Source: an uncultured Stenotrophomonas sp. (lineage in GTDB: Bacteria; Pseudomonadota; Gammaproteobacteria; Xanthomonadales; Xanthomonadaceae). From it: a stretch of 64,000 bases of DNA. Shown here one piece after another: positions 1 through 64,000 of this stretch. Within the stretch, counting starts at the first letter, position 1; the number at the start of each line of letters is the position of its first letter. The position numbers were made by a program, and so were the translations under genes. The stretch is taken from positions 496,001 through 560,000 of the forward strand of contig NZ_CAJYVQ010000002.1 of assembly GCF_913778665.1 (NCBI RefSeq), given 5' to 3'. A model generated the notes under the pieces. The model had not been told where the DNA came from. It saw only the letters and a program-made list of their open reading frames with translations, and searched no databases.

Positions 1-42
1 AACTGGATTCGCCGGCACCGGCATGACGCGCAGCGGGCGGCG

Positions 43-783
43 ATGCCGGATAATAGGGCGATGACCACCCGACTCAACAAACATATCGCCGACACCGGTT
101 TCTGCTCCCGCCGCGAGGCCGATCGCCTGATCGCCGCCCGCCGCGTCACCGTCAACGGCCACCCGGCCGGCACCGGCGCGGTGGTGGGCGAGGAAGACCA
201 GGTGCTGGTCGACGGCCAGCCGCTGCGCGCGCGCGTCGCACGCAAGCCCGGCACCCGCCGCCACGTCTACATCGCGCTGAACAAGCCGGTGGGCGTGACC
301 TGCACCACCGAAAGCTCGGTCAAGGGCAACATCGTCGACTTCGTCGGCCATGAACAGCGCATCTTCCCGGTCGGCCGCCTGGACAAGGAATCGGAAGGGC
401 TGATTCTGATGACCAGCAACGGCGACATCGTCAACCAGATCCTGCGCGCCGAGAACGGCCACCAGAAGGAGTACCTGGTGGCCGTGAACAAGCCGGTCAC
501 CGACGAGTTCCTGCGTGGCATGGCCCGTGGCGTACGCATTCACGACCAGATGACGCTGCCGTGCAAGACCTCGCGGATCGCCAAGTTCGGTTTCCGCATC
601 ACCCTGCAGCAGGGCCTGAACCGGCAGATCCGCCTGATGGCCGCTGAATTCGGCTACCGCGTGACCCAGCTGCGCCGAGTGCGCATCGACAACATCAAGA
701 TCGGTGCGCTGAAGCCGGGCCAGTGGCGCAATCTGACCGAGCAGGAATTGCAGGGCTTGCTGCCGAAGCAGCTGGACTGGTAA
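43..783 (+). CDS. rluF: 23S rRNA pseudouridine(2604) synthase RluF
   Basis: Isomerises a specific uridine of 23S rRNA to pseudouridine during 50S maturation in the cytoplasm. An N-terminal S4 RNA-binding domain (RLNKHIADTGFCSRREADR, about residues 10-70) precedes an RluB/E/F-type catalytic domain. The catalytic-Asp motif GRLDKESEGL and the RITLQQGLNRQIR motif are both present. The protein is collinear with E. coli RluF but lacks its basic C-terminal tail (246 versus about 290 residues). An alternative ATG six codons in (position 61) is equally plausible, since neither start has a good ribosome-binding site. No operon partner is visible. Confidence 0.9.
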   Translation: MPDNRAMTTRLNKHIADTGFCSRREADRLIAARRVTVNGHPAGTGAVVGEEDQVLVDGQPLRARVARKPGTRRHVYIALNKPVGVTCTTESSVKGNIVDFVGHEQRIFPVGRLDKESEGLILMTSNGDIVNQILRAENGHQKEYLVAVNKPVTDEFLRGMARGVRIHDQMTLPCKTSRIAKFGFRITLQQGLNRQIRLMAAEFGYRVTQLRRVRIDNIKIGALKPGQWRNLTEQELQGLLPKQLDW

Positions 784-906
784 TACCGGCTGCGATGGGC
801 GTGCGATGCACGAGAGATGCCGGACAGCGGCCGGCATCGTCCGATGTGCGGATTGCGGGCCAGCATCCGCTAGACTTCGCAACGACCTGCCGGAACGTGA
901 CGCTGC

Positions 907-1971
907 ATGATCAAGCCCGACAAGCCTGCCAACGAAGCCCTTCGGCTTGAGGCGCTGTACCGCTACCGCATCCTGGATTCGGAGCGCGAAAAATCCTTCG
1001 ACGACCTGGTGGTGATTGCCAAGGCGGTGTGTGGCACCTCGATGGCGGCGGTGACCCTGATCGACGTCGAACGGCAATGGTTCAAGTCGATCCAGGGCAT
1101 CGATGCGGCGGAGACCCTGCGCAGCGAATCGATGTGCGGCCACGCCATCCTGCAGCCGCAGGAAATCATGGTGGTCGAGGACGCACTGCAGGATACCCGC
1201 TTCCACGACAACCCGGTGGTGGCCGGTGACCCGCATATCCGCTTCTACGCCGGGGCGCCGCTGATCAGCTCCGATGGCCTGCCGCTGGGCACGCTGTGCG
1301 TGTTCGATGCACGTCCGCAGCACCTGGCCAGCGACAAGGCCGAAGCGCTGGCCGCACTGTCGAGGCAGGTGATGCTGGTGATGGAACTGCGCCGCTTCGC
1401 GCTGGACATCCAGAAGCACATGCTGGAGCGCGACGACTACGAACGCCTGCTGTCGGAATACCAGGACGTGCTGCTGGCACAGAATGCGGATCTGGCCGCG
1501 CAGAGCCGCACCGATGCATTGACCGGCCTGCCCAACCGCCGCGCGATGGCAGCCGCACTGGAAGAGGCGGTGGCCGGGGATGCGCCCAGCGTGGCCTGCG
1601 TGGCACTGCTGGACATCGATCATTTCAAGCACATCAACGATTTCCAGGGGCACGCCACCGGCGACCGGGTGTTGGCCGAACTGGGGGCGCTGTTGCGCTC
1701 GCACTTCGCCAGCCGCGGCATGGCCGCGCGCTATGGCGGCGAGGAGTTCGTGGCGGTGATGCCGGGTACCGACCTGCGCACCGCCGAACTGCAATGCGAG
1801 TTCCTGCGCCTGGCGGTGGCCGACCTTCCGCTGGGGTTCCCGGTGACGATCAGCGTCGGTGTCGCCCAGCACCGCACTGGCGAGAGCGTGAACGAGACCC
1901 TGGCACGTGCCGACAAGGCGCTGTACCGGGCCAAGGGCAATGGACGCAACCGTGTGGAACGGGCGGACTGA
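907..1971 (+). CDS. GAF-GGDEF diguanylate cyclase
   Basis: Predicted soluble enzyme making cyclic di-GMP from two GTP. An N-terminal GAF sensory domain (about residues 25-155) is followed by a short linker and a GGDEF domain (about 190-350). The active-site motif is GGEEF at residues 277-281, so catalysis is likely. The usual RxxD inhibitory-site motif nine residues before it is absent (AARYGGEEF preceded by ASRGM), so classical product inhibition may be missing. No transmembrane segment is seen, so the GAF ligand would be cytoplasmic and is unknown. Single gene, started at the ATG at 907. Confidence 0.9.
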   Translation: MIKPDKPANEALRLEALYRYRILDSEREKSFDDLVVIAKAVCGTSMAAVTLIDVERQWFKSIQGIDAAETLRSESMCGHAILQPQEIMVVEDALQDTRFHDNPVVAGDPHIRFYAGAPLISSDGLPLGTLCVFDARPQHLASDKAEALAALSRQVMLVMELRRFALDIQKHMLERDDYERLLSEYQDVLLAQNADLAAQSRTDALTGLPNRRAMAAALEEAVAGDAPSVACVALLDIDHFKHINDFQGHATGDRVLAELGALLRSHFASRGMAARYGGEEFVAVMPGTDLRTAELQCEFLRLAVADLPLGFPVTISVGVAQHRTGESVNETLARADKALYRAKGNGRNRVERAD

Positions 1972-1983
1972 AGCGCCCCACCC

Positions 1984-2008
1984 GTTAGATCCATGCCATG
2001 CGTGGATG
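1984..2008. repeat. GTAG-type REP-like palindrome (degenerate)
   Basis: GTTAGATCC then ATGCCATGCGTGGAT forms a short hairpin of the same family as the element at 3270, with GTTAG in place of GTAG. It lies between the diguanylate cyclase and the ATPase gene. This kind of element is abundant between genes of S. maltophilia. Confidence 0.6.
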
Positions 2009-2091
2009 CTGTTTCCGATTGGATAACGCCGTGTCGCGGCCTGTGCGATTGTGCTCCGCGACTATGGCGTTCCTGCTCCCCGGACACGACC

Positions 2092-3252
2092 ATGCTGCAG
2101 ACCCTGGCCATTGCCCACTACCGCTCGCTGCATGGGCTGGTGCTGCCGCTGCAGCCGTTGAATGTGGTCACCGGCGACAACGGCAGTGGCAAGTCCAGCC
2201 TGTACCGCGCGCTGCGCCTGTTGGCGGAAACCGCACAGGGCGGGGTGGCGGCGCTGCTGGCCCGCGAAGGTGGGCTTGGGTCGGCGTTGTGGGCGGGCCC
2301 GGAAAAGATCGACCGCCGCGTCACTTCGGGCGACATGCCCCTGCAGGGGGGGCCACGCCAGGAAGCGGTGGGCCTGAAGCTCGGCTTTGCCACCGACGCA
2401 TTCGGTTATGCGATCGACCTGGGCTATCCGCCGCCCAGCCGCTCGGCGTTTGCCTTGGATCCGCAGATCAAGGCCGAGGCGATCTGGGCCGGACCGTTCC
2501 TGCGCAGTGCCAACCTGCTGGTCGATCGCCGCGGCGCGACGGTGCGGCAGCGCCACGCGGGCGGCTGGGATCGGGTCGATGATCGGTTGTCACTGTTCGA
2601 CAGTCTGTTCACCCAGGTCGGTGATCCGCAGCGCATGCCGGAGACCATCGCCCTGCGTGAGTACATCCGTCGCTGGCGCTTCTATGATCATTTCCGCAGC
2701 GATGCCGACGCGCCGGCGCGGCAGCCGGCGATGGCCACGCGCACGCCGGTGCTGCATCACGACGGCCGCGATCTGGCCGCGGCCTGGGTGACCATCCTCG
2801 AGATCGGGGATCCAGTTGCGTTGGCGCGCAGCGTGGACGATGCGTTCCCGGGCGCCTCGGTAGGCTTCGAGGAACGGGATGGCCGATTGGCGCTGCGCTT
2901 CCACCAGCCCGGGCTGCTGCGGCCCTTGTCGATGACCGAGCTGTCCGATGGCACCCTGCGTTTCCTGCTGCTGGCTGCCGCGCTGCACAGCCCGCGCCCG
3001 CCGCCGCTGCTGGTACTCAACGAGCCGGAGACCAGCCTGCATCCGGACCTGCTGCCGGCGCTGGCGCGGCTGATCATCGCCGCCAGTGCACGCAGCCAGA
3101 TATGGGTGGTGTCACACGCCAGCCGCCTGATCGCCGCATTGGAGCAGGCACCGGGCTGCCACTCGCTGCATCTGCAAAAGGAGCAGGGACGCACGTTGTT
3201 GAGCGGGCAGGGTCTGCTGGACGCCCCGGCGTGGCATTGGCCGCAACGCTGA
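2092..3252 (+). CDS. AAA family ATPase (RecF/SMC-like, ABC-type ATPase fold)
   Basis: Soluble ATPase of 386 residues with a complete nucleotide site: Walker A GDNGSGKSS at residues 28-36, an ABC-like signature LSDGTLRFLLL, and a Walker B followed by a histidine loop (LLVLNEPETSLHPDLL). This is the architecture of single-chain predicted AAA ATPases (AAA_21 type) related to RecF/OLD. No nuclease or TOPRIM domain is visible, so the role is unknown. The open frame extends upstream to 1993 but that part runs through a REP element. The ATG at 2092 begins MLQTLAIAHYRSL, the typical first strand of these proteins. Confidence 0.8.
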   Translation: MLQTLAIAHYRSLHGLVLPLQPLNVVTGDNGSGKSSLYRALRLLAETAQGGVAALLAREGGLGSALWAGPEKIDRRVTSGDMPLQGGPRQEAVGLKLGFATDAFGYAIDLGYPPPSRSAFALDPQIKAEAIWAGPFLRSANLLVDRRGATVRQRHAGGWDRVDDRLSLFDSLFTQVGDPQRMPETIALREYIRRWRFYDHFRSDADAPARQPAMATRTPVLHHDGRDLAAAWVTILEIGDPVALARSVDDAFPGASVGFEERDGRLALRFHQPGLLRPLSMTELSDGTLRFLLLAAALHSPRPPPLLVLNEPETSLHPDLLPALARLIIAASARSQIWVVSHASRLIAALEQAPGCHSLHLQKEQGRTLLSGQGLLDAPAWHWPQR

Positions 3253-3269
3253 ACCGGCAATCCTGCCCG

Positions 3270-3293
3270 GTAGATCCACGCCATGCGTGGATG
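3270..3293. repeat. GTAG-type REP-like palindrome
   Basis: GTAGATCCACGCCATGCGTG followed by GATG: a GTAG head and a hairpin with arms ATCCACGC and GCGTGGAT. It lies between the convergent ATPase and EamA transporter genes and could act as a bidirectional transcript end. Confidence 0.75.
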
Positions 3294-3296
3294 CAC

Positions 3297-4244
3297 TCAA
3301 TCGGCGATGTTGCGCGCCTCGGCCGTGCCAAGGATCTCCGGATGCTGCACCGGCTTGCGGCGGTTCAGCAGCGGATGCAGGAACACTGCACCGACGATGA
3401 TCGCCACGCCCAAGTAGAACCACGGGGTGACCTCGTGCTGCTCGCGCAGCAGCACCACCGCCAGCACCACCGCATAGACCGGTTCCAGGTTGGTCACCAG
3501 CTGTACCGTGTAGGCGCTCAGGTGGCGCAGCGCGACCAGGGCCAGGGCGAACGGCAGCAGCGTGCAGAACCCGGCCAATACCAGCAGCAGGATGCCGTCG
3601 TGCAGGTTCGGAACCACCCACAACGGGCTGGCCAGCGCCGGCAGCAGGTAGGGCATCAGCGGTGCCAGCAGGGTCAGGGTGAGGGTGCCCGCACCCAGCT
3701 CCAGCGCCGTGACCGTAAGCGGATCGGCGTGGCTGACCATGCGCTTGTTGAGCGAGCCGAACACCGCTACCAGCAACGCCGAGATCGCGCCGATCAGTAC
3801 ACCCAGGCGCATGCCATCGGGCACGCCACCCACCACCAGCGCCACGCCCGGCAGCACTGCCAGGCCGAAGGCCAGTTCACGCAGCTGGAACGGCCGCTTG
3901 GCCACCCACGGTTCGATGATTGAAGTGAACACCGGCGCCAGCGCGATGCATGTGGCGGCCACCGACGCGTTGGCCAGCTTCACCGCACCGTAGAACGTCA
4001 GCCAGTGCAGGGCGACCAGTGCGCCGATGCCGGCGTAGCCGGCCACCAGCCGCAGGGGCAGGGTGCGCAGCCCGCGCCACACCCGTGGCAGCAGCGCCAG
4101 CATCGCCGTCACCAGCAGCATGCGCCACCACACCAGCGGCAATGCGGGCAGGGTGATCAGCTTGCCGAGGATGGCGGTGATGCCCCACAGCAGGACACAG
4201 AAATGGATCTGCCACAGCGCTTTGCGGGTGTCGGGTGTGCTCAT
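3297..4244 (-). CDS. EamA/DMT family transporter
   Basis: Inner-membrane protein of 315 residues with about ten hydrophobic helices and two EamA-type halves, as in drug/metabolite exporters. Features include WGITAILGKLITLP in helix 1, a GxxxxxH..F segment (IGALVALHWLTFYGAVKLANASVAA) and a second repeat beginning near GVLIGAISALLVAVFGSLNKR. The substrate cannot be inferred. The frame is open 22 codons further upstream, but the ATG at 4244 gives the normal short cytoplasmic N-terminus (MSTPDTRKALWQ). It is convergent with the ATPase gene. Confidence 0.85.
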   Translation of the reverse strand: MSTPDTRKALWQIHFCVLLWGITAILGKLITLPALPLVWWRMLLVTAMLALLPRVWRGLRTLPLRLVAGYAGIGALVALHWLTFYGAVKLANASVAATCIALAPVFTSIIEPWVAKRPFQLRELAFGLAVLPGVALVVGGVPDGMRLGVLIGAISALLVAVFGSLNKRMVSHADPLTVTALELGAGTLTLTLLAPLMPYLLPALASPLWVVPNLHDGILLLVLAGFCTLLPFALALVALRHLSAYTVQLVTNLEPVYAVVLAVVLLREQHEVTPWFYLGVAIIVGAVFLHPLLNRRKPVQHPEILGTAEARNIAD

Positions 4245-4278
4245 CCGCTTATTGTGGGGCAAGGCGGACCTCGCAGCG

Positions 4279-5097
4279 CTACTCGCGTGTGGAACCGCTG
4301 CTTTGGTCAACCTGCCGCTGCAGCGCCATCGCTGCCGCCGGGTTGCGCGCCTTGCCTGCGCCGATGCACAGCAGGTAGACCTCGCGCGGGCTTTCAGGGG
4401 CGGGCCCTGCCAGGCAGGGCAGGTCGTCCACCGCCTCGCCGCGCGACCAGCGCCGGGCCCGCTCGGCCCAGCGCTGCTGCATGGGCGCCGGCAGGCCCTC
4501 CTTCAGGCGGGCCTGGCTGCGCTTGATCCGCGCGTAGACAAAGCCGGCGCTGACATCGCCATGCAGGGGCGCCTCGCCGCTGTCCTCGATCACCAGGGCC
4601 ACGCCATGCGCGCGTGCCGCGTTAACCAGTGCCGGGCCCTGCGCCTCGGCATTGCGGACTTCCAGGGCGTGCTGCAGCGGCACGCCGTCCAGCTGCTTCG
4701 GCAGCTGTGCCATCAGCCGTTCCAGCGCTTCGGCGTTGGCCGGATGCCGTGGATCGAACTGCCACAGCAGCGGGCCCAGCCGGTCGCCGAGTGCGAGGGC
4801 GGCCTGCAGGAACGGCGTGGCCGCTTCCACGGTGCTGGACAGGTCACGGCGCTGCACCAGGTAGCGCGGCGCCTTCAGCGAGAAACGGAAGCCTTCGGGG
4901 GTCTGCGCCGCCCACTGCGCACACTGCGCTGCGGTCGGCGTGCGGTAGAAGGTGCCGTTGATCTCGATGCAGCGCAGCGCACGGCTGGCGTGTGCCAGCT
5001 CTTCGCGCTGCGGCAGGCCGGCGGGATAGAACACGCCGCCGCGCCATTCCGGAAACACCCAGCCGCCGATGCCGCAGCGGATCGCTGCGGCCCTCAC
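4279..5097 (-). CDS. DUF72 domain-containing protein
   Basis: Cytoplasmic protein of 272 residues of the DUF72 (YecE-like) family, a predicted TIM-barrel of unknown function. It shows the family opening IRCGIGGWVFPEWRGGVFYP, then EINGTFYRTP and FSLKAPRYLVQ. The GTG start at 5097 overlaps the stop of the upstream VOC gene (GTGA), giving likely translational coupling. The two genes probably form an operon. An ORF continuing upstream in this frame is only overlap with the VOC gene. Confidence 0.85.
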   Translation of the reverse strand: MRAAAIRCGIGGWVFPEWRGGVFYPAGLPQREELAHASRALRCIEINGTFYRTPTAAQCAQWAAQTPEGFRFSLKAPRYLVQRRDLSSTVEAATPFLQAALALGDRLGPLLWQFDPRHPANAEALERLMAQLPKQLDGVPLQHALEVRNAEAQGPALVNAARAHGVALVIEDSGEAPLHGDVSAGFVYARIKRSQARLKEGLPAPMQQRWAERARRWSRGEAVDDLPCLAGPAPESPREVYLLCIGAGKARNPAAAMALQRQVDQSSGSTRE

Positions 5098-5537
5098 TGG
5101 CCGTGATCCGCGCGCCACGGGTCGTAGCTGCCAAACCACCACAGGTAGCCTTCCGGGTCGGCACAGGCGTAGCCGCGCCCGCCGTAGGCCTGCTCGGCGA
5201 TATCGATGACGATGCGGGCGCCTGCGGCCTTGGCCCGGGCGTAGTGCGCGTCGGCATCGGTGACGATCACGCAGGCACTCTGGGTCTGGCGGCCGCCGAC
5301 CTCGCCGGGCAGCACCGCGTGCCGGCTCCATTCGCTCTCGTTGCCGGCCGAGCCGAGCATGATCATGCCGTTGCCGAAGGTCAGCTGTGCGTGGAACACG
5401 GTATCGCCGTCGGCATACACCGCCTGGGCATGGAACCCGAAGGCGCGCTGCAGCCAGTCGATCGCCGCCTGCGCATCGCGGTAGCGCAGGCAAGGAATGA
5501 TGGTGGATCCATTGCTTGGTTGGCCGTTCCCGTCCAT
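5094..5537 (-). CDS. VOC family (glyoxalase/bleomycin-resistance-like) protein
   Basis: Small cytoplasmic protein of 147 residues with two beta-alpha-beta-beta-beta modules typical of the vicinal oxygen chelate superfamily (PhnB-like branch). It begins IIPCLRYRDAQAAIDWLQRAFGF and contains AQLTFGNGMIMLGS and ADPEGYLWWFGSYDPW near the C-terminus. The reaction is unknown; members include lactoylglutathione lyases and antibiotic-binding proteins. It is the first gene of a two-gene unit with the overlapping DUF72 gene. Confidence 0.85.
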   Translation of the reverse strand: MDGNGQPSNGSTIIPCLRYRDAQAAIDWLQRAFGFHAQAVYADGDTVFHAQLTFGNGMIMLGSAGNESEWSRHAVLPGEVGGRQTQSACVIVTDADAHYARAKAAGARIVIDIAEQAYGGRGYACADPEGYLWWFGSYDPWRADHGQ

Positions 5538-5647
5538 GACACCCCTCCTATGGCACAGGCCAGCCTGCGCCGATGACCGTTACCATCGCGCGAACCCCTG
5601 ATGACGGCCTGCACATGGCCGCCACCCCTGTTCGGAGATCGTGCTGG

Positions 5648-7207
5648 ATGAAAACCTGGATTGGAGGAGCCGTGCTACTGGCATGCACGACCATGGCAAG
5701 CGCGGCCACCCCGGCGCAGCTGCAGGACCTGGATGCGACCGTCGAGCGCGTGCGCGCGCAGTTCGACGTGCCCGGCATCGCCGTGGCCGTGGTCAAGGAC
5801 GGCCAGGTGGTGCTCGAGCGCGGCTGGGGCGTGCGTGAACAGGGTAGGCCGGAGCCGGTCCAGGCCGACACCCTGTTCGCCATTGCGTCCAATACCAAGG
5901 CGTTCACCGCAACCTCGCTGAACCTGCTGGCCGAAGACGGCAAGCTGAAGATGGACGACAAGGTGATCGACCACCTGCCGTCGTTCCGCATGTCCGACCC
6001 GTTCGTGACCGGGCAGATGACCATCCGCGACCTGCTCTCGCACCGCAGTGGCCTGAGCCTGGGCGCTGGCGACCTGCTGTTCTGGCCGGCCACGTCCTAC
6101 AGCAACGCCGAAGTCGTAGAGCGGCTGGGCAAGGTGCCGCTGAAGGGCGGTTTCCGCGAAAGCTATGCGTACGACAACATCCTGTACGCGGTGGCCCAGC
6201 AGGTGATCGAGCATGTCTCCGGCATGAGCTACCAGCAGTTCCTGCAGACCCGCATCTTCGACAAGGTCGGCATGTCCGGCACCCGCTACAACGCCGATCA
6301 CCTGAAGCCGGGCGACAAGGCCGCCGTCGGCCACGCCAAGTACGATTTCAAGGACCTGCGCACCGTTGCGCCGCTGACCTGGTCGAACAACGCCGGCGCC
6401 GGTGGCATCTATTCCAGCGTGCATGACATGGCGCGCTGGATGAAGGTGCAGCTGGCCGAAGGCAAGCTGGCCGACGGCACGCCGCTGTTCAGTGAAAAGA
6501 GCCAGCAGCAGATGTGGCGGATGATCACGCCGCAGTCGATCCCGGCGCCGAGCGTGCCGGAGCTGGCACCGGCGCGAGCCAATTTCGCCGGCTACGGCGA
6601 AGGCTGGACCCTGAGCGATTACCGTGGGCAGAAGCTGGTCTGGCACACCGGTGGCTGGCCGGGCATGGTCTCGCGGCTGACCCTGGTGCCGGGCGAGAAG
6701 CTGGGCGTGGTGGTGCTGACCAACCAGGAAGTGGGCGCGGCGTTCAACGCCATCACCCTGAGCGTGCTCGATGCCTACCTGGGCGGCGAGAAGCACGACT
6801 GGGTGGACGCCTATGCCAAGGCTGTGGCCAAGGGCCAGGACAAGGCCGATGAAGCCTGGGCCAAGCACCAGGCCGCGCGTGACAAGCGCAGCACGCCGTC
6901 GCTGGCGCTGGCCGGTTACACCGGCACGTTCCGCGACCGCTGGTATGGCGACATGCAGATCCGTGGCGAGGGCAAGGGCCTGCGCCTGCGCTTCATGAAG
7001 ACTGCACAGCTGAGTGGGCGCCTGGAGCACTGGCAGCACGACACCTTCATCGTGCGCTGGGATGATCGTTCGCTCAACGCCGATGCGTTCGTGAACTTCA
7101 GCCTGGACCCGGACGGCAAGGTGCGCGAGGTACGCATGCAGCCGATCTCCGACCTGACCGATTTCAGTTTCGATTTCCAGGATCTGCTGTTCACTCCGGC
7201 AACGTAA
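5648..7207 (+). CDS. serine hydrolase, beta-lactamase family (class C fold) with DUF3471-like C-terminus
   Basis: Exported hydrolase of 519 residues. The start at 5648 (MKTWIGGAVLLACTTMASAA) gives a clean signal peptide; the frame opens 25 codons earlier without one. The penicillin-binding fold is complete: catalytic SxxK as SNTK in FAIASNTKAFTATS, YxN as YDN in ESYAYDNILY, and an HTG triad motif in LVWHTGGWPG. After about residue 400 comes a C-terminal beta-rich domain of the DUF3471 type (YTGTFRDRWYGDMQI). Such proteins are usually peptidases or esterases rather than resistance enzymes. Single gene, followed directly by a REP pair. Confidence 0.88.
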   Translation: MKTWIGGAVLLACTTMASAATPAQLQDLDATVERVRAQFDVPGIAVAVVKDGQVVLERGWGVREQGRPEPVQADTLFAIASNTKAFTATSLNLLAEDGKLKMDDKVIDHLPSFRMSDPFVTGQMTIRDLLSHRSGLSLGAGDLLFWPATSYSNAEVVERLGKVPLKGGFRESYAYDNILYAVAQQVIEHVSGMSYQQFLQTRIFDKVGMSGTRYNADHLKPGDKAAVGHAKYDFKDLRTVAPLTWSNNAGAGGIYSSVHDMARWMKVQLAEGKLADGTPLFSEKSQQQMWRMITPQSIPAPSVPELAPARANFAGYGEGWTLSDYRGQKLVWHTGGWPGMVSRLTLVPGEKLGVVVLTNQEVGAAFNAITLSVLDAYLGGEKHDWVDAYAKAVAKGQDKADEAWAKHQAARDKRSTPSLALAGYTGTFRDRWYGDMQIRGEGKGLRLRFMKTAQLSGRLEHWQHDTFIVRWDDRSLNADAFVNFSLDPDGKVREVRMQPISDLTDFSFDFQDLLFTPAT

Positions 7208-7210
7208 GGG

Positions 7211-7286
7211 GTAGTGCCGGCCGCTGGCCGGCATCCTCGCGATGCTTGCGGCGATCATGGGATTGCCGGCCAGCGGCCGGCACTAC
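7211..7286. repeat. Inverted pair of GTAG-type REP elements
   Basis: Two hairpins face each other: GTAGTGCCGGCCGCTGGCC (from 7211) and its inverted partner ending GGCCAGCGGCCGGCACTAC (7286), separated by about 25 bases. The first starts four bases after the hydrolase stop codon. Paired arms could fold into one long stem in the transcript. Confidence 0.85.
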
Positions 7287-7363
7287 CGGCGCCGCGGCAT
7301 CGTCGGCCGGCGTACACATGCGGCATGGGATACTCCGCCGGCTAATGTTGGCGAGGGAATGCG

Positions 7364-9196
7364 ATGTTCCGTTGGTTTGAATCCCTGATTCCGGTGTTCC
7401 CGCCCGTGGACGGGCGCATGCCACCACGCAAGGTGCTGCCGTTCTACCTGCACTACCTGCGCCCGGTGTGGCCGGTGCTGCTGGCCACGCTCATCGCCGG
7501 GCTGCTGCTGGCGCTGGTGGAAGTGGCGATGTTCGATTACCTGGGCCGCATCGTCGACATGGTCGCCGAGCAGCCGGGCGCCGACTTCTTCAAGCGCCAC
7601 GCCAATGAACTGGGCTGGATGCTGTTCATCACGGTCATCGCGCGGCCGATCCTGGTCGGCCTGCACAACCTGCTGGTCAACCAGGCCATCGTGCCCGGAC
7701 TGAGCAACCGCTCGCGCTGGCTGATGCACAACTACGTGGTGCGGCAGAGCCTGAGTTTCTTCCAGAACGACTTCGCCGGCAGCGTCGCCAACCGCGTGAT
7801 GCAGACCGGTACCTCGCTGCGCGAATCGGCGGTGCAGATGGTCGATTCGCTCTGGTATATCGTGGTCTACACCGGCACGGCGCTGTACCTGTTCGCGCAG
7901 GCCGACTGGCGGCTGATGGTGCCGCTGATCCTGTGGCTGCTGGCCTATGCAGTGATCCTGTTCTACTTCGTGCCGCGCGCGAAGGAGCGGGCGTGGATCG
8001 CCTCCGAAGCACGTTCCAAGGCCATGGGCCGCATCGTCGATGGCTATACCAACATCCCCACGCTGAAGCTGTTCGCCCACGGTGGGCGTGAGCAGGCCTA
8101 CGTGGCCGAGTCGATCCAGGAACTGGCGGTCAAGCACCGCGCGCAGACCCGCATCACCACCGGCATGGACCTGACCATCGCCATCGTCAACGGTTTCCTG
8201 ATCGCCGGTACCTGCGGGCTGGCGCTGTGGTTGTGGAATGGCGGGCACATCACCGTGGGCGCGATCACCCTGGCCACCGGCCTGGTGATCCGCATCCACA
8301 ACATGTCCGGCTGGATCATGTGGACCATCAACGGCATCTTCGAGGACATCGGCACGGTGCAGGATGGCATCACCACCATCGCCCAGCCGCTGACCGTGCA
8401 GGACCGCGACGATGCGGTGCCGCTGCAGGTGACCCGTGGCGGCGTGCACTTCGAGGGCATCCATTTCCACTACGGCAAGAAGGGCGGCGTGATCGCCGGC
8501 CTGGACCTGGTGGTGAAGCCCGGCGAAAAGATCGGCCTGGTCGGTCCGTCCGGCGCCGGCAAGTCGACCCTGGTCAACATCCTGCTGCGCCTGTACGACC
8601 TGGAAAGCGGCCGCATCCTGATCGACGATCAGGACATCGCGTACGTCACCCAGGAAAGCCTGCGCCAGCAGATCGGCGTGGTCACCCAGGACACCTCGCT
8701 GCTGCATCGCTCGATCCGCGACAACCTGCTGTACGGCCGCCCGGATGCCAGCGACGAGCAACTGCACGCGGCCGTGGCCAAGGCGCGTGCGGCCAGCTTC
8801 ATCGACACACTGGTGGACGGACAGGGCCGGCGCGGCTACGACGCGCATGTCGGCGAGCGCGGCGTGAAGCTGTCCGGTGGCCAGCGCCAGCGCATCGCCA
8901 TTGCCCGCGTACTGCTGAAGGACGCACCGATCCTGGTGCTGGACGAAGCGACCTCGGCGCTGGATTCGGAAGTGGAAGCGGCCATCCAGGACAGCCTGGA
9001 CGAACTGATGGGTGGCAAGACGGTGATCGCGATCGCGCACCGGCTGTCGACCATCGCGCGCATGGACCGGCTGGTGGTGATGGACCAGGGCCGCATCGTC
9101 GAGACCGGAACCCATGCCGAGCTGATTGCGGCCGGCGGCCTCTACGCCCGCTTGTGGGCGCGGCAGACCGGTGGTTTTGTCGCCGCCGATCAATGA
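7364..9196 (+). CDS. ABC transporter, fused permease and ATP-binding protein
   Basis: Inner-membrane exporter half-transporter of 610 residues that should work as a dimer. A six-helix type-1 exporter membrane domain (about residues 25-330) is followed by an ATPase domain with Walker A GPSGAGKST, signature LSGGQRQR, Walker B ILVLDEATSALD and switch His in IAIAHRLST. The N-terminus MFRWFESLIPVFPP precedes the first helix. Similar proteins export lipids, peptides or drugs; the cargo is not predictable. Single gene with its own intergenic regions. Confidence 0.9.
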   Translation: MFRWFESLIPVFPPVDGRMPPRKVLPFYLHYLRPVWPVLLATLIAGLLLALVEVAMFDYLGRIVDMVAEQPGADFFKRHANELGWMLFITVIARPILVGLHNLLVNQAIVPGLSNRSRWLMHNYVVRQSLSFFQNDFAGSVANRVMQTGTSLRESAVQMVDSLWYIVVYTGTALYLFAQADWRLMVPLILWLLAYAVILFYFVPRAKERAWIASEARSKAMGRIVDGYTNIPTLKLFAHGGREQAYVAESIQELAVKHRAQTRITTGMDLTIAIVNGFLIAGTCGLALWLWNGGHITVGAITLATGLVIRIHNMSGWIMWTINGIFEDIGTVQDGITTIAQPLTVQDRDDAVPLQVTRGGVHFEGIHFHYGKKGGVIAGLDLVVKPGEKIGLVGPSGAGKSTLVNILLRLYDLESGRILIDDQDIAYVTQESLRQQIGVVTQDTSLLHRSIRDNLLYGRPDASDEQLHAAVAKARAASFIDTLVDGQGRRGYDAHVGERGVKLSGGQRQRIAIARVLLKDAPILVLDEATSALDSEVEAAIQDSLDELMGGKTVIAIAHRLSTIARMDRLVVMDQGRIVETGTHAELIAAGGLYARLWARQTGGFVAADQ

Positions 9197-9215
9197 CCCC
9201 GGCCCTGTATCCCTT

Positions 9216-9254
9216 GGGGTCGGATCCCTTTGCGAAGCAAAGGGCTTTGACCCC
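9216..9254. repeat. 39-bp inverted repeat (GGGGTC...GACCCC family)
   Basis: GGGGTCGGATCCCTTTGC, then GCAAAGGGCTTTGACCCC: an almost complete inverted repeat with a GAA loop. A second copy in the opposite orientation lies at 20110. It sits between the ABC transporter gene and agp, close upstream of the agp ribosome-binding site. Confidence 0.75.
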
Positions 9255-9275
9255 AGCGTGCTTCTGGAGACCTGC

Positions 9276-10511
9276 ATGATCCGCCCTCTGCGCTCCCTGT
9301 TGCTCGCGCTCGCGCTCGCGCTCGCGCTGGGCGTGAGCACTGCGACCGCGATGGCTGCACCGGTCGCGGAGGAGCAGCTGCAGCAGGTCATCCTGCTCAG
9401 CCGCCACAACCTGCGCGCGCCGGTGGTGGCCTCCGGCGCGCTCGCCAACGCGACCCCCGAAACCTGGCCACGGTGGGACGTGGCACCGGGCGAGCTCACC
9501 ACCAAGGGCGGGGTGCTGGAGGTCTACATGGGCCGCTACATTGGACAGTGGCTGCGCCAGGCACAGCTGCTGCCGGCATCGGATTGCCCGCAGCCAGGTG
9601 ATTTCCACGCCCATGCCAACAGCCTGCAACGCACCCAGGCCACTGCACAGTTCTTCGTTGCCGGCGCGTTCCCGGGCTGCGCTGTTGCGATCGAGCAGCG
9701 CACGCCGCTGGGCACGATGGACCCGATGTTCAATCCGGTGATTCACCGCGATGACGTGGCGTTCCGCGAACGCGCGCGGTCGGCGATGCAGCAGGCATTG
9801 GCGCATGCAGGGCTGCTGCCATCGCTGTCGTTGGTGGAGGCGATCACCCACTACCCGCAGTCGGCGGCGTGCAAGGACCGCAGCGACTGTCATCTGACCC
9901 TGGCCGATACCACCTTCAGCGCAGAACCGGGCAAGGAGCCGCGGGCGTCCGGCTCGCTGGCGCTGGCCAACGGGGTGGTGGATGCCCTGCTGATGGAGCA
10001 CTACCAGGCTGATGCCACGCTGCGCGAAGGCTGGGGCCGCTTGAACGGCGAGGCGCAATGGCTGGCGCTGGCGCAGATCCGCAATCGCTACCAGGACATC
10101 CTGTTCGGTACCCCTGAAGTTGCTCGTGATGTGGCCGCACCGCTGCTGGCGCGCGTGGATGCGCTGTTGAAGGATCCGGCCTTGCCGAAGGTGACCCTCC
10201 TGGTCGGCCATGACTCCAACATCGGCTCCGTGCTGGCGGCGCTGGGCATCACCGATTACACGCTGCCGGGCCAGTACGAGAAGACGCCGATCGGAGGCCT
10301 GCTGCAGTTCGAGCGCTGGCGTGCCCGCCACAGCGGCGGAGAGCGGATCCGCCTGGCCTACGTCTACCCGACCACTGCACAGCTGCGGGACGCACAGCCG
10401 CTGACCGGGACGCAGCCGCCGGGCCGTGTCGCGTTGCGGGTGCCGGGCTGCGCAGCGCAGGGCTGCACCGTCGCGGAGTTTCAGCGCCTTTTGCAACCAG
10501 CGGCCCGCTGA
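9276..10511 (+). CDS. agp: Periplasmic glucose-1-phosphatase (histidine acid phosphatase)
   Basis: Predicted periplasmic enzyme of 411 residues releasing phosphate from sugar phosphates such as glucose-1-phosphate. The signal peptide is MIRPLRSLLLALALALALGV with a cut near AMA-AP. The catalytic motif is RHNLRAP at residues 43-49, with Asn where phytases have Gly, as in E. coli Agp. The C-terminal proton-donor motif is GHDSN (H312, D313). Long blocks such as TTKGGVLEVYMG, YANSLQRT-like HANSLQRT, and QFFVAGAFPGC match Agp closely. GGAG at 9265 is the ribosome-binding site. The h-region is coded by four CTCGCG hexamers (9303-9326). It is convergent with the PL5 lyase gene, nine bases away. Confidence 0.92.
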   Translation: MIRPLRSLLLALALALALGVSTATAMAAPVAEEQLQQVILLSRHNLRAPVVASGALANATPETWPRWDVAPGELTTKGGVLEVYMGRYIGQWLRQAQLLPASDCPQPGDFHAHANSLQRTQATAQFFVAGAFPGCAVAIEQRTPLGTMDPMFNPVIHRDDVAFRERARSAMQQALAHAGLLPSLSLVEAITHYPQSAACKDRSDCHLTLADTTFSAEPGKEPRASGSLALANGVVDALLMEHYQADATLREGWGRLNGEAQWLALAQIRNRYQDILFGTPEVARDVAAPLLARVDALLKDPALPKVTLLVGHDSNIGSVLAALGITDYTLPGQYEKTPIGGLLQFERWRARHSGGERIRLAYVYPTTAQLRDAQPLTGTQPPGRVALRVPGCAAQGCTVAEFQRLLQPAAR

Positions 10512-10520
10512 GGTGTGCGG

Positions 10521-11519
10521 CTAGCGCAGGCGCGTGCGCACGATGCCGTGAGTGGCCATCAGGGTCAGGTCGCCGCCCAATCGCGGCGAGCGGAACGGGC
10601 CACGCGCATGCGCGGCTTCGAACAGGCCGCCATCGGGCGAGCGCAGTCGATAGAACTCGACCCAGCCACTGGCCTGCAGCGGCAGCTGTGCAACGCCGGT
10701 CTGCTGGTTGAACCACGCCGGGTCCTTGCTGCCTTCGATGACGCGCCGCGCGAGGCGGTCGATGGCGTGATCGCGGCTGGCGTACCAGTCCTGGCCGCGC
10801 AGCCGCGCCAGCTCGGCCATCATCACCAGCGGCGCCAGCGCGTAGTCGTGATAGTGCAGGGCACGCTGCCCGCGCGCCATTTCCAGCGGCAGGCTGCCAT
10901 CGTCCTGGATGTCATCGATGCCCTTCTGGAAGGCGGCGTGGCCGGACTGCCACAGGGTCTGGTCATCGGTGGCCAGGCCAGTGGCGAGCACGCCCAGTCC
11001 GCCCCAGTAGTAGTGGTTGTTGCGGCGCCGCTTCGGGTTGTCCCAATAGCTCAGGTTGGCGCGTGCCAGCTGCTGCAGCCATGGATCGATGCGCGCGCGC
11101 TGCTGCGGGTCGGCCTGGTCATGCACTTTCAGGTAGGCCATGGCCACCGCATCGAGCATCCACTGCCGCATGTAGAACGACTGGTCGTTGTTGACCCGGA
11201 TCATCTGCCCGAGCATCGCGCCGTCCTTCGCCCAGGCGCCGAGCCAGGCCAGCGTGCACTGCGCAGCGGCGCGATCACCATCACGCAGGTAGTCGTCACT
11301 CATGCGCGCCACGTCGGTGGCATAGCGGTCCAGTGGCGCGGTGGCATCGTGGTTCTGCTGGTGCAGTGCCGGGTCGATCACCGAGCCGGCCTTGTCGTTG
11401 TAGTAGCCCAGCGCACGGATGTCCGGTTGGCCGGGCGGTGGTGGAGGGCAGGCGGCGAGGGCACAGGTACTGGCCAGCAGCGTGGGCAGCAGTGCAAGAC
11501 GGAACAGGGGGAGAGGCAT
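10521..11519 (-). CDS. algL: Polysaccharide lyase family 5 (alginate/polyuronate lyase)
   Basis: Secreted or periplasmic lyase of 332 residues that cleaves uronic-acid polymers by beta-elimination. Signal peptide MPLPLFRLALLPTLLASTCALA; the frame extends 29 codons upstream without signal character. PL5 active-site elements are visible: RNNHYYWGGL (residues 166-175, catalytic Asn/His), then RALHYHDYALAPL (219-231) with the catalytic His/Tyr. Spacing matches, shifted by about one residue, what I recall for the S. maltophilia PL5 lyase Smlt1473, which acts on mannuronate, glucuronate and hyaluronate in a pH-dependent way. No alginate synthesis genes are adjacent, so a catabolic or host-glycan role is more likely than export quality control. 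Confidence 0.88.
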   Translation of the reverse strand: MPLPLFRLALLPTLLASTCALAACPPPPPGQPDIRALGYYNDKAGSVIDPALHQQNHDATAPLDRYATDVARMSDDYLRDGDRAAAQCTLAWLGAWAKDGAMLGQMIRVNNDQSFYMRQWMLDAVAMAYLKVHDQADPQQRARIDPWLQQLARANLSYWDNPKRRRNNHYYWGGLGVLATGLATDDQTLWQSGHAAFQKGIDDIQDDGSLPLEMARGQRALHYHDYALAPLVMMAELARLRGQDWYASRDHAIDRLARRVIEGSKDPAWFNQQTGVAQLPLQASGWVEFYRLRSPDGGLFEAAHARGPFRSPRLGGDLTLMATHGIVRTRLR

Positions 11520-11611
11520 GGACGCCGACGGAAGGGGGAACCCGGCGAACGATGCGCCTGTACATGTTGCCGGTGCGTGATGCAGCCGCGGCTCCCGCCG
11601 CCGCATGCAGA

Positions 11612-11637
11612 AACGGCCCGGGTCTCCCCGGGCCGTT
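11612..11637 (-). terminator. Rho-independent-like terminator of the DUF885 gene
   Basis: A perfect 11-bp stem (AACGGCCCGGG/CCCGGGCCGTT) with a four-base loop sits 26 bases past the DUF885 stop codon. On the minus strand the T-run is short (TTTCTG), so efficiency is uncertain. Confidence 0.7.
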
Positions 11638-11662
11638 CTGTTTCCATCTCACACCCGACCGA

Positions 11663-13471
11663 TCACTCGATCGGCTGGTCCAGCATCAGCTGGCGGGCGA
11701 AGCGCACCGGCGGTGCGCCGTAGGACAGCACCTGGTCGTGGTAGGCCTTCAGGTTGAACTTGTCGCCCAGCTTTTCCTGCACCGCCTTGCGGGTGTCGAA
11801 GTGTTCCTGCGCGCCGACGAAATAGGTCGGCAGCTGCGCCGACGTCAGCTGTGCACGCACCCACTTGCCGGCCGCCTCGCTTTCCTGCTGGAACGCATCG
11901 TGGGTCATCAGGTGCATCGCCTTTTCGCGATCCCAGTTGTCCACGTGCACCCCCTGGTCGAGGATCGCGTTGGAGATCGTGCGCAGGTAGAACTTCAGCT
12001 GCACCAGGTGGAACAGCGGGTCGTTGTTGAGGTAACCCTGCTCCTGCATCATGCGCTCGGTGTAGACCGCCCAGCCTTCGGCGAACAGGCCTGAACGCAG
12101 CACCGCACGCAGGGTGGAGGGGAACTTGGCCGAATGCCAGCCTTCCAGGTAGTGGCCCGGGGTACCTTCGTGGATGCTGAGCAGGTGGATCATGCGCGAG
12201 TTGTACTCACGCAGGAACGAGTCGACCTGCTTGTCGTTCCAGTCGTCCGGAATCGGCGACACGGCGTAGAAGGTCTTCAGGTTCTTGTCCAGCGGGCCCG
12301 GCGAATCGCAGTAGGCCACGGCCACGCCACGCTGGAATTCCGGCATCAGGATGATGTCCACCGGCGCGTCCGGCAGGGTCACCAGGTCGTGCTCGCGCAC
12401 GAACGCGGTGGACTGCTCCAGCGCGGCCTTGGCATCGTCGACCACCTTGTCGCGTGCCGGCTTGTCGGCGTAGGCCAGTTCCAGCGCGGCCTCGATCGCC
12501 TTCTGCTGCTGCTCGTCGGTCGGCTGGGCCGGCATCTCCGGCGCACCCGGCTTGTCCTTCAGCACGGTCTGCGCGATGCCGTACATGTCTTCGCGCACGC
12601 GCTTGAGTTCGGCGCGCGCACGCTCACCGATTTCCTGGCGCGACAGCGATGAGCTCAGCGCGAACTTCAGCTTCTGGTCGTACTTTTCCGCACCAATGCG
12701 GAAGTCGCCCTTGGCGTTCGGCACCAGGGTCTTGTCCAGCCAGGTCTGCTGCTCGTCCACCGCCTTCTTCAGCCCATCGATGGCGGCCTGCAGGCGCTGC
12801 TGGTCGGCCTGCGGCAATTCGCCGATGTGCGGGGTGATGAAGGTATCGACGATGCTGAGGATGCCCTTGTTCTGCTTGGCCACGGTCTCGGCATGGATCT
12901 TCGGCACGCGCGCCGGGTCCAGGTTCTCGCGGGCCTGGGCGAAGATCGCGGGCAGCTTTTCCATGCGCGCGGTGGCCGACTTCAGGCGCTCCGGCAGTGG
13001 GGCGAATTCGCGTGCCATCAGGCCGTAGATCGCGCTGCCGGCAATGCCGTTGTACAGCTGCGGGTCCCACTTGCCGGACTGCAGCACTTCGGCGTTCCAG
13101 ATTTCCGACTGCAGCTGGTTGCGCAGGATCGCCGCGTCCACTTGGTTCTCGCGGCCCAGCTTGGCCACGTCGATCTTGTCCAGCTCGCCCAGCAGAGCCT
13201 TGTAGGCGGCCACGGTCTTCTGCTGGCCGGTGGCGCTCAGGTCGTCCAGCTCGCTGTCGTAGCGGTGGTCGCCGATCTGGGTGGCGCTGACCGGTGACAG
13301 CTGCATCCAGGTATCCAGGGCGCGCTTGGACAGGTCGGCGAAGGCGGCATCGGCTGCCGCGTCACCGGCCTGCTGGTTGGCGGCCGGGGTGGAAGCGTTG
13401 GTCGGGGCGTCGGCCGGCTGGCAACCGGCCAGCGCGGCCACCAGGGCGAGGGCAAGGAGATGCGGGCGCAT
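11663..13471 (-). CDS. DUF885 family lipoprotein, putative zinc peptidase-like
   Basis: 602-residue envelope protein. The N-terminus MRPHLLALALVAALAGC is a lipoprotein signal with lipobox LAGC, followed by a Thr/Ala-rich linker. DUF885 fills the rest. The motif HEGTPGHYLEGWHS (about residues 430-443) resembles an HExxGH metal site, and NYRMQEQGY-like MMQEQGYLNNDPLFHL follows. Members are annotated as uncharacterised or as dipeptidase/amidase-like; the substrate is unknown. Single gene with its own terminator, upstream of but separate from the PL5 lyase gene. Confidence 0.85.
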   Translation of the reverse strand: MRPHLLALALVAALAGCQPADAPTNASTPAANQQAGDAAADAAFADLSKRALDTWMQLSPVSATQIGDHRYDSELDDLSATGQQKTVAAYKALLGELDKIDVAKLGRENQVDAAILRNQLQSEIWNAEVLQSGKWDPQLYNGIAGSAIYGLMAREFAPLPERLKSATARMEKLPAIFAQARENLDPARVPKIHAETVAKQNKGILSIVDTFITPHIGELPQADQQRLQAAIDGLKKAVDEQQTWLDKTLVPNAKGDFRIGAEKYDQKLKFALSSSLSRQEIGERARAELKRVREDMYGIAQTVLKDKPGAPEMPAQPTDEQQQKAIEAALELAYADKPARDKVVDDAKAALEQSTAFVREHDLVTLPDAPVDIILMPEFQRGVAVAYCDSPGPLDKNLKTFYAVSPIPDDWNDKQVDSFLREYNSRMIHLLSIHEGTPGHYLEGWHSAKFPSTLRAVLRSGLFAEGWAVYTERMMQEQGYLNNDPLFHLVQLKFYLRTISNAILDQGVHVDNWDREKAMHLMTHDAFQQESEAAGKWVRAQLTSAQLPTYFVGAQEHFDTRKAVQEKLGDKFNLKAYHDQVLSYGAPPVRFARQLMLDQPIE

Positions 13472-13583
13472 CGGCGTTCCTGTACAGGGTCAAACCCCGA
13501 GCATAGGGCCGCGGCGCTGCTTTGTCCCCGTGCCATAGGATTACCATGGTCGCCGACAAGGACCCTCCATCGGAGTGCAGGAC

Positions 13584-13940
13584 ATGCAATACCAGGGAAG
13601 CTGCCATTGCGGCAGGATCGCATTCACCGTGGAAGCACAGGCGCCGATCAGCGATGTGATCGATTGCAACTGCTCGATGTGCCGGCGCCGTGGCAGCCTG
13701 CTGTGGTTCGCCCCGCGCGAGGCGTTCCAGTTGACCACCGATCCGGCGGACGTGGCCACCTATCACTTCAACAAGGCCCATATCGACCACCATCACTGCC
13801 GCGAGTGCGGCATCGCCCCCTACAGCGAGGCGGTCGATCCACGCAGCGGCACGCCGATGGTGGCGGTGAACGTGCGCTGCGTGCCGCAGGTGGACCTGGC
13901 GGGCCTGGCGGTGACGTCGTACGACGGAGCCGCACTGTGA
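13584..13940 (+). CDS. GFA family (glutathione-dependent formaldehyde-activating-like) zinc protein
   Basis: Cytoplasmic protein of 118 residues of the GFA/CENP-V fold. Zinc-ligand cysteines are visible: GSCHCGRIAF near the N-terminus, NCSMCRRRG in the middle, and HCRECGIAPYSEAV later. Family members are often glutathione-binding, but the activity here is unknown. The ATG at 13584 has CGGAG eight bases upstream; a GTG three codons earlier is less likely. Its stop overlaps the GTG start of the next gene. Confidence 0.85.
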   Translation: MQYQGSCHCGRIAFTVEAQAPISDVIDCNCSMCRRRGSLLWFAPREAFQLTTDPADVATYHFNKAHIDHHHCRECGIAPYSEAVDPRSGTPMVAVNVRCVPQVDLAGLAVTSYDGAAL

Positions 13941-14737
13941 GGCCGGTGTGCGCGTGGACGCGCGGGGTGGCGATGCCGGTGCTGCTGCTGGCGTTGGCGG
14001 CGTGCGGAAAGCATGGCGACATGGCGGCCGATGCCGGAGGTGGTGCCGAAGCCGCGGTCGCTTCGCCGGAAGGTGCGTTCCTGGCCTACGAGCATGACGT
14101 GCAGATACAGCTGGACGCTGCGCAGATCGCACCGCGCATCCAGCAGGTGGCGCAGGCCTGCCAAAGCGCGAAGTTCGGGGATTGTGCGGTGCTGCAGGTT
14201 GATCAGCGCAGTGGCGAGCAGCCCAGCGGCGAGGTCAAGGTCCGCATTGCACCGAAGGGCACCGAGCCGCTGATCACGATGGCGGGTGAAGGCGGCAAGC
14301 TGCAATCGCGCAGCACGCGCGCCGAAGACCTCGCACAGCAGGTGGCCGATACCGCGCTGACCAAGGCACGGCTGGAGAAGGAGCATGCGCGGCTGTTGTC
14401 CTACCAGGATCGCAAGGATCTGAAGATCGAAGACCTGATGGCGATCACCACGCGCCTGTCGGAGATCGAGGCGGGTGTCGAACAGGCCAACAAGGATTCC
14501 GCGCAGCAGCGCCGTCGCATCGATACCCAGCTGGTGACGCTGCACTTCGGCACCACCTCGGGCCAGCGCAGCCGCAGCGAGATCGGCCAGGCGCTGAGCG
14601 AGTCGGGCAGCATTCTCAGCACCAGCGTGGCGTTCCTGATCCGTGCGGCGGCGGCCTTGCTGCCGGTGGCGGTACTGGCGTTGATTGCAGGATGGGGCGT
14701 GCGTGCCTGGTGGCGTCGCCGCCGTCGCAAGGCGTGA
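13937..14737 (+). CDS. DUF4349 domain-containing lipoprotein/membrane protein
   Basis: 266-residue envelope protein. The GTG start at 13937 overlaps the GFA stop (GTGA) and supplies a basic n-region before a lipobox-like LALAAC. An ATG at 13973 is the alternative. The body is a DUF4349 domain with a central coiled coil (TALTKARLEKEHARLLSYQDRKDLKIEDLMAITTRL region). One C-terminal membrane helix (LLPVAVLALIAGWGVRAWW) is followed by an Arg/Lys-rich cytoplasmic tail. Function unknown; such proteins are thought to be envelope-associated. The overlap suggests coupling to the GFA gene, though no functional link is evident. Confidence 0.8.
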   Translation: MRPVCAWTRGVAMPVLLLALAACGKHGDMAADAGGGAEAAVASPEGAFLAYEHDVQIQLDAAQIAPRIQQVAQACQSAKFGDCAVLQVDQRSGEQPSGEVKVRIAPKGTEPLITMAGEGGKLQSRSTRAEDLAQQVADTALTKARLEKEHARLLSYQDRKDLKIEDLMAITTRLSEIEAGVEQANKDSAQQRRRIDTQLVTLHFGTTSGQRSRSEIGQALSESGSILSTSVAFLIRAAAALLPVAVLALIAGWGVRAWWRRRRRKA

Positions 14738-14789
14738 TCGAACGATGCGCGCGCCGGTCGTGGACCGGCGCTGCCGGAATCTGCAGAAC

Positions 14790-14816
14790 GTAGCGCCGGG
14801 CCATGCCCGGCGGATG
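14790..14816. repeat. GTAG-type REP element
   Basis: GTAGCGCCGGGCCATGCCCGG followed by CGGATG, with stem CGCCGGGC/GCCCGGCG. It lies between convergent genes and ends two bases before the stop codon of the acidic protein gene. Confidence 0.8.
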
Positions 14817-14817
14817 C

Positions 14818-15111
14818 TCATCCTTCGTCGGTTTCGTACTCGATGAAGACATCCAGTTCCAGCGCCAGCTCCTGCACCGCGTCACGCACTTTCTGCGCGG
14901 TGCTCTCGTTGCCGACTTCCACTTCCAGTTCGTGGATGCCCGGGCCGATGTCATCAGACAGCCCGGCCGAACTGGAATCATCGTCATCCATGTGCGGCAT
15001 CAGGTCGTCGGTTTCCTCGACATGCTCGATGCCCTCAAGGCCAAGCAGCAGATCGCTGATGGCGCGGGCGTCGTCTTCGGTTCCGGTGATGCGCAGTCGC
15101 AGCAGGCTCAT
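14818..15111 (-). CDS. Small acidic protein of unknown function
   Basis: 97 residues, strongly acidic. Predicted pattern: strand LLRLRITGTED, helix DARAISDLLLGLEGIEHVEE, an acidic loop (MDDDDSSS), strand GIHELEVEVGNES, helix TAQKVRDAVQELALELDVF. This is compatible with a ferredoxin-like alpha/beta fold carrying an acidic insertion. I do not recognise the family. No signal peptide or membrane helix. The coding pattern and clear ATG make it a real gene. It sits between the DUF4349 and LysR genes without an obvious partner. Confidence 0.65.
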   Translation of the reverse strand: MSLLRLRITGTEDDARAISDLLLGLEGIEHVEETDDLMPHMDDDDSSSAGLSDDIGPGIHELEVEVGNESTAQKVRDAVQELALELDVFIEYETDEG

Positions 15112-15180
15112 GTCAGGGGCACGTGGGAGGGTTCGCCTGCAGCCTAGCCAGCGCGAAGCAAAGAGCGGGTGAGGGCGCAG

Positions 15181-16125
15181 TCAGCCGCGCGTGGCCGGGC
15201 GCCCCAGCAGGCTGTCCGGCAGCGCGGGGATGGGCGTGCGCTCGTCCTGCGCCTGCTCCAGCAACCAGTCGATGAACAGGCGCGCCGCACGACTCGGCGG
15301 CTGCCCTTCGGCATGCACCACGTAATAGGCATAGCGGGCCTTCAGCGCCGGGCCGGGCAGGCGCACCACTTCATAGCGTTGCAGATAGGGCTGGGCGACG
15401 TGGGTGCGTGCCAGCACCGCGCCCATGCCGTACACCGCCGCGCGCATCGCATCGGTGCTGTCGGCAAAGGTATGCATCGGTGGCAGTGGCGAGGGCGGGC
15501 GCACGCCGGCATGGCGGAACCAGTCGCGCCAGCCCTGTGGCGACAGGTCGGTCAGCAGTGGCAGCTCGGCGATCCGCGCCGGGTCGTCCAGGGTCTCGAC
15601 GCCGGCCAGCGCGGGTGAGGCCACCGGGAACAGATAGTCGTCCATCAGATGCTGCGCGCGCAGGCCGGGCCATTGGCCCAGTCCGTAGCGGATGCCGACC
15701 TCCGGGCCGTTGTCGTCGTAGCGATCCAGCCCGCTGCCGGTATGCAGTTCGATGCGGATGTGCGGATGCGCCTGGGTGAAGCGCGGCAGGCGTGGCAACA
15801 GCCAGCAGTAGGACAGCGAGCGCAGCGTGGTGAGCCGCAGTGGCACGCTGTCGGCATCCGGGTGCAGGTGGTGGGCGACTGCGGCGACGTCGGTGAATGC
15901 CGCGCTGGCGGCGTCTGCCAACTGCCGGCCTTCAGCGGTCAGGCGCACGCCGCGGGCGTGGCGCAGGAACAGCCGGGTCTCCAGCACCTCCTCCAGGCGA
16001 CGCACATGGTGGCTGACCGCGCTGGCGGTCAGGTGCAGTTCCTGCGCCGCCTGGGCGAAGTTCTGGTGGCGGGCCGCGACTGCGAACACGGCCAGCGCGG
16101 GGAGCAGGGAAGGGCGTAGCTGCAT
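15181..16125 (-). CDS. LysR family transcriptional regulator (GcvA-like)
   Basis: DNA-binding regulator of 314 residues. The N-terminal winged helix (LPALAVFAVAARHQNFAQAA, then ELHLTASAVSHHVRRLEEVL) is the LysR HTH. The effector domain follows from about residue 90, with the GcvA/AmpR-like feature GIRYGLGQWPGL. Start at the ATG at 16125; the longer open frame has no HTH extension. It is divergent from an EamA transporter gene with 115 bases between, the classical LysR arrangement, so that transporter is the likely target. The co-inducer is unknown. Confidence 0.9.
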   Translation of the reverse strand: MQLRPSLLPALAVFAVAARHQNFAQAAQELHLTASAVSHHVRRLEEVLETRLFLRHARGVRLTAEGRQLADAASAAFTDVAAVAHHLHPDADSVPLRLTTLRSLSYCWLLPRLPRFTQAHPHIRIELHTGSGLDRYDDNGPEVGIRYGLGQWPGLRAQHLMDDYLFPVASPALAGVETLDDPARIAELPLLTDLSPQGWRDWFRHAGVRPPSPLPPMHTFADSTDAMRAAVYGMGAVLARTHVAQPYLQRYEVVRLPGPALKARYAYYVVHAEGQPPSRAARLFIDWLLEQAQDERTPIPALPDSLLGRPATRG

Positions 16126-16240
16126 GTCCAGCCTCAAACCAGATTTGTGGCTGGCAGCGATACTACGCGCTTGTGCGGCGGGTGTCTGCGCCCGATCCTG
16201 TCTGCCTTGGCGAGCAATTGACGATGGACGGAGGCAAAGC

Positions 16241-17113
16241 ATGAATGCGGTCCCACAGGCGGCCGAGCGCGATTGGCGCACACCGCTGGAGTTGACCCTG
16301 CTGGGCGCCATCTGGGGCTGCTCGTTCCTGTTCATGCGCGTGGCGGTGCCGTCGTTCGGCCCGTTCGCGCTGGTCGAGGTGCGGCTGGTGCTGGGCGCGC
16401 TGGTGCTGCTGCCGTTCCTGTGGCGCGCCCGCGCGCAGTTCCCGCCGCGTCGCTGGCTGTGGCTGGCGCCGATTGGCCTGATCAACTCGGCGCTGCCGTT
16501 CGTGCTGTTCGCCTATGCCGCCGAACAGGCACCGGCCGCGATCGGTGCGATCTGCAATGCCATGACGGTGCTGTTCGCCGCGCTGATCGCCTTTCTGTTC
16601 TTCGGCGAGAAGATCGGCATGCGCCGCGCCGGTGCCTTGCTGGTCGGCTTCGCTGGCGTGGTGGTGCTGGCCACGGCCAAGGTTTCCGGCTTGAGCATCG
16701 GCGCTGCGGTGATCGCCGGCGCTGCGGCGTCGCTGCTGTACGGGCTGGGCGTGAACCTGGTGAAGCGCCACATGACCGGCCTGCCATCGGCAGCGGCTGC
16801 GGCGGCGACGTTGTCGTGTGCTTCGCTGTGGATGCTGCCGATGGCGGTGAGCCACTGGCCGCATGCCGCCATTCCGCTGAAGGCCTGGGGCGCGGCGATT
16901 GCGCTGGGCGTGGCCTGTACCGGCCTGGCCTTCCTGATGTTCTACCGCCTGATCGGTCGCATCGGACCATCGCGCGCATCGACGGTGACCTACCTGATTC
17001 CGCTGTTCGGCGCGGCGTTTGCGTGGATGTTCCTGGGCGAGGCGGTGACGGTGCAGATGCTGATTGCCGGTGCGTTGATTCTGGGTAGCGTGGCGGTGAG
17101 TCAGAAGGGCTGA
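16241..17113 (+). CDS. EamA/DMT family transporter (LysR-linked)
   Basis: Inner-membrane exporter of 290 residues with ten hydrophobic segments in two EamA repeats. Marker segments are GAIWGCSFLFMRVAVP in helix 1, AALIAFLFFGEKIGMRRAG at the end of the first half, and VTYLIPLFGAAFAWMFLGE at the end of the second. GGAGG at 16230-16234 is the ribosome-binding site. The divergent LysR gene is its probable regulator. The substrate is unknown. Confidence 0.88.
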   Translation: MNAVPQAAERDWRTPLELTLLGAIWGCSFLFMRVAVPSFGPFALVEVRLVLGALVLLPFLWRARAQFPPRRWLWLAPIGLINSALPFVLFAYAAEQAPAAIGAICNAMTVLFAALIAFLFFGEKIGMRRAGALLVGFAGVVVLATAKVSGLSIGAAVIAGAAASLLYGLGVNLVKRHMTGLPSAAAAAATLSCASLWMLPMAVSHWPHAAIPLKAWGAAIALGVACTGLAFLMFYRLIGRIGPSRASTVTYLIPLFGAAFAWMFLGEAVTVQMLIAGALILGSVAVSQKG

Positions 17114-17130
17114 GGCGTTGGCGTTTTGCG

Positions 17131-17676
17131 CGTGGCGCGTGCTGAAGGTGCTTCATTGTTCATGGGCGTTACTTTTCTTTGTACGCAAAGAAAAGTAACC
17201 AAAAGAAACGCGCCGCCGGCCGCGAGCCGGCGCTGCGCACCGGTACCCTGCGCTCCTCGGCCCGTCGAGGGACGGCGCGGGAACTCGCTGCGCTCAAACA
17301 CCCGCGCCTCTTCGCCCTCGCCGGACCTGCGGTGCTCGGCTCGCTCAAGGCGGACCCAGATCAAAGGCTACAGCTGCACGACGATATTGGGTAGCGCCGG
17401 GCCAGGCCCGGCGAGCGAAGCGACCGCTTCTGCCCTTGATCTTGAATCCGCCTTGAGCAAGCCGAGCATCGCAGGGGAATCAGGGGCGAAGAGGTGCCGA
17501 TGTCTGAGCGCAGCGAGTTCGGCACCGTCCCCTGATTCACCGAGAAGCGCAGGGAACCGACGTGCGAAGCGCGGCGGCTCGCGACCTGGCGGCGCGTTTC
17601 TTTTGGTTACTTTTCTTTTCGCGCGAAAAGAAAAGTGACGCCCATGAACAATGAAGCACCTTCAGCACGCGCCACG
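17131..17676. repeat. 546-bp imperfect palindrome of two inverted ~245-bp repeat copies
   Basis: The gene-free gap 17114-17693 is almost entirely one inverted repeat. The outer arms 17131-17217 and 17588-17676 are nearly identical, and homology continues inward with more mismatches. Examples are GAACTCGCTGCGCTCA at about 17279 against its inverse at about 17505, and CTCAAGGCGGA at about 17345 against TCCGCCTTGAG at about 17448. Each outer arm contains a smaller palindrome around ACTTTTCTTT...AAAGAAAAGT. The centre carries a GTAG REP. No convincing gene lies inside. It may terminate transcripts from both flanks; it is not an insertion sequence. Confidence 0.85.
17391..17414. repeat. GTAG-type REP element inside the palindrome centre
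   Basis: GTAGCGCCGGGCCAGGCCCG followed by GCGAG: same head and stem as the element at 14790. It lies in the unpaired centre of the 546-bp palindrome. Confidence 0.7.
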
Positions 17677-17693
17677 TGCAGGAAGCCAGGCTC

Positions 17694-18596
17694 CTACCGC
17701 ACCGGCACCGGCACATTGCAGAGATCGATATGCCCCGCCGGGCGCTTGTAGAAGTCATCCACGCGATTGCGTCGCGCCTCCACCGTCTCGGCGAAGGTCT
17801 TCGAATCGGTGCGCAGCACCTGGATCGGTGTGCGCTCGGCCACCGGCACATCGCTGGCGCGGCGGATCGACACGATCGGCGTGCGCAGCTTCGGGTCGGT
17901 GTAGAAGCCCATCGGCGCCGGCCCACGCGGGATCGCGCTGAGCAGCTCCATGCCCTTCAGCACGCGGCCGACCAGGGTGATGTTGCGGTCCAGCTGGCGC
18001 GGTGACTGGCCGGTCACTACGTACAGTTCAGCACCGATGCTGCTGTCTTCCTCGTTGCTGCGGCCGGCACCGAGCATCCCGTAGCAGTGCGCCAGCCAGG
18101 CCTTGCCGGCCTGCGGGTCCTGGCCGACCGGGAAGCCGTCGACGAAACCGGTCTGTGCCGCCCAGCCGTCACGGTCCGGCAGCACGCTCACCTTCAGGCC
18201 GGCGCTGGCGCGTTCGAACTCGGCCGGCAGCTTGCGCGCGGCGCTGCCGAACGGCCTGGCCTTGGCCGCGTCATCGGCGTCAGCGTCGCCGAACTGCACC
18301 ACGAAGTTGTCCTGTGAGCGGTAGATGCTGGTGCCATCCCAGAAGTGCTCATGGGCGAAGGTCTGGATGTTGGCGACATGGCGCGGAGCGAACTGCGGTG
18401 CCAGCTCGATGATCACCCGCCCGGCCGGCAGGTCCATATACAGCAGGTTGGCCGGGTCCGGAGTGCGCCAGTCGCTGGCCGCCGAGGCGTCGAGGATCTG
18501 CTGCGGGCTGCGGTACGGGGCGGCCGCGCTGGCCAGCGAGGGCAGCAGGCAGGCCAGGGCGAGGGCGGTCAGGGCAAGGCGACGGCGGTGCGGCAT
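17694..18596 (-). CDS. Cyclophilin-type peptidyl-prolyl cis-trans isomerase, exported
   Basis: Predicted periplasmic protein of 300 residues. Signal peptide [25 protein letters not shown]. The cyclophilin domain starts near [30 protein letters not shown] and includes [17 protein letters not shown] and [40 protein letters not shown]. These are the beta-barrel core and active-site loop, though the catalytic-Arg segment is altered ([13 protein letters not shown]). A C-terminal extension of about 60 residues follows. Members assist folding of outer-membrane or periplasmic proteins. Single gene ending four bases from a non-coding gap. Confidence 0.85.
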
Positions 18597-18677
18597 GGGA
18601 TCCCCGGAACATGAACGAGGGTTCGATTCTGCGCGAGCGCACCGGTCTCGCCAACCGGCAGGATGACTAACGACACA

Positions 18678-18721
18678 TTCGCTATGGCGAACTTCGCACT
18701 ACTGTGGACTTCAACGTAGTG
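18678..18721 (+). promoter_or_regulatory. Candidate PadR operator region
   Basis: Two dyads lie just upstream of the PadR gene: TTCGCTATGGCGAA (18678-18691) and CACTAC-N13-GTAGTG (18697-18721). PadR regulators usually repress their own operon through such dyads. No binding data; this is inference from position and symmetry. Confidence 0.4.
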
Positions 18722-18732
18722 GAGGGCCGGTC

Positions 18733-19098
18733 ATGGTCGAAGACGATGTCCAGCTGAAAAAGTTCCAGAAGGAGCTGAGCGCCGGAACGGTGTCGCTGGC
18801 CCTGCTGGCGGTGCTGGCCCGGGCCGGCGAGCCGCTGTACGGCTACCTCATTGCCAAGGAGCTGGAGCGGGTGGGCGAGGGCGTGCTGAGCGGCAAGCAG
18901 AGCGCGCTGTACCCGGTGCTGCGCAACCTGGAAGGCGCCGGGCTGCTGGAAAGCCATGTCGAGCCATCCAGCAGCGGGCCACCGCGGCGCTACTACCGCA
19001 TCAATGATCGTGGCCTTCAGGTGCTGGCGCAGTGGCGCCAGGCCTGGCAGGCCACCCGCGATTCCGTCGATTCCGTGTTGGAGGGGGTACCGCAATGA
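18733..19098 (+). CDS. PadR family transcriptional regulator
   Basis: 121-residue DNA-binding protein. Winged-helix PadR features are visible: LALLAVLARAGEPLYGYLIAKEL, then the wing region SALYPVLRNLEGAGLLES and RRYYRINDRGLQVL. PadR proteins typically repress membrane or efflux genes and respond to small molecules. ATGA overlap with the next gene shows a coupled operon, so the partner membrane protein is the likely target or co-sensor. The ATG at 18733 has GGAGG at 18721-18725. Confidence 0.9.
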   Translation: MVEDDVQLKKFQKELSAGTVSLALLAVLARAGEPLYGYLIAKELERVGEGVLSGKQSALYPVLRNLEGAGLLESHVEPSSSGPPRRYYRINDRGLQVLAQWRQAWQATRDSVDSVLEGVPQ

Positions 19099-20084
19099 AC
19101 GACCCGAGCCTGGCAGGCGTTGCCCTGCCGAACACCATTCCACAGTACCTGGCGCAGCTGCGGGCGGCGCTGGAAGGCGCCGACCCGGCGATGGTGCAGG
19201 ATGCGCTCTACGACGCCGAGGAGTACCTGCGTTCGGAGCTGGCTGCGCAGCCCGGCCGCAGCGAGGCCGAGGTGATCGCTGACGTGGCCGGCAGCTACGG
19301 TGCGCCGGACGAAGTGGCCGAGATCTACCGCGAGACCGAAGTGACGGTGAACCGCGCGCTGCGTACGCCGCGTGCGGATACCGCGCCGGTGCTGCGTGCG
19401 GCGGCGGAAGCCAGTGGCGTCGAGCCGGCCGCACCGCCGCCGGCGCCTGTGCAACGTTCGCTGCTGGCGCGCTTCTTTGGCGTGGTGGCCGATCCGCATA
19501 CCTACGGCGCGCTGTTCTACATGCTGCTGTCGCTGGCTACCGGCATCTTCTTCTTCACCTGGGTGGTGACCGGCCTGTCATTGTCGTTGGGCCTGCTGAT
19601 CCTGATCGTCGGCATTCCGCTGACCGTGCTGTTCTTCGGCTCGGTGCGCGGGCTGGCGCTGCTGGAAGGGCGGCTGGTGGAAGCGCTGCTGGGCGAGCGC
19701 ATGCCGCGCCGTCCGCGCTACACCGACCGCAGCCGCAGCTGGCTGCAGCGCATCGGCGACATGTTCACCGATGGCCGCACCTGGCTGACGCTGCTGTACT
19801 TCGTGCTGATGCTGCCGCTGGGCGTGGTCTACTTCACCATCGCGGTGACGCTGCTGTCGCTGTCGCTGGGCCTGATCTGGGCGCCGGTGGCGGCGATCTT
19901 CAGTGGCGAGATTCCGGGCGTGTACGTCGATGGCGTGAATGTACTGCCGATGGCTGCATCGCCGCTGGTGGCGATCGCGGTCGCCGCGGTGGGCGTGCTG
20001 CTGTTGCTGTTGACGATGCATCTGGCGCGCGGCATCGGCAAGCTGCACGGGTTGATCGCCAAGCACCTGCTGGTGCGACTGTAG
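19095..20084 (+). CDS. HAAS/DUF1700-like membrane sensor protein
   Basis: 329-residue inner-membrane protein. The N-terminal soluble helical part (YLAQLRAALEGADPAMVQDALYDAEEYLRSEL, about residues 15-95) matches the HAAS signalling domain that accompanies PadR regulators. Four to six hydrophobic segments of a 'putative sensor' domain follow (LFYMLLSLATGIFFFTWVVTGLSLSL; TLLYFVLMLPLGVVYFTIAVTLLSLSLGL). The HAAS/PadR pairing is a recurring module, probably for envelope-stress or drug sensing. The start overlaps the PadR stop. The ligand is unknown. Confidence 0.8.
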   Translation: MNDPSLAGVALPNTIPQYLAQLRAALEGADPAMVQDALYDAEEYLRSELAAQPGRSEAEVIADVAGSYGAPDEVAEIYRETEVTVNRALRTPRADTAPVLRAAAEASGVEPAAPPPAPVQRSLLARFFGVVADPHTYGALFYMLLSLATGIFFFTWVVTGLSLSLGLLILIVGIPLTVLFFGSVRGLALLEGRLVEALLGERMPRRPRYTDRSRSWLQRIGDMFTDGRTWLTLLYFVLMLPLGVVYFTIAVTLLSLSLGLIWAPVAAIFSGEIPGVYVDGVNVLPMAASPLVAIAVAAVGVLLLLLTMHLARGIGKLHGLIAKHLLVRL

Positions 20085-20109
20085 GCGGTAGGGGGGATCC
20101 GGTCGAACT

Positions 20110-20146
20110 GGGTCAGAGCCCTTTCCGTTGGAAAGGGATCCGACCC
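20110..20146. repeat. 37-bp inverted repeat (GGGTC...GACCC family), second copy
   Basis: GGGTCAGAGCCCTTTCC, a GTT loop, then GGAAAGGGATCCGACCC: the same family as the copy at 9216 but in inverted orientation, with the asymmetric AGAGC/GGATC shoulders kept. It lies between convergent genes. Confidence 0.75.
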
Positions 20147-20168
20147 GGGCTTCCGGGCAGAGCGGGGA

Positions 20169-21476
20169 CTACCCCGCCTTGCGCCGCAACGGGGTGACGT
20201 TGCTCTTTTTCTTCGTTGCCTTCGCCGCTGGGGCTTCGGCATGCGCGGCGAAGAAGTCGCGCACCTTCGGGTACACCACCTCGCGCCAGCGGCGGCCGCT
20301 GAAGATGCCGTAATGGCCGGCACCTGCGACGATGAAATGCTCGCGGCGGTCAGCAGCAATGCCGGTGCACAGCGCCTGCGCAGCTTCGGTCTGGCCGAGG
20401 CCGGCGATGTCGTCCAGCTCGCCTTCAATGCTCAGCAGGGCGGTGTCACGGATCGCCGACGGATCGACCTTTTCGCCATTGACCACCCACTCGCCACGCG
20501 GCAGCAGGAAGTCCTGGAACACCACGCGGATGGTATCCAGGTAGTACTTGGCCGGCATGTCCAGCACCGCGTTGTACTCGTCATAGAAACGACGGTGCGC
20601 GTCGGCGTCTTCCAGGTCGCCCTTGACCAGGTCAGTGTAGAAATCCCAGTGCGAGCTGAAATGACGGCTGGGGTTCATCGACAGGAAGCCGGCGTGCTGC
20701 AGGAAACCGGGATACACGCGGCGGCCGGCGCCGGGATAGCTCGGCGGCACGGTGTGGATGACGTTGTTCTCGAACCACGACAGCGGGTTCTGCGTGGCCA
20801 GGTTGTTCACTGCGGTCGGGCTGCAGCGCGCATCGATCGGGCCACCCATCATCACCAGCGTGCGCGGCGTCGGTTCGCCTCGGCTGGCCATCAGCGAAAC
20901 CGCGGCCAGCACCGGCACGGTCGGCTGGCACACGCTGACCACGTGCAGGCGCTCGACGCCGAGGTGGCGGATGAATTCCTGGATGTAGGCGATGTAGTCG
21001 TCCAGGCCGAACTCGCCTTCGCTGGCCGGCACCATGCGCGCATCCACCCAGTCGGTGACGTACACGCGGTGGTCGCGCAGCAGGGTGCGCACAGTATCGC
21101 GCAGCAGGGTGGCGTGGTGGCCGGACAGCGGCGCCACCACCAGCACGAACGGCTGGTTGAGCATCGTGTGCAGCTGGTCGGCTTCATTGCTGTGGCGCTT
21201 GAAGCGCAGCAGCTTGCAGAACGGCTTGCTCACTTCTTCGTGCACGACGATCGGCACGCGCTCGCCATCGACCTCGATTTCGTTGATGCCCCATTCGGGC
21301 TTCTCGTAATCCTTGCCGATGCGATGGAACAATTCGTTGACCGCGGCCAGCCGATCGGCACCCGGCATCTGCGACCACCAGTGGCCCGGGTTGGCGAAGA
21401 ATTTGGCGTTGGCCTGGGCCTGGTGCACCCAAGGGGCGAGCAGGTTGCGGGTCAGTTCGTGCAGTTGATAGAGCAT
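20169..21476 (-). CDS. phaZ: Intracellular polyhydroxyalkanoate depolymerase (PhaZ-type)
   Basis: 435-residue cytoplasmic or granule-associated alpha/beta hydrolase that degrades stored poly-3-hydroxybutyrate. The opening MLYQLHELTRNLLAP and block WGINEIEVDGERVPIVVHEEV are typical of the PhaZ1/DUF3141-free depolymerase family. The nucleophile is Cys in a lipase-box-like VVSVCQPTVPVL, as in Ralstonia PhaZ. The acid/base region is IEGELDDIAGLGQTEAA and GAGHYGIFSGRRW. A Lys/Ala-rich tail (KATKKKSNVTPLRRKAG) ends the protein. No polymer synthase or phasin gene is in the window, so the physiological substrate is unconfirmed. Confidence 0.88.
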   Translation of the reverse strand: MLYQLHELTRNLLAPWVHQAQANAKFFANPGHWWSQMPGADRLAAVNELFHRIGKDYEKPEWGINEIEVDGERVPIVVHEEVSKPFCKLLRFKRHSNEADQLHTMLNQPFVLVVAPLSGHHATLLRDTVRTLLRDHRVYVTDWVDARMVPASEGEFGLDDYIAYIQEFIRHLGVERLHVVSVCQPTVPVLAAVSLMASRGEPTPRTLVMMGGPIDARCSPTAVNNLATQNPLSWFENNVIHTVPPSYPGAGRRVYPGFLQHAGFLSMNPSRHFSSHWDFYTDLVKGDLEDADAHRRFYDEYNAVLDMPAKYYLDTIRVVFQDFLLPRGEWVVNGEKVDPSAIRDTALLSIEGELDDIAGLGQTEAAQALCTGIAADRREHFIVAGAGHYGIFSGRRWREVVYPKVRDFFAAHAEAPAAKATKKKSNVTPLRRKAG

Positions 21477-21569
21477 GACGACCGAATATGTATGGTCATA
21501 TGTTGCCGCGCAGCATATCCCATCCGGGTGTCCCGCAGGTTAAGTTGGCTGAAAATAATGAATCCGGAT

Positions 21570-22160
21570 TCACACCCGTTCCAGCGCCGCCGCGTCTCCG
21601 GCCAGGGCGGGGCCGAGCCAGCAGTGCGACCCCACCGGCTGCAGGCCATGCCGTGCCAGCAGCCGGCGGTAGCTGCGCGCCGGGCGGGCCTGGAAGCCCT
21701 CGTGGTCGCCGTCGAACTCGTCCTCGGCGGCAAAGGTTTCCAGGAAGGCCACACCGCCGGTCAGCTCGGCCACACCGGCCAGGCCGGCACGCAGCTCCCG
21801 ATCGGGCACGTAGTGCATCACGTCCGAACACACCAGCAGATCGACCGGGGCGCAGGGCCGCAGCCAGGCGAAATCGCCGAAGCCGGCCAGGTGCAGGTTG
21901 CGGGTGCGCCCGTAGCGGCGCACAGCGTACTCGCTGCTGTCGAAGCCGAGGTATTCGACCTTCGGACGCAGCTTCAGCAGCGGAGCGCGCCAGGCGCCTT
22001 CGCCGCAGCCGATGTCCAGCACGCTGCGGATCGGTCGTTCCAGGTAGTACTCGGCGCTGGCCACGGCCAGGGCCACCTTGCGCGCCAGGCGGGCGCTGCC
22101 GCCGATGTCGGCGCGGCGGTACCAGCGCTGGAAGTAGGCGGCGTCGTAGGTCTTGTCCAT
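21570..22160 (-). CDS. Class I SAM-dependent methyltransferase
   Basis: 196-residue cytoplasmic enzyme with a Rossmann fold: SAM-binding motif I SVLDIGCGEGAW (about residues 45-56), an acidic loop FDSSEYAVRRYG, and motif IV-like LLVCSDVMHYVPD. No accessory domain shows the substrate, which is unknown. Start MDKTYDAAYFQRWY is typical of this subgroup. Single gene, divergent from hemJ with about 150 bases between them. Confidence 0.85.
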   Translation of the reverse strand: MDKTYDAAYFQRWYRRADIGGSARLARKVALAVASAEYYLERPIRSVLDIGCGEGAWRAPLLKLRPKVEYLGFDSSEYAVRRYGRTRNLHLAGFGDFAWLRPCAPVDLLVCSDVMHYVPDRELRAGLAGVAELTGGVAFLETFAAEDEFDGDHEGFQARPARSYRRLLARHGLQPVGSHCWLGPALAGDAAALERV

Positions 22161-22309
22161 GCAGGCGTCGTGCGGTCGGGAAAACGGCGCCTATCGTACG
22201 GCGTCGCGGCGCGCCATGCGTCGATCCGTCGCGGCGGCGTCGCGCGGAGGGGATCGGCCATGGCATGCGAGAATGGCCGCCCATCTACGCCAGCCGCCGG
22301 AGCGAGCGC

Positions 22310-22765
22310 ATGCAGAGCTACTACTGGGTGAAGACCTTCCACATCGTGTTCGTGGTGGCGTGGATGGCCACGGTGTTCTATCTGCCGCGCATCCTGGTGA
22401 ACCTGGCCGAGACGGCGGGGCAACCGGCAGTGACCGAGCGCCTGCAGCTGATGGGCCTGCGCCTGTACCGCTTCGGCCATTCGATGTTCGGCCTGGCCTT
22501 CCTGCTGGGCCTGGCGCTGTGGCTGGGCTACAAGATCATTCCCGATTTCCCGACCATGGTCGCGCCGGGCGGCGCCGGTTGGCTGCACGCCAAGCTGGGG
22601 CTGGTGGTGGCCCTGCTGGCGTACTTCATCTGGATCGGGCAGCTGCTGAAGGGCGTGGCCAAGGGCCGCGCGCTGCCGTCGTCGCGCGCACTGCGCTGGA
22701 TCAACGAGATCCCACTGCTGGCGTTCATTCCGATCGTGTGGCTGGTGCTGGCCAAGCCGTTCTAA
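22310..22765 (+). CDS. hemJ: Protoporphyrinogen IX oxidase HemJ
   Basis: 151-residue inner-membrane protein with four helices (UPF0093/HemJ family). It oxidises protoporphyrinogen IX to protoporphyrin IX in heme synthesis. Key features are YYWVKTFHIVFVVAWMATVFYLPRI with the conserved His near residue 11, RLYRFGHSMFGLAFLLGL, and HAKLGLVVALLAYFIW. The start at 22310 is the only one giving the family N-terminus. It is convergent with accA; three small palindromes fill the gap. Confidence 0.88.
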   Translation: MQSYYWVKTFHIVFVVAWMATVFYLPRILVNLAETAGQPAVTERLQLMGLRLYRFGHSMFGLAFLLGLALWLGYKIIPDFPTMVAPGGAGWLHAKLGLVVALLAYFIWIGQLLKGVAKGRALPSSRALRWINEIPLLAFIPIVWLVLAKPF

Positions 22766-22771
22766 GGCCCT

Positions 22772-22857
22772 GGATCCACGCCCTGCGTGGACATGCCGCG
22801 TCCATCCACGCCATGCGTGGATGGGCCCTTGCAGAGTCGAGCATGGCCCGACTCTAC
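22772..22857. repeat. Cluster of three REP-like palindromes between hemJ and accA
   Basis: Three consecutive dyads: GGATCCACGCCCTGCGTGGA (22772-22791), CATCCACGCCATGCGTGGAT (from 22803) and GCAGAGTCGAGC...GACTCTAC (22831-22857, the last on the minus strand beginning GTAGAGTCGGGCC). The position between convergent genes suggests a bidirectional transcript end. Confidence 0.75.
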
Positions 22858-22876
22858 AGACAGGCAACGTGGCCGA

Positions 22877-23836
22877 TCAGGCCGCTTCGTAGGTGCCGTA
22901 GCTGCGCAGGCGCGCGTAGCGCTGTTCCAGCAGCTGTTCGGTGGACAGCTTTTCCAGCGCGTCCAGTTCGTTCAGCAGCACCGCCTTCAGGCGCTTGGCC
23001 ATCTGCGTCGGGTTGCGGTGGGCGCCGCCGGTCGGCTCGCGCACGACCTTGTCGACCAGGCCCAGGCTCTTCAGGCGTGGAGCGGTCAGGCCCAGCTGCT
23101 CGGCAGCATCCTTGGCCTTGCCGGCGTCCTTCCACAGGATAGACGCGCAGCCTTCCGGGGTGATGGTCGAGTACACCGCGTATTCCAGCATCACGGTGCG
23201 GTCGCCCACGCCCAGCGCCAGCGCGCCGCCGGAGCCGCCTTCACCGATCACGGTGCAGATGATCGGCACCTTCAGTTCGGCCATCTCGATCAGGTTGCGC
23301 GCGATCGCTTCGGACTGGCCTCGCGATTCGGCGTCGATGCCCGGCCAGGCGCCGGCGGTGTCGATCAGGGTCAGCACCGGCAGGCCGAAGCGCTCGGCCA
23401 ACTTCATCAGGCGAAGGGCCTTGCGGTAGCCCTCCGGCTTGGGCATGCCGAAGTTGCGCTTGATCTTTTCCTTGGTGTCGCGACCCTTCTGGTGGCCGAT
23501 CACCATCACCGAGCGGCCATTGATGCGGGCCAGGCCGCCCATGATGGCCTTGTCGTCGGCGAAGGCGCGATCACCGGCCAGCTCCTGGAACTCATCGCAG
23601 ATGATGCGCAGGTAGTCGGCGGTGTACGGGCGCGACGGGTGGCGGGCCAGCTGCAGCACCTGCCACGAGGTCAGGTTGCGGAAGATCTGCGCGGTGCGCA
23701 TGCGCAGCTTGTCCTGCAGCGCGTGCACTTCCGCCTCGACATTGACCGCCGGCCCGGCGCTGGCGTTGCGCAGTTCCTGGATCTTGGCTTCCAGGTCGGC
23801 GATGGGTTGCTCGAAGTCGAGGTAGTTCGGATTCAT
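22877..23836 (-). CDS. accA: Acetyl-CoA carboxylase carboxyltransferase subunit alpha
   Basis: 319-residue cytoplasmic subunit that, with AccD, transfers the carboxyl group from biotin to acetyl-CoA to make malonyl-CoA. It starts [19 protein letters not shown]; the frame opens 18 codons earlier without family similarity. Conserved blocks include [38 protein letters not shown] and [15 protein letters not shown]. It is the last gene of the translation/envelope cluster, after dnaE and a lipoprotein gene, as in many gammaproteobacteria where dnaE-accA are neighbours. Confidence 0.97.
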
Positions 23837-23949
23837 CGGAAGCCGTCGTGTAAAGAAGGGGGGAATTCTAGCCGAATGCGTGCAAAGCACCCGTACGCCG
23901 TCGTCTGGAGGGCGACGGTAGCGCAGCCGGGCAGGGCGCGCCAGTCAGC

Positions 23950-24819
23950 TCAGGGCACCACCAGCGCGCTGCGGCCCATCAGCTGGCCGCGCTGGGACAC
24001 GAAGTCGTTGTAGGCCTCGTTGGCCTCCCGGCCCTGGTCGGCGCCGAGGGTGGCGGTGGCCGAGGTGAACGCCATCTGCGCGGCGAAGTCCTGCTTGCGC
24101 AGGGCCTTCTGTTCATCGGCGGTGGTCGCCTTCAGCCAGCGCGCATAGACCTCGCGCAGCGGCGCAGCATGAGCCTCGAAGGCCGGCACCAGCGCCGGCA
24201 GGCTGGCCGGGGCGGGTTCCAGGCGGTAGGCCGGGGCCACGTAGCCGGCCGGCTGTTCACGCTTGAATGCGCCCGGCGCGCCCATGCCGTCTTCAACGTA
24301 GGCGATGAAGTCCGGCGCGGTGAACACCTTGGCCACGATCTGGCCACCGCTGGAATCGACGTGGGCCACCACCTTTTCCTTCGGAAACGGTTCGCGCACG
24401 CCGTAGGTCCATGTCTTGTCGATGAACAGCGCGTGGCTCTTCTCGAACGGGCCCTCGAAGTTGACCCCTCCCAGCTCGATTCCGGTGTTGCCGACGCCGA
24501 AGTTCTTCAGCTTGCTCTCGTCGGTGACGTAGATCTCGCGGGCAATCACGTATTCGCTCAGGGTCGGGTTGATCAGGCCGCCGCGGCCATCGACGTAGAC
24601 GATGAAGCGTACGTCGCCGAGTCTGTCGGTGTGCAGGCGATGCTCGCCGACCGCCAGCGAGACCGGACGCGAGCCCTGTGCGGCCACTGGCAGCTCCTTG
24701 CCATCAATGCTCAGCGCCAGCGGCGTGTCGGTCGGGTTGTCGATCTGGAAGTCGATCTTCGACGGCGAGCAGGCAGCCAGCGCCAGCGCGGCGGCGAACG
24801 GGAGCAGCAGGGTCTTCAT
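23950..24819 (-). CDS. Lipoprotein of unknown function
   Basis: 289-residue predicted lipoprotein: MKTLLLPFAAALALAAC is a signal with lipobox LAAC. After it, FQIDNPTDTPLALSIDGKEL resembles the first beta-sandwich strands seen in small envelope domains. A central part VVAHVDSSGGQIVAKVFTAPDFIAYVED and a helical C-terminus follow. I do not recognise the family. It lies between dnaE and accA on the same strand. The start at 24819 is chosen for the signal peptide; the frame opens 16 codons earlier. Confidence 0.75.
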   Translation of the reverse strand: MKTLLLPFAAALALAACSPSKIDFQIDNPTDTPLALSIDGKELPVAAQGSRPVSLAVGEHRLHTDRLGDVRFIVYVDGRGGLINPTLSEYVIAREIYVTDESKLKNFGVGNTGIELGGVNFEGPFEKSHALFIDKTWTYGVREPFPKEKVVAHVDSSGGQIVAKVFTAPDFIAYVEDGMGAPGAFKREQPAGYVAPAYRLEPAPASLPALVPAFEAHAAPLREVYARWLKATTADEQKALRKQDFAAQMAFTSATATLGADQGREANEAYNDFVSQRGQLMGRSALVVP

Positions 24820-24883
24820 CGGCGATCGTCCTTGATATCTGGAACGGGAGAACAGGGGGGGCAGCAAAACCGGAGCGCCCGCC

Positions 24884-27800
24884 TCAGCTGGCCCATGGTG
24901 GGCTGTAGCGCACCTTCAGCGTGCGCACGGCCGGGTCGGCGCGCAGCGCCTCCAGCAGCTTGGAGTCAATGCGTACTGCGCTCTGCCCGGAGACATCGAG
25001 CATGCCGGCGACGCCACCCTGCGGGCCCTTCAGCAGCAGGTCGAGGCGCAGCGGTGTGCGGCCCGGGCGATGGCGGTCGAGCAGGGCATTGACGCGCTCC
25101 CAGACCGGGCGCTGCTGGCGCAGGTCCAGCCGCAGCGACAGCCGCGTGGCGTAGTTGGCGCAGACCTCATCGAAGTCCCAGCACTGGCGGATGCGCAGCG
25201 CGTAGCCGCCGTTGAACTCGTCTTCGCGCAGGCCGCCCTTGACCACCAGGATGCGGTCCTTGGTCATCAGGTGGCCGAACTCGGCCATCGCGTCGGAGAA
25301 CGCGCTGCACTCGACGCGGCCGCGGCCATCTTCCAGCTGGATGAAGATCTGGCTCTCGCCCTTGCGGCGCACGCCGACCACCTGGCCGGCCAGCACGGTC
25401 TGCACTTCCGGGCGCCAGCGCTTCTCGCCGCCACCGCCGCCCCCGCTGTTGGCGCTCCAGATCTTCTCCACCGCGCCCAGATCGTTGCCGACCAGGTCGC
25501 GCACATCGTCGCGCCACGGATCGAACGGGTGGCCGCTGAGGTAGAAGCCCAGCGTGTCCCGCTCGCCGTTCAGGCGCTGCAGCAAGGGCCATTCCTCGGC
25601 CTGGGGCAGGTCCAGCTGGATCGTGGTCGCGCTCGGGTCGGGACCACCGAACAGCGAGTTCTGCCCCGAAGCGCGCTCGCGTGCCATCTGGTCGGTGGCC
25701 TTGATGACTTCCGGCAGCTGCAGCATCAGCGAGGCGCGGTTGTGGCCGAGTTCGTCCAGCGCACCGCAGTTGATCATCGCTTCCAGCGTGCGCCGGTTGA
25801 GCTTGGCCGAGCCGACGCGGGTGCAGAAGTCGAGCAGGTCCTTGAACTCGCCGCCCTTCAGGCGCTCGTCCACCACCGCTTCGCAGGCACCCTGGCCGAC
25901 ACCCTTGATCGCGCCCAGGCCGTACTGGATCGTGTCCGGGGTGACCGCTTCGAACATGAAGGCCGACTGGTTCACCTTCGGCGGCAGCACGGTCAGGCCG
26001 AGGTTGCGCACCTCGTCGAGGAAGCCGACCACCTTGTCGGTGTTGTCCAGGTCGGAGGACAGCGTCGCGGCCATGAACTCGGCCGGGTAGTGGCGCTTGA
26101 GCCATGCGGTCTGGTAGCTGACCAGCGCGTATGCAGCGGCGTGCGACTTGTTGAAGCCGTAGCCGGCGAATTTCTCCATCAGGTCGAAGATGGCGTCGGC
26201 CTTGGCCTCGTCCACGCCGTCCTTGGCCGCACCTTCGCGGAAGATCTCGCGGTGCTTGGCCATTTCGGCCGGCACCTTCTTGCCCATTGCACGGCGCAGC
26301 AGGTCGGCGCCGCCCAGCGAGTAGCCGCCGACGATCTGCGCCATCTGCATGACCTGCTCCTGGTACACCATGATGCCGTAGGTGTCCTTCAGGATCGCTT
26401 CGGTGCGCGGATCGGGATAGATGATTTCTTCCTGGCCGTGCTTACGCGCATTGAAGGAGGGAATCAGGTCCATCGGGCCGGGGCGGTACAGCGACACCAG
26501 CGCGATCAGGTCTTCGAAGCGGTCGGGGCGCGCGTCCTTCAGCAGGCGGCGCATGCCCGAGGATTCGAACTGGAACACCGCGCCGGTGTTGCCGTTGGCG
26601 AAGATGTCCTTGTAGGTAGCCGTGTCGTCGAGCGGAATCGCGGCGATGTCCACCGGCGGGATGCCAGCGCGCTCATGGCGCTTGTTGATCGCCTTCACCG
26701 CCCAGTCGATGATGGTCAGCGTGCGCAGGCCGAGGAAGTCGAACTTCACCAGGCCCACTTCTTCCACGTCGTTCTTGTCGAACTGGGTGACCGGGTTCTT
26801 GCCGAGGCCGTTCTCGTCATGTTCGGCGTACAGCGGGCAGAACTCGCTCAGCGGCTCGGGGCCGATCACCACGCCACCGGCGTGCTTGCCGGCGTTGCGG
26901 GTCAGGTCTTCCAGCTGCAGCGCCAGGTCGATCAGGTCGCGGACATCGTCCTCGGTCTCGTAGCGCTGGATCAGTTCCGGCGAGGCCATTTCCGAGCTGG
27001 GGCCTTCCTTGCCCTTGCCCAGTGCATCCTTCAGGTGGATGCCGAGGATGTTCGGGATCAGCTTGGAAACGCCGTCGACCAGGCCGTACGGGAAACCGAG
27101 CACGCGGCCGGAGTCGCGCACCACCGCCTTGGCGGCCATGGTGCCGTAGGTGATGATCTGGCTGACGCGCTCGCGCCCGTACTTGCGCGCGACGTAGTCG
27201 ATCACCTCGTCGCGGCGGTCCATGCAGAAGTCGATGTCGAAGTCGGGCATCGACACGCGTTCCGGGTTGAGGAAGCGCTCGAACAGCAGGTTGTACGGCA
27301 GCGGGTCCAGATCGGTGATCTTCAGCGCCCACGCCACCAGCGAACCGGCACCCGAACCACGGCCTGGGCCGATCGGGATGCCCTGGTTCTTGCCCCACTG
27401 GATGAAGTCGGCCACGATCAGGAAGTAGCCGGGGAAACCCATCTTGATGATGGTGTTGAGCTCGAATTCCAGGCGCTCGAAGTAGTCTTCGCGGGTCTTG
27501 CCCGGCGCCAGCGGATTTTTCTCCAGGCGCTCTTCCAGGCCGTCGCGCGACATCTTCTGGATCCAGGTGTCCAGGGTCTCGTCGTCGGGCACCGGGTAGT
27601 TGGGCAGGAAGTAGGTGCCCAGCCGCATCTCGATGTTGCAGCGCTCGGCCAGCGCCAGCGTGTTGTCGATCGCATCGGGGATGTCGGCGAACAGCGCGCA
27701 CATCTCCTCGGCCGACTTCAGGTACTGCTGGTCGCTGTATTCGCGCGGCCGCTTGGGATCATCCAGCACGCGGCCGGTGGAAATGCATACGCGCGCTTCG

Positions 27801-28474
27801 TGCGCGCTGAAATCCGACGGCGACAGGAAGCGCACGTCATTGCTGGCCACCACCGGCAGGCCACGCTGGCCGGCCGCCATCAGCGCGAACTGGTTGAACG
27901 TTTCCTCGCCCTCGCGGCCGGTACGGGTCAGTTCCAGGTGCAGGCCATCGCCGAACACACGCTGCCAGTCGGCCAGCTGCTGCTCGGCCAGCTCATGCTT
28001 GCCGTCCAGTGCCAGGCGCCCGGCCAGGCTCTGCCGCCCGGCCAGCGCGAACAGGTTGGCGTTGCCTGCCTTCAGCCAGTCCGGATGAACCGCCACGCCG
28101 CCTTCCGGGCGATGCCCTTCCATCCACGCGCGGGTCAGCAGCCGTGACAGGCTCAGGTAGCCCTCGCGGTCGCGGCACAGCAGGGTCATCCGCCACGGGT
28201 CCTGGCCTTCCTCGGCGATCAGCACGTCGGCGCCGGCGATCGGCTTGATGCCCACGCCTTCGGCGGCCTTGTAGAACTTGACCAGGGCGAACAGGTTGTT
28301 GAGGTCGGTCACTGCCAGTGCGGGCAGGCCGAGTTCGACCGAGCGCGACAGCAGGTTGGCCTGCTTGGCTTTCTTCGGGTCGGCCTGATCGGGTTTGGCC
28401 GGCACACGGATGGTCGAGTCCGCCAGCGAGAACTCGGTGTGGACGTGGAGATGTACGAAGCGGGAGTTGGACAT
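24884..28474 (-). CDS. dnaE: DNA polymerase III subunit alpha
   Basis: 1196-residue replicative polymerase catalytic subunit. An N-terminal PHP domain (FVHLHVHTEFSLADSTIRV) leads into the Pol3 core. Catalytic Asp residues sit in PDFDIDFCMDRRDEVIDYV, with GRGSGAGSLVAWAL upstream and the fingers/thumb region after. A helix-hairpin-helix and an OB domain (VVGVRRKGESQIFIQLEDGRG) lie in the C-terminal third. The start at 28474 begins MSNSRFVHLHVH; the frame is open 49 codons upstream but without homology. It follows rnhB after 168 bases that hold a REP-like palindrome. Confidence 0.97.
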   Translation of the reverse strand: MSNSRFVHLHVHTEFSLADSTIRVPAKPDQADPKKAKQANLLSRSVELGLPALAVTDLNNLFALVKFYKAAEGVGIKPIAGADVLIAEEGQDPWRMTLLCRDREGYLSLSRLLTRAWMEGHRPEGGVAVHPDWLKAGNANLFALAGRQSLAGRLALDGKHELAEQQLADWQRVFGDGLHLELTRTGREGEETFNQFALMAAGQRGLPVVASNDVRFLSPSDFSAHEARVCISTGRVLDDPKRPREYSDQQYLKSAEEMCALFADIPDAIDNTLALAERCNIEMRLGTYFLPNYPVPDDETLDTWIQKMSRDGLEERLEKNPLAPGKTREDYFERLEFELNTIIKMGFPGYFLIVADFIQWGKNQGIPIGPGRGSGAGSLVAWALKITDLDPLPYNLLFERFLNPERVSMPDFDIDFCMDRRDEVIDYVARKYGRERVSQIITYGTMAAKAVVRDSGRVLGFPYGLVDGVSKLIPNILGIHLKDALGKGKEGPSSEMASPELIQRYETEDDVRDLIDLALQLEDLTRNAGKHAGGVVIGPEPLSEFCPLYAEHDENGLGKNPVTQFDKNDVEEVGLVKFDFLGLRTLTIIDWAVKAINKRHERAGIPPVDIAAIPLDDTATYKDIFANGNTGAVFQFESSGMRRLLKDARPDRFEDLIALVSLYRPGPMDLIPSFNARKHGQEEIIYPDPRTEAILKDTYGIMVYQEQVMQMAQIVGGYSLGGADLLRRAMGKKVPAEMAKHREIFREGAAKDGVDEAKADAIFDLMEKFAGYGFNKSHAAAYALVSYQTAWLKRHYPAEFMAATLSSDLDNTDKVVGFLDEVRNLGLTVLPPKVNQSAFMFEAVTPDTIQYGLGAIKGVGQGACEAVVDERLKGGEFKDLLDFCTRVGSAKLNRRTLEAMINCGALDELGHNRASLMLQLPEVIKATDQMARERASGQNSLFGGPDPSATTIQLDLPQAEEWPLLQRLNGERDTLGFYLSGHPFDPWRDDVRDLVGNDLGAVEKIWSANSGGGGGGEKRWRPEVQTVLAGQVVGVRRKGESQIFIQLEDGRGRVECSAFSDAMAEFGHLMTKDRILVVKGGLREDEFNGGYALRIRQCWDFDEVCANYATRLSLRLDLRQQRPVWERVNALLDRHRPGRTPLRLDLLLKGPQGGVAGMLDVSGQSAVRIDSKLLEALRADPAVRTLKVRYSPPWAS

Positions 28475-28617
28475 GCCGGACCAGGTTGGAGCGCGCGGGC
28501 CCCGGGTGCCGACGGGGGGATTCGTCGCCGGGGTCGGGAAGCGCTGGAGTGCCCGGTCAGGGTAGCGAGGGCAGGGGGAGGCGACAAGGACTTGACGGTA
28601 CGTCGATTGCGCGAATG

Positions 28618-28638
28618 CCACCGGGCATGGCCCGGCGG
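28618..28638. repeat. REP-like palindrome between rnhB and dnaE
   Basis: CCACCGGGCATGGCCCGGCG then G; on the minus strand it reads CCGCCGGGCCATGCCCGGTG, the stem seen in the GTAG elements at 14790 and 58959. Located five bases after the rnhB stop codon. Confidence 0.6.
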
Positions 28639-28642
28639 CTGT

Positions 28643-29293
28643 TCAGGCGATCGTGGCGGCCTGCAGGCGCTCACGTACCGGCGCAAAGCTGCGCCGGTGC
28701 TCGTCACAGGGGCCGTGCGTGCGCAGCGCGGCAAGGTGGGCCGGCGTGCCGTAGCCCTTGTGCTGCTCGAAGCCATACTGCGGGTGGCGGGCATGCACGT
28801 CCTGCATGTAGCGGTCGCGCGAGACCTTGGCCAGGATCGAGGCGGCCATGATCGCGCGGTCGAGGCCGTCGCCGCCGACCAGGGCCTGCGCCGGCAGCAC
28901 CAGGCCCTTCGGCACCACGTTGCCGTCGATGCGGGCGAAGCCGGCCACGTGGGCCACCGCAGCGACCACCTCGCGCATACCTTGCAGGGTGGCCTGATAG
29001 ATGTTCAGGCGGTCGATGGTGTCCGCGTCCACCAGCACCACATGCCAGGCCAGGGCCCGTTCGATGATGCGGTCGTGCAGCTGCTCGCGGCGCGCGGCGG
29101 TCAGCTGCTTGGAATCGTCCAGGCCATTGATGCGCGGGCGGGAGGGATCGAACACCACTGCCGCGACCGCGACCGGCCCCGCCAGCGGCCCACGGCCGGC
29201 CTCGTCTACGCCGGCAATCAGCCGCTCCGGCTCGATCACCGGCGCGCCATCGAACAGGGCCAGGCTGGCTGCAGCCGCGTTGCGGCGGCTCAT
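28643..29293 (-). CDS. rnhB: Ribonuclease HII
   Basis: 216-residue endonuclease removing ribonucleotides and RNA from RNA-DNA hybrids. Catalytic motifs are [14 protein letters not shown] (Asp-Glu pair) and [11 protein letters not shown], with [20 protein letters not shown] carrying the third acid; the C-terminal [13 protein letters not shown] is conserved. ATGA overlap with the upstream lpxB stop shows coupling, as in E. coli lpxB-rnhB. The N-terminal open frame (45 codons) overlaps lpxB and is not used. Confidence 0.95.
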
Positions 29294-30549
29294 GCTGCGG
29301 CCTGGTCGCGCATCAGCAGCTCGCCCACGGCGTCGGCGGCGCGTGCCGAGGCATTGCGACGCAGGCGCTCGTGCAGGCGTGCGTAGGTGCCCTGCAGGTC
29401 GGTTACCCGTTGCGGATGGTCGAACCACTGCTGGATGGCCGCCGCCAGTTTCTCCGGCGTGCAGTCGTGCTGCATCAGTTCCGGGGCCAGGTCCTGGCCG
29501 GCCAGGATGTTCGGCAGTGCGAAGCGGCTGACCTTGATCAGGCCCAGCGCCTTGACCAGGCGGTAGGTCAGCTCGTTGACGCGGTAGCCGACCACCATCG
29601 GCCGCTTGACCAGCATCGCCTCCAGGGTCGCGGTGCCGGAGGCCAGCACCACCACGTCGGCGGCGATCATCGCGGTGCGGGCCTGGCCATCAAGCACATG
29701 CGAGAAGGCCACCGGCAACGCCGAGCGTGACAGCTGCTCTTCGATCAGCCGCTTGCATGCCGCATTGGCGGCAGGTACCACCACGTGCAGGCCCGGGATG
29801 CGCTCGGAGACCTGCCAGGCCGCTTCGAAGAACGGTTCGCCCAGGCGCGAGATCTCGCCCAGGCGGCTGCCCGGCAGCACCGCCAGCACCTTGGCCGAGG
29901 TCGGCAGGCCGAGTGCCGCACGCGCTTCCTCGCGGTTGCCCAGCAGCGGGATGTCATCAGCCATCGGGTGGCCGACAAAGCGCGCGTCGATGCCATGCTT
30001 GGCATAGATCGGCGGTTCCATCGGGAACAGGCACAGCACCAGGTCGGCGCTGCTGCCGATCTTCTCGGCGCGCTTCTCGCGCCATGCCCAGACCGAGGGG
30101 CTGACGTAGTGCACCGTGCGCACGCCGCGCTGCTTCAGCCAGCGCTCGATGCCCAGGTTGAAATCGGGTGCGTCGATGCCGATGAACACGTCCGGCTGCC
30201 ATTCCAGCGCACGCTGGCGGAACGCCGAGCGCAGCTTGAGCAGGCGCGGCAGGTGGCGCAGTACTTCGGTCAGGCCCATCACCGCCAGTTCGCTGGCATC
30301 GTGCCAAGTCTGGCAACCGGCGCTGCGCATGGCATCGCCGCCGATACCGGCGAACTCGGCATTCGGAAAGCGCGCCTTCAGCTCGCGCACCAGGCCGGCA
30401 CCGAGCAGGTCGCCGGACGCTTCGCCGGCCACCAGCGCGATCCGCAACGGGCGGTCGCTCAGCACCCGCTGCGCAGGCACGCTGCCGGCCATCGAGGCCA
30501 GCGGAATCACCGCGGCGCCGGCCGGCGCCTGGCCGATCATGCTGCTCAT
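29290..30549 (-). CDS. lpxB: Lipid-A-disaccharide synthase
   Basis: 419-residue peripheral inner-membrane glycosyltransferase (GT19) joining UDP-2,3-diacylglucosamine and lipid X to give the lipid A disaccharide. Family blocks are [66 protein letters not shown]-like [14 protein letters not shown] and [24 protein letters not shown]. About 30 extra N-terminal residues precede the core, so the true start could be internal. Its start overlaps the lpxA stop by four bases. Confidence 0.95.
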
Positions 30550-31337
30550 CGCAGCAACGGCCGCTCGGCGTGTTCGATGAAGTCCAGCAGCGCCTTCACA
30601 TCATCGCTGTCACGCGCCTGCTCGCTCAGCTGCTGCTTGGCCTCGGCCAGCGGCAGGCCCGCCACGTACAGGGTGCGGTAAGCGCGCTTGATAGCGGCGA
30701 TGCGCTCGGCATCGAAGCCACGACGCTTCAGGCCCTCGCTGTTGATGCCGCGCGGACGGCCGAGCGAATCGGTGCCGACCATGGTGAATGGTGGCACGTC
30801 GCCATTGGTCAGCGCGCCCATGCCGAGGAAGGCATGCGCACCGATGCGGCAGAACTGGTGGGCACCGGCGAAGCCGCTGATGATCACGTAGTCGCCCACG
30901 GTGACGTGGCCGGCCAGGGTGGTGTTGTTGGAGAACACGCAGAAGTTGCCGACATGGCAGTCGTGCGCCACGTGCGTGTACGCCAGCATCCAGTTGTCGT
31001 TGCCGATGGTGGTGATGCCGCCGCCGCCGCCGGTGCCGCGGTTCAGGGTGACGAACTCGCGGAACACGTTGCGGTCGCCGATCACCAGTTCGGTGCGCTC
31101 ACCGGCGTACTTCTTGTCCTGCGGTTCGCCGCCCACCGCGGCATGGCCGACGAAGCGGTTGTCGCGGCCGATCCGGGTCGGGCCATGGATGCTGCAATGG
31201 GGGCCGATCACCGTGCCGGCGCCGATGTCCACATCGGGGCCGATCAGGGTAAACGCGCCCACCTGCACGTCATCGGCCAGGCGCGCGGCCGGATCGATGA
31301 CGGCGGTCGGGTGGATCCGTGGTGCGTTGTCAGTCAT
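30546..31337 (-). CDS. lpxA: Acyl-ACP--UDP-N-acetylglucosamine O-acyltransferase
   Basis: 263-residue cytoplasmic trimeric enzyme for the first step of lipid A synthesis. Left-handed beta-helix hexapeptide repeats run through most of the protein ([32 protein letters not shown]). The catalytic-His segment is [20 protein letters not shown] and the C-terminal helical domain follows. It starts [15 protein letters not shown] at 31337, 16 bases after fabZ. Part of the lpxD-fabZ-lpxA-lpxB operon. Confidence 0.96.
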
Positions 31338-31353
31338 TGCTGCCTCCCGTGGA

Positions 31354-31812
31354 TCAGCCCTTGGCGCCTGCGCACATGACCTCGGCCGAGGCAACGACTT
31401 CACCGTTGACCTTCGCTTCGCCGTAGTACCAGCCCATGTTGCGGATCAGGCGCCTCATCTGCACGTCCAGCATCAGCACGTCGCCGGGGACGACCTGCTT
31501 GTTGAAGCGGGCGTTTTCCACCTTGACCATGTAGAAGAGCTTGGACTGCGCATCGCGGCCGAGCGTCAGCTGCGTCATCACGCCTCCGGCCTGGGCCAGC
31601 GCTTCGATGATCAGCACGCCGGGCATGATCGGGCGGCCCGGGAAGTGGCCCTGGAAGAACGGCTCGTTGATGCTGACGTTCTTCTGCGCCAGGATGCGCT
31701 TGGCGTCGATGTCCAGTTCAAGCACCCGGTCCACCAGCAGGAACGGGTAACGGTGCGGGAGCAGTTCCTGGATCTGGCAGACGTCGATCGGAAGCTGCAG
31801 CGTGTCGTTCAT
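31354..31812 (-). CDS. fabZ: 3-hydroxyacyl-[ACP] dehydratase FabZ
   Basis: 152-residue cytoplasmic hot-dog-fold enzyme dehydrating 3-hydroxyacyl-ACP in fatty-acid elongation, competing with LpxA/LpxD for hydroxymyristoyl-ACP. The catalytic His is in [14 protein letters not shown] and the Glu in [13 protein letters not shown]. The ATG at 31812 overlaps the lpxD stop (ATGA), showing coupling. GAAAG-rich sequence (GGAGAAAGA) upstream serves as ribosome-binding site. Confidence 0.96.
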
Positions 31813-32831
31813 TCTTTCTCCTTGCCAGCAGCCAGGACGCGGCGAGCCAATGCGTCCAGCTGCTTGAAGCGCGCGGCGTTCTTGCGCCACGTGCGGTTGT
31901 CGGTCAACGGGGTGCCGGACGAGTACTCGCCCGGCTCATGGATGGAATTGCGGACCACCGACTTGCCGGTGATTACGACCTTGTCGCAGATCTCGAGGTG
32001 GCCGACCACGCCGACGTGGCCGCCGAGCAGGCAGTAGCGCCCGATCTTGGCGCTGCCGGCGATGCCGGTGCAGCCGGCGATGGCCGAGTGCGCGCCGATC
32101 TGCACGTTGTGCGCGATCTGCACCAGGTTGTCCAGGCGCACGTCCTCGTCCAGCACGGTGTCTTCCAGCGCGCCGCGGTCGACGCAGGTATTGGCGCCGA
32201 TTTCGCAGTCGTCGCCGATGCGCACGCCGCCGAGCTGCGGCACCTTGATCCACTTGCCGGCGTCCATCGCCAGGCCGAAGCCATCGGCGCCGAGCACGGC
32301 GCCGGGGTGGACGCGCACGCGCTTGCCGAGCTTGACCCGGGTGACCAGGGTGACCCGGGCGATCAGCTCGCAGCCGCTGTCCAGGCTGCAGTCCTCGCCG
32401 ATCACGCTGCCGGGGCCGATGATGCAGTTCTCACCGACCACGCTGCGCGCGCCGATCGAGACGAACGGGCCGATGTGGGCGCTGGCGGCGACCTGGGCGC
32501 TGGGATCGATGACGGCGCTGGGGTGGACGCCCGGCGGGCGGGTCGGCGCGATGTCGAACAACGCGGCGATCTTGGCGAAGGTGGTGTACGGATCCTTGGC
32601 CACGAGCGCAGCGCCGGGGGCGGCCTCGGCGTCTTCGGCACGCAGCACGACCAGCGCGGCCTGGCTGTCGGCCAGCTGGGCGCGGTAGCGCGGGTTGGCG
32701 AGGAAAGTCAGCTGGCCAGGACCGGCATGGGCGAGGGTGGCCACGCCATGGATGGCGATGGCGGGGTCGCCATGGACCTGCAGGCCGAACTGCTCGGCGA
32801 GTTGCTGGGCGGTGTAGGTGGGAGTATTCAC
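31809..32831 (-). CDS. lpxD: UDP-3-O-acylglucosamine N-acyltransferase
   Basis: 340-residue enzyme for the third lipid A step, adding the N-linked hydroxyacyl chain. An N-terminal uridine-binding domain (YTAQQLAEQFGLQVHG) is followed by hexapeptide repeats (HPSAVIDPSAQVAASAHIGPF) with the catalytic-His region NLVQIAHNVQIGAHSAIAG, and a C-terminal helix. The start is GTG at 32831 with no clear ribosome-binding site. Upstream of it the normal operon is broken by an AT-rich insert, so this gene probably needs a new promoter. Confidence 0.95.
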   Translation of the reverse strand: MNTPTYTAQQLAEQFGLQVHGDPAIAIHGVATLAHAGPGQLTFLANPRYRAQLADSQAALVVLRAEDAEAAPGAALVAKDPYTTFAKIAALFDIAPTRPPGVHPSAVIDPSAQVAASAHIGPFVSIGARSVVGENCIIGPGSVIGEDCSLDSGCELIARVTLVTRVKLGKRVRVHPGAVLGADGFGLAMDAGKWIKVPQLGGVRIGDDCEIGANTCVDRGALEDTVLDEDVRLDNLVQIAHNVQIGAHSAIAGCTGIAGSAKIGRYCLLGGHVGVVGHLEICDKVVITGKSVVRNSIHEPGEYSSGTPLTDNRTWRKNAARFKQLDALARRVLAAGKEKE

Positions 32832-32974
32832 GGCGGGAGTTTAACGTGTGACGCCATTGCGGTCATGCGGGGGCGGCGGGGCCGGGGGGCGGGGCACTGG
32901 GAGCCGCTCGCATCGGGCTTCATGACGGACCACTGGCCTGCGTACGTTGGAGCGCGCGTGGTTCATGTCGGAAG

Positions 32975-33139
32975 GTGATTGTTCCGAGCACCCTGGATCA
33001 CCTTGGACGTGGGAATCTGATTGCGAAAGCACCGCTGATGCAGTCTTCCTCGAATTTACAGGCAATCCCGTCTGAGGTTTATGGGGTGGAAGCGATATCT
33101 AGTGACGTTGTTGATTATTTAATTTATATGGTCGAATAG
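32975..33139 (+). pseudogene. Possible gene relic or 54-codon small ORF in AT-rich insert
   Basis: The frame reads VIVPSTLDHLGRGNLIAKAP, continues protein-like through QSSSNLQAIPSEVYGVE, and ends DVVDYLIYMVE followed by TAG. Base composition shifts from GC-rich to AT-rich within it. The only start is a GTG at 32975 with GGAAG directly abutting it, and the frame stays open upstream into sequence of different character. It therefore looks more like the 3' end of a truncated gene than a complete gene. No family recognised. Confidence 0.3.
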
Positions 33140-33332
33140 TCATTCAGTTGTTTTCGCGACAGCTGAAGTCGTGATCGCTGATTGATGAGATGAGGTATGA
33201 TTTTCTTCACGCTTTTTATGATTTGCGAAATTTCGTAGAATCCGGCGAGTCGGTCTCATCTGCCATTTTTAGTGCCTGTTAGCATTGGTTCTGCGGACGC
33301 CATGTTCGCATCCTATGAAAATGGAGCATTTC

Positions 33333-33881
33333 ATGAAGCGTTGCATTATTGGATTTTTGCTTGCTTTGGGGGCGGGCAATGGCTTTGCTCAGGATGGATA
33401 TTCTGATGGGGCGATGCACGGAGCTGCGGCTGAGCTGGATTCCTCGCTAGCAGTTCCGCCAGGGGTTGTGCTGAGGGAGATCTTTCGTATCACTCGGCCT
33501 TCGACCAATACGCATGTAACAAATTTCTATTGGCCCCGGGGGTGGGAGGATATTGGATACGTCATGGAGGGATCCTTGGGGTTCATTTCGGCAGTACCCT
33601 TCGAAAACAGCGTTCTGATTAGAAATTGTGTTGGCCCCCATCCTTGGAACTATTTCACATCATCAGACCCGAACTGCGAGGCAGCTTCGGGGGGTGTTGT
33701 TCTGCCTGGGGACTGGAATATCGGTTACATCTCGACGGTTCAGCTTCCGGGAACAATTCCTTTGTATCGCTGCAGCTTTGTCTGGGAGAGGAAGCTTCGC
33801 CACTTTGACACCCATCAGATGGATTGTGAGGGGGCCGTGGATTCTCACAATGACGGCCCCGTGGGATATGTATTTCTCTAG
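33333..33881 (+). CDS. Secreted protein with internal repeats, unknown function (low-GC, probably acquired)
   Basis: 182-residue predicted exported protein: MKRCIIGFLLALGAGNGFAQ is a signal peptide, with GGAG six bases upstream. The mature part seems to hold three diverged copies of a 40-45 residue unit. Each has an aromatic/aliphatic-R start, an HF/YF-type centre, Cys-Glu or E-G, and a closing G-Y/F-(I/V): EIFRITRP...EGSLGFIS; VLIRNC...YFTSSDPNCE...IGYIS; PLYRCS...HFDTHQMDCEG...VGYVF. This recalls lectin-like or DUF5648-like repeats but is not a firm match. AT-rich codons unlike all neighbours and opposite strand to the surrounding operon indicate transfer. Confidence 0.7.
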   Translation: MKRCIIGFLLALGAGNGFAQDGYSDGAMHGAAAELDSSLAVPPGVVLREIFRITRPSTNTHVTNFYWPRGWEDIGYVMEGSLGFISAVPFENSVLIRNCVGPHPWNYFTSSDPNCEAASGGVVLPGDWNIGYISTVQLPGTIPLYRCSFVWERKLRHFDTHQMDCEGAVDSHNDGPVGYVFL

Positions 33882-33961
33882 CATCATTCATGCCGCCACG
33901 TTCGTTTTCGGCTGAAGCAAATCTGGCTTGAGAGGCGAATGATGAGCCTGACCTGAAACAG

Positions 33962-33986
33962 GAACGCCGGGCTTGATCCGGCGTTC
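33962..33986. terminator. Hairpin between the inserted gene and bamA
   Basis: A perfect 9-bp stem GAACGCCGG/CCGGCGTTC with a seven-base loop lies between convergent genes, 34 bases past the bamA stop. T-runs are weak on both sides (TTCTTGC on plus, TTCCTGTTTC on minus), so it may end both transcripts inefficiently. Confidence 0.55.
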
Positions 33987-34019
33987 TTGCATTCGTTGGA
34001 AGCTGTTTAAAGCAGTTCG

Positions 34020-36383
34020 TCAGAACTGCCCGCCGAACGTGAACTGCAGCCGTTCGATCTTGTCGCCGTCTTCCTTCTTCAGCGGGAAGGCGTAGCTGAT
34101 CGAGATCGGGCCGACCGGCGCGCGCCACAGCAGGGCCACACCGGAAGACACGCGCAGCTCGTTGGCCTTGAAGTTCTTGGTGCCGTTGTAGACGTTACCG
34201 AAGTCGACGAAGGCCGAGACACGGGCCGACGGGCTGTCGAACAGGCGCGGGAAGTAGGCTTCGACCGAACCGACGGTCTTCAGCGAACCACCCAGCGGCT
34301 GGCCTTCCGGATAGCCCTGGGTCACTTCACGGGGGCCGAGGGTGTTGTCCTCGAAGCCACGCACCGAGTTGGTACCACCGGCGTAGAAGTTCTCGAAGAA
34401 CGGCAGGCCGCTGGCGGTGACGGTACGGGTGGTGCCGTCCGCGTTGGTGATCGTACGGGTGTAGTCCTTGCCATAGGCGTCGCCGTAACCCACTTCAGCG
34501 CGGGTGTTGATCACCAGCGACGGCATGATCGGCCAGTACTTGCTGATCTGGTAGTTCAGCTTGTAGTACTCGATGGTCGAGCCTGGCAGCGTGGTCTCCA
34601 GGCCAACGCGCTGGTAGGTACCGCGGGTCGGCATGAAGTAGTCGTTGCGCGAGTCGCGCGCCCAGCCCAGTTCCGTGCGCCAGGCATGGAAGGTGCGGGT
34701 GCCGACGGCATCGATGTAATCGATGATCGAGTCCGGCGTCGAGTTGCGATACGTGGTGATCTGGTTGCTGTCGATGCCGAACATCAGCGAGACGGTATCG
34801 GTCTCGGTCAGCGGCACGCCGAACACCACCTGCGCCGAGCCATTGGTGCTGTTGTACTGCGCGGTGTTGAAGTCGGAGTAGTCCAGTTCGCGCCAGGACA
34901 GGTTGTAGCCCAGCGACACGCCGTCGTCGGTGAAGTACGGGTTGGTGTAGCTGAAGCCGTAGCGCTGCAGGTAGCTGCTGCGCGAGGCTTCGACCGACAC
35001 GCGGTTGCCGCCGCCGAGGAAGTTGTTCTGCGACAGCTGCACCGAGGTGGTCATGCCGTAGGACTGCGAGTAGCCCAGGCCGAACACGAAGCTGCCGGAA
35101 GTGGTTTCCTTGACGTTGTAGACGACGTCGACCTGGTCGTTGCTGCCGCTGACGGCCGGAGTTTCGACGTCCACCGACTCAAAGTAGCCCAGGCGCTGCA
35201 GGCGGATCTTGGAGCGGTCGATCGCGGCCTGCGAGTACCAGCTGTTCTCGAACTGGCGCATTTCGCGACGCATCACTTCGTCGGAGGTGCGGGTGTTGCC
35301 GCGGAACAGGATGCGGCGCACCGACACGCGCGGGCCGGGAACGACCTGCATGTTGATGGCCACGGTCTGGTCGGCGCGATTGGTGGTCGGGATCGGGTTC
35401 ACCTTGGCGAACGCGTAGCCGATGTTGGACAGCGAGTTGGTGATGGTGTCCGAGCTGAACTCCAGCAGCGCACGCGAGAACGTGTCGCCGGACTTCTGGA
35501 TCACCATGCGCTCGACGTCCTCCTGCGGGAGGATGGTGTCGCCGCTGACCTTGATCTCGGAGATCTTGTACTGCGCACCCTCGGTCACACCCGCGGTGAG
35601 GAACATGTCGCGCTTGTCGGGGCTGATCGAGACCTGGGTGGAATCGATGCTGAAGTCGACGTAGCCGCGGTCCAGGTACCAGGAGTTGAGCTTTTCCAGG
35701 TCGCCGGACAGCTTTTCCTTGGAGTACTGGTCGTCACGGCGGTACCACGACGCCCAGTTGTGCTCCTTGGATTCCCAGGTTTCCAGGATGTCCTTGCTCT
35801 CGAACTTCTCGGTACCGACCAGGTTGACGTGGCGGATCTTGGCCGCCTTGCCTTCCTTGATGGTGATCGCGATGTCGACGCGGTTGCGGTCCAGCGGGCT
35901 CACGGTCGGGGTGATCTCGACGGTGTACTTGCCACGGTCGTTGTACTGGCGGCGCAGTTCCTGGGTGACGCGGTCCAGGCTCAGGCGGTCGAAGGTGCCA
36001 CCCTCGGTCAGGCCGATGTCGGACAGGCCCTTCAGCAGCTGCTCGGACTTGATGTCCTTGTTGCCGGTCACGGTCAGCTTGTTGATCGCCGGGCGTTCCT
36101 TGACCGTCACCACCAGGATGTTGCCCTGGCGGTCCAGCTGCACGTCTTCGAAGAAGCCGGTCTTGTACAGGGCGCGGATGGTCTCGCCGACCTTGTTGTC
36201 GGTGAGGGTCTCGCCACGTTCCACCGGCAGGTAGGTGAATACCGTACCCGAGCTGATGCGCTGCAGGCCGTCGACGCGGATGTCGCTGACAGTGAAGGGC
36301 TCGGCTGCCTGGGCCAGGGCGGGAGCGCCGGTGACGGCGGCGAGGGCGAGGGCCAGCAGGCGGCGATTGGGGAGTCGCGTCAT
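34020..36383 (-). CDS. bamA: Outer membrane protein assembly factor BamA
   Basis: 787-residue essential Omp85 protein inserting beta-barrel proteins in the outer membrane. Signal peptide MTRLPNRRLLALALAAVTGAPALAQA. POTRA domains occupy about residues 25-420 (FTVSDIRVDGLQRISSGTVF begins POTRA1). The 16-strand barrel follows, with the lid-lock region NSVRGFEDNTLGPREV and ending in the aromatic RLQFTFGGQF that marks barrel proteins. The start at 36383 is chosen because it opens the signal peptide; the open frame extends 89 codons upstream into rseP. It follows rseP after 74 bases. Confidence 0.96.
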   Translation of the reverse strand: MTRLPNRRLLALALAAVTGAPALAQAAEPFTVSDIRVDGLQRISSGTVFTYLPVERGETLTDNKVGETIRALYKTGFFEDVQLDRQGNILVVTVKERPAINKLTVTGNKDIKSEQLLKGLSDIGLTEGGTFDRLSLDRVTQELRRQYNDRGKYTVEITPTVSPLDRNRVDIAITIKEGKAAKIRHVNLVGTEKFESKDILETWESKEHNWASWYRRDDQYSKEKLSGDLEKLNSWYLDRGYVDFSIDSTQVSISPDKRDMFLTAGVTEGAQYKISEIKVSGDTILPQEDVERMVIQKSGDTFSRALLEFSSDTITNSLSNIGYAFAKVNPIPTTNRADQTVAINMQVVPGPRVSVRRILFRGNTRTSDEVMRREMRQFENSWYSQAAIDRSKIRLQRLGYFESVDVETPAVSGSNDQVDVVYNVKETTSGSFVFGLGYSQSYGMTTSVQLSQNNFLGGGNRVSVEASRSSYLQRYGFSYTNPYFTDDGVSLGYNLSWRELDYSDFNTAQYNSTNGSAQVVFGVPLTETDTVSLMFGIDSNQITTYRNSTPDSIIDYIDAVGTRTFHAWRTELGWARDSRNDYFMPTRGTYQRVGLETTLPGSTIEYYKLNYQISKYWPIMPSLVINTRAEVGYGDAYGKDYTRTITNADGTTRTVTASGLPFFENFYAGGTNSVRGFEDNTLGPREVTQGYPEGQPLGGSLKTVGSVEAYFPRLFDSPSARVSAFVDFGNVYNGTKNFKANELRVSSGVALLWRAPVGPISISYAFPLKKEDGDKIERLQFTFGGQF

Positions 36384-36457
36384 GTCACGTCCGGTAGGAA
36401 GGTCGATTTCATTGGTGCGGGATGCCGACGCTGTAGACGGCAACAACGTGGAAAAGT

Positions 36458-37816
36458 TCATCGCGGGACCAGGCCGAGGATGTCGTTGTAGAACGCCAAC
36501 CCCATCAGCCCGGCCAGCAACGCCAAGCCGATGTATTGGCCGGCGGCGATGGCACGCTCGCTCAGCGGGCTGCCCTTGACCAACTCGATAAGGTAATACA
36601 GCAGGTGGCCGCCGTCCAAGATCGGGATCGGCAACAGGTTGATGATGCACAGGCTGAGGGACAGCAGGGCAAGGAACTGCAGGAACCAGTCGAGGCCGCG
36701 CTTGGCCGATACATTGGCCACGCGGGCGATGGTGACCGGCCCGGAAACGTTCTGCAGCGAGGCTTTGCCGGTGACGATGCGGCCCATCATGCCCAGCGAA
36801 TCGGCGGCCAGGCGACCGGTTTCGCGCACCGCCACGGTGACCGCGTCCAGCGGCCCGTAGCGCAGCAGGGTGTCGTAGGCGGGGCTGTAGGAGGTGGGGA
36901 AGCCGACGCCGATCTGCCAGACCGGGTTGCCCTTGCCATCCTTGCCCTGTCGAGGCGTGACTTCCAGTGCCAGCCGTTCACCGCCGCGCAGGACCTCGAT
37001 CATGCCGGGGCCGCCGGCGCGGCCGAGCGTCTGGATCTCGCCGATCACCTGGTCGACGCTGTCGATGCGCTGGCCGTCGATCGCCACGATCAGGTCGCCC
37101 GGCTGCAGCAGCCCGCTCACCACCGAATCGGCGGTGAGCGAGTCGACCTGCGCCGGTTGCAGCCACGACTGCCAGTACAGCCCGGCCAGGATCGGCACCC
37201 GGCGTTCATCGAAGCCAGCCGGCAGCTGCGACAGCGGCAGGGTGCGCACGCGCACCTGGTCGGCCGGGTCGAGCACTTCCAGCTTCACGTCACGGCGGTC
37301 CATCGCGGCAGCGGTCAGCGCCATGCTGGCCTCGCCGAGGGTGGCCACTTGGCGGTCATCCACGCGCAGCACGCGGTCGCCGCTGACCAGGCCGGCGCTG
37401 GCGGCGATGCCGTCGACCCGGCCGATGGTCGGCGAGTAGTCCTGCTTGCCGATCACGAACATCGCCCACAGCAGCAGGATGCACAGCAGCAGGTTGGCGA
37501 TCGGCCCGGCAGCGACGATGGCGATGCGCTGCCACACGGTCTTGTGATTGAAGGCCTGGCCGCGTTCGTGCGGATGGACTTCAACCTCGCGTTCATCGAG
37601 GAACTTCACATAGCCGCCCAGCGGAATCGCGGCGATGGCGAACTCGGTCCCATGCTTGTCGCGGCGCGACCACAGCGGGCGGCCGAAGCCGACCGAGAAG
37701 CGCAGGATCTTGACCCCGCACAGGCGCCCGACCCAGTAATGCCCGAATTCGTGGAATGTGACCAGCAGCCCGAGACTGACGATCATCCACCAGACCGATC
37801 CGATGAAGTCAGTCAT
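36458..37816 (-). CDS. rseP: RIP metalloprotease RseP
   Basis: 452-residue inner-membrane site-2 zinc protease that releases sigma-E by cutting anti-sigma factor RseA and clears signal-peptide remnants. Zinc motif HEFGH in LLVTFHEFGHYWVGRLCG near the N-terminus, third ligand in ILDGGHLLYYLIE near the C-terminus. Between them are two PDZ-like domains (GRVDGIAASAGLVSGDRVLRV; ADSVVSGLLQPGDLIVAIDG). Four membrane segments are expected. It lies between dxr and bamA, the usual gammaproteobacterial order linking it to envelope assembly. Confidence 0.96.
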   Translation of the reverse strand: MTDFIGSVWWMIVSLGLLVTFHEFGHYWVGRLCGVKILRFSVGFGRPLWSRRDKHGTEFAIAAIPLGGYVKFLDEREVEVHPHERGQAFNHKTVWQRIAIVAAGPIANLLLCILLLWAMFVIGKQDYSPTIGRVDGIAASAGLVSGDRVLRVDDRQVATLGEASMALTAAAMDRRDVKLEVLDPADQVRVRTLPLSQLPAGFDERRVPILAGLYWQSWLQPAQVDSLTADSVVSGLLQPGDLIVAIDGQRIDSVDQVIGEIQTLGRAGGPGMIEVLRGGERLALEVTPRQGKDGKGNPVWQIGVGFPTSYSPAYDTLLRYGPLDAVTVAVRETGRLAADSLGMMGRIVTGKASLQNVSGPVTIARVANVSAKRGLDWFLQFLALLSLSLCIINLLPIPILDGGHLLYYLIELVKGSPLSERAIAAGQYIGLALLAGLMGLAFYNDILGLVPR

Positions 37817-37872
37817 GCAGGCTCACATTGGCGGGCAAGGGCGGCGGCGTCATGCTGTGCGGAGGCGGTCGT

Positions 37873-39063
37873 TCAGGCGGCGTCGATGGCGTTCAGGGTC
37901 AACTGGCGTGCCCGCTGGTCGGCGGACAACAGGACCTCCAGTGTATCGGCTGCTTGGGTCGGCAGTGTTGAAAGAGCGTTAGCAACCAGCTCCGGGATGG
38001 TCAGGAAACCGATCCGGCCCTGAAGAAACGCTGAAACCGCCTCTTCGTTGGCGGCGTTCAGCACCGCCGGTGCGGTACCGCCGGCCTGCATCGCCTGCCA
38101 GGCCAGCGCCAGGCACAGGAAGGCCTCGGTATCCGGGGCTTCGAAATCCAGCCGGCCCTGGGCCAGCAGGTCCAGCCCGGCCACGCCCGACTCGATCCGC
38201 TGGGGCCAGCCGAGGCCGACGGCCAGGGTGGTGCGCATGTCAGGCAGGCCCATCTGCGCCAGGGTGGAGCCGTCAACGAACTCGACCAGCGAATGCACCA
38301 GACTCTGCGGGTGCACCAGCACCTCGATGCGCTCGCCGGGCACCGCGAACAGGTGGTGTGCCTCGATGACTTCCAGGCCCTTGTTCATCAATGTCGCCGA
38401 ATCGACCGAGATCTTCGGCCCCATCGACCACTTCGGGTGCGCCACCGCCTCTGCCGGGGTGACCTCGGCCAGCTCGGCGCGGCTGCGGCCGCGGAACGGG
38501 CCGCCGGAGGCGGTCAGCAGGATCCGGCGCACGCCGGCGCCGTCGAGGCTGGCGTCACGCGAGCGCAGGCACTGGAAGATCGCGCTGTGCTCGCTGTCGA
38601 TCGGGATGATCTCGGCGCCGGCACGCTGGGCGGTGCGGGTCAGCAGTTCACCGGCCAGGACCAGCGATTCCTTGTTGGCCAGCAGGATCCGCTTGCCAGC
38701 GGCGGCGGCGGCCAGGGTGGAGGACAGCCCGGCGGCTCCGACAATCGCCGCGACGACGGTGTCACACACGTCACTGGCGGCCAGCTGGTCCAGCGCGGCA
38801 TGGCCGGCATGCGCCTGGGTGGCCAGGCCGGCCTCGCGCAGGCCGTCGCGCAGCTCTGCGTACAGCGATTCATCGGCGATCACCGCATGCGCGGGGCGGT
38901 GCACGCGGCACAGTGCCAGCAGCGCCTGCACCTGGCGGCCGGCAGCCAGCACGGTGGCCTGGTAGCGCTGCGGATGGCGGGCGATCACGTCAAGCGTGGA
39001 GGCACCGATCGAGCCGGTGGCACCGAGCACGGCGACCCGGCGCAGGTCTGCGACAGCATTCAT
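37873..39063 (-). CDS. dxr: 1-deoxy-D-xylulose 5-phosphate reductoisomerase
   Basis: 396-residue cytoplasmic NADPH enzyme making MEP, the committed isoprenoid step in the MEP pathway. NADP-binding [14 protein letters not shown] is at the N-terminus. Metal/substrate residues lie in [12 protein letters not shown] and in the loop [30 protein letters not shown]. It supplies precursors used by UppS encoded two genes upstream. Its start lies two bases beyond the cdsA stop, so translation is nearly coupled. Confidence 0.96.
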
Positions 39064-39065
39064 GG

Positions 39066-39902
39066 TCAGAACCCGAAGATTTCCTTGCCCAGCGCGAACA
39101 CCGGAACGGCGGCGAGGACGCCGTCGACGCGGTCGAGCACGCCGCCATGGCCCGGGATCAGGTTGCCCGAATCCTTGGCACCGGCGTGGCGCTTGATCAG
39201 GCTTTCGAACAGATCACCCAGCACCGAGGCGAACACCGCGACCACCGACGTGATCAGCAGGCCCGGTACGTGGGCGGCGTCGATGCCCGCCAGCCAGCCC
39301 AGGCCGACGGCCACGGCGACACCGGCCAGCAGGCCACCGAACAGACCTTCCCAGGTCTTGTTGGGGCTGATGCGCGGGGCCAGCTTGTGCCTGCCGAAGC
39401 GGCGGCCGGCGAAATAGGCGCCCGAATCGGCCGCCCACACCAGTGCCAGCGCGGCCAGCAGCCACAGGTGGCCCTGCCTGCCCGGCGGATCGCCGCCGGC
39501 ATGGATCAACACCAGCGCGGCCCAGGCCGGAACGATGGCCAGGGTGCCGGCCAGCATCTTGACGATGCGCGAGGGCGCCGTCGGCTGTGCGCCGAAGTTG
39601 AAGAAGCGCAGCCAGACCAGCGCTGCCAGCCACCAGGCGACACCGGCCAGCGTGGTGATCTGGAACAACACCAGGGTGCTGCCATCGGCCCACACCAGCA
39701 GCACCATCAGCAGCAGGTTCAGCACCAGCAGCACTGTGCGCGCGAGGGTGTCTTCGATGCCGGCCAGCTTCAGCCATTCCCACAGGCCGATCAGCAGCAC
39801 CGCTGCGGCGGCGGCGGCCAGCCATTGCGTGGGCAGCAGCAGGATCGCGGCAATGGCAACCGGCGCCATGATCAGCGCGGCGAGGACTCGGGTCTTGGTC
39901 AT
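39066..39902 (-). CDS. cdsA: Phosphatidate cytidylyltransferase
   Basis: 278-residue inner-membrane enzyme producing CDP-diacylglycerol for phospholipid synthesis. About eight helices and the family signature near the C-terminus ([35 protein letters not shown]) are present; Mg-binding Asp in [31 protein letters not shown]. The start at 39902 overlaps the uppS stop by four bases; the longer frame overlaps uppS and is not used. Confidence 0.95.
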
Positions 39903-40666
39903 TGGCTGGAGGTCTCGGTGGCCAGGGCGGCGATCTGGGCGCTGGTCAGGCCGAAGCGACGCTCGCGGCTGCCGTAGGCGTCCAGCGCCTGCTGCAGCAG
40001 ATCGGCATCGAAGTCCGGCCACAGGGCCTCGGTGAACCACAGCTCGGTATAGGCCAGCTGCCACAGCAGGAAGTTGCTGATGCGGGTATCGCCACCGGTG
40101 CGGATGAACAGATCCGGCGGCGGCAGGTCGGCCAGGGCGACCTGGCGGCCCAGCAGCGATTCGTCGATCTGTTCGGGCAGCAGGCGGCCGGCGGCGACTT
40201 CGGCAGCCAGCGCGCGCGCGGCACGGGCGATGTCCTGGCGGCCGCCGTAACTGGCAGCAATCGACAGGGTCAGCGTGGTGTTGTCGGCGGTACGTTGTTC
40301 GGCCAGCTGCATGCGGCTGACCAGGCCGGCGCCGAAGCGCTCGCGTTCGCCGATGAAGCGCACGCGCACGCCGCGACGGTGCAGCTCGTCCACTTCGCGG
40401 TCGAGCGCGCCGAGGAACAGCTTCATCAGGGCATCGACTTCTTCCTGCGGGCGGCCCCAGTTCTCGCTGGAGAACGCGAACAGGGTCAGCGCCGGAATGC
40501 CCAGTTCAAGGCAGCGCTCGATGGTGCGGTTGACCGCGCGCGCGCCGGCACGATGGCCGATCACGCGCGGGCGACGACGCTGCTGTGCCCAGCGCCCGTT
40601 GCCATCCATGATGATGGCAACGTGGCGGGGCAGGGCGGCCGGCAACGGAGGCGGGACTGAAGGCAT
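39899..40666 (-). CDS. uppS: Polyprenyl diphosphate synthase (undecaprenyl type)
   Basis: 255-residue cytoplasmic cis-prenyltransferase making C55 undecaprenyl diphosphate, the lipid carrier for peptidoglycan and O-antigen. Catalytic Asp in HVAIIMDGNGRWAQQR, then FAFSSENWGRPQEEV and the C-terminal signature DLFIRTGGDTRISNFLLWQLAYTELWFT. It lies five bases after frr and overlaps cdsA, the standard order. Confidence 0.96.
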   Translation of the reverse strand: MPSVPPPLPAALPRHVAIIMDGNGRWAQQRRRPRVIGHRAGARAVNRTIERCLELGIPALTLFAFSSENWGRPQEEVDALMKLFLGALDREVDELHRRGVRVRFIGERERFGAGLVSRMQLAEQRTADNTTLTLSIAASYGGRQDIARAARALAAEVAAGRLLPEQIDESLLGRQVALADLPPPDLFIRTGGDTRISNFLLWQLAYTELWFTEALWPDFDADLLQQALDAYGSRERRFGLTSAQIAALATETSSQ

Positions 40667-40671
40667 CGACT

Positions 40672-41226
40672 TCAGACCGACAGCAGTTCTTTTTCCTTGT
40701 CGGCAACGACCTTGTCGACGTCCTTGATGTTGGCGTCGGTCAGCTTCTGGATGTCGTCTTCGCCGCGCTTCTTCTCGTCTTCGCTGATCGCCTTGTCCTT
40801 GACCAGCTTGGCGATTTCCTTGTTCGCGTCCTGACGGATGTTGCGGATCGCGATCTTGGCGCCTTCGCCTTCCTTCTGCACCTGCTTGACCAGCTCCTTG
40901 CGGCGCTCTTCGGTCGGCGGCGGCATGTTGATGCGGATCGAGGTGCCCAGGGTGTTCGGAGTGAACTCAGCGTTGTAGAGCCCCTTTTCGATCTCCTTGA
41001 TCATGCCCTTGTCGAAGGGCGTGACCAGCAGCGAGTGCGCGTCGGCGTTGGAGACCGAGGCCACCTGGTTCAGCGGGGTGCTGGCGTTGCCGTAGGCATT
41101 GACCATCACGCGGTCCAGCAGGGCTGGCGTGGCTCGCCCGGTCCGGATGGAGGTGAGGGTGTGCTTCAGAGCGTCGATGCTCTTGGCCATGCGCGTCTGC
41201 GCGTTGTTCTTGATGTCGTTGAGCAT
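40672..41226 (-). CDS. frr: Ribosome recycling factor
   Basis: 184-residue cytoplasmic factor that, with EF-G, splits the post-termination ribosome. Length and sequence are typical: the three-helix bundle starts MLNDIKNNAQTRMAKSIDALKHTL, the hairpin domain includes IRTGRATPALLDRVMVNAYG, and the C-terminus has KIAIRNIRQDANKEIAKLVKDK. Located between pyrH and uppS in the conserved operon. Confidence 0.97.
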   Translation of the reverse strand: MLNDIKNNAQTRMAKSIDALKHTLTSIRTGRATPALLDRVMVNAYGNASTPLNQVASVSNADAHSLLVTPFDKGMIKEIEKGLYNAEFTPNTLGTSIRINMPPPTEERRKELVKQVQKEGEGAKIAIRNIRQDANKEIAKLVKDKAISEDEKKRGEDDIQKLTDANIKDVDKVVADKEKELLSV

Positions 41227-41322
41227 CGCCCGGTCCTGGATGTATCTGGAATCGGGCGATTATAGGCGAATATGGGACGCTGCCGGGCCTGAATCGGCCC
41301 TGGCGTCGCCTTGCGCTCAGGC

Positions 41323-42051
41323 TCAGGCCGGATCGCGGCCCTGCACCAGGGTGCCGATGTTGGCGCCATTGAGGATCTTCAGCAGCTCGCCCGGCTGGCC
41401 CATGTCGAACACGCGCATCGGCAGGTCGCTGTCGCGGGCAAGCGCGAAGGCGGCGGTGTCCATCACTTCCAGGCCGCGACGGATCACTTCGTCGTAGCTC
41501 AGGCTGTCGAAGCGGACCGCGTCGCTGTGCTTGTTCGGATCCTTGTCGTACACGCCGTCGACCTTGGTTGCCTTCAGCAGCAGGTCGGCACCGATCTCGA
41601 TCGCGCGCAGCGCAGCGCCGGAATCGGTGGTGAAGAACGGGCTACCGACGCCGGCAGCGAAGATCACCAGGCGGCCCTTTTCCAGGTGGCGGATGGCGCG
41701 GCGGCGGATATAGTCCTCGCACACGTCGTTGATCTTGATCGCGCTCATCACGCGGGCCTTGGCCCCCAGCTTTTCGAGGGCATCCTGCATGGCCAGAGCG
41801 TTGATGACCGTGGCCAGCATGCCCATCTGGTCGCCGGTGACGCGGTCCATGCCGCCTGCGGCCAGGCCGGCGCCGCGGAAGATGTTGCCGCCGCCGATCA
41901 CCAGGGCCACTTCGGCACCGGCCTGCTGGGCCTCGATGACTTCACGGGCCAGGCGGTTGATGATCTTCGGGTCGATGCCGTAGTCCTCATCTCCCATCAG
42001 CGCCTCCCCGGACAGTTTCAGAAGGATGCGGCGATAGGCGAGCTTGGACAT
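41323..42051 (-). CDS. pyrH: UMP kinase
   Basis: 242-residue cytoplasmic amino-acid-kinase-fold enzyme making UDP from UMP; bacterial hexamers are GTP-activated and UTP-inhibited. Motifs [15 protein letters not shown] at the N-terminus, [14 protein letters not shown], and [22 protein letters not shown] with YDKDPNK are present. In most gammaproteobacteria it follows tsf directly; here an HDOD-GGDEF gene lies between. 120 bases upstream provide room for its own promoter. Confidence 0.97.
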
Positions 42052-42172
42052 AGGGACCTCGGGTGCGTGGAAATCGCGGGCGATTCTACGCGCATGCGGC
42101 GTTGGGCCAAAGTGTTTTGTGCACTGCGGCGCAGAATCCAGCCATTCGCCCCGGTCATGCGGGGCCTCCCGT

Positions 42173-43711
42173 TCAGCCCAGCTCGGCGCTGGCCGTTGCC
42201 GACAGCTCGTCGTGGCCGAGGGCGCCCGGGGAGCGGGCGATCACCCGGTTGCGGCCCAGGTTCTTGGAGCGGTACAGCACGTCATCGGCCGCACGCAGCA
42301 GGTCCTGCACGTCGGCGAAGCGCTCATAACCGCCCTGGGTGGCGACACCGGCGGAGAAGGTGACGAACAGCGGTCCGCCCTCCAGTTCGGCCATCGGCGT
42401 GGCGACGATGTTGGCCAGTACCCGGCGGATGACGTCCAGGGCTACCGTCTCGCTGGTGTTGGGCAGCAGCGCGACGAACTCCTCGCCGCCGAAACGGGCC
42501 ACGGTGTCGCTGTTGCGCAGCTGGCCCTGCAGCTTGCCGGCGAAGGCGCGCAGCACCTCGTCGCCGGTCAGGTGGCCATGCGCGTCATTGATCTTCTTGA
42601 AGTCGTCCAGGTCGATGAAGGCCACCGACAGCGGCCAGCCCTGGCGGCCGGCGCGCAGGAATTCCTGCTCCAGCACGGCTTCCAGCTGGCGGCGGTTGAG
42701 CACGCCGGTCAGTGCATCGCGATGGGCCTGGTCGGCCAACCGCTTGGCACGCGCCTCGAATTCGTCAGCACGACGGCGTGCCTGTTCAGCATCCTGCAGT
42801 TCGCGCAGGTTGCGCAGGGTGGCCAGCTCCTGCGCATGGTCGATCAGCTCGCGCACGCGCAACGGCGAATTCAGGCCGGCCTCGAACAGGCTGGCGATGT
42901 CCGGCAGGGCGTCGCTGATGCGGGCCAGCACCTGGTCGAAGCGTGCGCTGTCCAGTTCCAGGCCGTCATGGACCTGCTGCAGGGCACGCTCGCGCGCGGC
43001 GTCGGCATCCTCGTCCAGCCAGATGTCGGCCACGGCCCCGGACAGCTGCACGCAGGCCTGGAATGGCGAGTCGGCGGCGTCATCGTCCTCGCTGTGGCGG
43101 ATGCTCTCCACCAGGTAGCGCGGCAGGCCCCACTGCTCGGCCACCCAGGCGCCGACGTCGGCGTGGCTGCAGCCCAGTTCGTCGCGCTCGCGCGCGACCA
43201 GGTCGGGGTTGTCGCGCGCTTCGCGCAGCAGTGGCAGGTAGCGTTCGGCCTCGGCCTGGGCCAGGCACAGTACGCCCAGATCCTGCAGCAGGCCGGCCAG
43301 CATCAGCTCCTCCAGGCGGCGCAGGCCGCGGGCCTGGCCGAGCTGGCTGGCGGCAAGGGCGCTGAGGATGCTGCGCTTCCAGGCACGCTGGCGCAGGTCG
43401 TGGTCGGCACCGCTGCCACCGGTCAGGCCCTGGGTAACGGTAAAGCCAAGCGCGAGGCTGATGGTGGCATTCAGACCGAGCATGGTCAGCGCCTGGCCGA
43501 GGTTCTCGATCCGGCGCCGGCTGGCGTACAGCGGCGAATTGGCGATACGCAGCATGCGAGCGCTCAGTGCCATGTCGATGGCGATGATGTCGGCGGCGGT
43601 GGCGATGTCCGCTTCCGGGTCCTGGGCCAGTTCGATGATGCGCAGGGCAATACCGGGTGGCGAGGGCAGGTTGCGGCAGAGCGCCAGGGCAGCTGTCAGC
43701 TCGGGAGGCAT
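42173..43711 (-). CDS. HDOD-GGDEF protein, putative diguanylate cyclase
   Basis: 512-residue soluble signalling protein. An HDOD domain (about residues 10-210; [29 protein letters not shown]) precedes a helical linker rich in Ala/Glu and a GGDEF domain (about 345-500). The active site is GGEEF at 408-412. The inhibitory-site RxxD is present (RNSD nine residues upstream), unlike the cyclase gene at 907, so feedback-controlled c-di-GMP synthesis is likely. It lies between the tsf terminator and pyrH, inside an otherwise conserved operon, and may be transcribed with pyrH-frr. Confidence 0.88.
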
Positions 43712-43893
43712 GTCGGGTCGTTCAATTCCATTGGGACAAGAATACCTAGGAATGCATCACAGTCCGCGATTTTCGTTCCTGCTAAGTGACTGTTGATTCC
43801 TTGTGCCGAGTATCGGCTTGATTCGCGCGCAACGCAAAGCCCTCCGGCGCTGGTGTGCGCACCAACGGTGCGGACCCACTGGCCCGCCGGCAC

Positions 43894-43923
43894 AAAAAAA
43901 AGAGCCGCGGTTTCCCGCGGCTC
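43894..43923 (-). terminator. Intrinsic terminator of rpsB-tsf
   Basis: On the minus strand a GC-rich 9-bp stem GAGCCGCGG/CCGCGGCTC with a four-base loop is followed by eight T residues (the A-run at 43894-43901). It lies 33 bases after the tsf stop. It separates rpsB-tsf from the HDOD-GGDEF/pyrH part of the cluster. Confidence 0.92.
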
Positions 43924-43955
43924 CTTCTGGTCGCTTCACAGCCGGAAGGCTGGAA

Positions 43956-44831
43956 TCAGACCTGCATCGCCTTGGCAACTTCGGCGGCGTAGTCTTCCAC
44001 CACCTTCTCGATGCCTTCGCCGACGATCAGCAGCTTGAAGCCGGCCACGTCGGCGCCAGCGGCCTTGACCACCTGCTCGACGGTGGTGTCGCCCAGCACG
44101 TAGGTCTGGCCGTACAGGGTCACGTCGCTGACGATCTTGTTGATCTTGCCGCTGATGATCTTTTCCAGGATCTCGGCCGGCTTGGCGCGGTCCTTCTCGG
44201 ACATCTTGGCCAGCTCGATTTCCTTTTCCTTCTCGACGAAGTCGGCCGGAACGTCCGCAGCCTTGTTGTGCGGCGGCTTCAGCGCGGCCACGTGCATGGC
44301 CAGGCCACGGGCCAGCTCGACGTCGCCGCCGACCAGATCGACCAGCACGCCGACCTTGCCGTTGGTGTGGACGTAGGCGCCGATGGTGTTGTTGCCATCG
44401 ATCTTCACCATGCGGCGGATCTGGATGTTCTCACCCAGGGTCTGCACGGCCGTGGCGCGGGCTTCTTCAACGGTGCGGCCGTCGGCCAGCTTGGCAGCCT
44501 TCACGGCGTCCACGTCGTCGGCGCCCGATGCCAGGGCAGCGGCGGCGACGGCGTTGACGAAGGACTTGAAGTTGTCATCGTTGGCGACGAAGTCGGTTTC
44601 CGAGTTGACTTCGACCAGCACGGCCTTGCCGCCGTCCTGGGCCAGGCCCAGACGGCCTTCGGCGGCCACGCGGTCAGCCTTCTTGTCGGCCTTGGCAGCG
44701 CCGGACTTGCGCATGGCTTCAGCAGCAGCGTCGATGTCGCCGTTGGCTTCGGTGAGCGCCTTCTTGCATTCCATCATGCCGGCGCCAGTGCGCTCGCGCA
44801 GTTCCTTGACCAGGGAAGCAGTGATTTCCAC
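43956..44831 (-). CDS. tsf: Elongation factor Ts
   Basis: 291-residue cytoplasmic nucleotide exchange factor for EF-Tu. N-terminal UBA-like module [24 protein letters not shown], core [22 protein letters not shown] and the C-terminal coiled-coil/core part are all present with normal length. It lies 127 bases after rpsB on the same strand; the pair ends at a strong terminator. Confidence 0.97.
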
Positions 44832-44858
44832 GGGATTACCTCACGAAAGAAAGGGGTT

Positions 44859-44900
44859 GGGCCGGCATGGTGGCCGGCCCGTGTGACACGGTCCTGTCAC
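44859..44900 (-). promoter_or_regulatory. Tandem hairpins in the rpsB-tsf intercistronic region
   Basis: Two stable dyads sit between rpsB and tsf: GTGACA/TGTCAC (44883-44900) and GGGCCGGC/GCCGGCCC (44859-44880). The rpsB-tsf gap of E. coli also holds structure that lowers tsf relative to rpsB. No T-run follows here, so processing, pausing or mRNA stability is more likely than full termination. Confidence 0.4.
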
Positions 44901-44958
44901 GCGCCAAGGGCTGCGCGCAGGGAGGGTGGACGCCAGGCGTCCGCCCCGGGGCCTGGGA

Positions 44959-45765
44959 TCAGGCCTGGGCGTCGTCGCCCTTCTTGGCAGCCTTCTTGGC
45001 CGGAGCGCGGCGGGCCGGCTTCTCTTCGCCTTCGGCAGCGGCTTCAGCGAACTCTTCCTCGCGCACCGAAGCGGCGTGCGGAGCAGCAGCCTTGCCTTCC
45101 AGCACGGCGTCAGCGGCTGCGCGCGAGTACAGCTGCACGGCACGGATGGCGTCGTCGTTGCCCGGGATGGCGTAGTCGACCAGTTCCGGGTTGTAGTTGG
45201 TGTCGACCACGGCGATGACCGGGATGCCCAGCTTCTTGGCTTCCTTGATCGCGATGTCTTCGTGGCCGATGTCGATCACGAAGATGGCGTCCGGCAGGCG
45301 GTTCATGTCCTTGATGCCGCCCAGCGAGGCTTCCAGCTTGTCGCGCTCGCGACGCAGGCCCAGCACTTCGTGCTTGACCAGCTTCTCGAAGGTACCGTCG
45401 GTTTCACCGGCTTCCAGTTCCTTCAGGCGGGCAACCGACTGCTTGACGGTACGGAAGTTGGTCAGGGTGCCGCCCAGCCAACGCTGGTTCATGAACGGCA
45501 TGCCGCAACGCTCGGCTTCTTCCTTGATGGTTTCGCGGGCGCTGCGCTTGGTGCCCAGGAACAGGACGGTGCCGCGCTTCTGGGCCACCGACGAGATGAA
45601 GTTCATCGCGTCGTTGAACAGCGGGACGGTCTTTTCCAGGTTGATGATGTGGATCTTGCCGCGGGCGCCGAAGATGTACGGAGCCATCTTCGGGTTCCAG
45701 TAGCGGGTCTGGTGGCCGAAGTGGACGCCGGCTTCCAGCATCTGACGCATGGTGACCTGGGGCAT
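44959..45765 (-). CDS. rpsB: 30S ribosomal protein S2
   Basis: 268-residue small-subunit protein. Core blocks [27 protein letters not shown] and [28 protein letters not shown], then [14 protein letters not shown], are canonical. It is longer than E. coli S2 (241 residues) because of an Ala/Lys/Glu-rich tail ending [17 protein letters not shown]. First gene of rpsB-tsf. The predicted promoter lies about 220 bases upstream, leaving a long leader suitable for autoregulation by S2. Confidence 0.97.
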
Positions 45766-45977
45766 TGCAATACTCCTGATATGGAACCAGCGATTCCGCC
45801 CGCGGGATTAGGTATGCGGGCGCATGGAAGCGCAATCGGTTCCGGGGTTGGGCTTCCCTGTTGCCTCCGTGGCCGAACTCCTTGCGGAGCACCCCGGCAC
45901 GGATGGGGGCAGCAGGTGTGGATTCACCGGTGACGTCCGGTGTGGACGGGTTCCCGCGCACGAAGGCGGCAGGAATC
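45766..45977 (-). promoter_or_regulatory. Long 5' leader of rpsB
   Basis: About 210 untranslated bases separate the predicted transcription start from rpsB. In gammaproteobacteria the S2 leader folds into a conserved structure that S2 binds to repress rpsB-tsf. I did not verify that fold here; the assignment rests on position and length only. Confidence 0.4.
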
Positions 45978-45983
45978 CGGTCG

Positions 45984-46013
45984 ATTATAGCCCGCTCGGC
46001 GCGCTCGCTGCAA
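45984..46013 (-). promoter_or_regulatory. Sigma-70 promoter for rpsB-tsf
   Basis: On the minus strand: -35 TTGCAG (46013-46008), 18-base spacer, perfect -10 TATAAT (45989-45984). The TAA stop codon of the upstream chaperone gene is inside the -10 box, and the -35 box is inside its coding sequence. Confidence 0.75.
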
Positions 46014-46683
46014 TTGCCGGGTCCGTCGCGGTCAGGTCGATCTGGCGGCCATCCTGCAGATGGGCGTGGAAACGCCCGCCATGGTAGCCGTTCAGCCGCG
46101 CCGGCAGTGCCCAGCGGCGCTCGCGCCCGGCCAGCAGATAGCCGGCCAGGCCCGGAAGCAGCAGGGTGCGCTGGCCATCGTCGGCCACGAACGCCAGGTC
46201 GTGCAGGCGGGCGTGCAGCGGCCCGGCATTACTCAATCGCAGATAGGGCTGCGACGCGTCGGCCTCGAGCCGGGCCTGCACCCGTGGCTGTACCTGCGGT
46301 GCGGCCTGGCCGCGGAACAGCGGCAGCGAGTAGCGGGGCAGGCCGGCCTGGCCGGGCTCCAGCACGATCCGGTAGGCCCGTTCACCCGAGGCGGCCTCGG
46401 GACGGCCGGGCAGCAGCCAGATGCGCTGGCGCACGCCCGGGGCGAGATCGAGCTGGATCGGGCTGACCAGGATCTGCTCGGTCGACCTCAGGCGCTCTGC
46501 ATCGATCTGTTGTTCCCAGGCCATCACCCGCACCTGGCCCTGCCAGTGGCCGGGCCCCGGGTTGTACAGCCACAGCTCGGTGCGACCGCCTTCAGCAGGC
46601 AGCTGCAGCGTGGTGGGCGACAGGTCCAGGGCCGCGGCGGGCGGCGCAAGCAGCCACGCGAGGAGAAGCAGTGCTGCGCGCAT
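45985..46683 (-). CDS. Second fimbrial (Csu-type) periplasmic chaperone
   Basis: 232-residue PapD-like chaperone: signal peptide MRAALLLLAWLLAPPAAALD. First immunoglobulin-like domain LSPTTLQLPAEGGRTELWLYNPG with QVRVMAWEQQ and the G1-strand region TEQILVSPIQLDLAPGVRQRIWLL. Second domain from RYSLPLFRGQAAPQVQPRVQARL. It probably guides a pilus subunit to the usher. The start overlaps the stop of the mini-pilin gene. It is the last gene of the pilus operon and its stop lies in the rpsB promoter. A second chaperone within one Csu-type locus is unusual. Confidence 0.82.
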   Translation of the reverse strand: MRAALLLLAWLLAPPAAALDLSPTTLQLPAEGGRTELWLYNPGPGHWQGQVRVMAWEQQIDAERLRSTEQILVSPIQLDLAPGVRQRIWLLPGRPEAASGERAYRIVLEPGQAGLPRYSLPLFRGQAAPQVQPRVQARLEADASQPYLRLSNAGPLHARLHDLAFVADDGQRTLLLPGLAGYLLAGRERRWALPARLNGYHGGRFHAHLQDGRQIDLTATDPAIAASAPSGL

Positions 46684-47015
46684 CAGTAGATGAGGGTCAC
46701 GGCAGGTGCAGCGTCTTCGTTGGCCACCGGTGGCGCCAGATCGCGGACCTGCGCCGGCAGCTGCGGTGCATCGCTGCGCTGATGCGGGACCGGGCAACGG
46801 CTGCCGGCGGCCTCGCCACTGCAGGCGTCGACCACGGTCAGCCGGACCTGCAGCGGGGTGGGGATGGGTTCGGCCCATGCGGGCGTGCTGGCGACCGATA
46901 TCGCCCCGATCAGAAGTGCGCGAACCACCAGCCAACCACCATGCGTCAGGACTCGCTGCGCGGTATCGGCCGGATCGGCAGGAACTGTAGCGTCGAGCGT
47001 GCTCGACTGCGCCAT
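46683..47015 (-). CDS. Very small pilin-like secreted protein of the Csu-type operon
   Basis: 110 residues from the ATG at 47015 (MAQSSTLDATVPADPADTAQ); an internal GTG could shorten it. An internal hydrophobic stretch WLVVRALLIGAISVASTPAWA looks like a signal peptide, so the mature part would be only about 60 residues. It holds a donor-strand-like segment TPLQVRLTVVDACSG at its start and a last strand VTLIY at its very end, matching the VTITY and TATITY ends of the two spore coat U proteins here. The pilin core is missing. It overlaps the start of the second chaperone gene. Function unknown. Confidence 0.6.
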   Translation of the reverse strand: MAQSSTLDATVPADPADTAQRVLTHGGWLVVRALLIGAISVASTPAWAEPIPTPLQVRLTVVDACSGEAAGSRCPVPHQRSDAPQLPAQVRDLAPPVANEDAAPAVTLIY

Positions 47016-47020
47016 GCCTG

Positions 47021-47044
47021 CATCCACGCACGGCGTGGATCTAC
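47021..47044. repeat. GTAG-type REP element (inverted)
   Basis: CATCCACGCACGGCGTGGAT followed by CTAC; on the minus strand GTAGATCCACGCC..., same family as the copy at 3270. It lies directly upstream of the mini-pilin gene, inside the pilus operon. Confidence 0.75.
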
Positions 47045-47116
47045 CGAACCCCCCCCGATGGGCACAGGCCATTCCAGACCCAGCCCGGTGGGCAGCGACC
47101 ATCCCAATCCGCCCCG

Positions 47117-47148
47117 GTAGGTGCCGACCGTTGGTCGGCACGCCCATC
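47117..47148. repeat. GTAG-type REP element
   Basis: GTAGGTGCCGACC, TTG-type loop, GGTCGGCACGCCCATC: stem GTGCCGACC/GGTCGGCAC. Located ten bases past the tip-protein stop codon, so it may stabilise or end the upstream part of the pilus mRNA. Confidence 0.8.
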
Positions 47149-47158
47149 GGCACGCCCG

Positions 47159-48193
47159 TCAATAGGTAATCGTCACCTGCACCACATCGTTGTAGGTGCC
47201 CGCTGGTGGTTGGCCGGCGACCGGCGGCACCCGGCCATAGATCGTCAACTGCTGCGCGCTGCCGGTGCCGGTGCCGCTGGCGGTATCCACGGACAGGGTG
47301 TTGCCCCAGCGCTGGCTGCGGGTGGAATTGCGATACAGCTCGTAGGTGAGGTAGTAGGTGCTGCCACCGATGGTGGTGGCCATGCGCCGCGTACTGGTGG
47401 CGGTGGGGTTGTTCTGGCCGTTGTTGAGGCTGACCTGGTAGGCGGTGTTCTTCAGGCAGGTGAGGGTCAGCGTCGCGGTCTGGTCGATATTGGCCGGGAT
47501 GCCGCCGGTGACGTTGCCGAAGTTCATGTTGGTGGTGACGTAGCTGCCGCACTGCGGCAGCACGTTGGCGGTGGCGGTGAAGCTGAAGGCAGCACTGGCG
47601 CTGTTGGTCCCGGTGGCGCCGCCGTTGCAGGTTGCCGGCACGGTGGCGGTGCCGAGCAGCACCTCGTTCCAGGCCCAGGTCAGCACCACGTTGGCGCCGC
47701 TGAAGGTGCTGCTGTAGGCGCCCGAGGCCAGGATCTGGTTGGCCGGGATCTGTGCTGACAGCTGTGTGGCCTGCGAGCCGTTGCCACCGGTCAGCGGCAC
47801 GTTGTAGGTCATGGTCAGCTCCTGCGCCGGCGGCGAGCCACGCGGGGTCAAACCGGTCACCTGGCTGAAGTTGGTGGTGTTGTAGAGCTGGAAATTCATG
47901 GTGTCGCTGCTGCTGGTGGCCATCGTCCGCCAGCTGGCGCTGCTGCCGCCACCGCTGCCGGCGCCGATGCCCACGCAGATCCGCACGCCGGTGGTGGCCA
48001 GCACGCTCAGCGCGGCGGTGGTGCAGTTCACCGTGATGTTGAGCGTGCCGGTGGTGGCGCCAGGCGCGTTGCTGTTGATGTTGCCGAACGGCAGCGTCGG
48101 GTCGGCGATGGCGGTGCAGACCGCGACGGCGCGCGCCGGAGCCGCGGCCAGCAGGCCGGCCACCAGCAGCAGGCCAAGCAGCAGCATCCTCAT
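47159..48193 (-). CDS. Two-domain spore coat U protein, putative pilus tip (CsuE-like)
   Basis: 344-residue secreted protein: signal MRMLLLGLLLVAGLLAAAPARA. Two spore coat U domains follow: the first from AVAVCTAIADPTLPFGNINS and the second from NVLPQCGSYVTTNMNFGNVTGG, ending in the subunit strand VVQVTITY. Two-domain subunits of archaic pili cap the fibre, with the N-terminal domain as adhesin (CsuE of Acinetobacter). ATGA overlap with the usher gene. Cys pairs fit conserved disulfides. Confidence 0.85.
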   Translation of the reverse strand: MRMLLLGLLLVAGLLAAAPARAVAVCTAIADPTLPFGNINSNAPGATTGTLNITVNCTTAALSVLATTGVRICVGIGAGSGGGSSASWRTMATSSSDTMNFQLYNTTNFSQVTGLTPRGSPPAQELTMTYNVPLTGGNGSQATQLSAQIPANQILASGAYSSTFSGANVVLTWAWNEVLLGTATVPATCNGGATGTNSASAAFSFTATANVLPQCGSYVTTNMNFGNVTGGIPANIDQTATLTLTCLKNTAYQVSLNNGQNNPTATSTRRMATTIGGSTYYLTYELYRNSTRSQRWGNTLSVDTASGTGTGSAQQLTIYGRVPPVAGQPPAGTYNDVVQVTITY

Positions 48194-50622
48194 GGCGCCA
48201 CTTCCGGGATGCATTGCAGGGGAGCGGCCTTCGGGCGCGCGCCGCTGGCCACCACCGTGGGCTGGTCCGGCACCTTCACCCGGCACTGGCCGCGGCTGGT
48301 GGTGATGTACAGCACGCTGCCGGCGGCGACGTCCTCCAGGTACAACAGGCCGTCGTAGCCGACCAGCGCCTGGCGCCCGTCGGGCAGCTGTGCCTCGCTG
48401 CCCACCTCCAGCGGTTGACCGTCCATGCCCAGCAGGGTCAGGCTCAGCGAGGGCCGCGAACGCAGCTGGAACGTCACCCCGGTGCCGGCGCGCTGGCGCG
48501 GCGTGACCCAGTCTTCGATGCGGTCGGCACGCATGTCTTCGGGCAGGTCCAGGGTGTCGATCGAGACCCGGTTGCGCTGCCAGGACAGCAGCGGGCTGAC
48601 CAGCAGCAGGCCGCGATCGTCGGTCACGCCGATCAGGCGGTTTTCCAGCCGTACCGGCACGCCGGCGACGCCATTGGTGCTGATCACCGCGAACGCATCG
48701 GAGACCTCGCGGGTAGCGAAGGCGTGCCCGCCCATCCACACCAGGCTGCCACTGGCGCTGGCATAGGCGTAATTGAGGCCGCCCTGGCGCGACGCGCCGA
48801 GCGAGTAGCGACCGACGTCGTTGAGGATGCCGACCTCGGCCAGGCCGCCGTTGCCGTCTTCGCCGTGGCGCAGCTGCGCGCGCCAGCCAACGCCGCCGGC
48901 ACTGCCATCGCCGGGTACCGGCTGGGTGACGTCGGCCACCCAGCTCTGGCTGTCGCCGTTGCGCTGGCTGGACAGGCTGGCCTGGCGGTTGTTGCCGAGG
49001 CTGGCGGTGACCGACAGGTAGATGCTGCGGTCATCGCGCCTGTCCAGGTTCTGGTTCACCGACAGGTAGGCCGACCAGCGCTGGCTCCACGTGCGCGACC
49101 AGAACAGGCTGGCGTAGCGGTTGTCCTCGCCATCGGGATAGCGCAGGCGCAGGTAGCTGGTACTGAGTGTGCCCAGCCGCAGCAGATCGGCGCCGACGGT
49201 GGCCTGTTCGCTGATGCTGGGTGGCAGGTTGCCCTGCAGGGCGCCCAGATCGCGGTAGTCGCCATGGCTGCGCACGGTGCGCAGGTTGACGTTCAACCGG
49301 CGGTTGTTCCAGCTGTAGCCCAGCGCCCATTGCCCGCCCCGCAGGCCGTGGTAGGTGCTGTGCGCATAGGCGGTGTTGATCACGCCTGCGCCGCCGAGCC
49401 GCCACCAGCCGCCAAGGCCGGCCTGGGCCAGGCCACCGCCGCCTTCGGCATGCGCTTCACCGGTAAAGGTGTCGCTGACACCGCCGCGCCAACTGGCACT
49501 GGCGACGGTGCGATCGTCGTAGGCGAACGAACGCTGGCCGAAGTCCTCGCGCAGGCGGCCGACGCCGGCCGACCAGTCCGACAGGCCCTTGGCCAGCAGC
49601 TGCTGGGTGCCATAGAAGCTGAAATCCAGCGTCTGCATGCGCCCGAACGCGTCGGTCACCACCACCTGCGCGCTGCCGGTGCCGCTGATGCCGGGTTGCG
49701 CGGCCAGCTGGAACGGGCCGACCGGGACCTGGCCGCTGTACTGGCGCAGGCCGTCCACATACAGCTCGACCGTGGACGGTACCACTGCCTGGCCGAGGAA
49801 GCTCGGCGTCGGGGTCAGTACGCGGTAGGGCTGCAGGCCGTAGTTGCGGCCGATCTGCAGGCCGCCCAGGCGTACCGGTCGGGTCCAGTCGACGAAACCG
49901 CTGTAGAAGTCGCCGACCTCCAGGGTCATCGCCTGGCCGGGGAAATCCAGGCTCCAGCGGGTGTCCAGACGCACGCTCTCACCGCGCCAGCGACGGTCAC
50001 CGGGCTGCTGGTAGCGGCGGCTGATCGCGGTGTTCTCGAAAGTGCCGTTGCCGATCCCGAACAGTCGCAGTTCCGAGCTGAGGCTGAGGTTGCCGAGCGT
50101 GTCCACGCGGCTGCCGTACACGTCGTAGTTGAGCAGCAGGCCGGGCGAAGCGCTGCCGGCCGGGGCGCGGGTCTGCGGCTGGCTGAGCACGGTGGTCGGC
50201 AGGGTCAGCTGGTCCAGCGGCACGTCCAATGCCAGGGTCTGCATGTGCGCGTCGTAGCGCACCACGGCACCGCTGATCTGGTCCAGGTAGACCGGGGCGT
50301 CGCCGCTCGCATTGAAGCCGAGCTGGCGCAGCACCTCAGGGCTGGCCTGCAGGCGGCCCCGGTTGTCGATGAACGGCAGCAGCCCACGCGGCGTGCTGTT
50401 GAGCTGCACGTCCAGGTAAAGCGTCTGGCTGGCGGTCAACGGCGTTGGCGGCGGCAGGGTCGCGTCGGCCGACACGCCGGAGACATCTGCGGCGCCGCCG
50501 GCCGCCATGCCGGACACATCGGCGGCTTCGGTCGCCGCAGGAGCCAGGGCAGCCAACAGCGCGCCCATCAACGCCTCAGCGAGCCGGTGGGGGCGACAGT
50601 GGCGTCTGTTCCGACTCGCCAT
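48190..50622 (-). CDS. Fimbrial outer membrane usher (CsuD-like)
   Basis: 810-residue outer-membrane usher through which pilus subunits are secreted and polymerised. Features: an N-terminal chaperone-binding domain (TLYLDVQLNSTPRGLLPFID), a 24-strand barrel (for example RWSLDFPGQAMTLEVGDFYSGF), plug region, and C-terminal domains ending SRGQCRVKVPDQP. Start choice: the ATG at 50622 overlaps the chaperone gene but gives a basic n-region. The ATG at 50568 has a good GAGG site but leaves a very short signal. Both are in frame. Confidence 0.88.
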   Translation of the reverse strand: MASRNRRHCRPHRLAEALMGALLAALAPAATEAADVSGMAAGGAADVSGVSADATLPPPTPLTASQTLYLDVQLNSTPRGLLPFIDNRGRLQASPEVLRQLGFNASGDAPVYLDQISGAVVRYDAHMQTLALDVPLDQLTLPTTVLSQPQTRAPAGSASPGLLLNYDVYGSRVDTLGNLSLSSELRLFGIGNGTFENTAISRRYQQPGDRRWRGESVRLDTRWSLDFPGQAMTLEVGDFYSGFVDWTRPVRLGGLQIGRNYGLQPYRVLTPTPSFLGQAVVPSTVELYVDGLRQYSGQVPVGPFQLAAQPGISGTGSAQVVVTDAFGRMQTLDFSFYGTQQLLAKGLSDWSAGVGRLREDFGQRSFAYDDRTVASASWRGGVSDTFTGEAHAEGGGGLAQAGLGGWWRLGGAGVINTAYAHSTYHGLRGGQWALGYSWNNRRLNVNLRTVRSHGDYRDLGALQGNLPPSISEQATVGADLLRLGTLSTSYLRLRYPDGEDNRYASLFWSRTWSQRWSAYLSVNQNLDRRDDRSIYLSVTASLGNNRQASLSSQRNGDSQSWVADVTQPVPGDGSAGGVGWRAQLRHGEDGNGGLAEVGILNDVGRYSLGASRQGGLNYAYASASGSLVWMGGHAFATREVSDAFAVISTNGVAGVPVRLENRLIGVTDDRGLLLVSPLLSWQRNRVSIDTLDLPEDMRADRIEDWVTPRQRAGTGVTFQLRSRPSLSLTLLGMDGQPLEVGSEAQLPDGRQALVGYDGLLYLEDVAAGSVLYITTSRGQCRVKVPDQPTVVASGARPKAAPLQCIPEVAP

Positions 50623-51325
50623 TGAGCTTGGCCGTGATCTGGTCGTTGTCGCGGTCGATCGCGGTGCGTTCGATCGGCCAGCGCATCACCTGTCCTGGCA
50701 GCACGTAGCCGAGCAGCCCCGGATGCACGATGCGGGGGCGCTGGGCACTGCCCAGTGCGAGGTCGGCAATCTGCGCATAGCTGTTGCCGGCATTGGCCAC
50801 CTCCACCCCGTTGCGGCCGTCGGCCAGCTGTACCAGGCGCGCCTGCAGCTGGGGCGCCAGCTTGCCGGAGGCGGGCTGCACGAATACCGGGATCGAATAG
50901 CGCAGCACGAACTGCATGCCGTTGGCGCGGGTCGCTAGGTCGGGGACCTCGTCGACGATCAGCCGGTAGTACTGCTGCGCGGGCGGTGGCTCCCGGTTCG
51001 GGCGCATCACGCGCACCAGCTGCTGCTGGCCGGCGGCCAGTTCCTGCATCGGCGGGGTGGCCAGCAGTTCATCGGTGGGTAGCAGCTGCTCCTGGCCGTC
51101 CTGCTGCACCCAGCGGAACACGCGCACCTGCAGCCGGACCGGCGAGGTGCCACTGTTGGTCAGCCACAGTTCGGCGGCGCGCTGGCGGGCTTCCAGCTGC
51201 AGGCTGGTGGGCGCGACCTGAAGGCTGGTGGCGCTGGCGGAGGCGGCGGCCACCAGGCTCAGGGCGAGCAGCGCCGCGCCGGTGGCGCGCCACGGGCGGG
51301 GTCCGGCCATGCGGGCGTGCTCCAT
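50576..51325 (-). CDS. Fimbrial periplasmic chaperone (CsuC-like)
   Basis: 249-residue PapD-like chaperone. ATG at 51325 shares bases with the pilin stop (TGATG); a TTG one codon earlier also exists. Signal region ATGAALLALSLVAAASASA. Domain 1 has LQVAPTSLQLEARQRAAELWLTNSGT, RVFRWVQQDGQEQL and the subunit-binding G1 strand RVMRPNREPPPAQQYYRLIVDEVP. Domain 2 follows from LRYSIPVFVQP. It completes pilin folding by donor-strand complementation and delivers subunits to the usher encoded next. Confidence 0.88.
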   Translation of the reverse strand: MEHARMAGPRPWRATGAALLALSLVAAASASATSLQVAPTSLQLEARQRAAELWLTNSGTSPVRLQVRVFRWVQQDGQEQLLPTDELLATPPMQELAAGQQQLVRVMRPNREPPPAQQYYRLIVDEVPDLATRANGMQFVLRYSIPVFVQPASGKLAPQLQARLVQLADGRNGVEVANAGNSYAQIADLALGSAQRPRIVHPGLLGYVLPGQVMRWPIERTAIDRDNDQITAKLNGESEQTPLSPPPAR

Positions 51326-51855
51326 CAATAGGTGATCGTGGCGGTGACCGTATCCAGGTAGTTACCGGTGGCCGGATTGTTGGTGCTCAGGTTCAGGATC
51401 TGGCCGTAGACGATGTAGGGCACGGCCAGGCCGGTTCCGATGCCAGCCTGGGTGTTGGTGCCGGAGGTGGCGCCCCACACCAGGGTGTGCGCGGCATCCT
51501 GGTAGAGCTGGTAGCCAACGAAGTTGTTGGCGGTCACCGCCGCGTTGGTGTTCTTCATCCGGCGAGTGGTGACGTCGTTGGCGGTGCTGGCGTTGGCACC
51601 CGCATTCAGCGATATCGTGTACGGGGTCAGTGCCGAACACTGCGCGGTCACCGTGCCCTGGCCCAGAGTGGGCGTGGCGGTGGTCGAGGCCGCCGTGCCG
51701 AAGTCGACGTTGGTGGCCGCCGCTGCGGTGATCGTGCAGGCCTTGGTGACCACCAGGGTAACGTTGAAGGTGGTGGTGTCTGCGGCCAGGGCCGGGCCGG
51801 CCAGCAGAAGCCCGGCCAGGGCGCAGGCGAGTGGCGGGCGGAACGTGGATCGCAT
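51325..51855 (-). CDS. Spore coat U domain protein, major pilin (CsuA/B-like)
   Basis: 176-residue secreted subunit. The ATG at 51855 has AGGGAGG six bases upstream; a TTG two codons earlier is less likely. Signal peptide MRSTFRPPLACALAGLLLAG...ALA. The mature N-terminus ADTTTFNVTLVVTKACTI is a donor strand followed by the first Cys; the fold ends DTVTATITY. Thr/Ala/Asn-rich like other archaic pilins. First gene of the Csu-type operon and the only single-domain full-length pilin in it. Confidence 0.87.
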   Translation of the reverse strand: MRSTFRPPLACALAGLLLAGPALAADTTTFNVTLVVTKACTITAAAATNVDFGTAASTTATPTLGQGTVTAQCSALTPYTISLNAGANASTANDVTTRRMKNTNAAVTANNFVGYQLYQDAAHTLVWGATSGTNTQAGIGTGLAVPYIVYGQILNLSTNNPATGNYLDTVTATITY

Positions 51856-52079
51856 GGACAACCTCCCTGACCCGAAGGTCTGTTGAACAAGGCGAAGGCG
51901 GCACGTGGGGCCGCTTTGACGACGGTCGGCGCCAGCTTCGGAGGCTAAGTGTCTGTAATCCGTGATGATTAGGGATCCGAAAGGGCGGAGGGCATCACGC
52001 TTTCACTTTCCTTGCCGGAACTGTGCATTGCCTGAAATGCCAGTTGGGTGGCGTTCGTTCAGATTGCGGCCGGATCGGC

Positions 52080-52092
52080 GATAATGGGGGCC
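52080..52092 (+). promoter_or_regulatory. Candidate map promoter -10 with no room for a leader
   Basis: GATAAT at 52080-52085 with a weak -35 TTCAGA at 52058-52063 (16-base spacer). The -10 box ends only seven bases before the map ATG, so the transcript would start at or next to the start codon (leaderless). Confidence 0.4.
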
Positions 52093-52869
52093 ATGAGCGT
52101 GAATCTGAAAACCCCGCAGGAAATCGAGATGATGCGAATCGCTGGCCGCCTGGCCAGCGAAGTGCTCGACATCGTCACCCCCCACGTCAAGCCCGGTGTC
52201 ACCACCGAGGAACTGGACCGCATCTGCCACGACCACATCGTGAACGTGCAGGGCGCCATTCCGGCCAACGTCGGCTACCGCGGCTTCCCCAAGACCGTGT
52301 GCACTTCGGTCAACAACGTCATCTGCCATGGCATCCCCAGCGAAGGGAAGGTGCTCAAGGATGGCGACATCATCAATATCGACGTTACCGTCATCAAGGA
52401 CGGTTGGCACGGTGACACCAGTCGCATGTACTTCGTCGGCACCCCGTCGGTGATGGCGCGCCGCCTGGTCGAAGCCACCTATGAAGCGATGTGGCGCGGC
52501 ATCCGCGCGGTGCGTCCGGGCGCGACCCTGGGCGACATCGGCCATGCCATCCAGAGCTACGCCGAGAGCGAGCGTTTCAGCGTGGTGCGCGAGTACTGTG
52601 GCCACGGCATCGGCAAGGTCTACCACGACGAGCCGCAGGTGGTGCATTACGGCCGCCCCGGCCAGGGCCTGGTGCTGCAGCCGGGCATGACCTTCACCAT
52701 CGAGCCGATGATCAACGAGGGCACCCGCTACAACAAGGTGCTGCCGGATGGCTGGACCGTGGTGACCAAGGACCGCAAGCTGTCGGCGCAGTGGGAGCAC
52801 ATGATCGCGGTCACCGAGACCGGCGTGGACGTGCTGACCCTGTCGCCGGGCGAGTCGCAGGTTTCCTGA
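52093..52869 (+). CDS. map: Type I methionine aminopeptidase
   Basis: 258-residue cytoplasmic metalloenzyme removing N-terminal Met. Metal ligands are in NIDVTVIKDGWHGDTSRMYFVG (two Asp), CGHGIGKVYHDEPQVVHYG (His), FTIEPMINEG (Glu) and WEHMIAVTETG (Glu). The start at 52093 matches the family N-terminus (VNLKTPQEIEMMRIAGRLAS). In related genomes map is usually adjacent to and divergent from rpsB; here a pilus operon intervenes. glnD follows two bases after its stop. Confidence 0.97.
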   Translation: MSVNLKTPQEIEMMRIAGRLASEVLDIVTPHVKPGVTTEELDRICHDHIVNVQGAIPANVGYRGFPKTVCTSVNNVICHGIPSEGKVLKDGDIINIDVTVIKDGWHGDTSRMYFVGTPSVMARRLVEATYEAMWRGIRAVRPGATLGDIGHAIQSYAESERFSVVREYCGHGIGKVYHDEPQVVHYGRPGQGLVLQPGMTFTIEPMINEGTRYNKVLPDGWTVVTKDRKLSAQWEHMIAVTETGVDVLTLSPGESQVS

Positions 52870-52871
52870 GG

Positions 52872-55499
52872 ATGCTGCCGGCGAGTTCGCTGCTGGACAC
52901 GCCGGCCGCGTCGCTCAACGACCCGGACTGGGCTGCTGCCGCGCGCCAGGCGTTGCAGCAGGCCGACGCGCGGCTGTACCGTCGTTTCGACCAGGGCGAC
53001 AACATCGAGCGCCTGCTGGCGCTGCGCGCGCGCGCGGCCGACCATCTGATCCGGCTGGCCTGGCAGCGCTGCCTGCCGGCGGACAGCGGCCTGTCGCTGT
53101 TCGCGGTCGGCGGCTATGGCCGCGGTGAGCTGTTCCCGCGCTCGGATATCGATCTGCTGGTGTTCGGCGACCCGCCGGCACAGCTCGCCCATGAGCCGGC
53201 ACTGGCGCGCCTGTTCGCGCTGCTGTGGGACTGCGGGCTGGCGGTCAGCCACGCGGTGCGCTCGGCCGTGCAGTGTCGCGAGGCCGCCGCCGACCAGACC
53301 GTGCTGACCGCGCTGATCGAAGCGCGCCCGATCCTGGCCGAAGACGCCGCCCGCCGCGCGTTGCGCGAGGCCATCGACGACCGCGAACTGTGGCCAGCGC
53401 GTGCCTTCTTCCTGGCCAAGCTGGAGGAACTGCGCAACCGCCACCAGCGTTTCGGCGACACCGCCGACAACCTGGAGCCGGACCTGAAGGATGGTCCCGG
53501 CGGCCTGCGCGATCTCAATACGCTGGGCTGGATGGCGCTGCGTGCGTTCGGCGTGCGCGACCTGGAGGCACTGGTCGGGCTGGGCCACCTGGGCGCCGAT
53601 GAGGCGGCCGCACTGAAGCGCGAGCGTGCAGTGCTTGCACGGTTGCGGTTCGGCCTGCATCTGGTGGCACGCCGCCCGGAAGAGCGCCTTCGCTTCGATT
53701 ACCAGAAGACCCTGGCCGCGCGCCTGGGCTTCGAAGACGATGCCGAGAACCTCGGTGTCGAGAAAATGATGCAGGGCTTCTACCGCGCTGCATTGGTGGT
53801 GCGCCGGATCAGCGACCGCCTGCTGCAGCGCTTCGAGGAACAGTTCGATGGCGAAGCGCAGCCGGAACCGCTGACCGTGGGTTTCTCCCTGCGACGCGGC
53901 TACCTGGCCGCCAATGATGCCGACTGGCCGCGTGGTGATATCGGCCAGGTGTTCGCGCTGTTCTCCAGCTGGGCCAACAACCCGCAGGTGCGCGGCCTGC
54001 ATTCGCTGACCGCGCGCGCGCTGGCCGAATCGCTGCCGCTGCTGCCGGCCTACGACCAGGCCGACACCGATGCGCGCGAGCAGTTCCTGGCGCTGCTGCG
54101 TGGCCAGCGCCCGGTCGACACGCTCTCGCGCATGGCGCGGCTGGGTGTGCTCGGCCAGTGGATTCCGGCGTTCGCCCAGGTCAGCGGGCGCATGCAGTTC
54201 GACCTGTTCCATGTGTATACCGTCGACCAGCACACGCTGATGGTCCTGCGCAACATCGGCCAGTTCGCCAGCAGCCGTGCCGATGAGCGCTTCTCGATCG
54301 CGCATGAAGTGTGGCCGCGCCTGCGCAAGCCCGAGCTGCTGCTGCTGGCGGGCCTGTTCCATGACATTGCCAAGGGCCGCGGCGGCGACCATTCCGAACT
54401 CGGCGCAGTCGATGCGCGCGCGTTCTGCCAGGCGCATGCCCTCAGCAGCTCCGACACCGAACTGGTGGCGTGGCTGGTCGAGCAGCACCTGCGCATGTCG
54501 GTGACCGCGCAGAAGCAGGACATCGCCGATCCGGTGGTGATCCACCGCTTCGCCACCCTGGTCGGCAGCCGTGATCGCCTGGATTACCTCTACCTGCTGA
54601 CCTGCGCCGACATTGCCGGCACCAGCCCGAAGCTGTGGAATGCCTGGAAGGACCGGCTGCTGGCCGACCTGTACTTCGCCACCCGGCGCGCGCTGCGCGA
54701 GGGGCTGGAGCATCCGGTGCCGGCCGCCGAGCGCGTGGCCGAGGCGCGCGACAGCGTGCGTGCGCTGGTGCGCGAGCAGGGCTACGACGATGCCACCATC
54801 GACCGCCAGTTCGCGGTGATGCCCGATGAAGGCTTCATCCGCCTGCGCCCGGAACAGCTGGCGTGGCAGGCCGCCGCGCTGGTGCCGGTGAAGCAGGGCC
54901 AGACGCTGGTGAAGGTGCGCCGGATCAGCGTCGACGATCCCGCGCTGGAAGTATTCGTGCATTCGCCGGACCGCGACGGCCTGTTTGCGGCCATCGTGAT
55001 GACCCTGGACCGCAAGGGTTACGGCATCCACCGTGCACGGGTGCTGGACGGCCCGGCGGACACCATTTTCGATACCTTCGAGGTGAGCCCGGCCGACAGC
55101 TTCGCCGACGGCAGCAGCGCCAACCTGGAAGCCGCGCTACGCGAGGCGCTCAGTGGCGACCTGACGCGCCTGCGGCCGTCGCGCCGGGTAGTGCCGCGGC
55201 AGCTGCGCCATTTCCGCTTCGCCCCGCGCATCGAGTTCCGCGACGAGCCCGGTGCGACCCGTTTTGCGCTGGTCGCGCCCGACCGTCCCGGCCTGCTGGC
55301 CGACGTGGCGTTCGTGCTGCGCAACCAGGGCCTGCGCGTGCATGATGCGCGCATCGCTACGTTCGGCGAACGCGCCGAAGACACCTTCGTGATCAGTGAC
55401 GAACACGACCTCCCCCTGACTGAACCTGCCCGGCAGCAGCTGCATGACGCGATGCTGGCCTGCCTGGACCCCGATCGAAACGCCGGAGACCCCGCCTGA
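52872..55499 (+). CDS. glnD: Bifunctional PII uridylyltransferase/uridylyl-removing enzyme
   Basis: 875-residue cytoplasmic nitrogen sensor: uridylylates PII when glutamine is low and deuridylylates it when high. Nucleotidyltransferase motif [20 protein letters not shown] (about residues 80-100), HD hydrolase motif [18 protein letters not shown] (about 490-510), and two C-terminal ACT domains ([42 protein letters not shown]) that bind glutamine. Start ATG at 52872, two bases after map; the stop shares a base with the dapD start (TGATG). Likely operon with dapD. Confidence 0.96.
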
Positions 55500-56560
55500 T
55501 GGCCACCAAGCCTGTGAAGAAGACTGCTGCCACCGCCAAGAGCGCAGCGGCCAAGAAAACTGCCGCCGTGCCGGCCGCGAAGAAGGTGGCTGCGCCGAAG
55601 AAAGCCGCGGCAGTGAAGGCCCCGGCGAAGAGGGTGGCGGCGCCGAAGAAGGCGCCGGCCAAGAGCGCCGAAGCCGCACGCGCCGAAACCATCGCCCGCA
55701 AGTCGCTGCGCAAGCCGGCCGCGCCGGGCGTGGAAGAACTGAAGTTCGGCATCGAGAGCGCCTTCGAGCGCCGCGCCACGCTGACCCTGCACGAGCTGGA
55801 AGGCTCGACCAAGCCGCTGGTCAACCGGGTGATCGATGGCCTGGAAAGCGGCGAATTCCGCGTTGCCGAGCCGGATGGCCACGGTGGCTGGAAGGTCAAT
55901 GAGTGGCTGAAGAAGGCCGTGCTGTTGTACTTCCGCGTCAACGACATGGCGGTGGTCGATGCGCGCCCGGCGCCGTTCTGGGACAAGGTCGAATCGCGCT
56001 TCGCCGGTTATGACGAGGCGAAGTTCCGCCGCGGCGGCGTGCGCGTGGTGCCGGGGGCGATCGCCCGTCGCGGCACTTACTTCGGCAAGGACGTGGTGCT
56101 GATGCCGAGCTTCACCAATATCGGTGCCTATGTCGGCGAAGGCACCATGGTCGACACCTGGGCCACCGTGGGCTCCTGCGCGCAGATCGGCCAGCACTGC
56201 CACCTGTCCGGCGGCGCCGGCATCGGTGGCGTGCTGGAACCTCTGCAGGCCAGCCCGACCATCATTGAAGACCACTGCTTCATCGGTGCGCGTTCGGAAG
56301 TGGTGGAAGGCGTGGTGGTGGGCCACCACAGCGTGATCGGCATGGGGGTGTTCCTCAGCCAGAGCACCCGCATCTACAACCGCGCTACCGGCGAGATCAG
56401 CTACGGCTACATCCCGCCGTACAGCGTGGTGGTGTCCGGCTCGCTGCCGAGCAAGGACGGCACCCACTCGCTGTACTGCGCGGTGATCGTCAAGCAGGTC
56501 GATGCCAAGACCCGCAGCAAGACCAGCGTGAACGACCTGCTGCGCGGCCTGGCCGACTGA
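55499..56560 (+). CDS. dapD: Tetrahydrodipicolinate N-succinyltransferase with Lys/Ala-rich N-terminal extension
   Basis: 353-residue cytoplasmic trimeric enzyme of the succinylase route to diaminopimelate and lysine. The catalytic part (from about residue 78, [17 protein letters not shown]) is the E. coli-type DapD with left-handed beta-helix ([40 protein letters not shown]) and closes with [17 protein letters not shown]. The first ~70 residues are a low-complexity Lys/Ala/Pro tail with repeated AAKK, APKKAA and PAKR units, like histone H1 or AlgP tails. E. coli DapD (274 residues) lacks it. Coupled to glnD by TGATG. Confidence 0.94.
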
Positions 56561-56562
56561 AG

Positions 56563-57429
56563 GTGACTGCGCCGGAGGACCTGGCGCCGTCGGCGATCTA
56601 CCGGCATCCGTCCGACAGCCTGTTCGGACGGACGCTGCCGCGCCTGTTGCATGCCCCGCAGTGGACCCGGCTGCGCCGCGCGCTGTCGCGGCGCTGGCCG
56701 ATGCCGATGCTGGCCAGTGATGTGCGCGATGTGGTCTACGTGAGTTGGTGGGTGGATGTGCGGCACGCGCCGCCGCCGCCCCCCGGCCATCATTACCTCG
56801 TGCATGAAGGGCACACGCCCTACACCATCCTCAGCTACCGCCACGGCCATTTCGGCCCGCGTGCGGCCGGGCCGCTGCGTGCGCTGATGCCGTCGCCACG
56901 GCAGAGCAACTGGCGCTGGTACCTGCGCCGCAATGACGCTCCGCGGGGAACGCCGGTGGTGCTGTTCGACCGCAACGTGATGGACCAGCTGGCTTTCGTG
57001 GCCGGGGCGCGCGCGTTCAGCGATGCCATGCAGCCGCATCTGTCCACCCGCTTCGAACATGAGGTGGGCGCCGATGGTGGTGGACACACGCTGATTGAAG
57101 GCGGGCAGGGCAGTGCCCCAGGCCTGCACCTGCAGTGGCGCGCGGCCGAAGGTCTTGCGGCTGATGCATGGACCGCTGCCCTTGGTGGACATCCGGAACT
57201 GCTGCGCTTCCTGACCTGCCAGGACGAGGCCATCGCCCGCACCTTCGACCAGCGCTGGGCCCACACCCGCATCGATCTGCCGGTGGACATCACCCAGCTG
57301 CAGCCGCTGCAGCTGCAGGGCGAGCCGCATTGCCCGCGCCTGCAGGCGATGGGCGTTGACCTGGCCGAGGGGCTGGCCCTGCGCCTGCCATCGGTGCCGT
57401 TCCGGGTCGTGTCCGAGCGCCTGTTGTGA
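56563..57429 (+). CDS. Conserved-looking protein of unknown function in the dapD-dapE operon
   Basis: 288-residue soluble protein starting with GTG two bases after dapD (the GGAGG at 56574 lies inside the gene, so initiation may rely on coupling). It contains VVYVSWWVDVRHAPPPPPGH, HTPYTILSYRHGHFGPRAAG and a C-terminal ALRLPSVPFRVVSERLL. The Trp/His-rich beta pattern faintly recalls DUF2071/acetoacetate-decarboxylase-like barrels, but I do not claim that. No signal or membrane segment. Its place between dapD and an ArsC-like gene suggests co-expression with lysine/DAP synthesis. Confidence 0.7.
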   Translation: MTAPEDLAPSAIYRHPSDSLFGRTLPRLLHAPQWTRLRRALSRRWPMPMLASDVRDVVYVSWWVDVRHAPPPPPGHHYLVHEGHTPYTILSYRHGHFGPRAAGPLRALMPSPRQSNWRWYLRRNDAPRGTPVVLFDRNVMDQLAFVAGARAFSDAMQPHLSTRFEHEVGADGGGHTLIEGGQGSAPGLHLQWRAAEGLAADAWTAALGGHPELLRFLTCQDEAIARTFDQRWAHTRIDLPVDITQLQPLQLQGEPHCPRLQAMGVDLAEGLALRLPSVPFRVVSERLL

Positions 57430-57466
57430 GATTCTGGCCCTCTGTTTTCCTGCATCACAGATGGCC

Positions 57467-57832
57467 ATGAGCACCACTGTCTACGGTTTGAAGAACTGCG
57501 ATACCTGCAAGAAGGCGACCAAGTGGCTGGACCGCTTCGGCGTGCCGTACACCTTCGTCGACTACCGCGACAACAAGCCCAGCCCGGAGACCCTGCTGGA
57601 GTGGGCCGCGCCGCTGGGCGGCCTGGCCGCGATGGTCAACAAGTCGTCCACCACCTGGCGGCAGCTGCCGGACAACCGCAAGGCCGCAGATTCGGATGCC
57701 GAGTGGAAGCTGCTGCTGCGCGAATACCCGCAGCTGATCAAGCGCCCGCTGGTGGTCACCGCCGACGGCATGGTCAGCCAGGGCTTCAGTGACAATGGCT
57801 TCAAGGCTCGTTTCGGCGTGGGTGGCGCGTGA
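57467..57832 (+). CDS. yffB: ArsC/Spx-family thioredoxin-fold protein (YffB-like)
   Basis: 121-residue cytoplasmic protein with a thioredoxin-like fold and motif [20 protein letters not shown] (CxxC near residue 10). Conserved body: [26 protein letters not shown] and [11 protein letters not shown]. YffB-type proteins lack proven arsenate reductase activity; a glutathione-linked reductase role has been proposed. yffB next to dapE is the arrangement in E. coli as well. An ATG two codons earlier is an equal start candidate. Its stop overlaps the dapE GTG start. Confidence 0.85.
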
Positions 57833-58956
57833 GCGCCGTCCTTGACCTGACCTGCGAGCTGATCGCGCGGCCGTCGGTGACGCCGGATGATGCCGGCTGC
57901 CAGGCGCTGCTGTCCGCGCGCCTGCAGCAGGCCGGTTTCCACTGCGAACACCTGCGTCTGGGCGAGGTCGACAACCTGTGGGCGACGCACGGCAGCGGCG
58001 CGCCGGTGCTGGTGATGCTGGGCCACACCGATGTGGTGCCGCCGGGTCCGCGCGAGGCGTGGCAGAGCGATCCGTTCACCCCGGAGATCCGCGACGGCGT
58101 GCTGTACGGCCGTGGCACCGCCGACATGAAGGGCAGCGTGGCGGCCTTCGTCGTCGCCGCCGAGCAGTTCGTGGCCGCGCATCCTGACCATGCCGGCACG
58201 CTGGCCGTGCTGCTCACCAGCGACGAGGAAGGCGATGCCATCGACGGCGTGCGCCATGTCGCGCGCCTGTTCTCCGAGCGTGGCCAGCGCATCGACTGGT
58301 GCATCACCGGCGAGCCCTCGTCGACGGCGACGCTGGGCGACCTGCTGCGTGTCGGCCGCCGCGGCAGCCTGTCGGCCAGGCTGCGCGTGCAGGGCGTGCA
58401 GGGCCACGTGGCCTACCCGGACAAGGCGCGCAATCCCATCCACCAGGCGGCGCCGGCGCTGGCCGAACTGAGTGCGCGGCGCTGGGACGAGGGCTATGAA
58501 AGCTTCCCGCCGACCAGCCTGCAGATCTCCAACATCCACGCTGGCACCGGCGCCAACAACGTGATTCCCGGCGAGTTGGAGGTGGATTTCAACATCCGCT
58601 ACAACCCGCACTGGAATGCGACGAAGCTGGAAGCGGAGATCACCGCGCTGCTGGACCGGCACGGCCTGCAGCACACGCTGAAGTGGCATCGCAGCGGCGA
58701 ACCGTTCTACACCCCGGAAGGCCCGCTGCGTGCGGCCGCGCGTGCGGTGCTGGCCGAGCATACCGGCCGTGCCCCGGAAGAAAGCACCGGTGGCGGCACC
58801 TCCGATGCACGCTTCATCGCACCGCTGGGGGCGCAGTGCATCGAAGTAGGTCCGGTCAACGCGAGCATCCATCAGGTGGACGAGAACGTGCGCGTGGACG
58901 AGCTGGAGGCCCTGCCGGGCCTGTACCAGCGGCTGGTGGAACGGATGCTGGTGTGA
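57829..58956 (+). CDS. dapE: Succinyl-diaminopimelate desuccinylase
   Basis: 375-residue cytoplasmic dizinc M20 peptidase hydrolysing N-succinyl-LL-diaminopimelate. Zinc/catalytic motifs are [32 protein letters not shown] and [12 protein letters not shown]; the dimerisation domain includes [17 protein letters not shown]; the C-terminal [14 protein letters not shown] is typical. GTG start at 57829 overlapping the yffB stop (GTGA). Last gene of the glnD-dapD-unknown-yffB-dapE run. Confidence 0.96.
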
Positions 58957-58958
58957 AG

Positions 58959-58986
58959 CGTGACGCCGGGCCATGCCCGGCGGGAC
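58959..58986. repeat. REP-like palindrome downstream of dapE
   Basis: CGTGACGCCGGGCC/ATGCCCGGCGGGACG stem just after the dapE stop; same core as the element at 14790 but with GTGA in place of GTAG. It probably ends or protects the dap transcript before the asnB leader begins. Confidence 0.7.
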
Positions 58987-59009
58987 GCACCTGGTTGCCA
59001 ACGCAACTG

Positions 59010-59038
59010 TTGCGCCGCGCCCGAAACCGGGGTACGGT
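59010..59038 (+). promoter_or_regulatory. Candidate promoter of the asnB leader
   Basis: -35-like TTGCGC (59010-59015), 17-base spacer, -10-like TACGGT (59033-59038). The -10 ends seven bases before the leader ATG at 59046, the same distance as at map, and no ribosome-binding site precedes that ATG. The leader RNA is probably leaderless. Confidence 0.45.
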
Positions 59039-59045
59039 CGATCCC

Positions 59046-59147
59046 ATGTCGATCCGCCTGGCCACCGCCGTCAACAACAACGACCGCAATAATCTGCGCG
59101 CGAATAATCGTGCGCGGCCGATGCGGGACTGCGCCCTGGGTAGATAG
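59046..59147 (+). CDS. Asn-rich leader peptide of asnB (predicted)
   Basis: 33-codon frame beginning MSIRLATAV and ending CALGR, TAG at 59145. Seven of its 33 codons are Asn, in three runs: AAC x3 at 59073-59081, AAT x2 at 59088-59093 and AAT x2 at 59103-59108. Such a run of the codon for the end product of the downstream enzyme is the hallmark of amino-acid attenuator leader peptides (as Trp codons in trpL, His in hisL). The peptide itself likely has no function. It is 138 bases from the asnB ATG. Either ATG-led leaderless initiation or weak initiation must be assumed. Confidence 0.75.
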   Translation: MSIRLATAVNNNDRNNLRANNRARPMRDCALGR

Positions 59148-59203
59148 ACAGCAACACACGCCCGGACACCAGAAAACCCGCATCGGCCGATGCGGGTTTT
59201 TTT
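59094..59203 (+). promoter_or_regulatory. Asparagine-responsive transcription attenuator of asnB (predicted)
   Basis: Three mutually exclusive pairings are visible. Hairpin 1: 59094-59103 with 59108-59117 (10 bp with two G-U, loop carrying the last AAT AAT). Antiterminator: 59116-59127 with 59177-59188 (12 bp, perfect). Terminator: 59177-59184 with 59189-59196, then seven T. The sequence CCGATGCGGG occurs twice (59118-59127 and 59187-59196), so either copy can pair with 59177-59186. Ribosomes stalled at Asn codons for lack of Asn-tRNA would favour the antiterminator. Caveat: the leader stop lies past the first copy, so the coupling geometry differs from trp. Confidence 0.75.
59177..59203 (+). 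terminator. Intrinsic terminator in the asnB leader
   Basis: A perfect 20-base palindrome (CCCGCATCGG and its inverse, 59177-59196) followed by seven T (59197-59203), 83 bases before the asnB start codon and with no gene ending nearby to need it. This placement marks it as an attenuator rather than an operon end. Confidence 0.9.
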
Positions 59204-59285
59204 GTGCCCGGGCGCAGCCTTCCCGGGCCTGGATGGCCGGTCGAACACCTTCCCCTCGTGAAATCCCCCCAACAGGAGCTCCGCC

Positions 59286-60977
59286 ATGTGTTCGATCTTC
59301 GGAATCTTCGGCCTGCAGGCCGGTGACGATCTTCCCGCCCTGCGCCGCCACGCGCTGGAACTGTCGCAGCGCCAGCGCCACCGGGGCCCGGACTGGAGCG
59401 GCGTGTACCTGGACGAAGGCGCACTGCTGGTGCACGAGCGGCTGGCCATCGTCGATCCGGCCGGCGGCTCGCAACCGCTGCTGTCGGCCGATGGCCAGCT
59501 GGCGCTGGCAGTGAACGGCGAGATCTACAACCACCAGGCGTTGAAGGCTGCGTTGACCACCGCCTACGACTTCCAGACCGGCTCGGACTGCGAAGTGATC
59601 AACGCGCTGTACCGCCAGGGCCGATCGCCGGCGCAGTGGCTGGAGCAGCTCAACGGCATCTTCGCCTTCGCGCTGTGGGACCGTGACAGTGGCCGGGTGC
59701 TGGTGGCACGCGACCCGATCGGCGTGGTGCCGCTGTACTGGGGCCACGATGCGCAGGGGCGCCTGCGCGTGGCCTCGGAGATGAAGGCGCTGGTCGATTC
59801 CTGCGCCGATGTCGCGCAGTTCCCGCCGGGCCATTATTTCGACAGCACCAGTGGCGAGCTGGTGCGCTACTACCGGCAGCCGTGGCGCGAGTACGCGGAT
59901 GTGCAGGGCCGCCAGGCTGACCTGGCTGAGCTTCGCCAAGCCTTCGAACATGCGGTGGAGCGCCAGTTGATGAGCGACGTGCCGTACGGCGTGCTGCTGT
60001 CCGGTGGCCTGGACTCATCACTGGTCGCTGCCGTAGCCGCACGCTATGCACGCCGCCGCATCGAGGATGGCGGGCAGACCGAGGCCTGGTGGCCGCGCCT
60101 GCACTCTTTCGCGATCGGGCTGAAGGGCTCGCCCGACCTGGCCGCTGCCGCGGTTGCCGCCGAGGCGCTGGGTACCGTGCACCACGGCTTCGAATATACC
60201 TTCGAAGAAGGCCTGGACGCGCTGCCGGAAGTGATCCGCCACATCGAAACCTACGACGTCACCACCATCCGCGCGTCGACGCCGATGTTCCTGCTGGCGC
60301 GACGGATCAAGGCAATGGGGGTGAAGATGGTGCTGTCCGGCGAGGGCAGCGATGAGATCTTCGGTGGCTACCTGTACTTCCACAAGGCACCGGATGCGCG
60401 CGAATTCCACGACGAGCTGGTGCGCAAGCTCGATGCCTTGCACAACTACGACTGCCTGCGTGCCAACAAGTCGATGATGGCCTGGGGTGTGGAGCCGCGC
60501 GTACCCTTCCTGGACCGCGAGTTCCTCGACGTGGCGATGCGTTTCGATGCCGCGCACAAGATGGTTGGTGCAGGCTTCGGTGGCCGTCGCATCGAGAAGG
60601 CGGTGCTGCGCGAGGCGTTCGATGGCTATCTGCCGGACAGCATCCTGTGGCGGCAGAAGGAGCAGTTCAGCGATGGCGTCGGCTACGGCTGGATCGACGG
60701 GCTGAAGGCGCATGCCGAATCGCAGGTGAGCGACCGTGTGCTGGCGGCCGCCGACAAGCGCTTCCCGCACAACCCGCCGCTGACCAAGGAGGCGTACTAC
60801 TACCGCCATCTGTTCGAGCAGTTCTTCCCGAGTCGTGCGGCCGCCGAGACCGTGCCGGGCGGCAAGTCGATCGCCTGTTCATCGCCGGCAGCGATCGCCT
60901 GGGACGCCAGCTTCGCGGCGGCGGCCGATCCTTCCGGACGCGCGATCGCCGGCGTTCACGAGCAAGCCCTGGCCTGA
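59286..60977 (+). CDS. asnB: Asparagine synthase B (glutamine-hydrolysing)
   Basis: 563-residue cytoplasmic enzyme making asparagine from aspartate, glutamine and ATP. N-terminal class II glutaminase with nucleophile Cys2 (MCSIFGIFG), RHRGPDWSG and NGEIYNH. The synthetase domain has the PP-loop SGGLDSS (residues 239-245) and SGEGSDEIFGGY. Ends with a variable tail like E. coli AsnB (554). AGGAG at 59272-59276 gives strong translation. It lies downstream of an Asn-codon leader and intrinsic terminator, so expression should rise when charged Asn-tRNA is scarce. Separate transcription unit from dapE. Confidence 0.96.
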   Translation: MCSIFGIFGLQAGDDLPALRRHALELSQRQRHRGPDWSGVYLDEGALLVHERLAIVDPAGGSQPLLSADGQLALAVNGEIYNHQALKAALTTAYDFQTGSDCEVINALYRQGRSPAQWLEQLNGIFAFALWDRDSGRVLVARDPIGVVPLYWGHDAQGRLRVASEMKALVDSCADVAQFPPGHYFDSTSGELVRYYRQPWREYADVQGRQADLAELRQAFEHAVERQLMSDVPYGVLLSGGLDSSLVAAVAARYARRRIEDGGQTEAWWPRLHSFAIGLKGSPDLAAAAVAAEALGTVHHGFEYTFEEGLDALPEVIRHIETYDVTTIRASTPMFLLARRIKAMGVKMVLSGEGSDEIFGGYLYFHKAPDAREFHDELVRKLDALHNYDCLRANKSMMAWGVEPRVPFLDREFLDVAMRFDAAHKMVGAGFGGRRIEKAVLREAFDGYLPDSILWRQKEQFSDGVGYGWIDGLKAHAESQVSDRVLAAADKRFPHNPPLTKEAYYYRHLFEQFFPSRAAAETVPGGKSIACSSPAAIAWDASFAAAADPSGRAIAGVHEQALA

Positions 60978-61081
60978 CCCCGCAGAAAGGGCGCGGAGGA
61001 ATCAAGGCGTTCATGGCACAAAAGACTTGATCCCCTCCATCCCCTCTTGCGACGTATCATCGGCGCCCTGCACATTGGGGA

Positions 61082-62470
61082 ATGTTCATGGACGTACAGC
61101 GCGGGGCCAGAACGCCGCCGATGAAATGGGGATGGCGCTACCTGGCATGGGCCGCGCTGCCCTTGCTGGCCGGTGTGCTGCTGGCACGCTTCGCTGGCCC
61201 TGTTGCACCCGCTGCGGTTGCCCGTGCCACGGCTGTCGCCGAGGGCGGCTGGGCGCAGCATCTGGCTTCACCGCTGGGGCTGTTCCTGCTGCAGCTGCTG
61301 GTGCTGCTGCTGGTGGCCAAGGGTGCCGGCGCGCTGCTCAAGCGGTTGGGCCAGCCGGCGGTGATCGGCGAGATGGCGGCCGGCCTGATGATGGGCCCGC
61401 TGGTGATGGGCAGCATGCTGCCGCAGCTGCATGGGGCGCTGTTTCCGGCCAGTTCGCTGGGGCCACTCGGCATGCTCAGCCAGCTGGGTGTGCTGATGTT
61501 CCTGCTGGTGGCCGGTGCCGAGCTGGATCTGGCGGCGCTGCGCGGACGCCGTCGTTTCGCGTTCACGGTCAGCCATGCCGGCATCGCCCTGCCGTTCGTG
61601 CTTGGCGTCGCGCTGGCGATCTGGCTGTACCCGGAGCACGGTCCCGAGGGCGTGGGCTTTACTGCGTTCGCGCTGTTTGTCGGCATCTCGATGAGCATCA
61701 CCGCATTCCCGGTGCTGCTGCGCATCCTCGCCGATCGCGGCATCACCCAGACATCGCTGGGCCAGACCGCCATCGCCTGCGCCGCGTTGGGCGACGCCAC
61801 CGCGTGGTGCCTGCTGGCGCTGATCGTCGCCGCTGCGCAGGCCAGCGGGTGGCTGCCGGCCAGCCTCAACCTGCTGTGCGTGGTGGCGTTCGTGGCGGTG
61901 ATGCTGGGGCTGGTGAAACCGTGGTTCGCCCGCCAGCAGATCGCAGCGGCTCGCGAAGGGCGTTGGCTGCTGGGCATCCTGCTGCTGTCGCTGGCCAGTG
62001 CGCTGGTCACTGAAATGCTCGGCATCCACGCCTTGTTCGGTGCATTCGCTGCCGGCGTGGTGGTCTCGTCCAACACGCCGCTGCGCGAGTTGCTGATGGC
62101 CCGCGTCGAACCGTTCGCGGTGACGCTGCTGCTGCCGCTGTTCTTCGCCATGACCGGCCTGCGCATGCGCGCCGATGCGCTGCAGGCCAGCGATATCGTG
62201 CTCTGCGCGGTGGTGATCGGCGTGGCCACGGCCGGTAAGCTGCTGGGCACCTTCAGCGCCGCGCGCAGTGCCGGCATGCCCACGCGGGAGGCATGGCGGC
62301 TGGGTGCGCTGATGAACACCCGCGGCCTGATGGAGCTGATCGTGCTCAACCTGGGCTACGAGCTGGGGCTGCTTGGCGACCGCCTGTTTGCGGTGCTGGT
62401 GATCATGGCGCTGGTGACCACGGCGATGACCGGCCCGCTGCTGAACCTGATCGAACGGCGCAGGGCCTGA
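61082..62470 (+). CDS. Cation:proton antiporter (CPA2/NhaP-KefB type)
   Basis: 462-residue inner-membrane protein with 12-13 helices of the sodium/hydrogen exchanger family. Marker regions: LGQPAVIGEMAAGLMMGPLV, LGVLMFLLVAGAELDLAAL, SMSITAFPVLLRILADRG, ACAALGDATAWCLLAL (with the transport Asp) and NTRGLMELIVLNLGYELGLL. No regulatory RCK domain follows, so it ends with the membrane core. The ion (Na, K or Li) is not predictable. ATG at 61088 is an alternative start two codons later. Single gene, with a REP pair behind it. Confidence 0.88.
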   Translation: MFMDVQRGARTPPMKWGWRYLAWAALPLLAGVLLARFAGPVAPAAVARATAVAEGGWAQHLASPLGLFLLQLLVLLLVAKGAGALLKRLGQPAVIGEMAAGLMMGPLVMGSMLPQLHGALFPASSLGPLGMLSQLGVLMFLLVAGAELDLAALRGRRRFAFTVSHAGIALPFVLGVALAIWLYPEHGPEGVGFTAFALFVGISMSITAFPVLLRILADRGITQTSLGQTAIACAALGDATAWCLLALIVAAAQASGWLPASLNLLCVVAFVAVMLGLVKPWFARQQIAAAREGRWLLGILLLSLASALVTEMLGIHALFGAFAAGVVVSSNTPLRELLMARVEPFAVTLLLPLFFAMTGLRMRADALQASDIVLCAVVIGVATAGKLLGTFSAARSAGMPTREAWRLGALMNTRGLMELIVLNLGYELGLLGDRLFAVLVIMALVTTAMTGPLLNLIERRRA

Positions 62471-62474
62471 TCCG

Positions 62475-62539
62475 GTAGTGCCGGCCGTTGGCCGGCTTCT
62501 TCCCGGACCCTGAGGTTGCCGGCCCGCGGCCGGCACTAC
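62475..62539. repeat. Inverted pair of GTAG-type REP elements
   Basis: GTAGTGCCGGCCGTTGGCCGG (cut here at its stem) at 62475 faces the inverse ending GGCCGGCACTAC at 62539. The final CTA is the stop codon (TAG) of the penicillin acylase gene, so coding sequence ends inside the element. Same pair type as at 7211. Located between convergent genes. Confidence 0.85.
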
Positions 62540-64000
62540 CGCGCTGGGACCAGCGTCATGGTGTGCTGCGCCTTGCCTGGCAGGAACGGGGTCGGGCGGC
62601 CATGCACCCAGTCTTCGTGGCCAGCGCCCCAGTACGGCGATAGCGGATGCCCGCTCTGGCCGCCGGGCATGTGCACGATGCCGTCGGCCTCGTGACCGGG
62701 CGATACCACCATGCGCTCGGAGGCGCCGAAGTTCGGTGTCTGCACACGCGGCATGTCGCGGTCGCCGGGCAGGCGGTCGGCTGGCATGCACAGCCATCGG
62801 CGGGTGAAGGCGGGCAGGGCGCGCGAGACCGGGTGGCAGATGTCGGCGACGTTGCGCTCGCCCCAGGTGCGCTGCTGCAGCGGCCCCTGCTTGTCGAGGT
62901 CAGCTTCCAGCGTATGCGCGGCCTTGGCCAGCAGCCCATCCCAGCTGTCCACGCCGGGCGGCAGCAGGTTGGCCGGGCGCTGTTGAAGCATCGGCCAGAC
63001 CACGCCTTCCAGCTGCGCAAGCCGCGGCGGCAGGTAGTCATCCCCCAGGCGCGCCTTGGCCGGTGCCAGCAGCGCGCTTTCGATGGCATCGAGCACCTCG
63101 CCACGGAAACCGCGCACGATGCGGTAGCTGCTTGAATTGGTCGAGGCGCGCACGTTCCAGTGTTCGCTGGCGGCGGCCAGGCGCTTCAATGACGGGTCAT
63201 CGCTGTGTTCGGCGGTTTCGTGCAGCAGCATCCACCAGCGCTGCAGGAACACCGCGCGGTCGTCGAGCTGGATCGCCAGCAGGTCGTGCTCGTCGAAGCG
63301 GTCCTGGGTGGCCAGCAGGTTGCGGATCTGCTGGCCGCGTGCGCCCAGGTCGTAGCCCGCGTTGCCGACCACGGCCAGGGTGGCATCGTCGACGACGCGG
63401 CTGTTGGCGGTCCACAGGCGCTGTCCGGGCGGATCGATCAGGGCCGGCGCGGCGTCGCTGCGGATCGGCCACGGCGCGCAGTCCGTGCCGTCATCAAGCG
63501 CGTTGTCCTGCAGGGTGTTGAAGCCCAGCGGCAAGCAGCCGGGACCACGGGCCGGGCGTGCACCGACCAGGCGCCAGGCAATGCGCCCGCTGCGGTCGCC
63601 GATCACCAGGTTCTGCGCGGGAATGCCGGCGTGGTCGGCGGTCTTCAGGGCCTGGTCGAGGTCACCGGCACGGGCCATGTCGGCGAAGTCCATGCGCACC
63701 GCGCCGGGCAGGTGGGCGACCCAGCGCAGCGCATCGCCGCTGCCATCGGCATGGGTATGCAGGATCGGCCCCCAGCCGGTTTCCCGCACCGGGAACAGCA
63801 CATCGGGCCCGCCGGCCACGGCGATGCGTTCCTCGTGCACGGTCACCGGCGCATTGGCTGGTTCGCGACGGAAATCGGCGGTGTCGATGTAGCTGTTGGT
63901 GAAGCCCCAGGCCACGTGCCCGTTGCTGCCGACGATGACCGCCGGCACGCCCGGCAGCGAGAAGCCGCTGACATCGACCTGGCCAGCCGGTGCCTGCGGA
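62536..64000 (-). CDS. Penicillin acylase family protein (partial, 5' end beyond window)
   Basis: At least 487 C-terminal residues of an Ntn-hydrolase (S45 family), open to the window edge. Visible beta-subunit features: LPGVPAVIVGSNGHVAWGFTNSYID, the oxyanion/core region GDRSGRIAWRLVGARPAR, the Asn-containing ANSRVVDD block, NSSSYRIVRGFRGEVLDA, and GGQSGHPLSPYWGAGHEDW near the end. The autocatalytic Ser and signal peptide lie outside the window. Such enzymes hydrolyse amides, including acyl-homoserine lactone quorum signals or beta-lactam side chains; the substrate is unknown here. The TAG stop is part of the adjacent REP element. Confidence 0.88.
   Translation of the reverse strand, partial: PQAPAGQVDVSGFSLPGVPAVIVGSNGHVAWGFTNSYIDTADFRREPANAPVTVHEERIAVAGGPDVLFPVRETGWGPILHTHADGSGDALRWVAHLPGAVRMDFADMARAGDLDQALKTADHAGIPAQNLVIGDRSGRIAWRLVGARPARGPGCLPLGFNTLQDNALDDGTDCAPWPIRSDAAPALIDPPGQRLWTANSRVVDDATLAVVGNAGYDLGARGQQIRNLLATQDRFDEHDLLAIQLDDRAVFLQRWWMLLHETAEHSDDPSLKRLAAASEHWNVRASTNSSSYRIVRGFRGEVLDAIESALLAPAKARLGDDYLPPRLAQLEGVVWPMLQQRPANLLPPGVDSWDGLLAKAAHTLEADLDKQGPLQQRTWGERNVADICHPVSRALPAFTRRWLCMPADRLPGDRDMPRVQTPNFGASERMVVSPGHEADGIVHMPGGQSGHPLSPYWGAGHEDWVHGRPTPFLPGKAQHTMTLVPAR

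Follow-up and report, generated by a model that had tools for sequence, protein, structure and literature searches.

Introduction

Leader-peptide attenuators of Proteobacteria are known for His, Trp, Thr, Leu, Ile/Val and Phe, while Gram-positive bacteria carry asparagine-specific T-boxes in front of asn genes. Like the leader that we propose upstream of asnB, these T-boxes let the charging of tRNA(Asn) act through a terminator; unlike it, they bind the tRNA directly and have no translated leader, and a T-box match is absent at the asnB leader. In the same bacterial order as our locus, leaders of the LVLVLI type precede ilvC and ilvD. They resemble the asnB leader in layout and are found by the same covariance model, but contain branched-chain codons and belong to ilv genes.

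Leader-peptide attenuators are described for operons of amino-acid synthesis, namely his, trp, leu, thr, ilvGMEDA, ilvBN and pheA (PMC1183508). Such elements combine a short frame with many codons for the product amino acid, a terminator before the gene and a competing antiterminator, all of which recur at asnB. In contrast to this type, the asnB leader uses Asn codons, holds one antiterminator strand (A) inside the frame near its end, and probably lies on a leaderless mRNA. Another point of comparison is rnTrpL of Sinorhizobium meliloti, an RNA that begins at the trpL ATG and for which a role in trans is reported (PMC7298713). The predicted asnB leader RNA would likewise have its 5' end at the leader start codon, whereas rnTrpL concerns tryptophan, belongs to Alphaproteobacteria and has a trans role reported for it but not for the asnB leader.

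The preliminary description of this locus, made from the sequence, supposed that an asparagine attenuator may be undescribed. Our search of the open-access literature agrees, which is no proof: among the matches listed there was no asparagine leader-peptide attenuator, and an earlier mention is possible. The word stem asparagin is absent from the main text of PMC2965389, PMC1262725, PMC8632094, PMC9413887 and PMC1183508. XCV1533 (AsnB2), which is not mapped to the asnB studied here, showed no change in the sX13 test (PMC3771888). The asnB leader is very probably a known type of mechanism used for an amino acid not found among those described in the literature searched. If so, asparagine becomes one more of the few amino acids that bacteria sense through stalled ribosomes, here in relatives of Xanthomonas, Stenotrophomonas and Lysobacter and in these genera themselves, and a directly testable rule for the control of asparagine synthesis follows.

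Results

Layout of the dapE–asnB interval

We analyzed a 64,000-nucleotide stretch (the window) of a 4.4 Mb Stenotrophomonas genome (G000); all coordinates below refer to its forward strand. Between dapE (NCBIfam TIGR01246, 544 bits) and asnB lies a frame of 33 codons plus TAG (59046–59147; ATG at 59046, TAG at 59145–59147), encoding the 33-residue peptide MSIRLATAVNNNDRNNLRANNRARPMRDCALGR. Its putative regulatory codons form three runs, Asn10–Asn12 (AAC AAC AAC, 59073–59081), Asn15–Asn16 (AAT AAT, 59088–59093) and Asn20–Asn21 (AAT AAT, 59103–59108). When the 329-base gap was dinucleotide-shuffled 2000 times, no such frame arose, the maximum being four Asn in runs per short frame against seven in the real sequence; no other frame of 8–60 codons with at least four Asn in runs was found on either strand of the 64 kb window.

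Downstream of the Asn runs, a repeat search identified an exact 13-nt repeat, CGGCCGATGCGGG, at 59115–59127 and 59184–59196. The upstream copy constitutes antiterminator strand A and lies inside the leader frame, around the Arg-Pro-Met-Arg codons. The downstream copy contains the 3' arm of an intrinsic terminator (59177–59203), which comprises an 8-bp GC-rich stem, a GGCC loop and a T7 tract; its palindrome, CCCGCATC-GGCC-GATGCGGG, occupies 59177–59196 and the T7 tract 59197–59203. The assignment draws on the sequence and on helix covariation; a simple consensus terminator scan did not report 59177–59203, and the palindrome is plain from the sequence and the repeat search. Strand B (59177–59189), made of the terminator 5' arm and the loop, has two possible partners, A in the antiterminator and C in the terminator. 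The antiterminator duplex (59115–59127 with 59177–59189) is 13 bp long and 100% complementary.

The regulated gene of the proposed scheme, asnB (59286–60977), encodes a glutamine-hydrolysing asparagine synthase B (NCBIfam NF006949, 864 bits, cut-off 499) with 98% identity to that of Stenotrophomonas maltophilia LMG 978 (L001). Its ATG (59286) follows the terminator end by about 82 nt, and a Shine-Dalgarno-like AGGAG (59274–59278), read from the sequence, falls outside the terminator. The preliminary description had placed the 33-codon frame with its seven Asn codons and the terminator where we find them, and its gene names, including that of a downstream gene making asparagine, are borne out by NCBIfam. 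It had also recognized an exact repeated block in the upstream region and the terminator 3' arm, and an alternative pairing through the terminator 5' arm; both stand, with their lengths revised from 10 bases to 13 nt and from 12 to 13 bp. A separate GC-rich imperfect hairpin without a T tract lies directly 3' of the dapE stop codon (58958–58988).

A promoter-like −35 element, TTGCGC (59010–59015), read from the sequence, is separated by 17 nt from a −10 element, TACGGT (59033–59038), which sequence and alignment place 7 nt before the leader ATG. Before the predicted starts of the 68 leaders described below, the alignment has T at −35 in 92%, a −10-like block and C at −1 in 94%, a conservation somewhat favoured by construction since the motif guided the choice of starts. 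A NANNNT hexamer occurs 6–7 nt before the start in 42 of the 68 loci and at another distance in 8, and was not found in 18. A sigma-70 consensus scan of the window did not report TTGCGC/TACGGT. The fixed distance of the motif predicts a start of transcription near 59045–59046 and hence a leader mRNA that is probably leaderless. In a number of Lysobacter loci this −10-like block (GCAGGAT) could also be a Shine-Dalgarno sequence.

Conservation of the leader among relatives

Relatives were collected by scanning GTDB genomes for AsnB protein and taking the best 80 loci. The leader is present before asnB in 67 of these, giving 68 leaders with that of the window. All 67 are labelled Lysobacterales or one of its genera except L012 and L013, labelled only Pseudomonadota/Proteobacteria; the genera include Stenotrophomonas, Xanthomonas, Pseudoxanthomonas, Lysobacter, Luteimonas, Thermomonas, Arenimonas, Rhodanobacter, Dyella, Luteibacter and others. 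The leader is absent, with frames judged by eye, from 12 loci labelled outside the order (L034, L038, L067, L069, L070 and L073–L079), and L037, with 60 bases upstream only, was left outside this judgement. Three of the 12 (L034, L038 and L067) encode an AsnB 74–80% identical to that of the window yet lack the leader, so a similar gene is not always accompanied by it. The AsnB of L034 (80%, on a contig labelled Holophagales) and of L038 (74%, Rhodococcus) is Lysobacterales-like; these leader-free loci would be mislabelled bins or transfers.

The 68 leaders are 21 to 44 codons long and contain 3 to 9 Asn each (median 6), with a run of at least two in 66. Asn accounts for 428 of their 2349 codons (18.2%) against 1.5% in the asnB genes. 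The codons are mixed (226 AAC and 202 AAT), so it is the codon meaning that is kept rather than the nucleotides, and AAT makes up 47% of them in the leaders versus 13% in the adjacent asnB, a strong shift toward the non-preferred codon. Outside the Asn runs and strand A, the peptides vary strongly in sequence between genera. The predicted start is ATG in 67 leaders and GTG in one. Starts were at first set by the most Asn-rich frame, which was often doubtful, and then chosen again by the aligned upstream motif; outside the window they are predictions among 1 to 5 candidates per locus.

Pairing and covariation of two competing helices

Strand A pairs with the B strand of its own locus at a mean of −20.04 kcal/mol (68 loci), versus a mean of −16.61 kcal/mol (sd 0.40, best −17.97) when B strands were permuted among loci (n = 2000). 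The own A–B duplex surpassed the mean of the other B strands in 54 of 68 loci, and reached p ≤ 0.05 against shuffled A regions in 42 of 68; in this duplex-energy test the A region of L053 and L057 was shortened by a late Asn codon.

A first alignment covered 56 leaders; absent from it were one near duplicate and eleven further loci of the 68, several of these with weak antiterminators. Pair counts were redone on all 68, and the values given here are these, lower than but similar to those from 56. In the antiterminator helix 72.4% of cells are paired, compared with 30–41% when partners are slid by 1–3 columns; in the terminator helix the corresponding values are 92.1% and 21–52%. Cells changed on both sides number 68 in the antiterminator and 100 in the terminator, with covariation scores of 0.164 and 0.339, respectively. 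For both helices, 0 of 500 column shuffles reached the observed paired fraction, two-sided cells or covariation score. The number of pairs with a two-sided change was unexceptional, being reached by 43 of 500 shuffles for the antiterminator and 340 for the terminator, as was the number of further pair types (307 and 463 of 500, respectively). Since column shuffles ignore relatedness, more weight is due to the slid controls and to individual concrete changes.

The most clear-cut of these changes concerns the antiterminator pair of alignment columns 71–141, where five Lysobacter-group loci (L020, L024, L025, L026 and L039) have A-U in place of G-C and none of the 67 rows with letters is unpaired. 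In the same five loci the terminator partner is still G, giving a U-G wobble at that position of B. An A-U pair in the antiterminator together with U-G in the terminator argues that A followed B independently of C; the five changes may represent one event. In L007, too, strand A and the loop portion of B have changed in step (GGTC with GACC). The preliminary description had made its case depend on conservation of the Asn runs and of the alternative pairing among relatives, and across the 68 loci the Asn-rich leaders are kept and both helices exceed their slid controls, with compensatory changes.

Folding with a blocked ribosome footprint

We modelled leader folding with the nucleotides under a ribosome made unavailable for pairing; the size of this footprint and the treatment at equilibrium are assumptions of the model. 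For the window, the antiterminator was predicted with the ribosome at Asn10, 12, 15, 16, 20 or 21 and the terminator with the ribosome at Arg22 or the stop codon, and the free full-length leader folded as terminator. When the transcript ended before C, the antiterminator still formed with the ribosome at the stop. In partition functions over the 68 loci, the mean antiterminator probability was 0.72 at Asn codons and 0.05 downstream, and it was higher at Asn than downstream in 68 of 68, a direction that is partly built in because A sits just behind the last Asn run. Almost no antiterminator was predicted for L071. With the leader ended before C and no ribosome, the mean was 0.64, the antiterminator being favoured in many loci, so that a protecting hairpin by which an untranslated leader would terminate is no more than putative.

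With the ribosome at the stop codon, the antiterminator was less likely than at the Asn codons in 65 of 68 loci, the exceptions being L001, L027 and L055. For the window itself the difference was negligible (0.998 at the stop versus 0.999 at the Asn codons). Here, as in L001, the stop codon lies 19 nt past strand A (the stretch 59128–59147), farther than in most relatives, so that a ribosome halted there would leave A largely uncovered. As a stop-bound ribosome is no hindrance to the antiterminator in the model for the window, L001, L027 and L055, termination in these loci would come about through passage of the ribosome, its release or refolding of A upstream.

Range of the element and related leaders

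A covariance model built from the 56 leaders was run with strict filters on 200 genomes of the order. Among the genomes listed, matches with E ≤ 1e-8 occurred in 33 of 36 from the window's family, while the counts for families f12 and f2 are 28 of at least 33 and 3 of 3, respectively; 26 genomes without a match carry no family name in this tally. The three f2 matches, inspected singly, have Asn runs before asnB, and most of the other matches are known by model score alone. In the remaining families of the order the best match (2.0e-6, G134) is a leader before ilvD. Among 369 genomes of the class only four matches fell below 1e-8, all in the window's family; the best other (1.2e-6) is known by its score alone.

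Inspection of 19 covariance-model matches found five before ilvC, two before ilvD and four before asnB (L130, L131, L132 and L134; in L134 just two Asn stand side by side). The other eight were rejected, as they look like ordinary sequence with a terminator, including one in G067 at 2.3e-8. The LVLVLI-type leaders before ilvC (L121, L122, L123, L127 and L128) and the similar ones before ilvD (L129 and L135), with genes named by NCBIfam, are an unplanned positive control for attenuator architecture. L128 belongs to the window's own genome (G000:C8:206500-208900, match 208361–208435, minus strand); its leader ends SLRSILVLVLITQPTGAGRASV and a terminator precedes ilvC.

In other Gammaproteobacteria outside the order, AsnB (E ≤ 1e-100) was found in 26 genomes, and a comparable Asn leader before asnB in none of 24 loci (L161–L184). 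Two AT-rich candidates among them, L162 and L179, have four Asn in runs and were set aside, no terminator being visible by eye. A search of the whole window against Rfam gave no family at gathering score. Permissive filters (E up to 10) gave 20 sub-threshold matches over the gap, with portions of the Thr and Leu leaders as well as sRNAs among them, and none of which is a T-box or riboswitch; Thr_leader (RF00506) scored 22.2 of 55 bits and Leu_leader (RF00512) 19.3 of 50 bits, below the gathering score.

Discussion

We consider it highly likely, on grounds of sequence and comparison, that the element is a ribosome-mediated attenuator tying asnB expression to how far tRNA(Asn) is charged. Transcription would start at or beside the leader ATG, with a ribosome translating the leader behind the polymerase. 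When Asn-tRNA is ample, the ribosome would pass the Asn codons and cover A (59115–59127) while B is being made; with A covered, B would pair with C and transcription would stop at about 59203. Under a shortage of Asn-tRNA, the ribosome would stall on one of the three Asn runs and leave A free to pair with the emerging B, so that no terminator would form and the polymerase would read into asnB in response to low asparagine. Beyond the preliminary description, our analysis adds the 13-nt repeat, the probably leaderless mRNA, the taxonomic range and the caveat about the position of the stop codon. The AAU enrichment (47% versus 13%) also opens a way to examine which codons attenuators use.

A broader reading joins several claims: an asparagine attenuator ancestral to Xanthomonadaceae and Rhodanobacteraceae, on a leaderless mRNA, enriched in AAU, serving as the main control of asparagine supply where Asn-tRNA comes only from free asparagine, and with a leader RNA or peptide that perhaps acts in trans. 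We regard it as unlikely that all of these hold together.

The alternative that best survives retains the attenuator and adds an action in trans of the terminated leader RNA or of the peptide, as reported for S. meliloti trpL. The predicted leaderless mRNA does resemble rnTrpL, with its 5' end at the trpL ATG (PMC7298713); the strong variation of the peptides between genera outside the Asn runs and A offers no hint that the peptide has a conserved role, and we judge this addition improbable. Control of asnB by stalling, acting mainly through RNA stability, Rho or asnB translation instead of the intrinsic terminator, would suit the long distances between terminator and asnB in several loci (up to 222 nt in L040) and the T tracts that are short or broken in some terminators, e.g., L014 and L066. 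The window's own terminator, however, has its T7 tract, ends about 82 nt before asnB and leaves AGGAG outside, and the 92.1% of paired terminator cells over 68 loci likewise make this reading very improbable.

A terminator that merely ends dapE transcription, with a chance repeat and an untranslated Asn-rich frame, would fit the window, where dapE is directly upstream. Among the 65 leader loci with at least 700 nt upstream, however, only 16 carry dapE in the 1.5 kb upstream, indicating that the element travels with asnB and not with dapE. This count largely refutes the dapE reading, and the conserved Asn content, the conserved A–B helix with its compensatory changes and the 0 of 2000 shuffles yielding such a frame also speak against it, making it extremely improbable. 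A T-box or riboswitch sensing asparagine beside an incidental short frame, for which the Asn-specific T-boxes of Gram-positive bacteria would be a precedent, has next to no probability, given that Rfam offered no family at gathering score in the window and neither class among the 20 gap matches, and that what is conserved is a set of codons plus a single shared arm, not an aptamer.

The metabolic setting agrees with the attenuator proposed here, since Asn-tRNA is a sensible gauge of free asparagine in cells that make this tRNA by AsnRS only. In the window genome AsnRS is present (634 bits, cut-off 343), GatB was not found, and AsnA, searched for in this genome, was not found either, suggesting that Asn-tRNA(Asn) should report free asparagine. 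The same genome encodes two longer AsnB-like amidotransferases of 647 and 633 aa (L082 on G000:C10 and L083 on G000:C12), which score above the TIGR01536 cut-off and below those of AsnB (NF006949) and the XrtA amidotransferase. With these two further asparagine-synthase-like proteins, AsnB may not be the sole source of asparagine.

We sampled 45 genomes from the 200-genome scan, 26 with and 19 without the leader. All 26 of the former have an AsnB of at least 74% identity, AsnRS and no GatB. Seven of the latter have a more distant AsnB (62–70%) and no GatB, and the leader is absent upstream of it in the six of these that were inspected (all but G067). The 12 genomes without this AsnB comprise nine with a full GatB, one with a fragment (G004) and two with neither (G116 and G170), which are possibly asparagine auxotrophs or rely on a different route. 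GatB and AsnB occurred together in 0 of the 33 AsnB genomes in the sample of 45. In G019, AsnRS does not rise above its cut-off and GatB is present.
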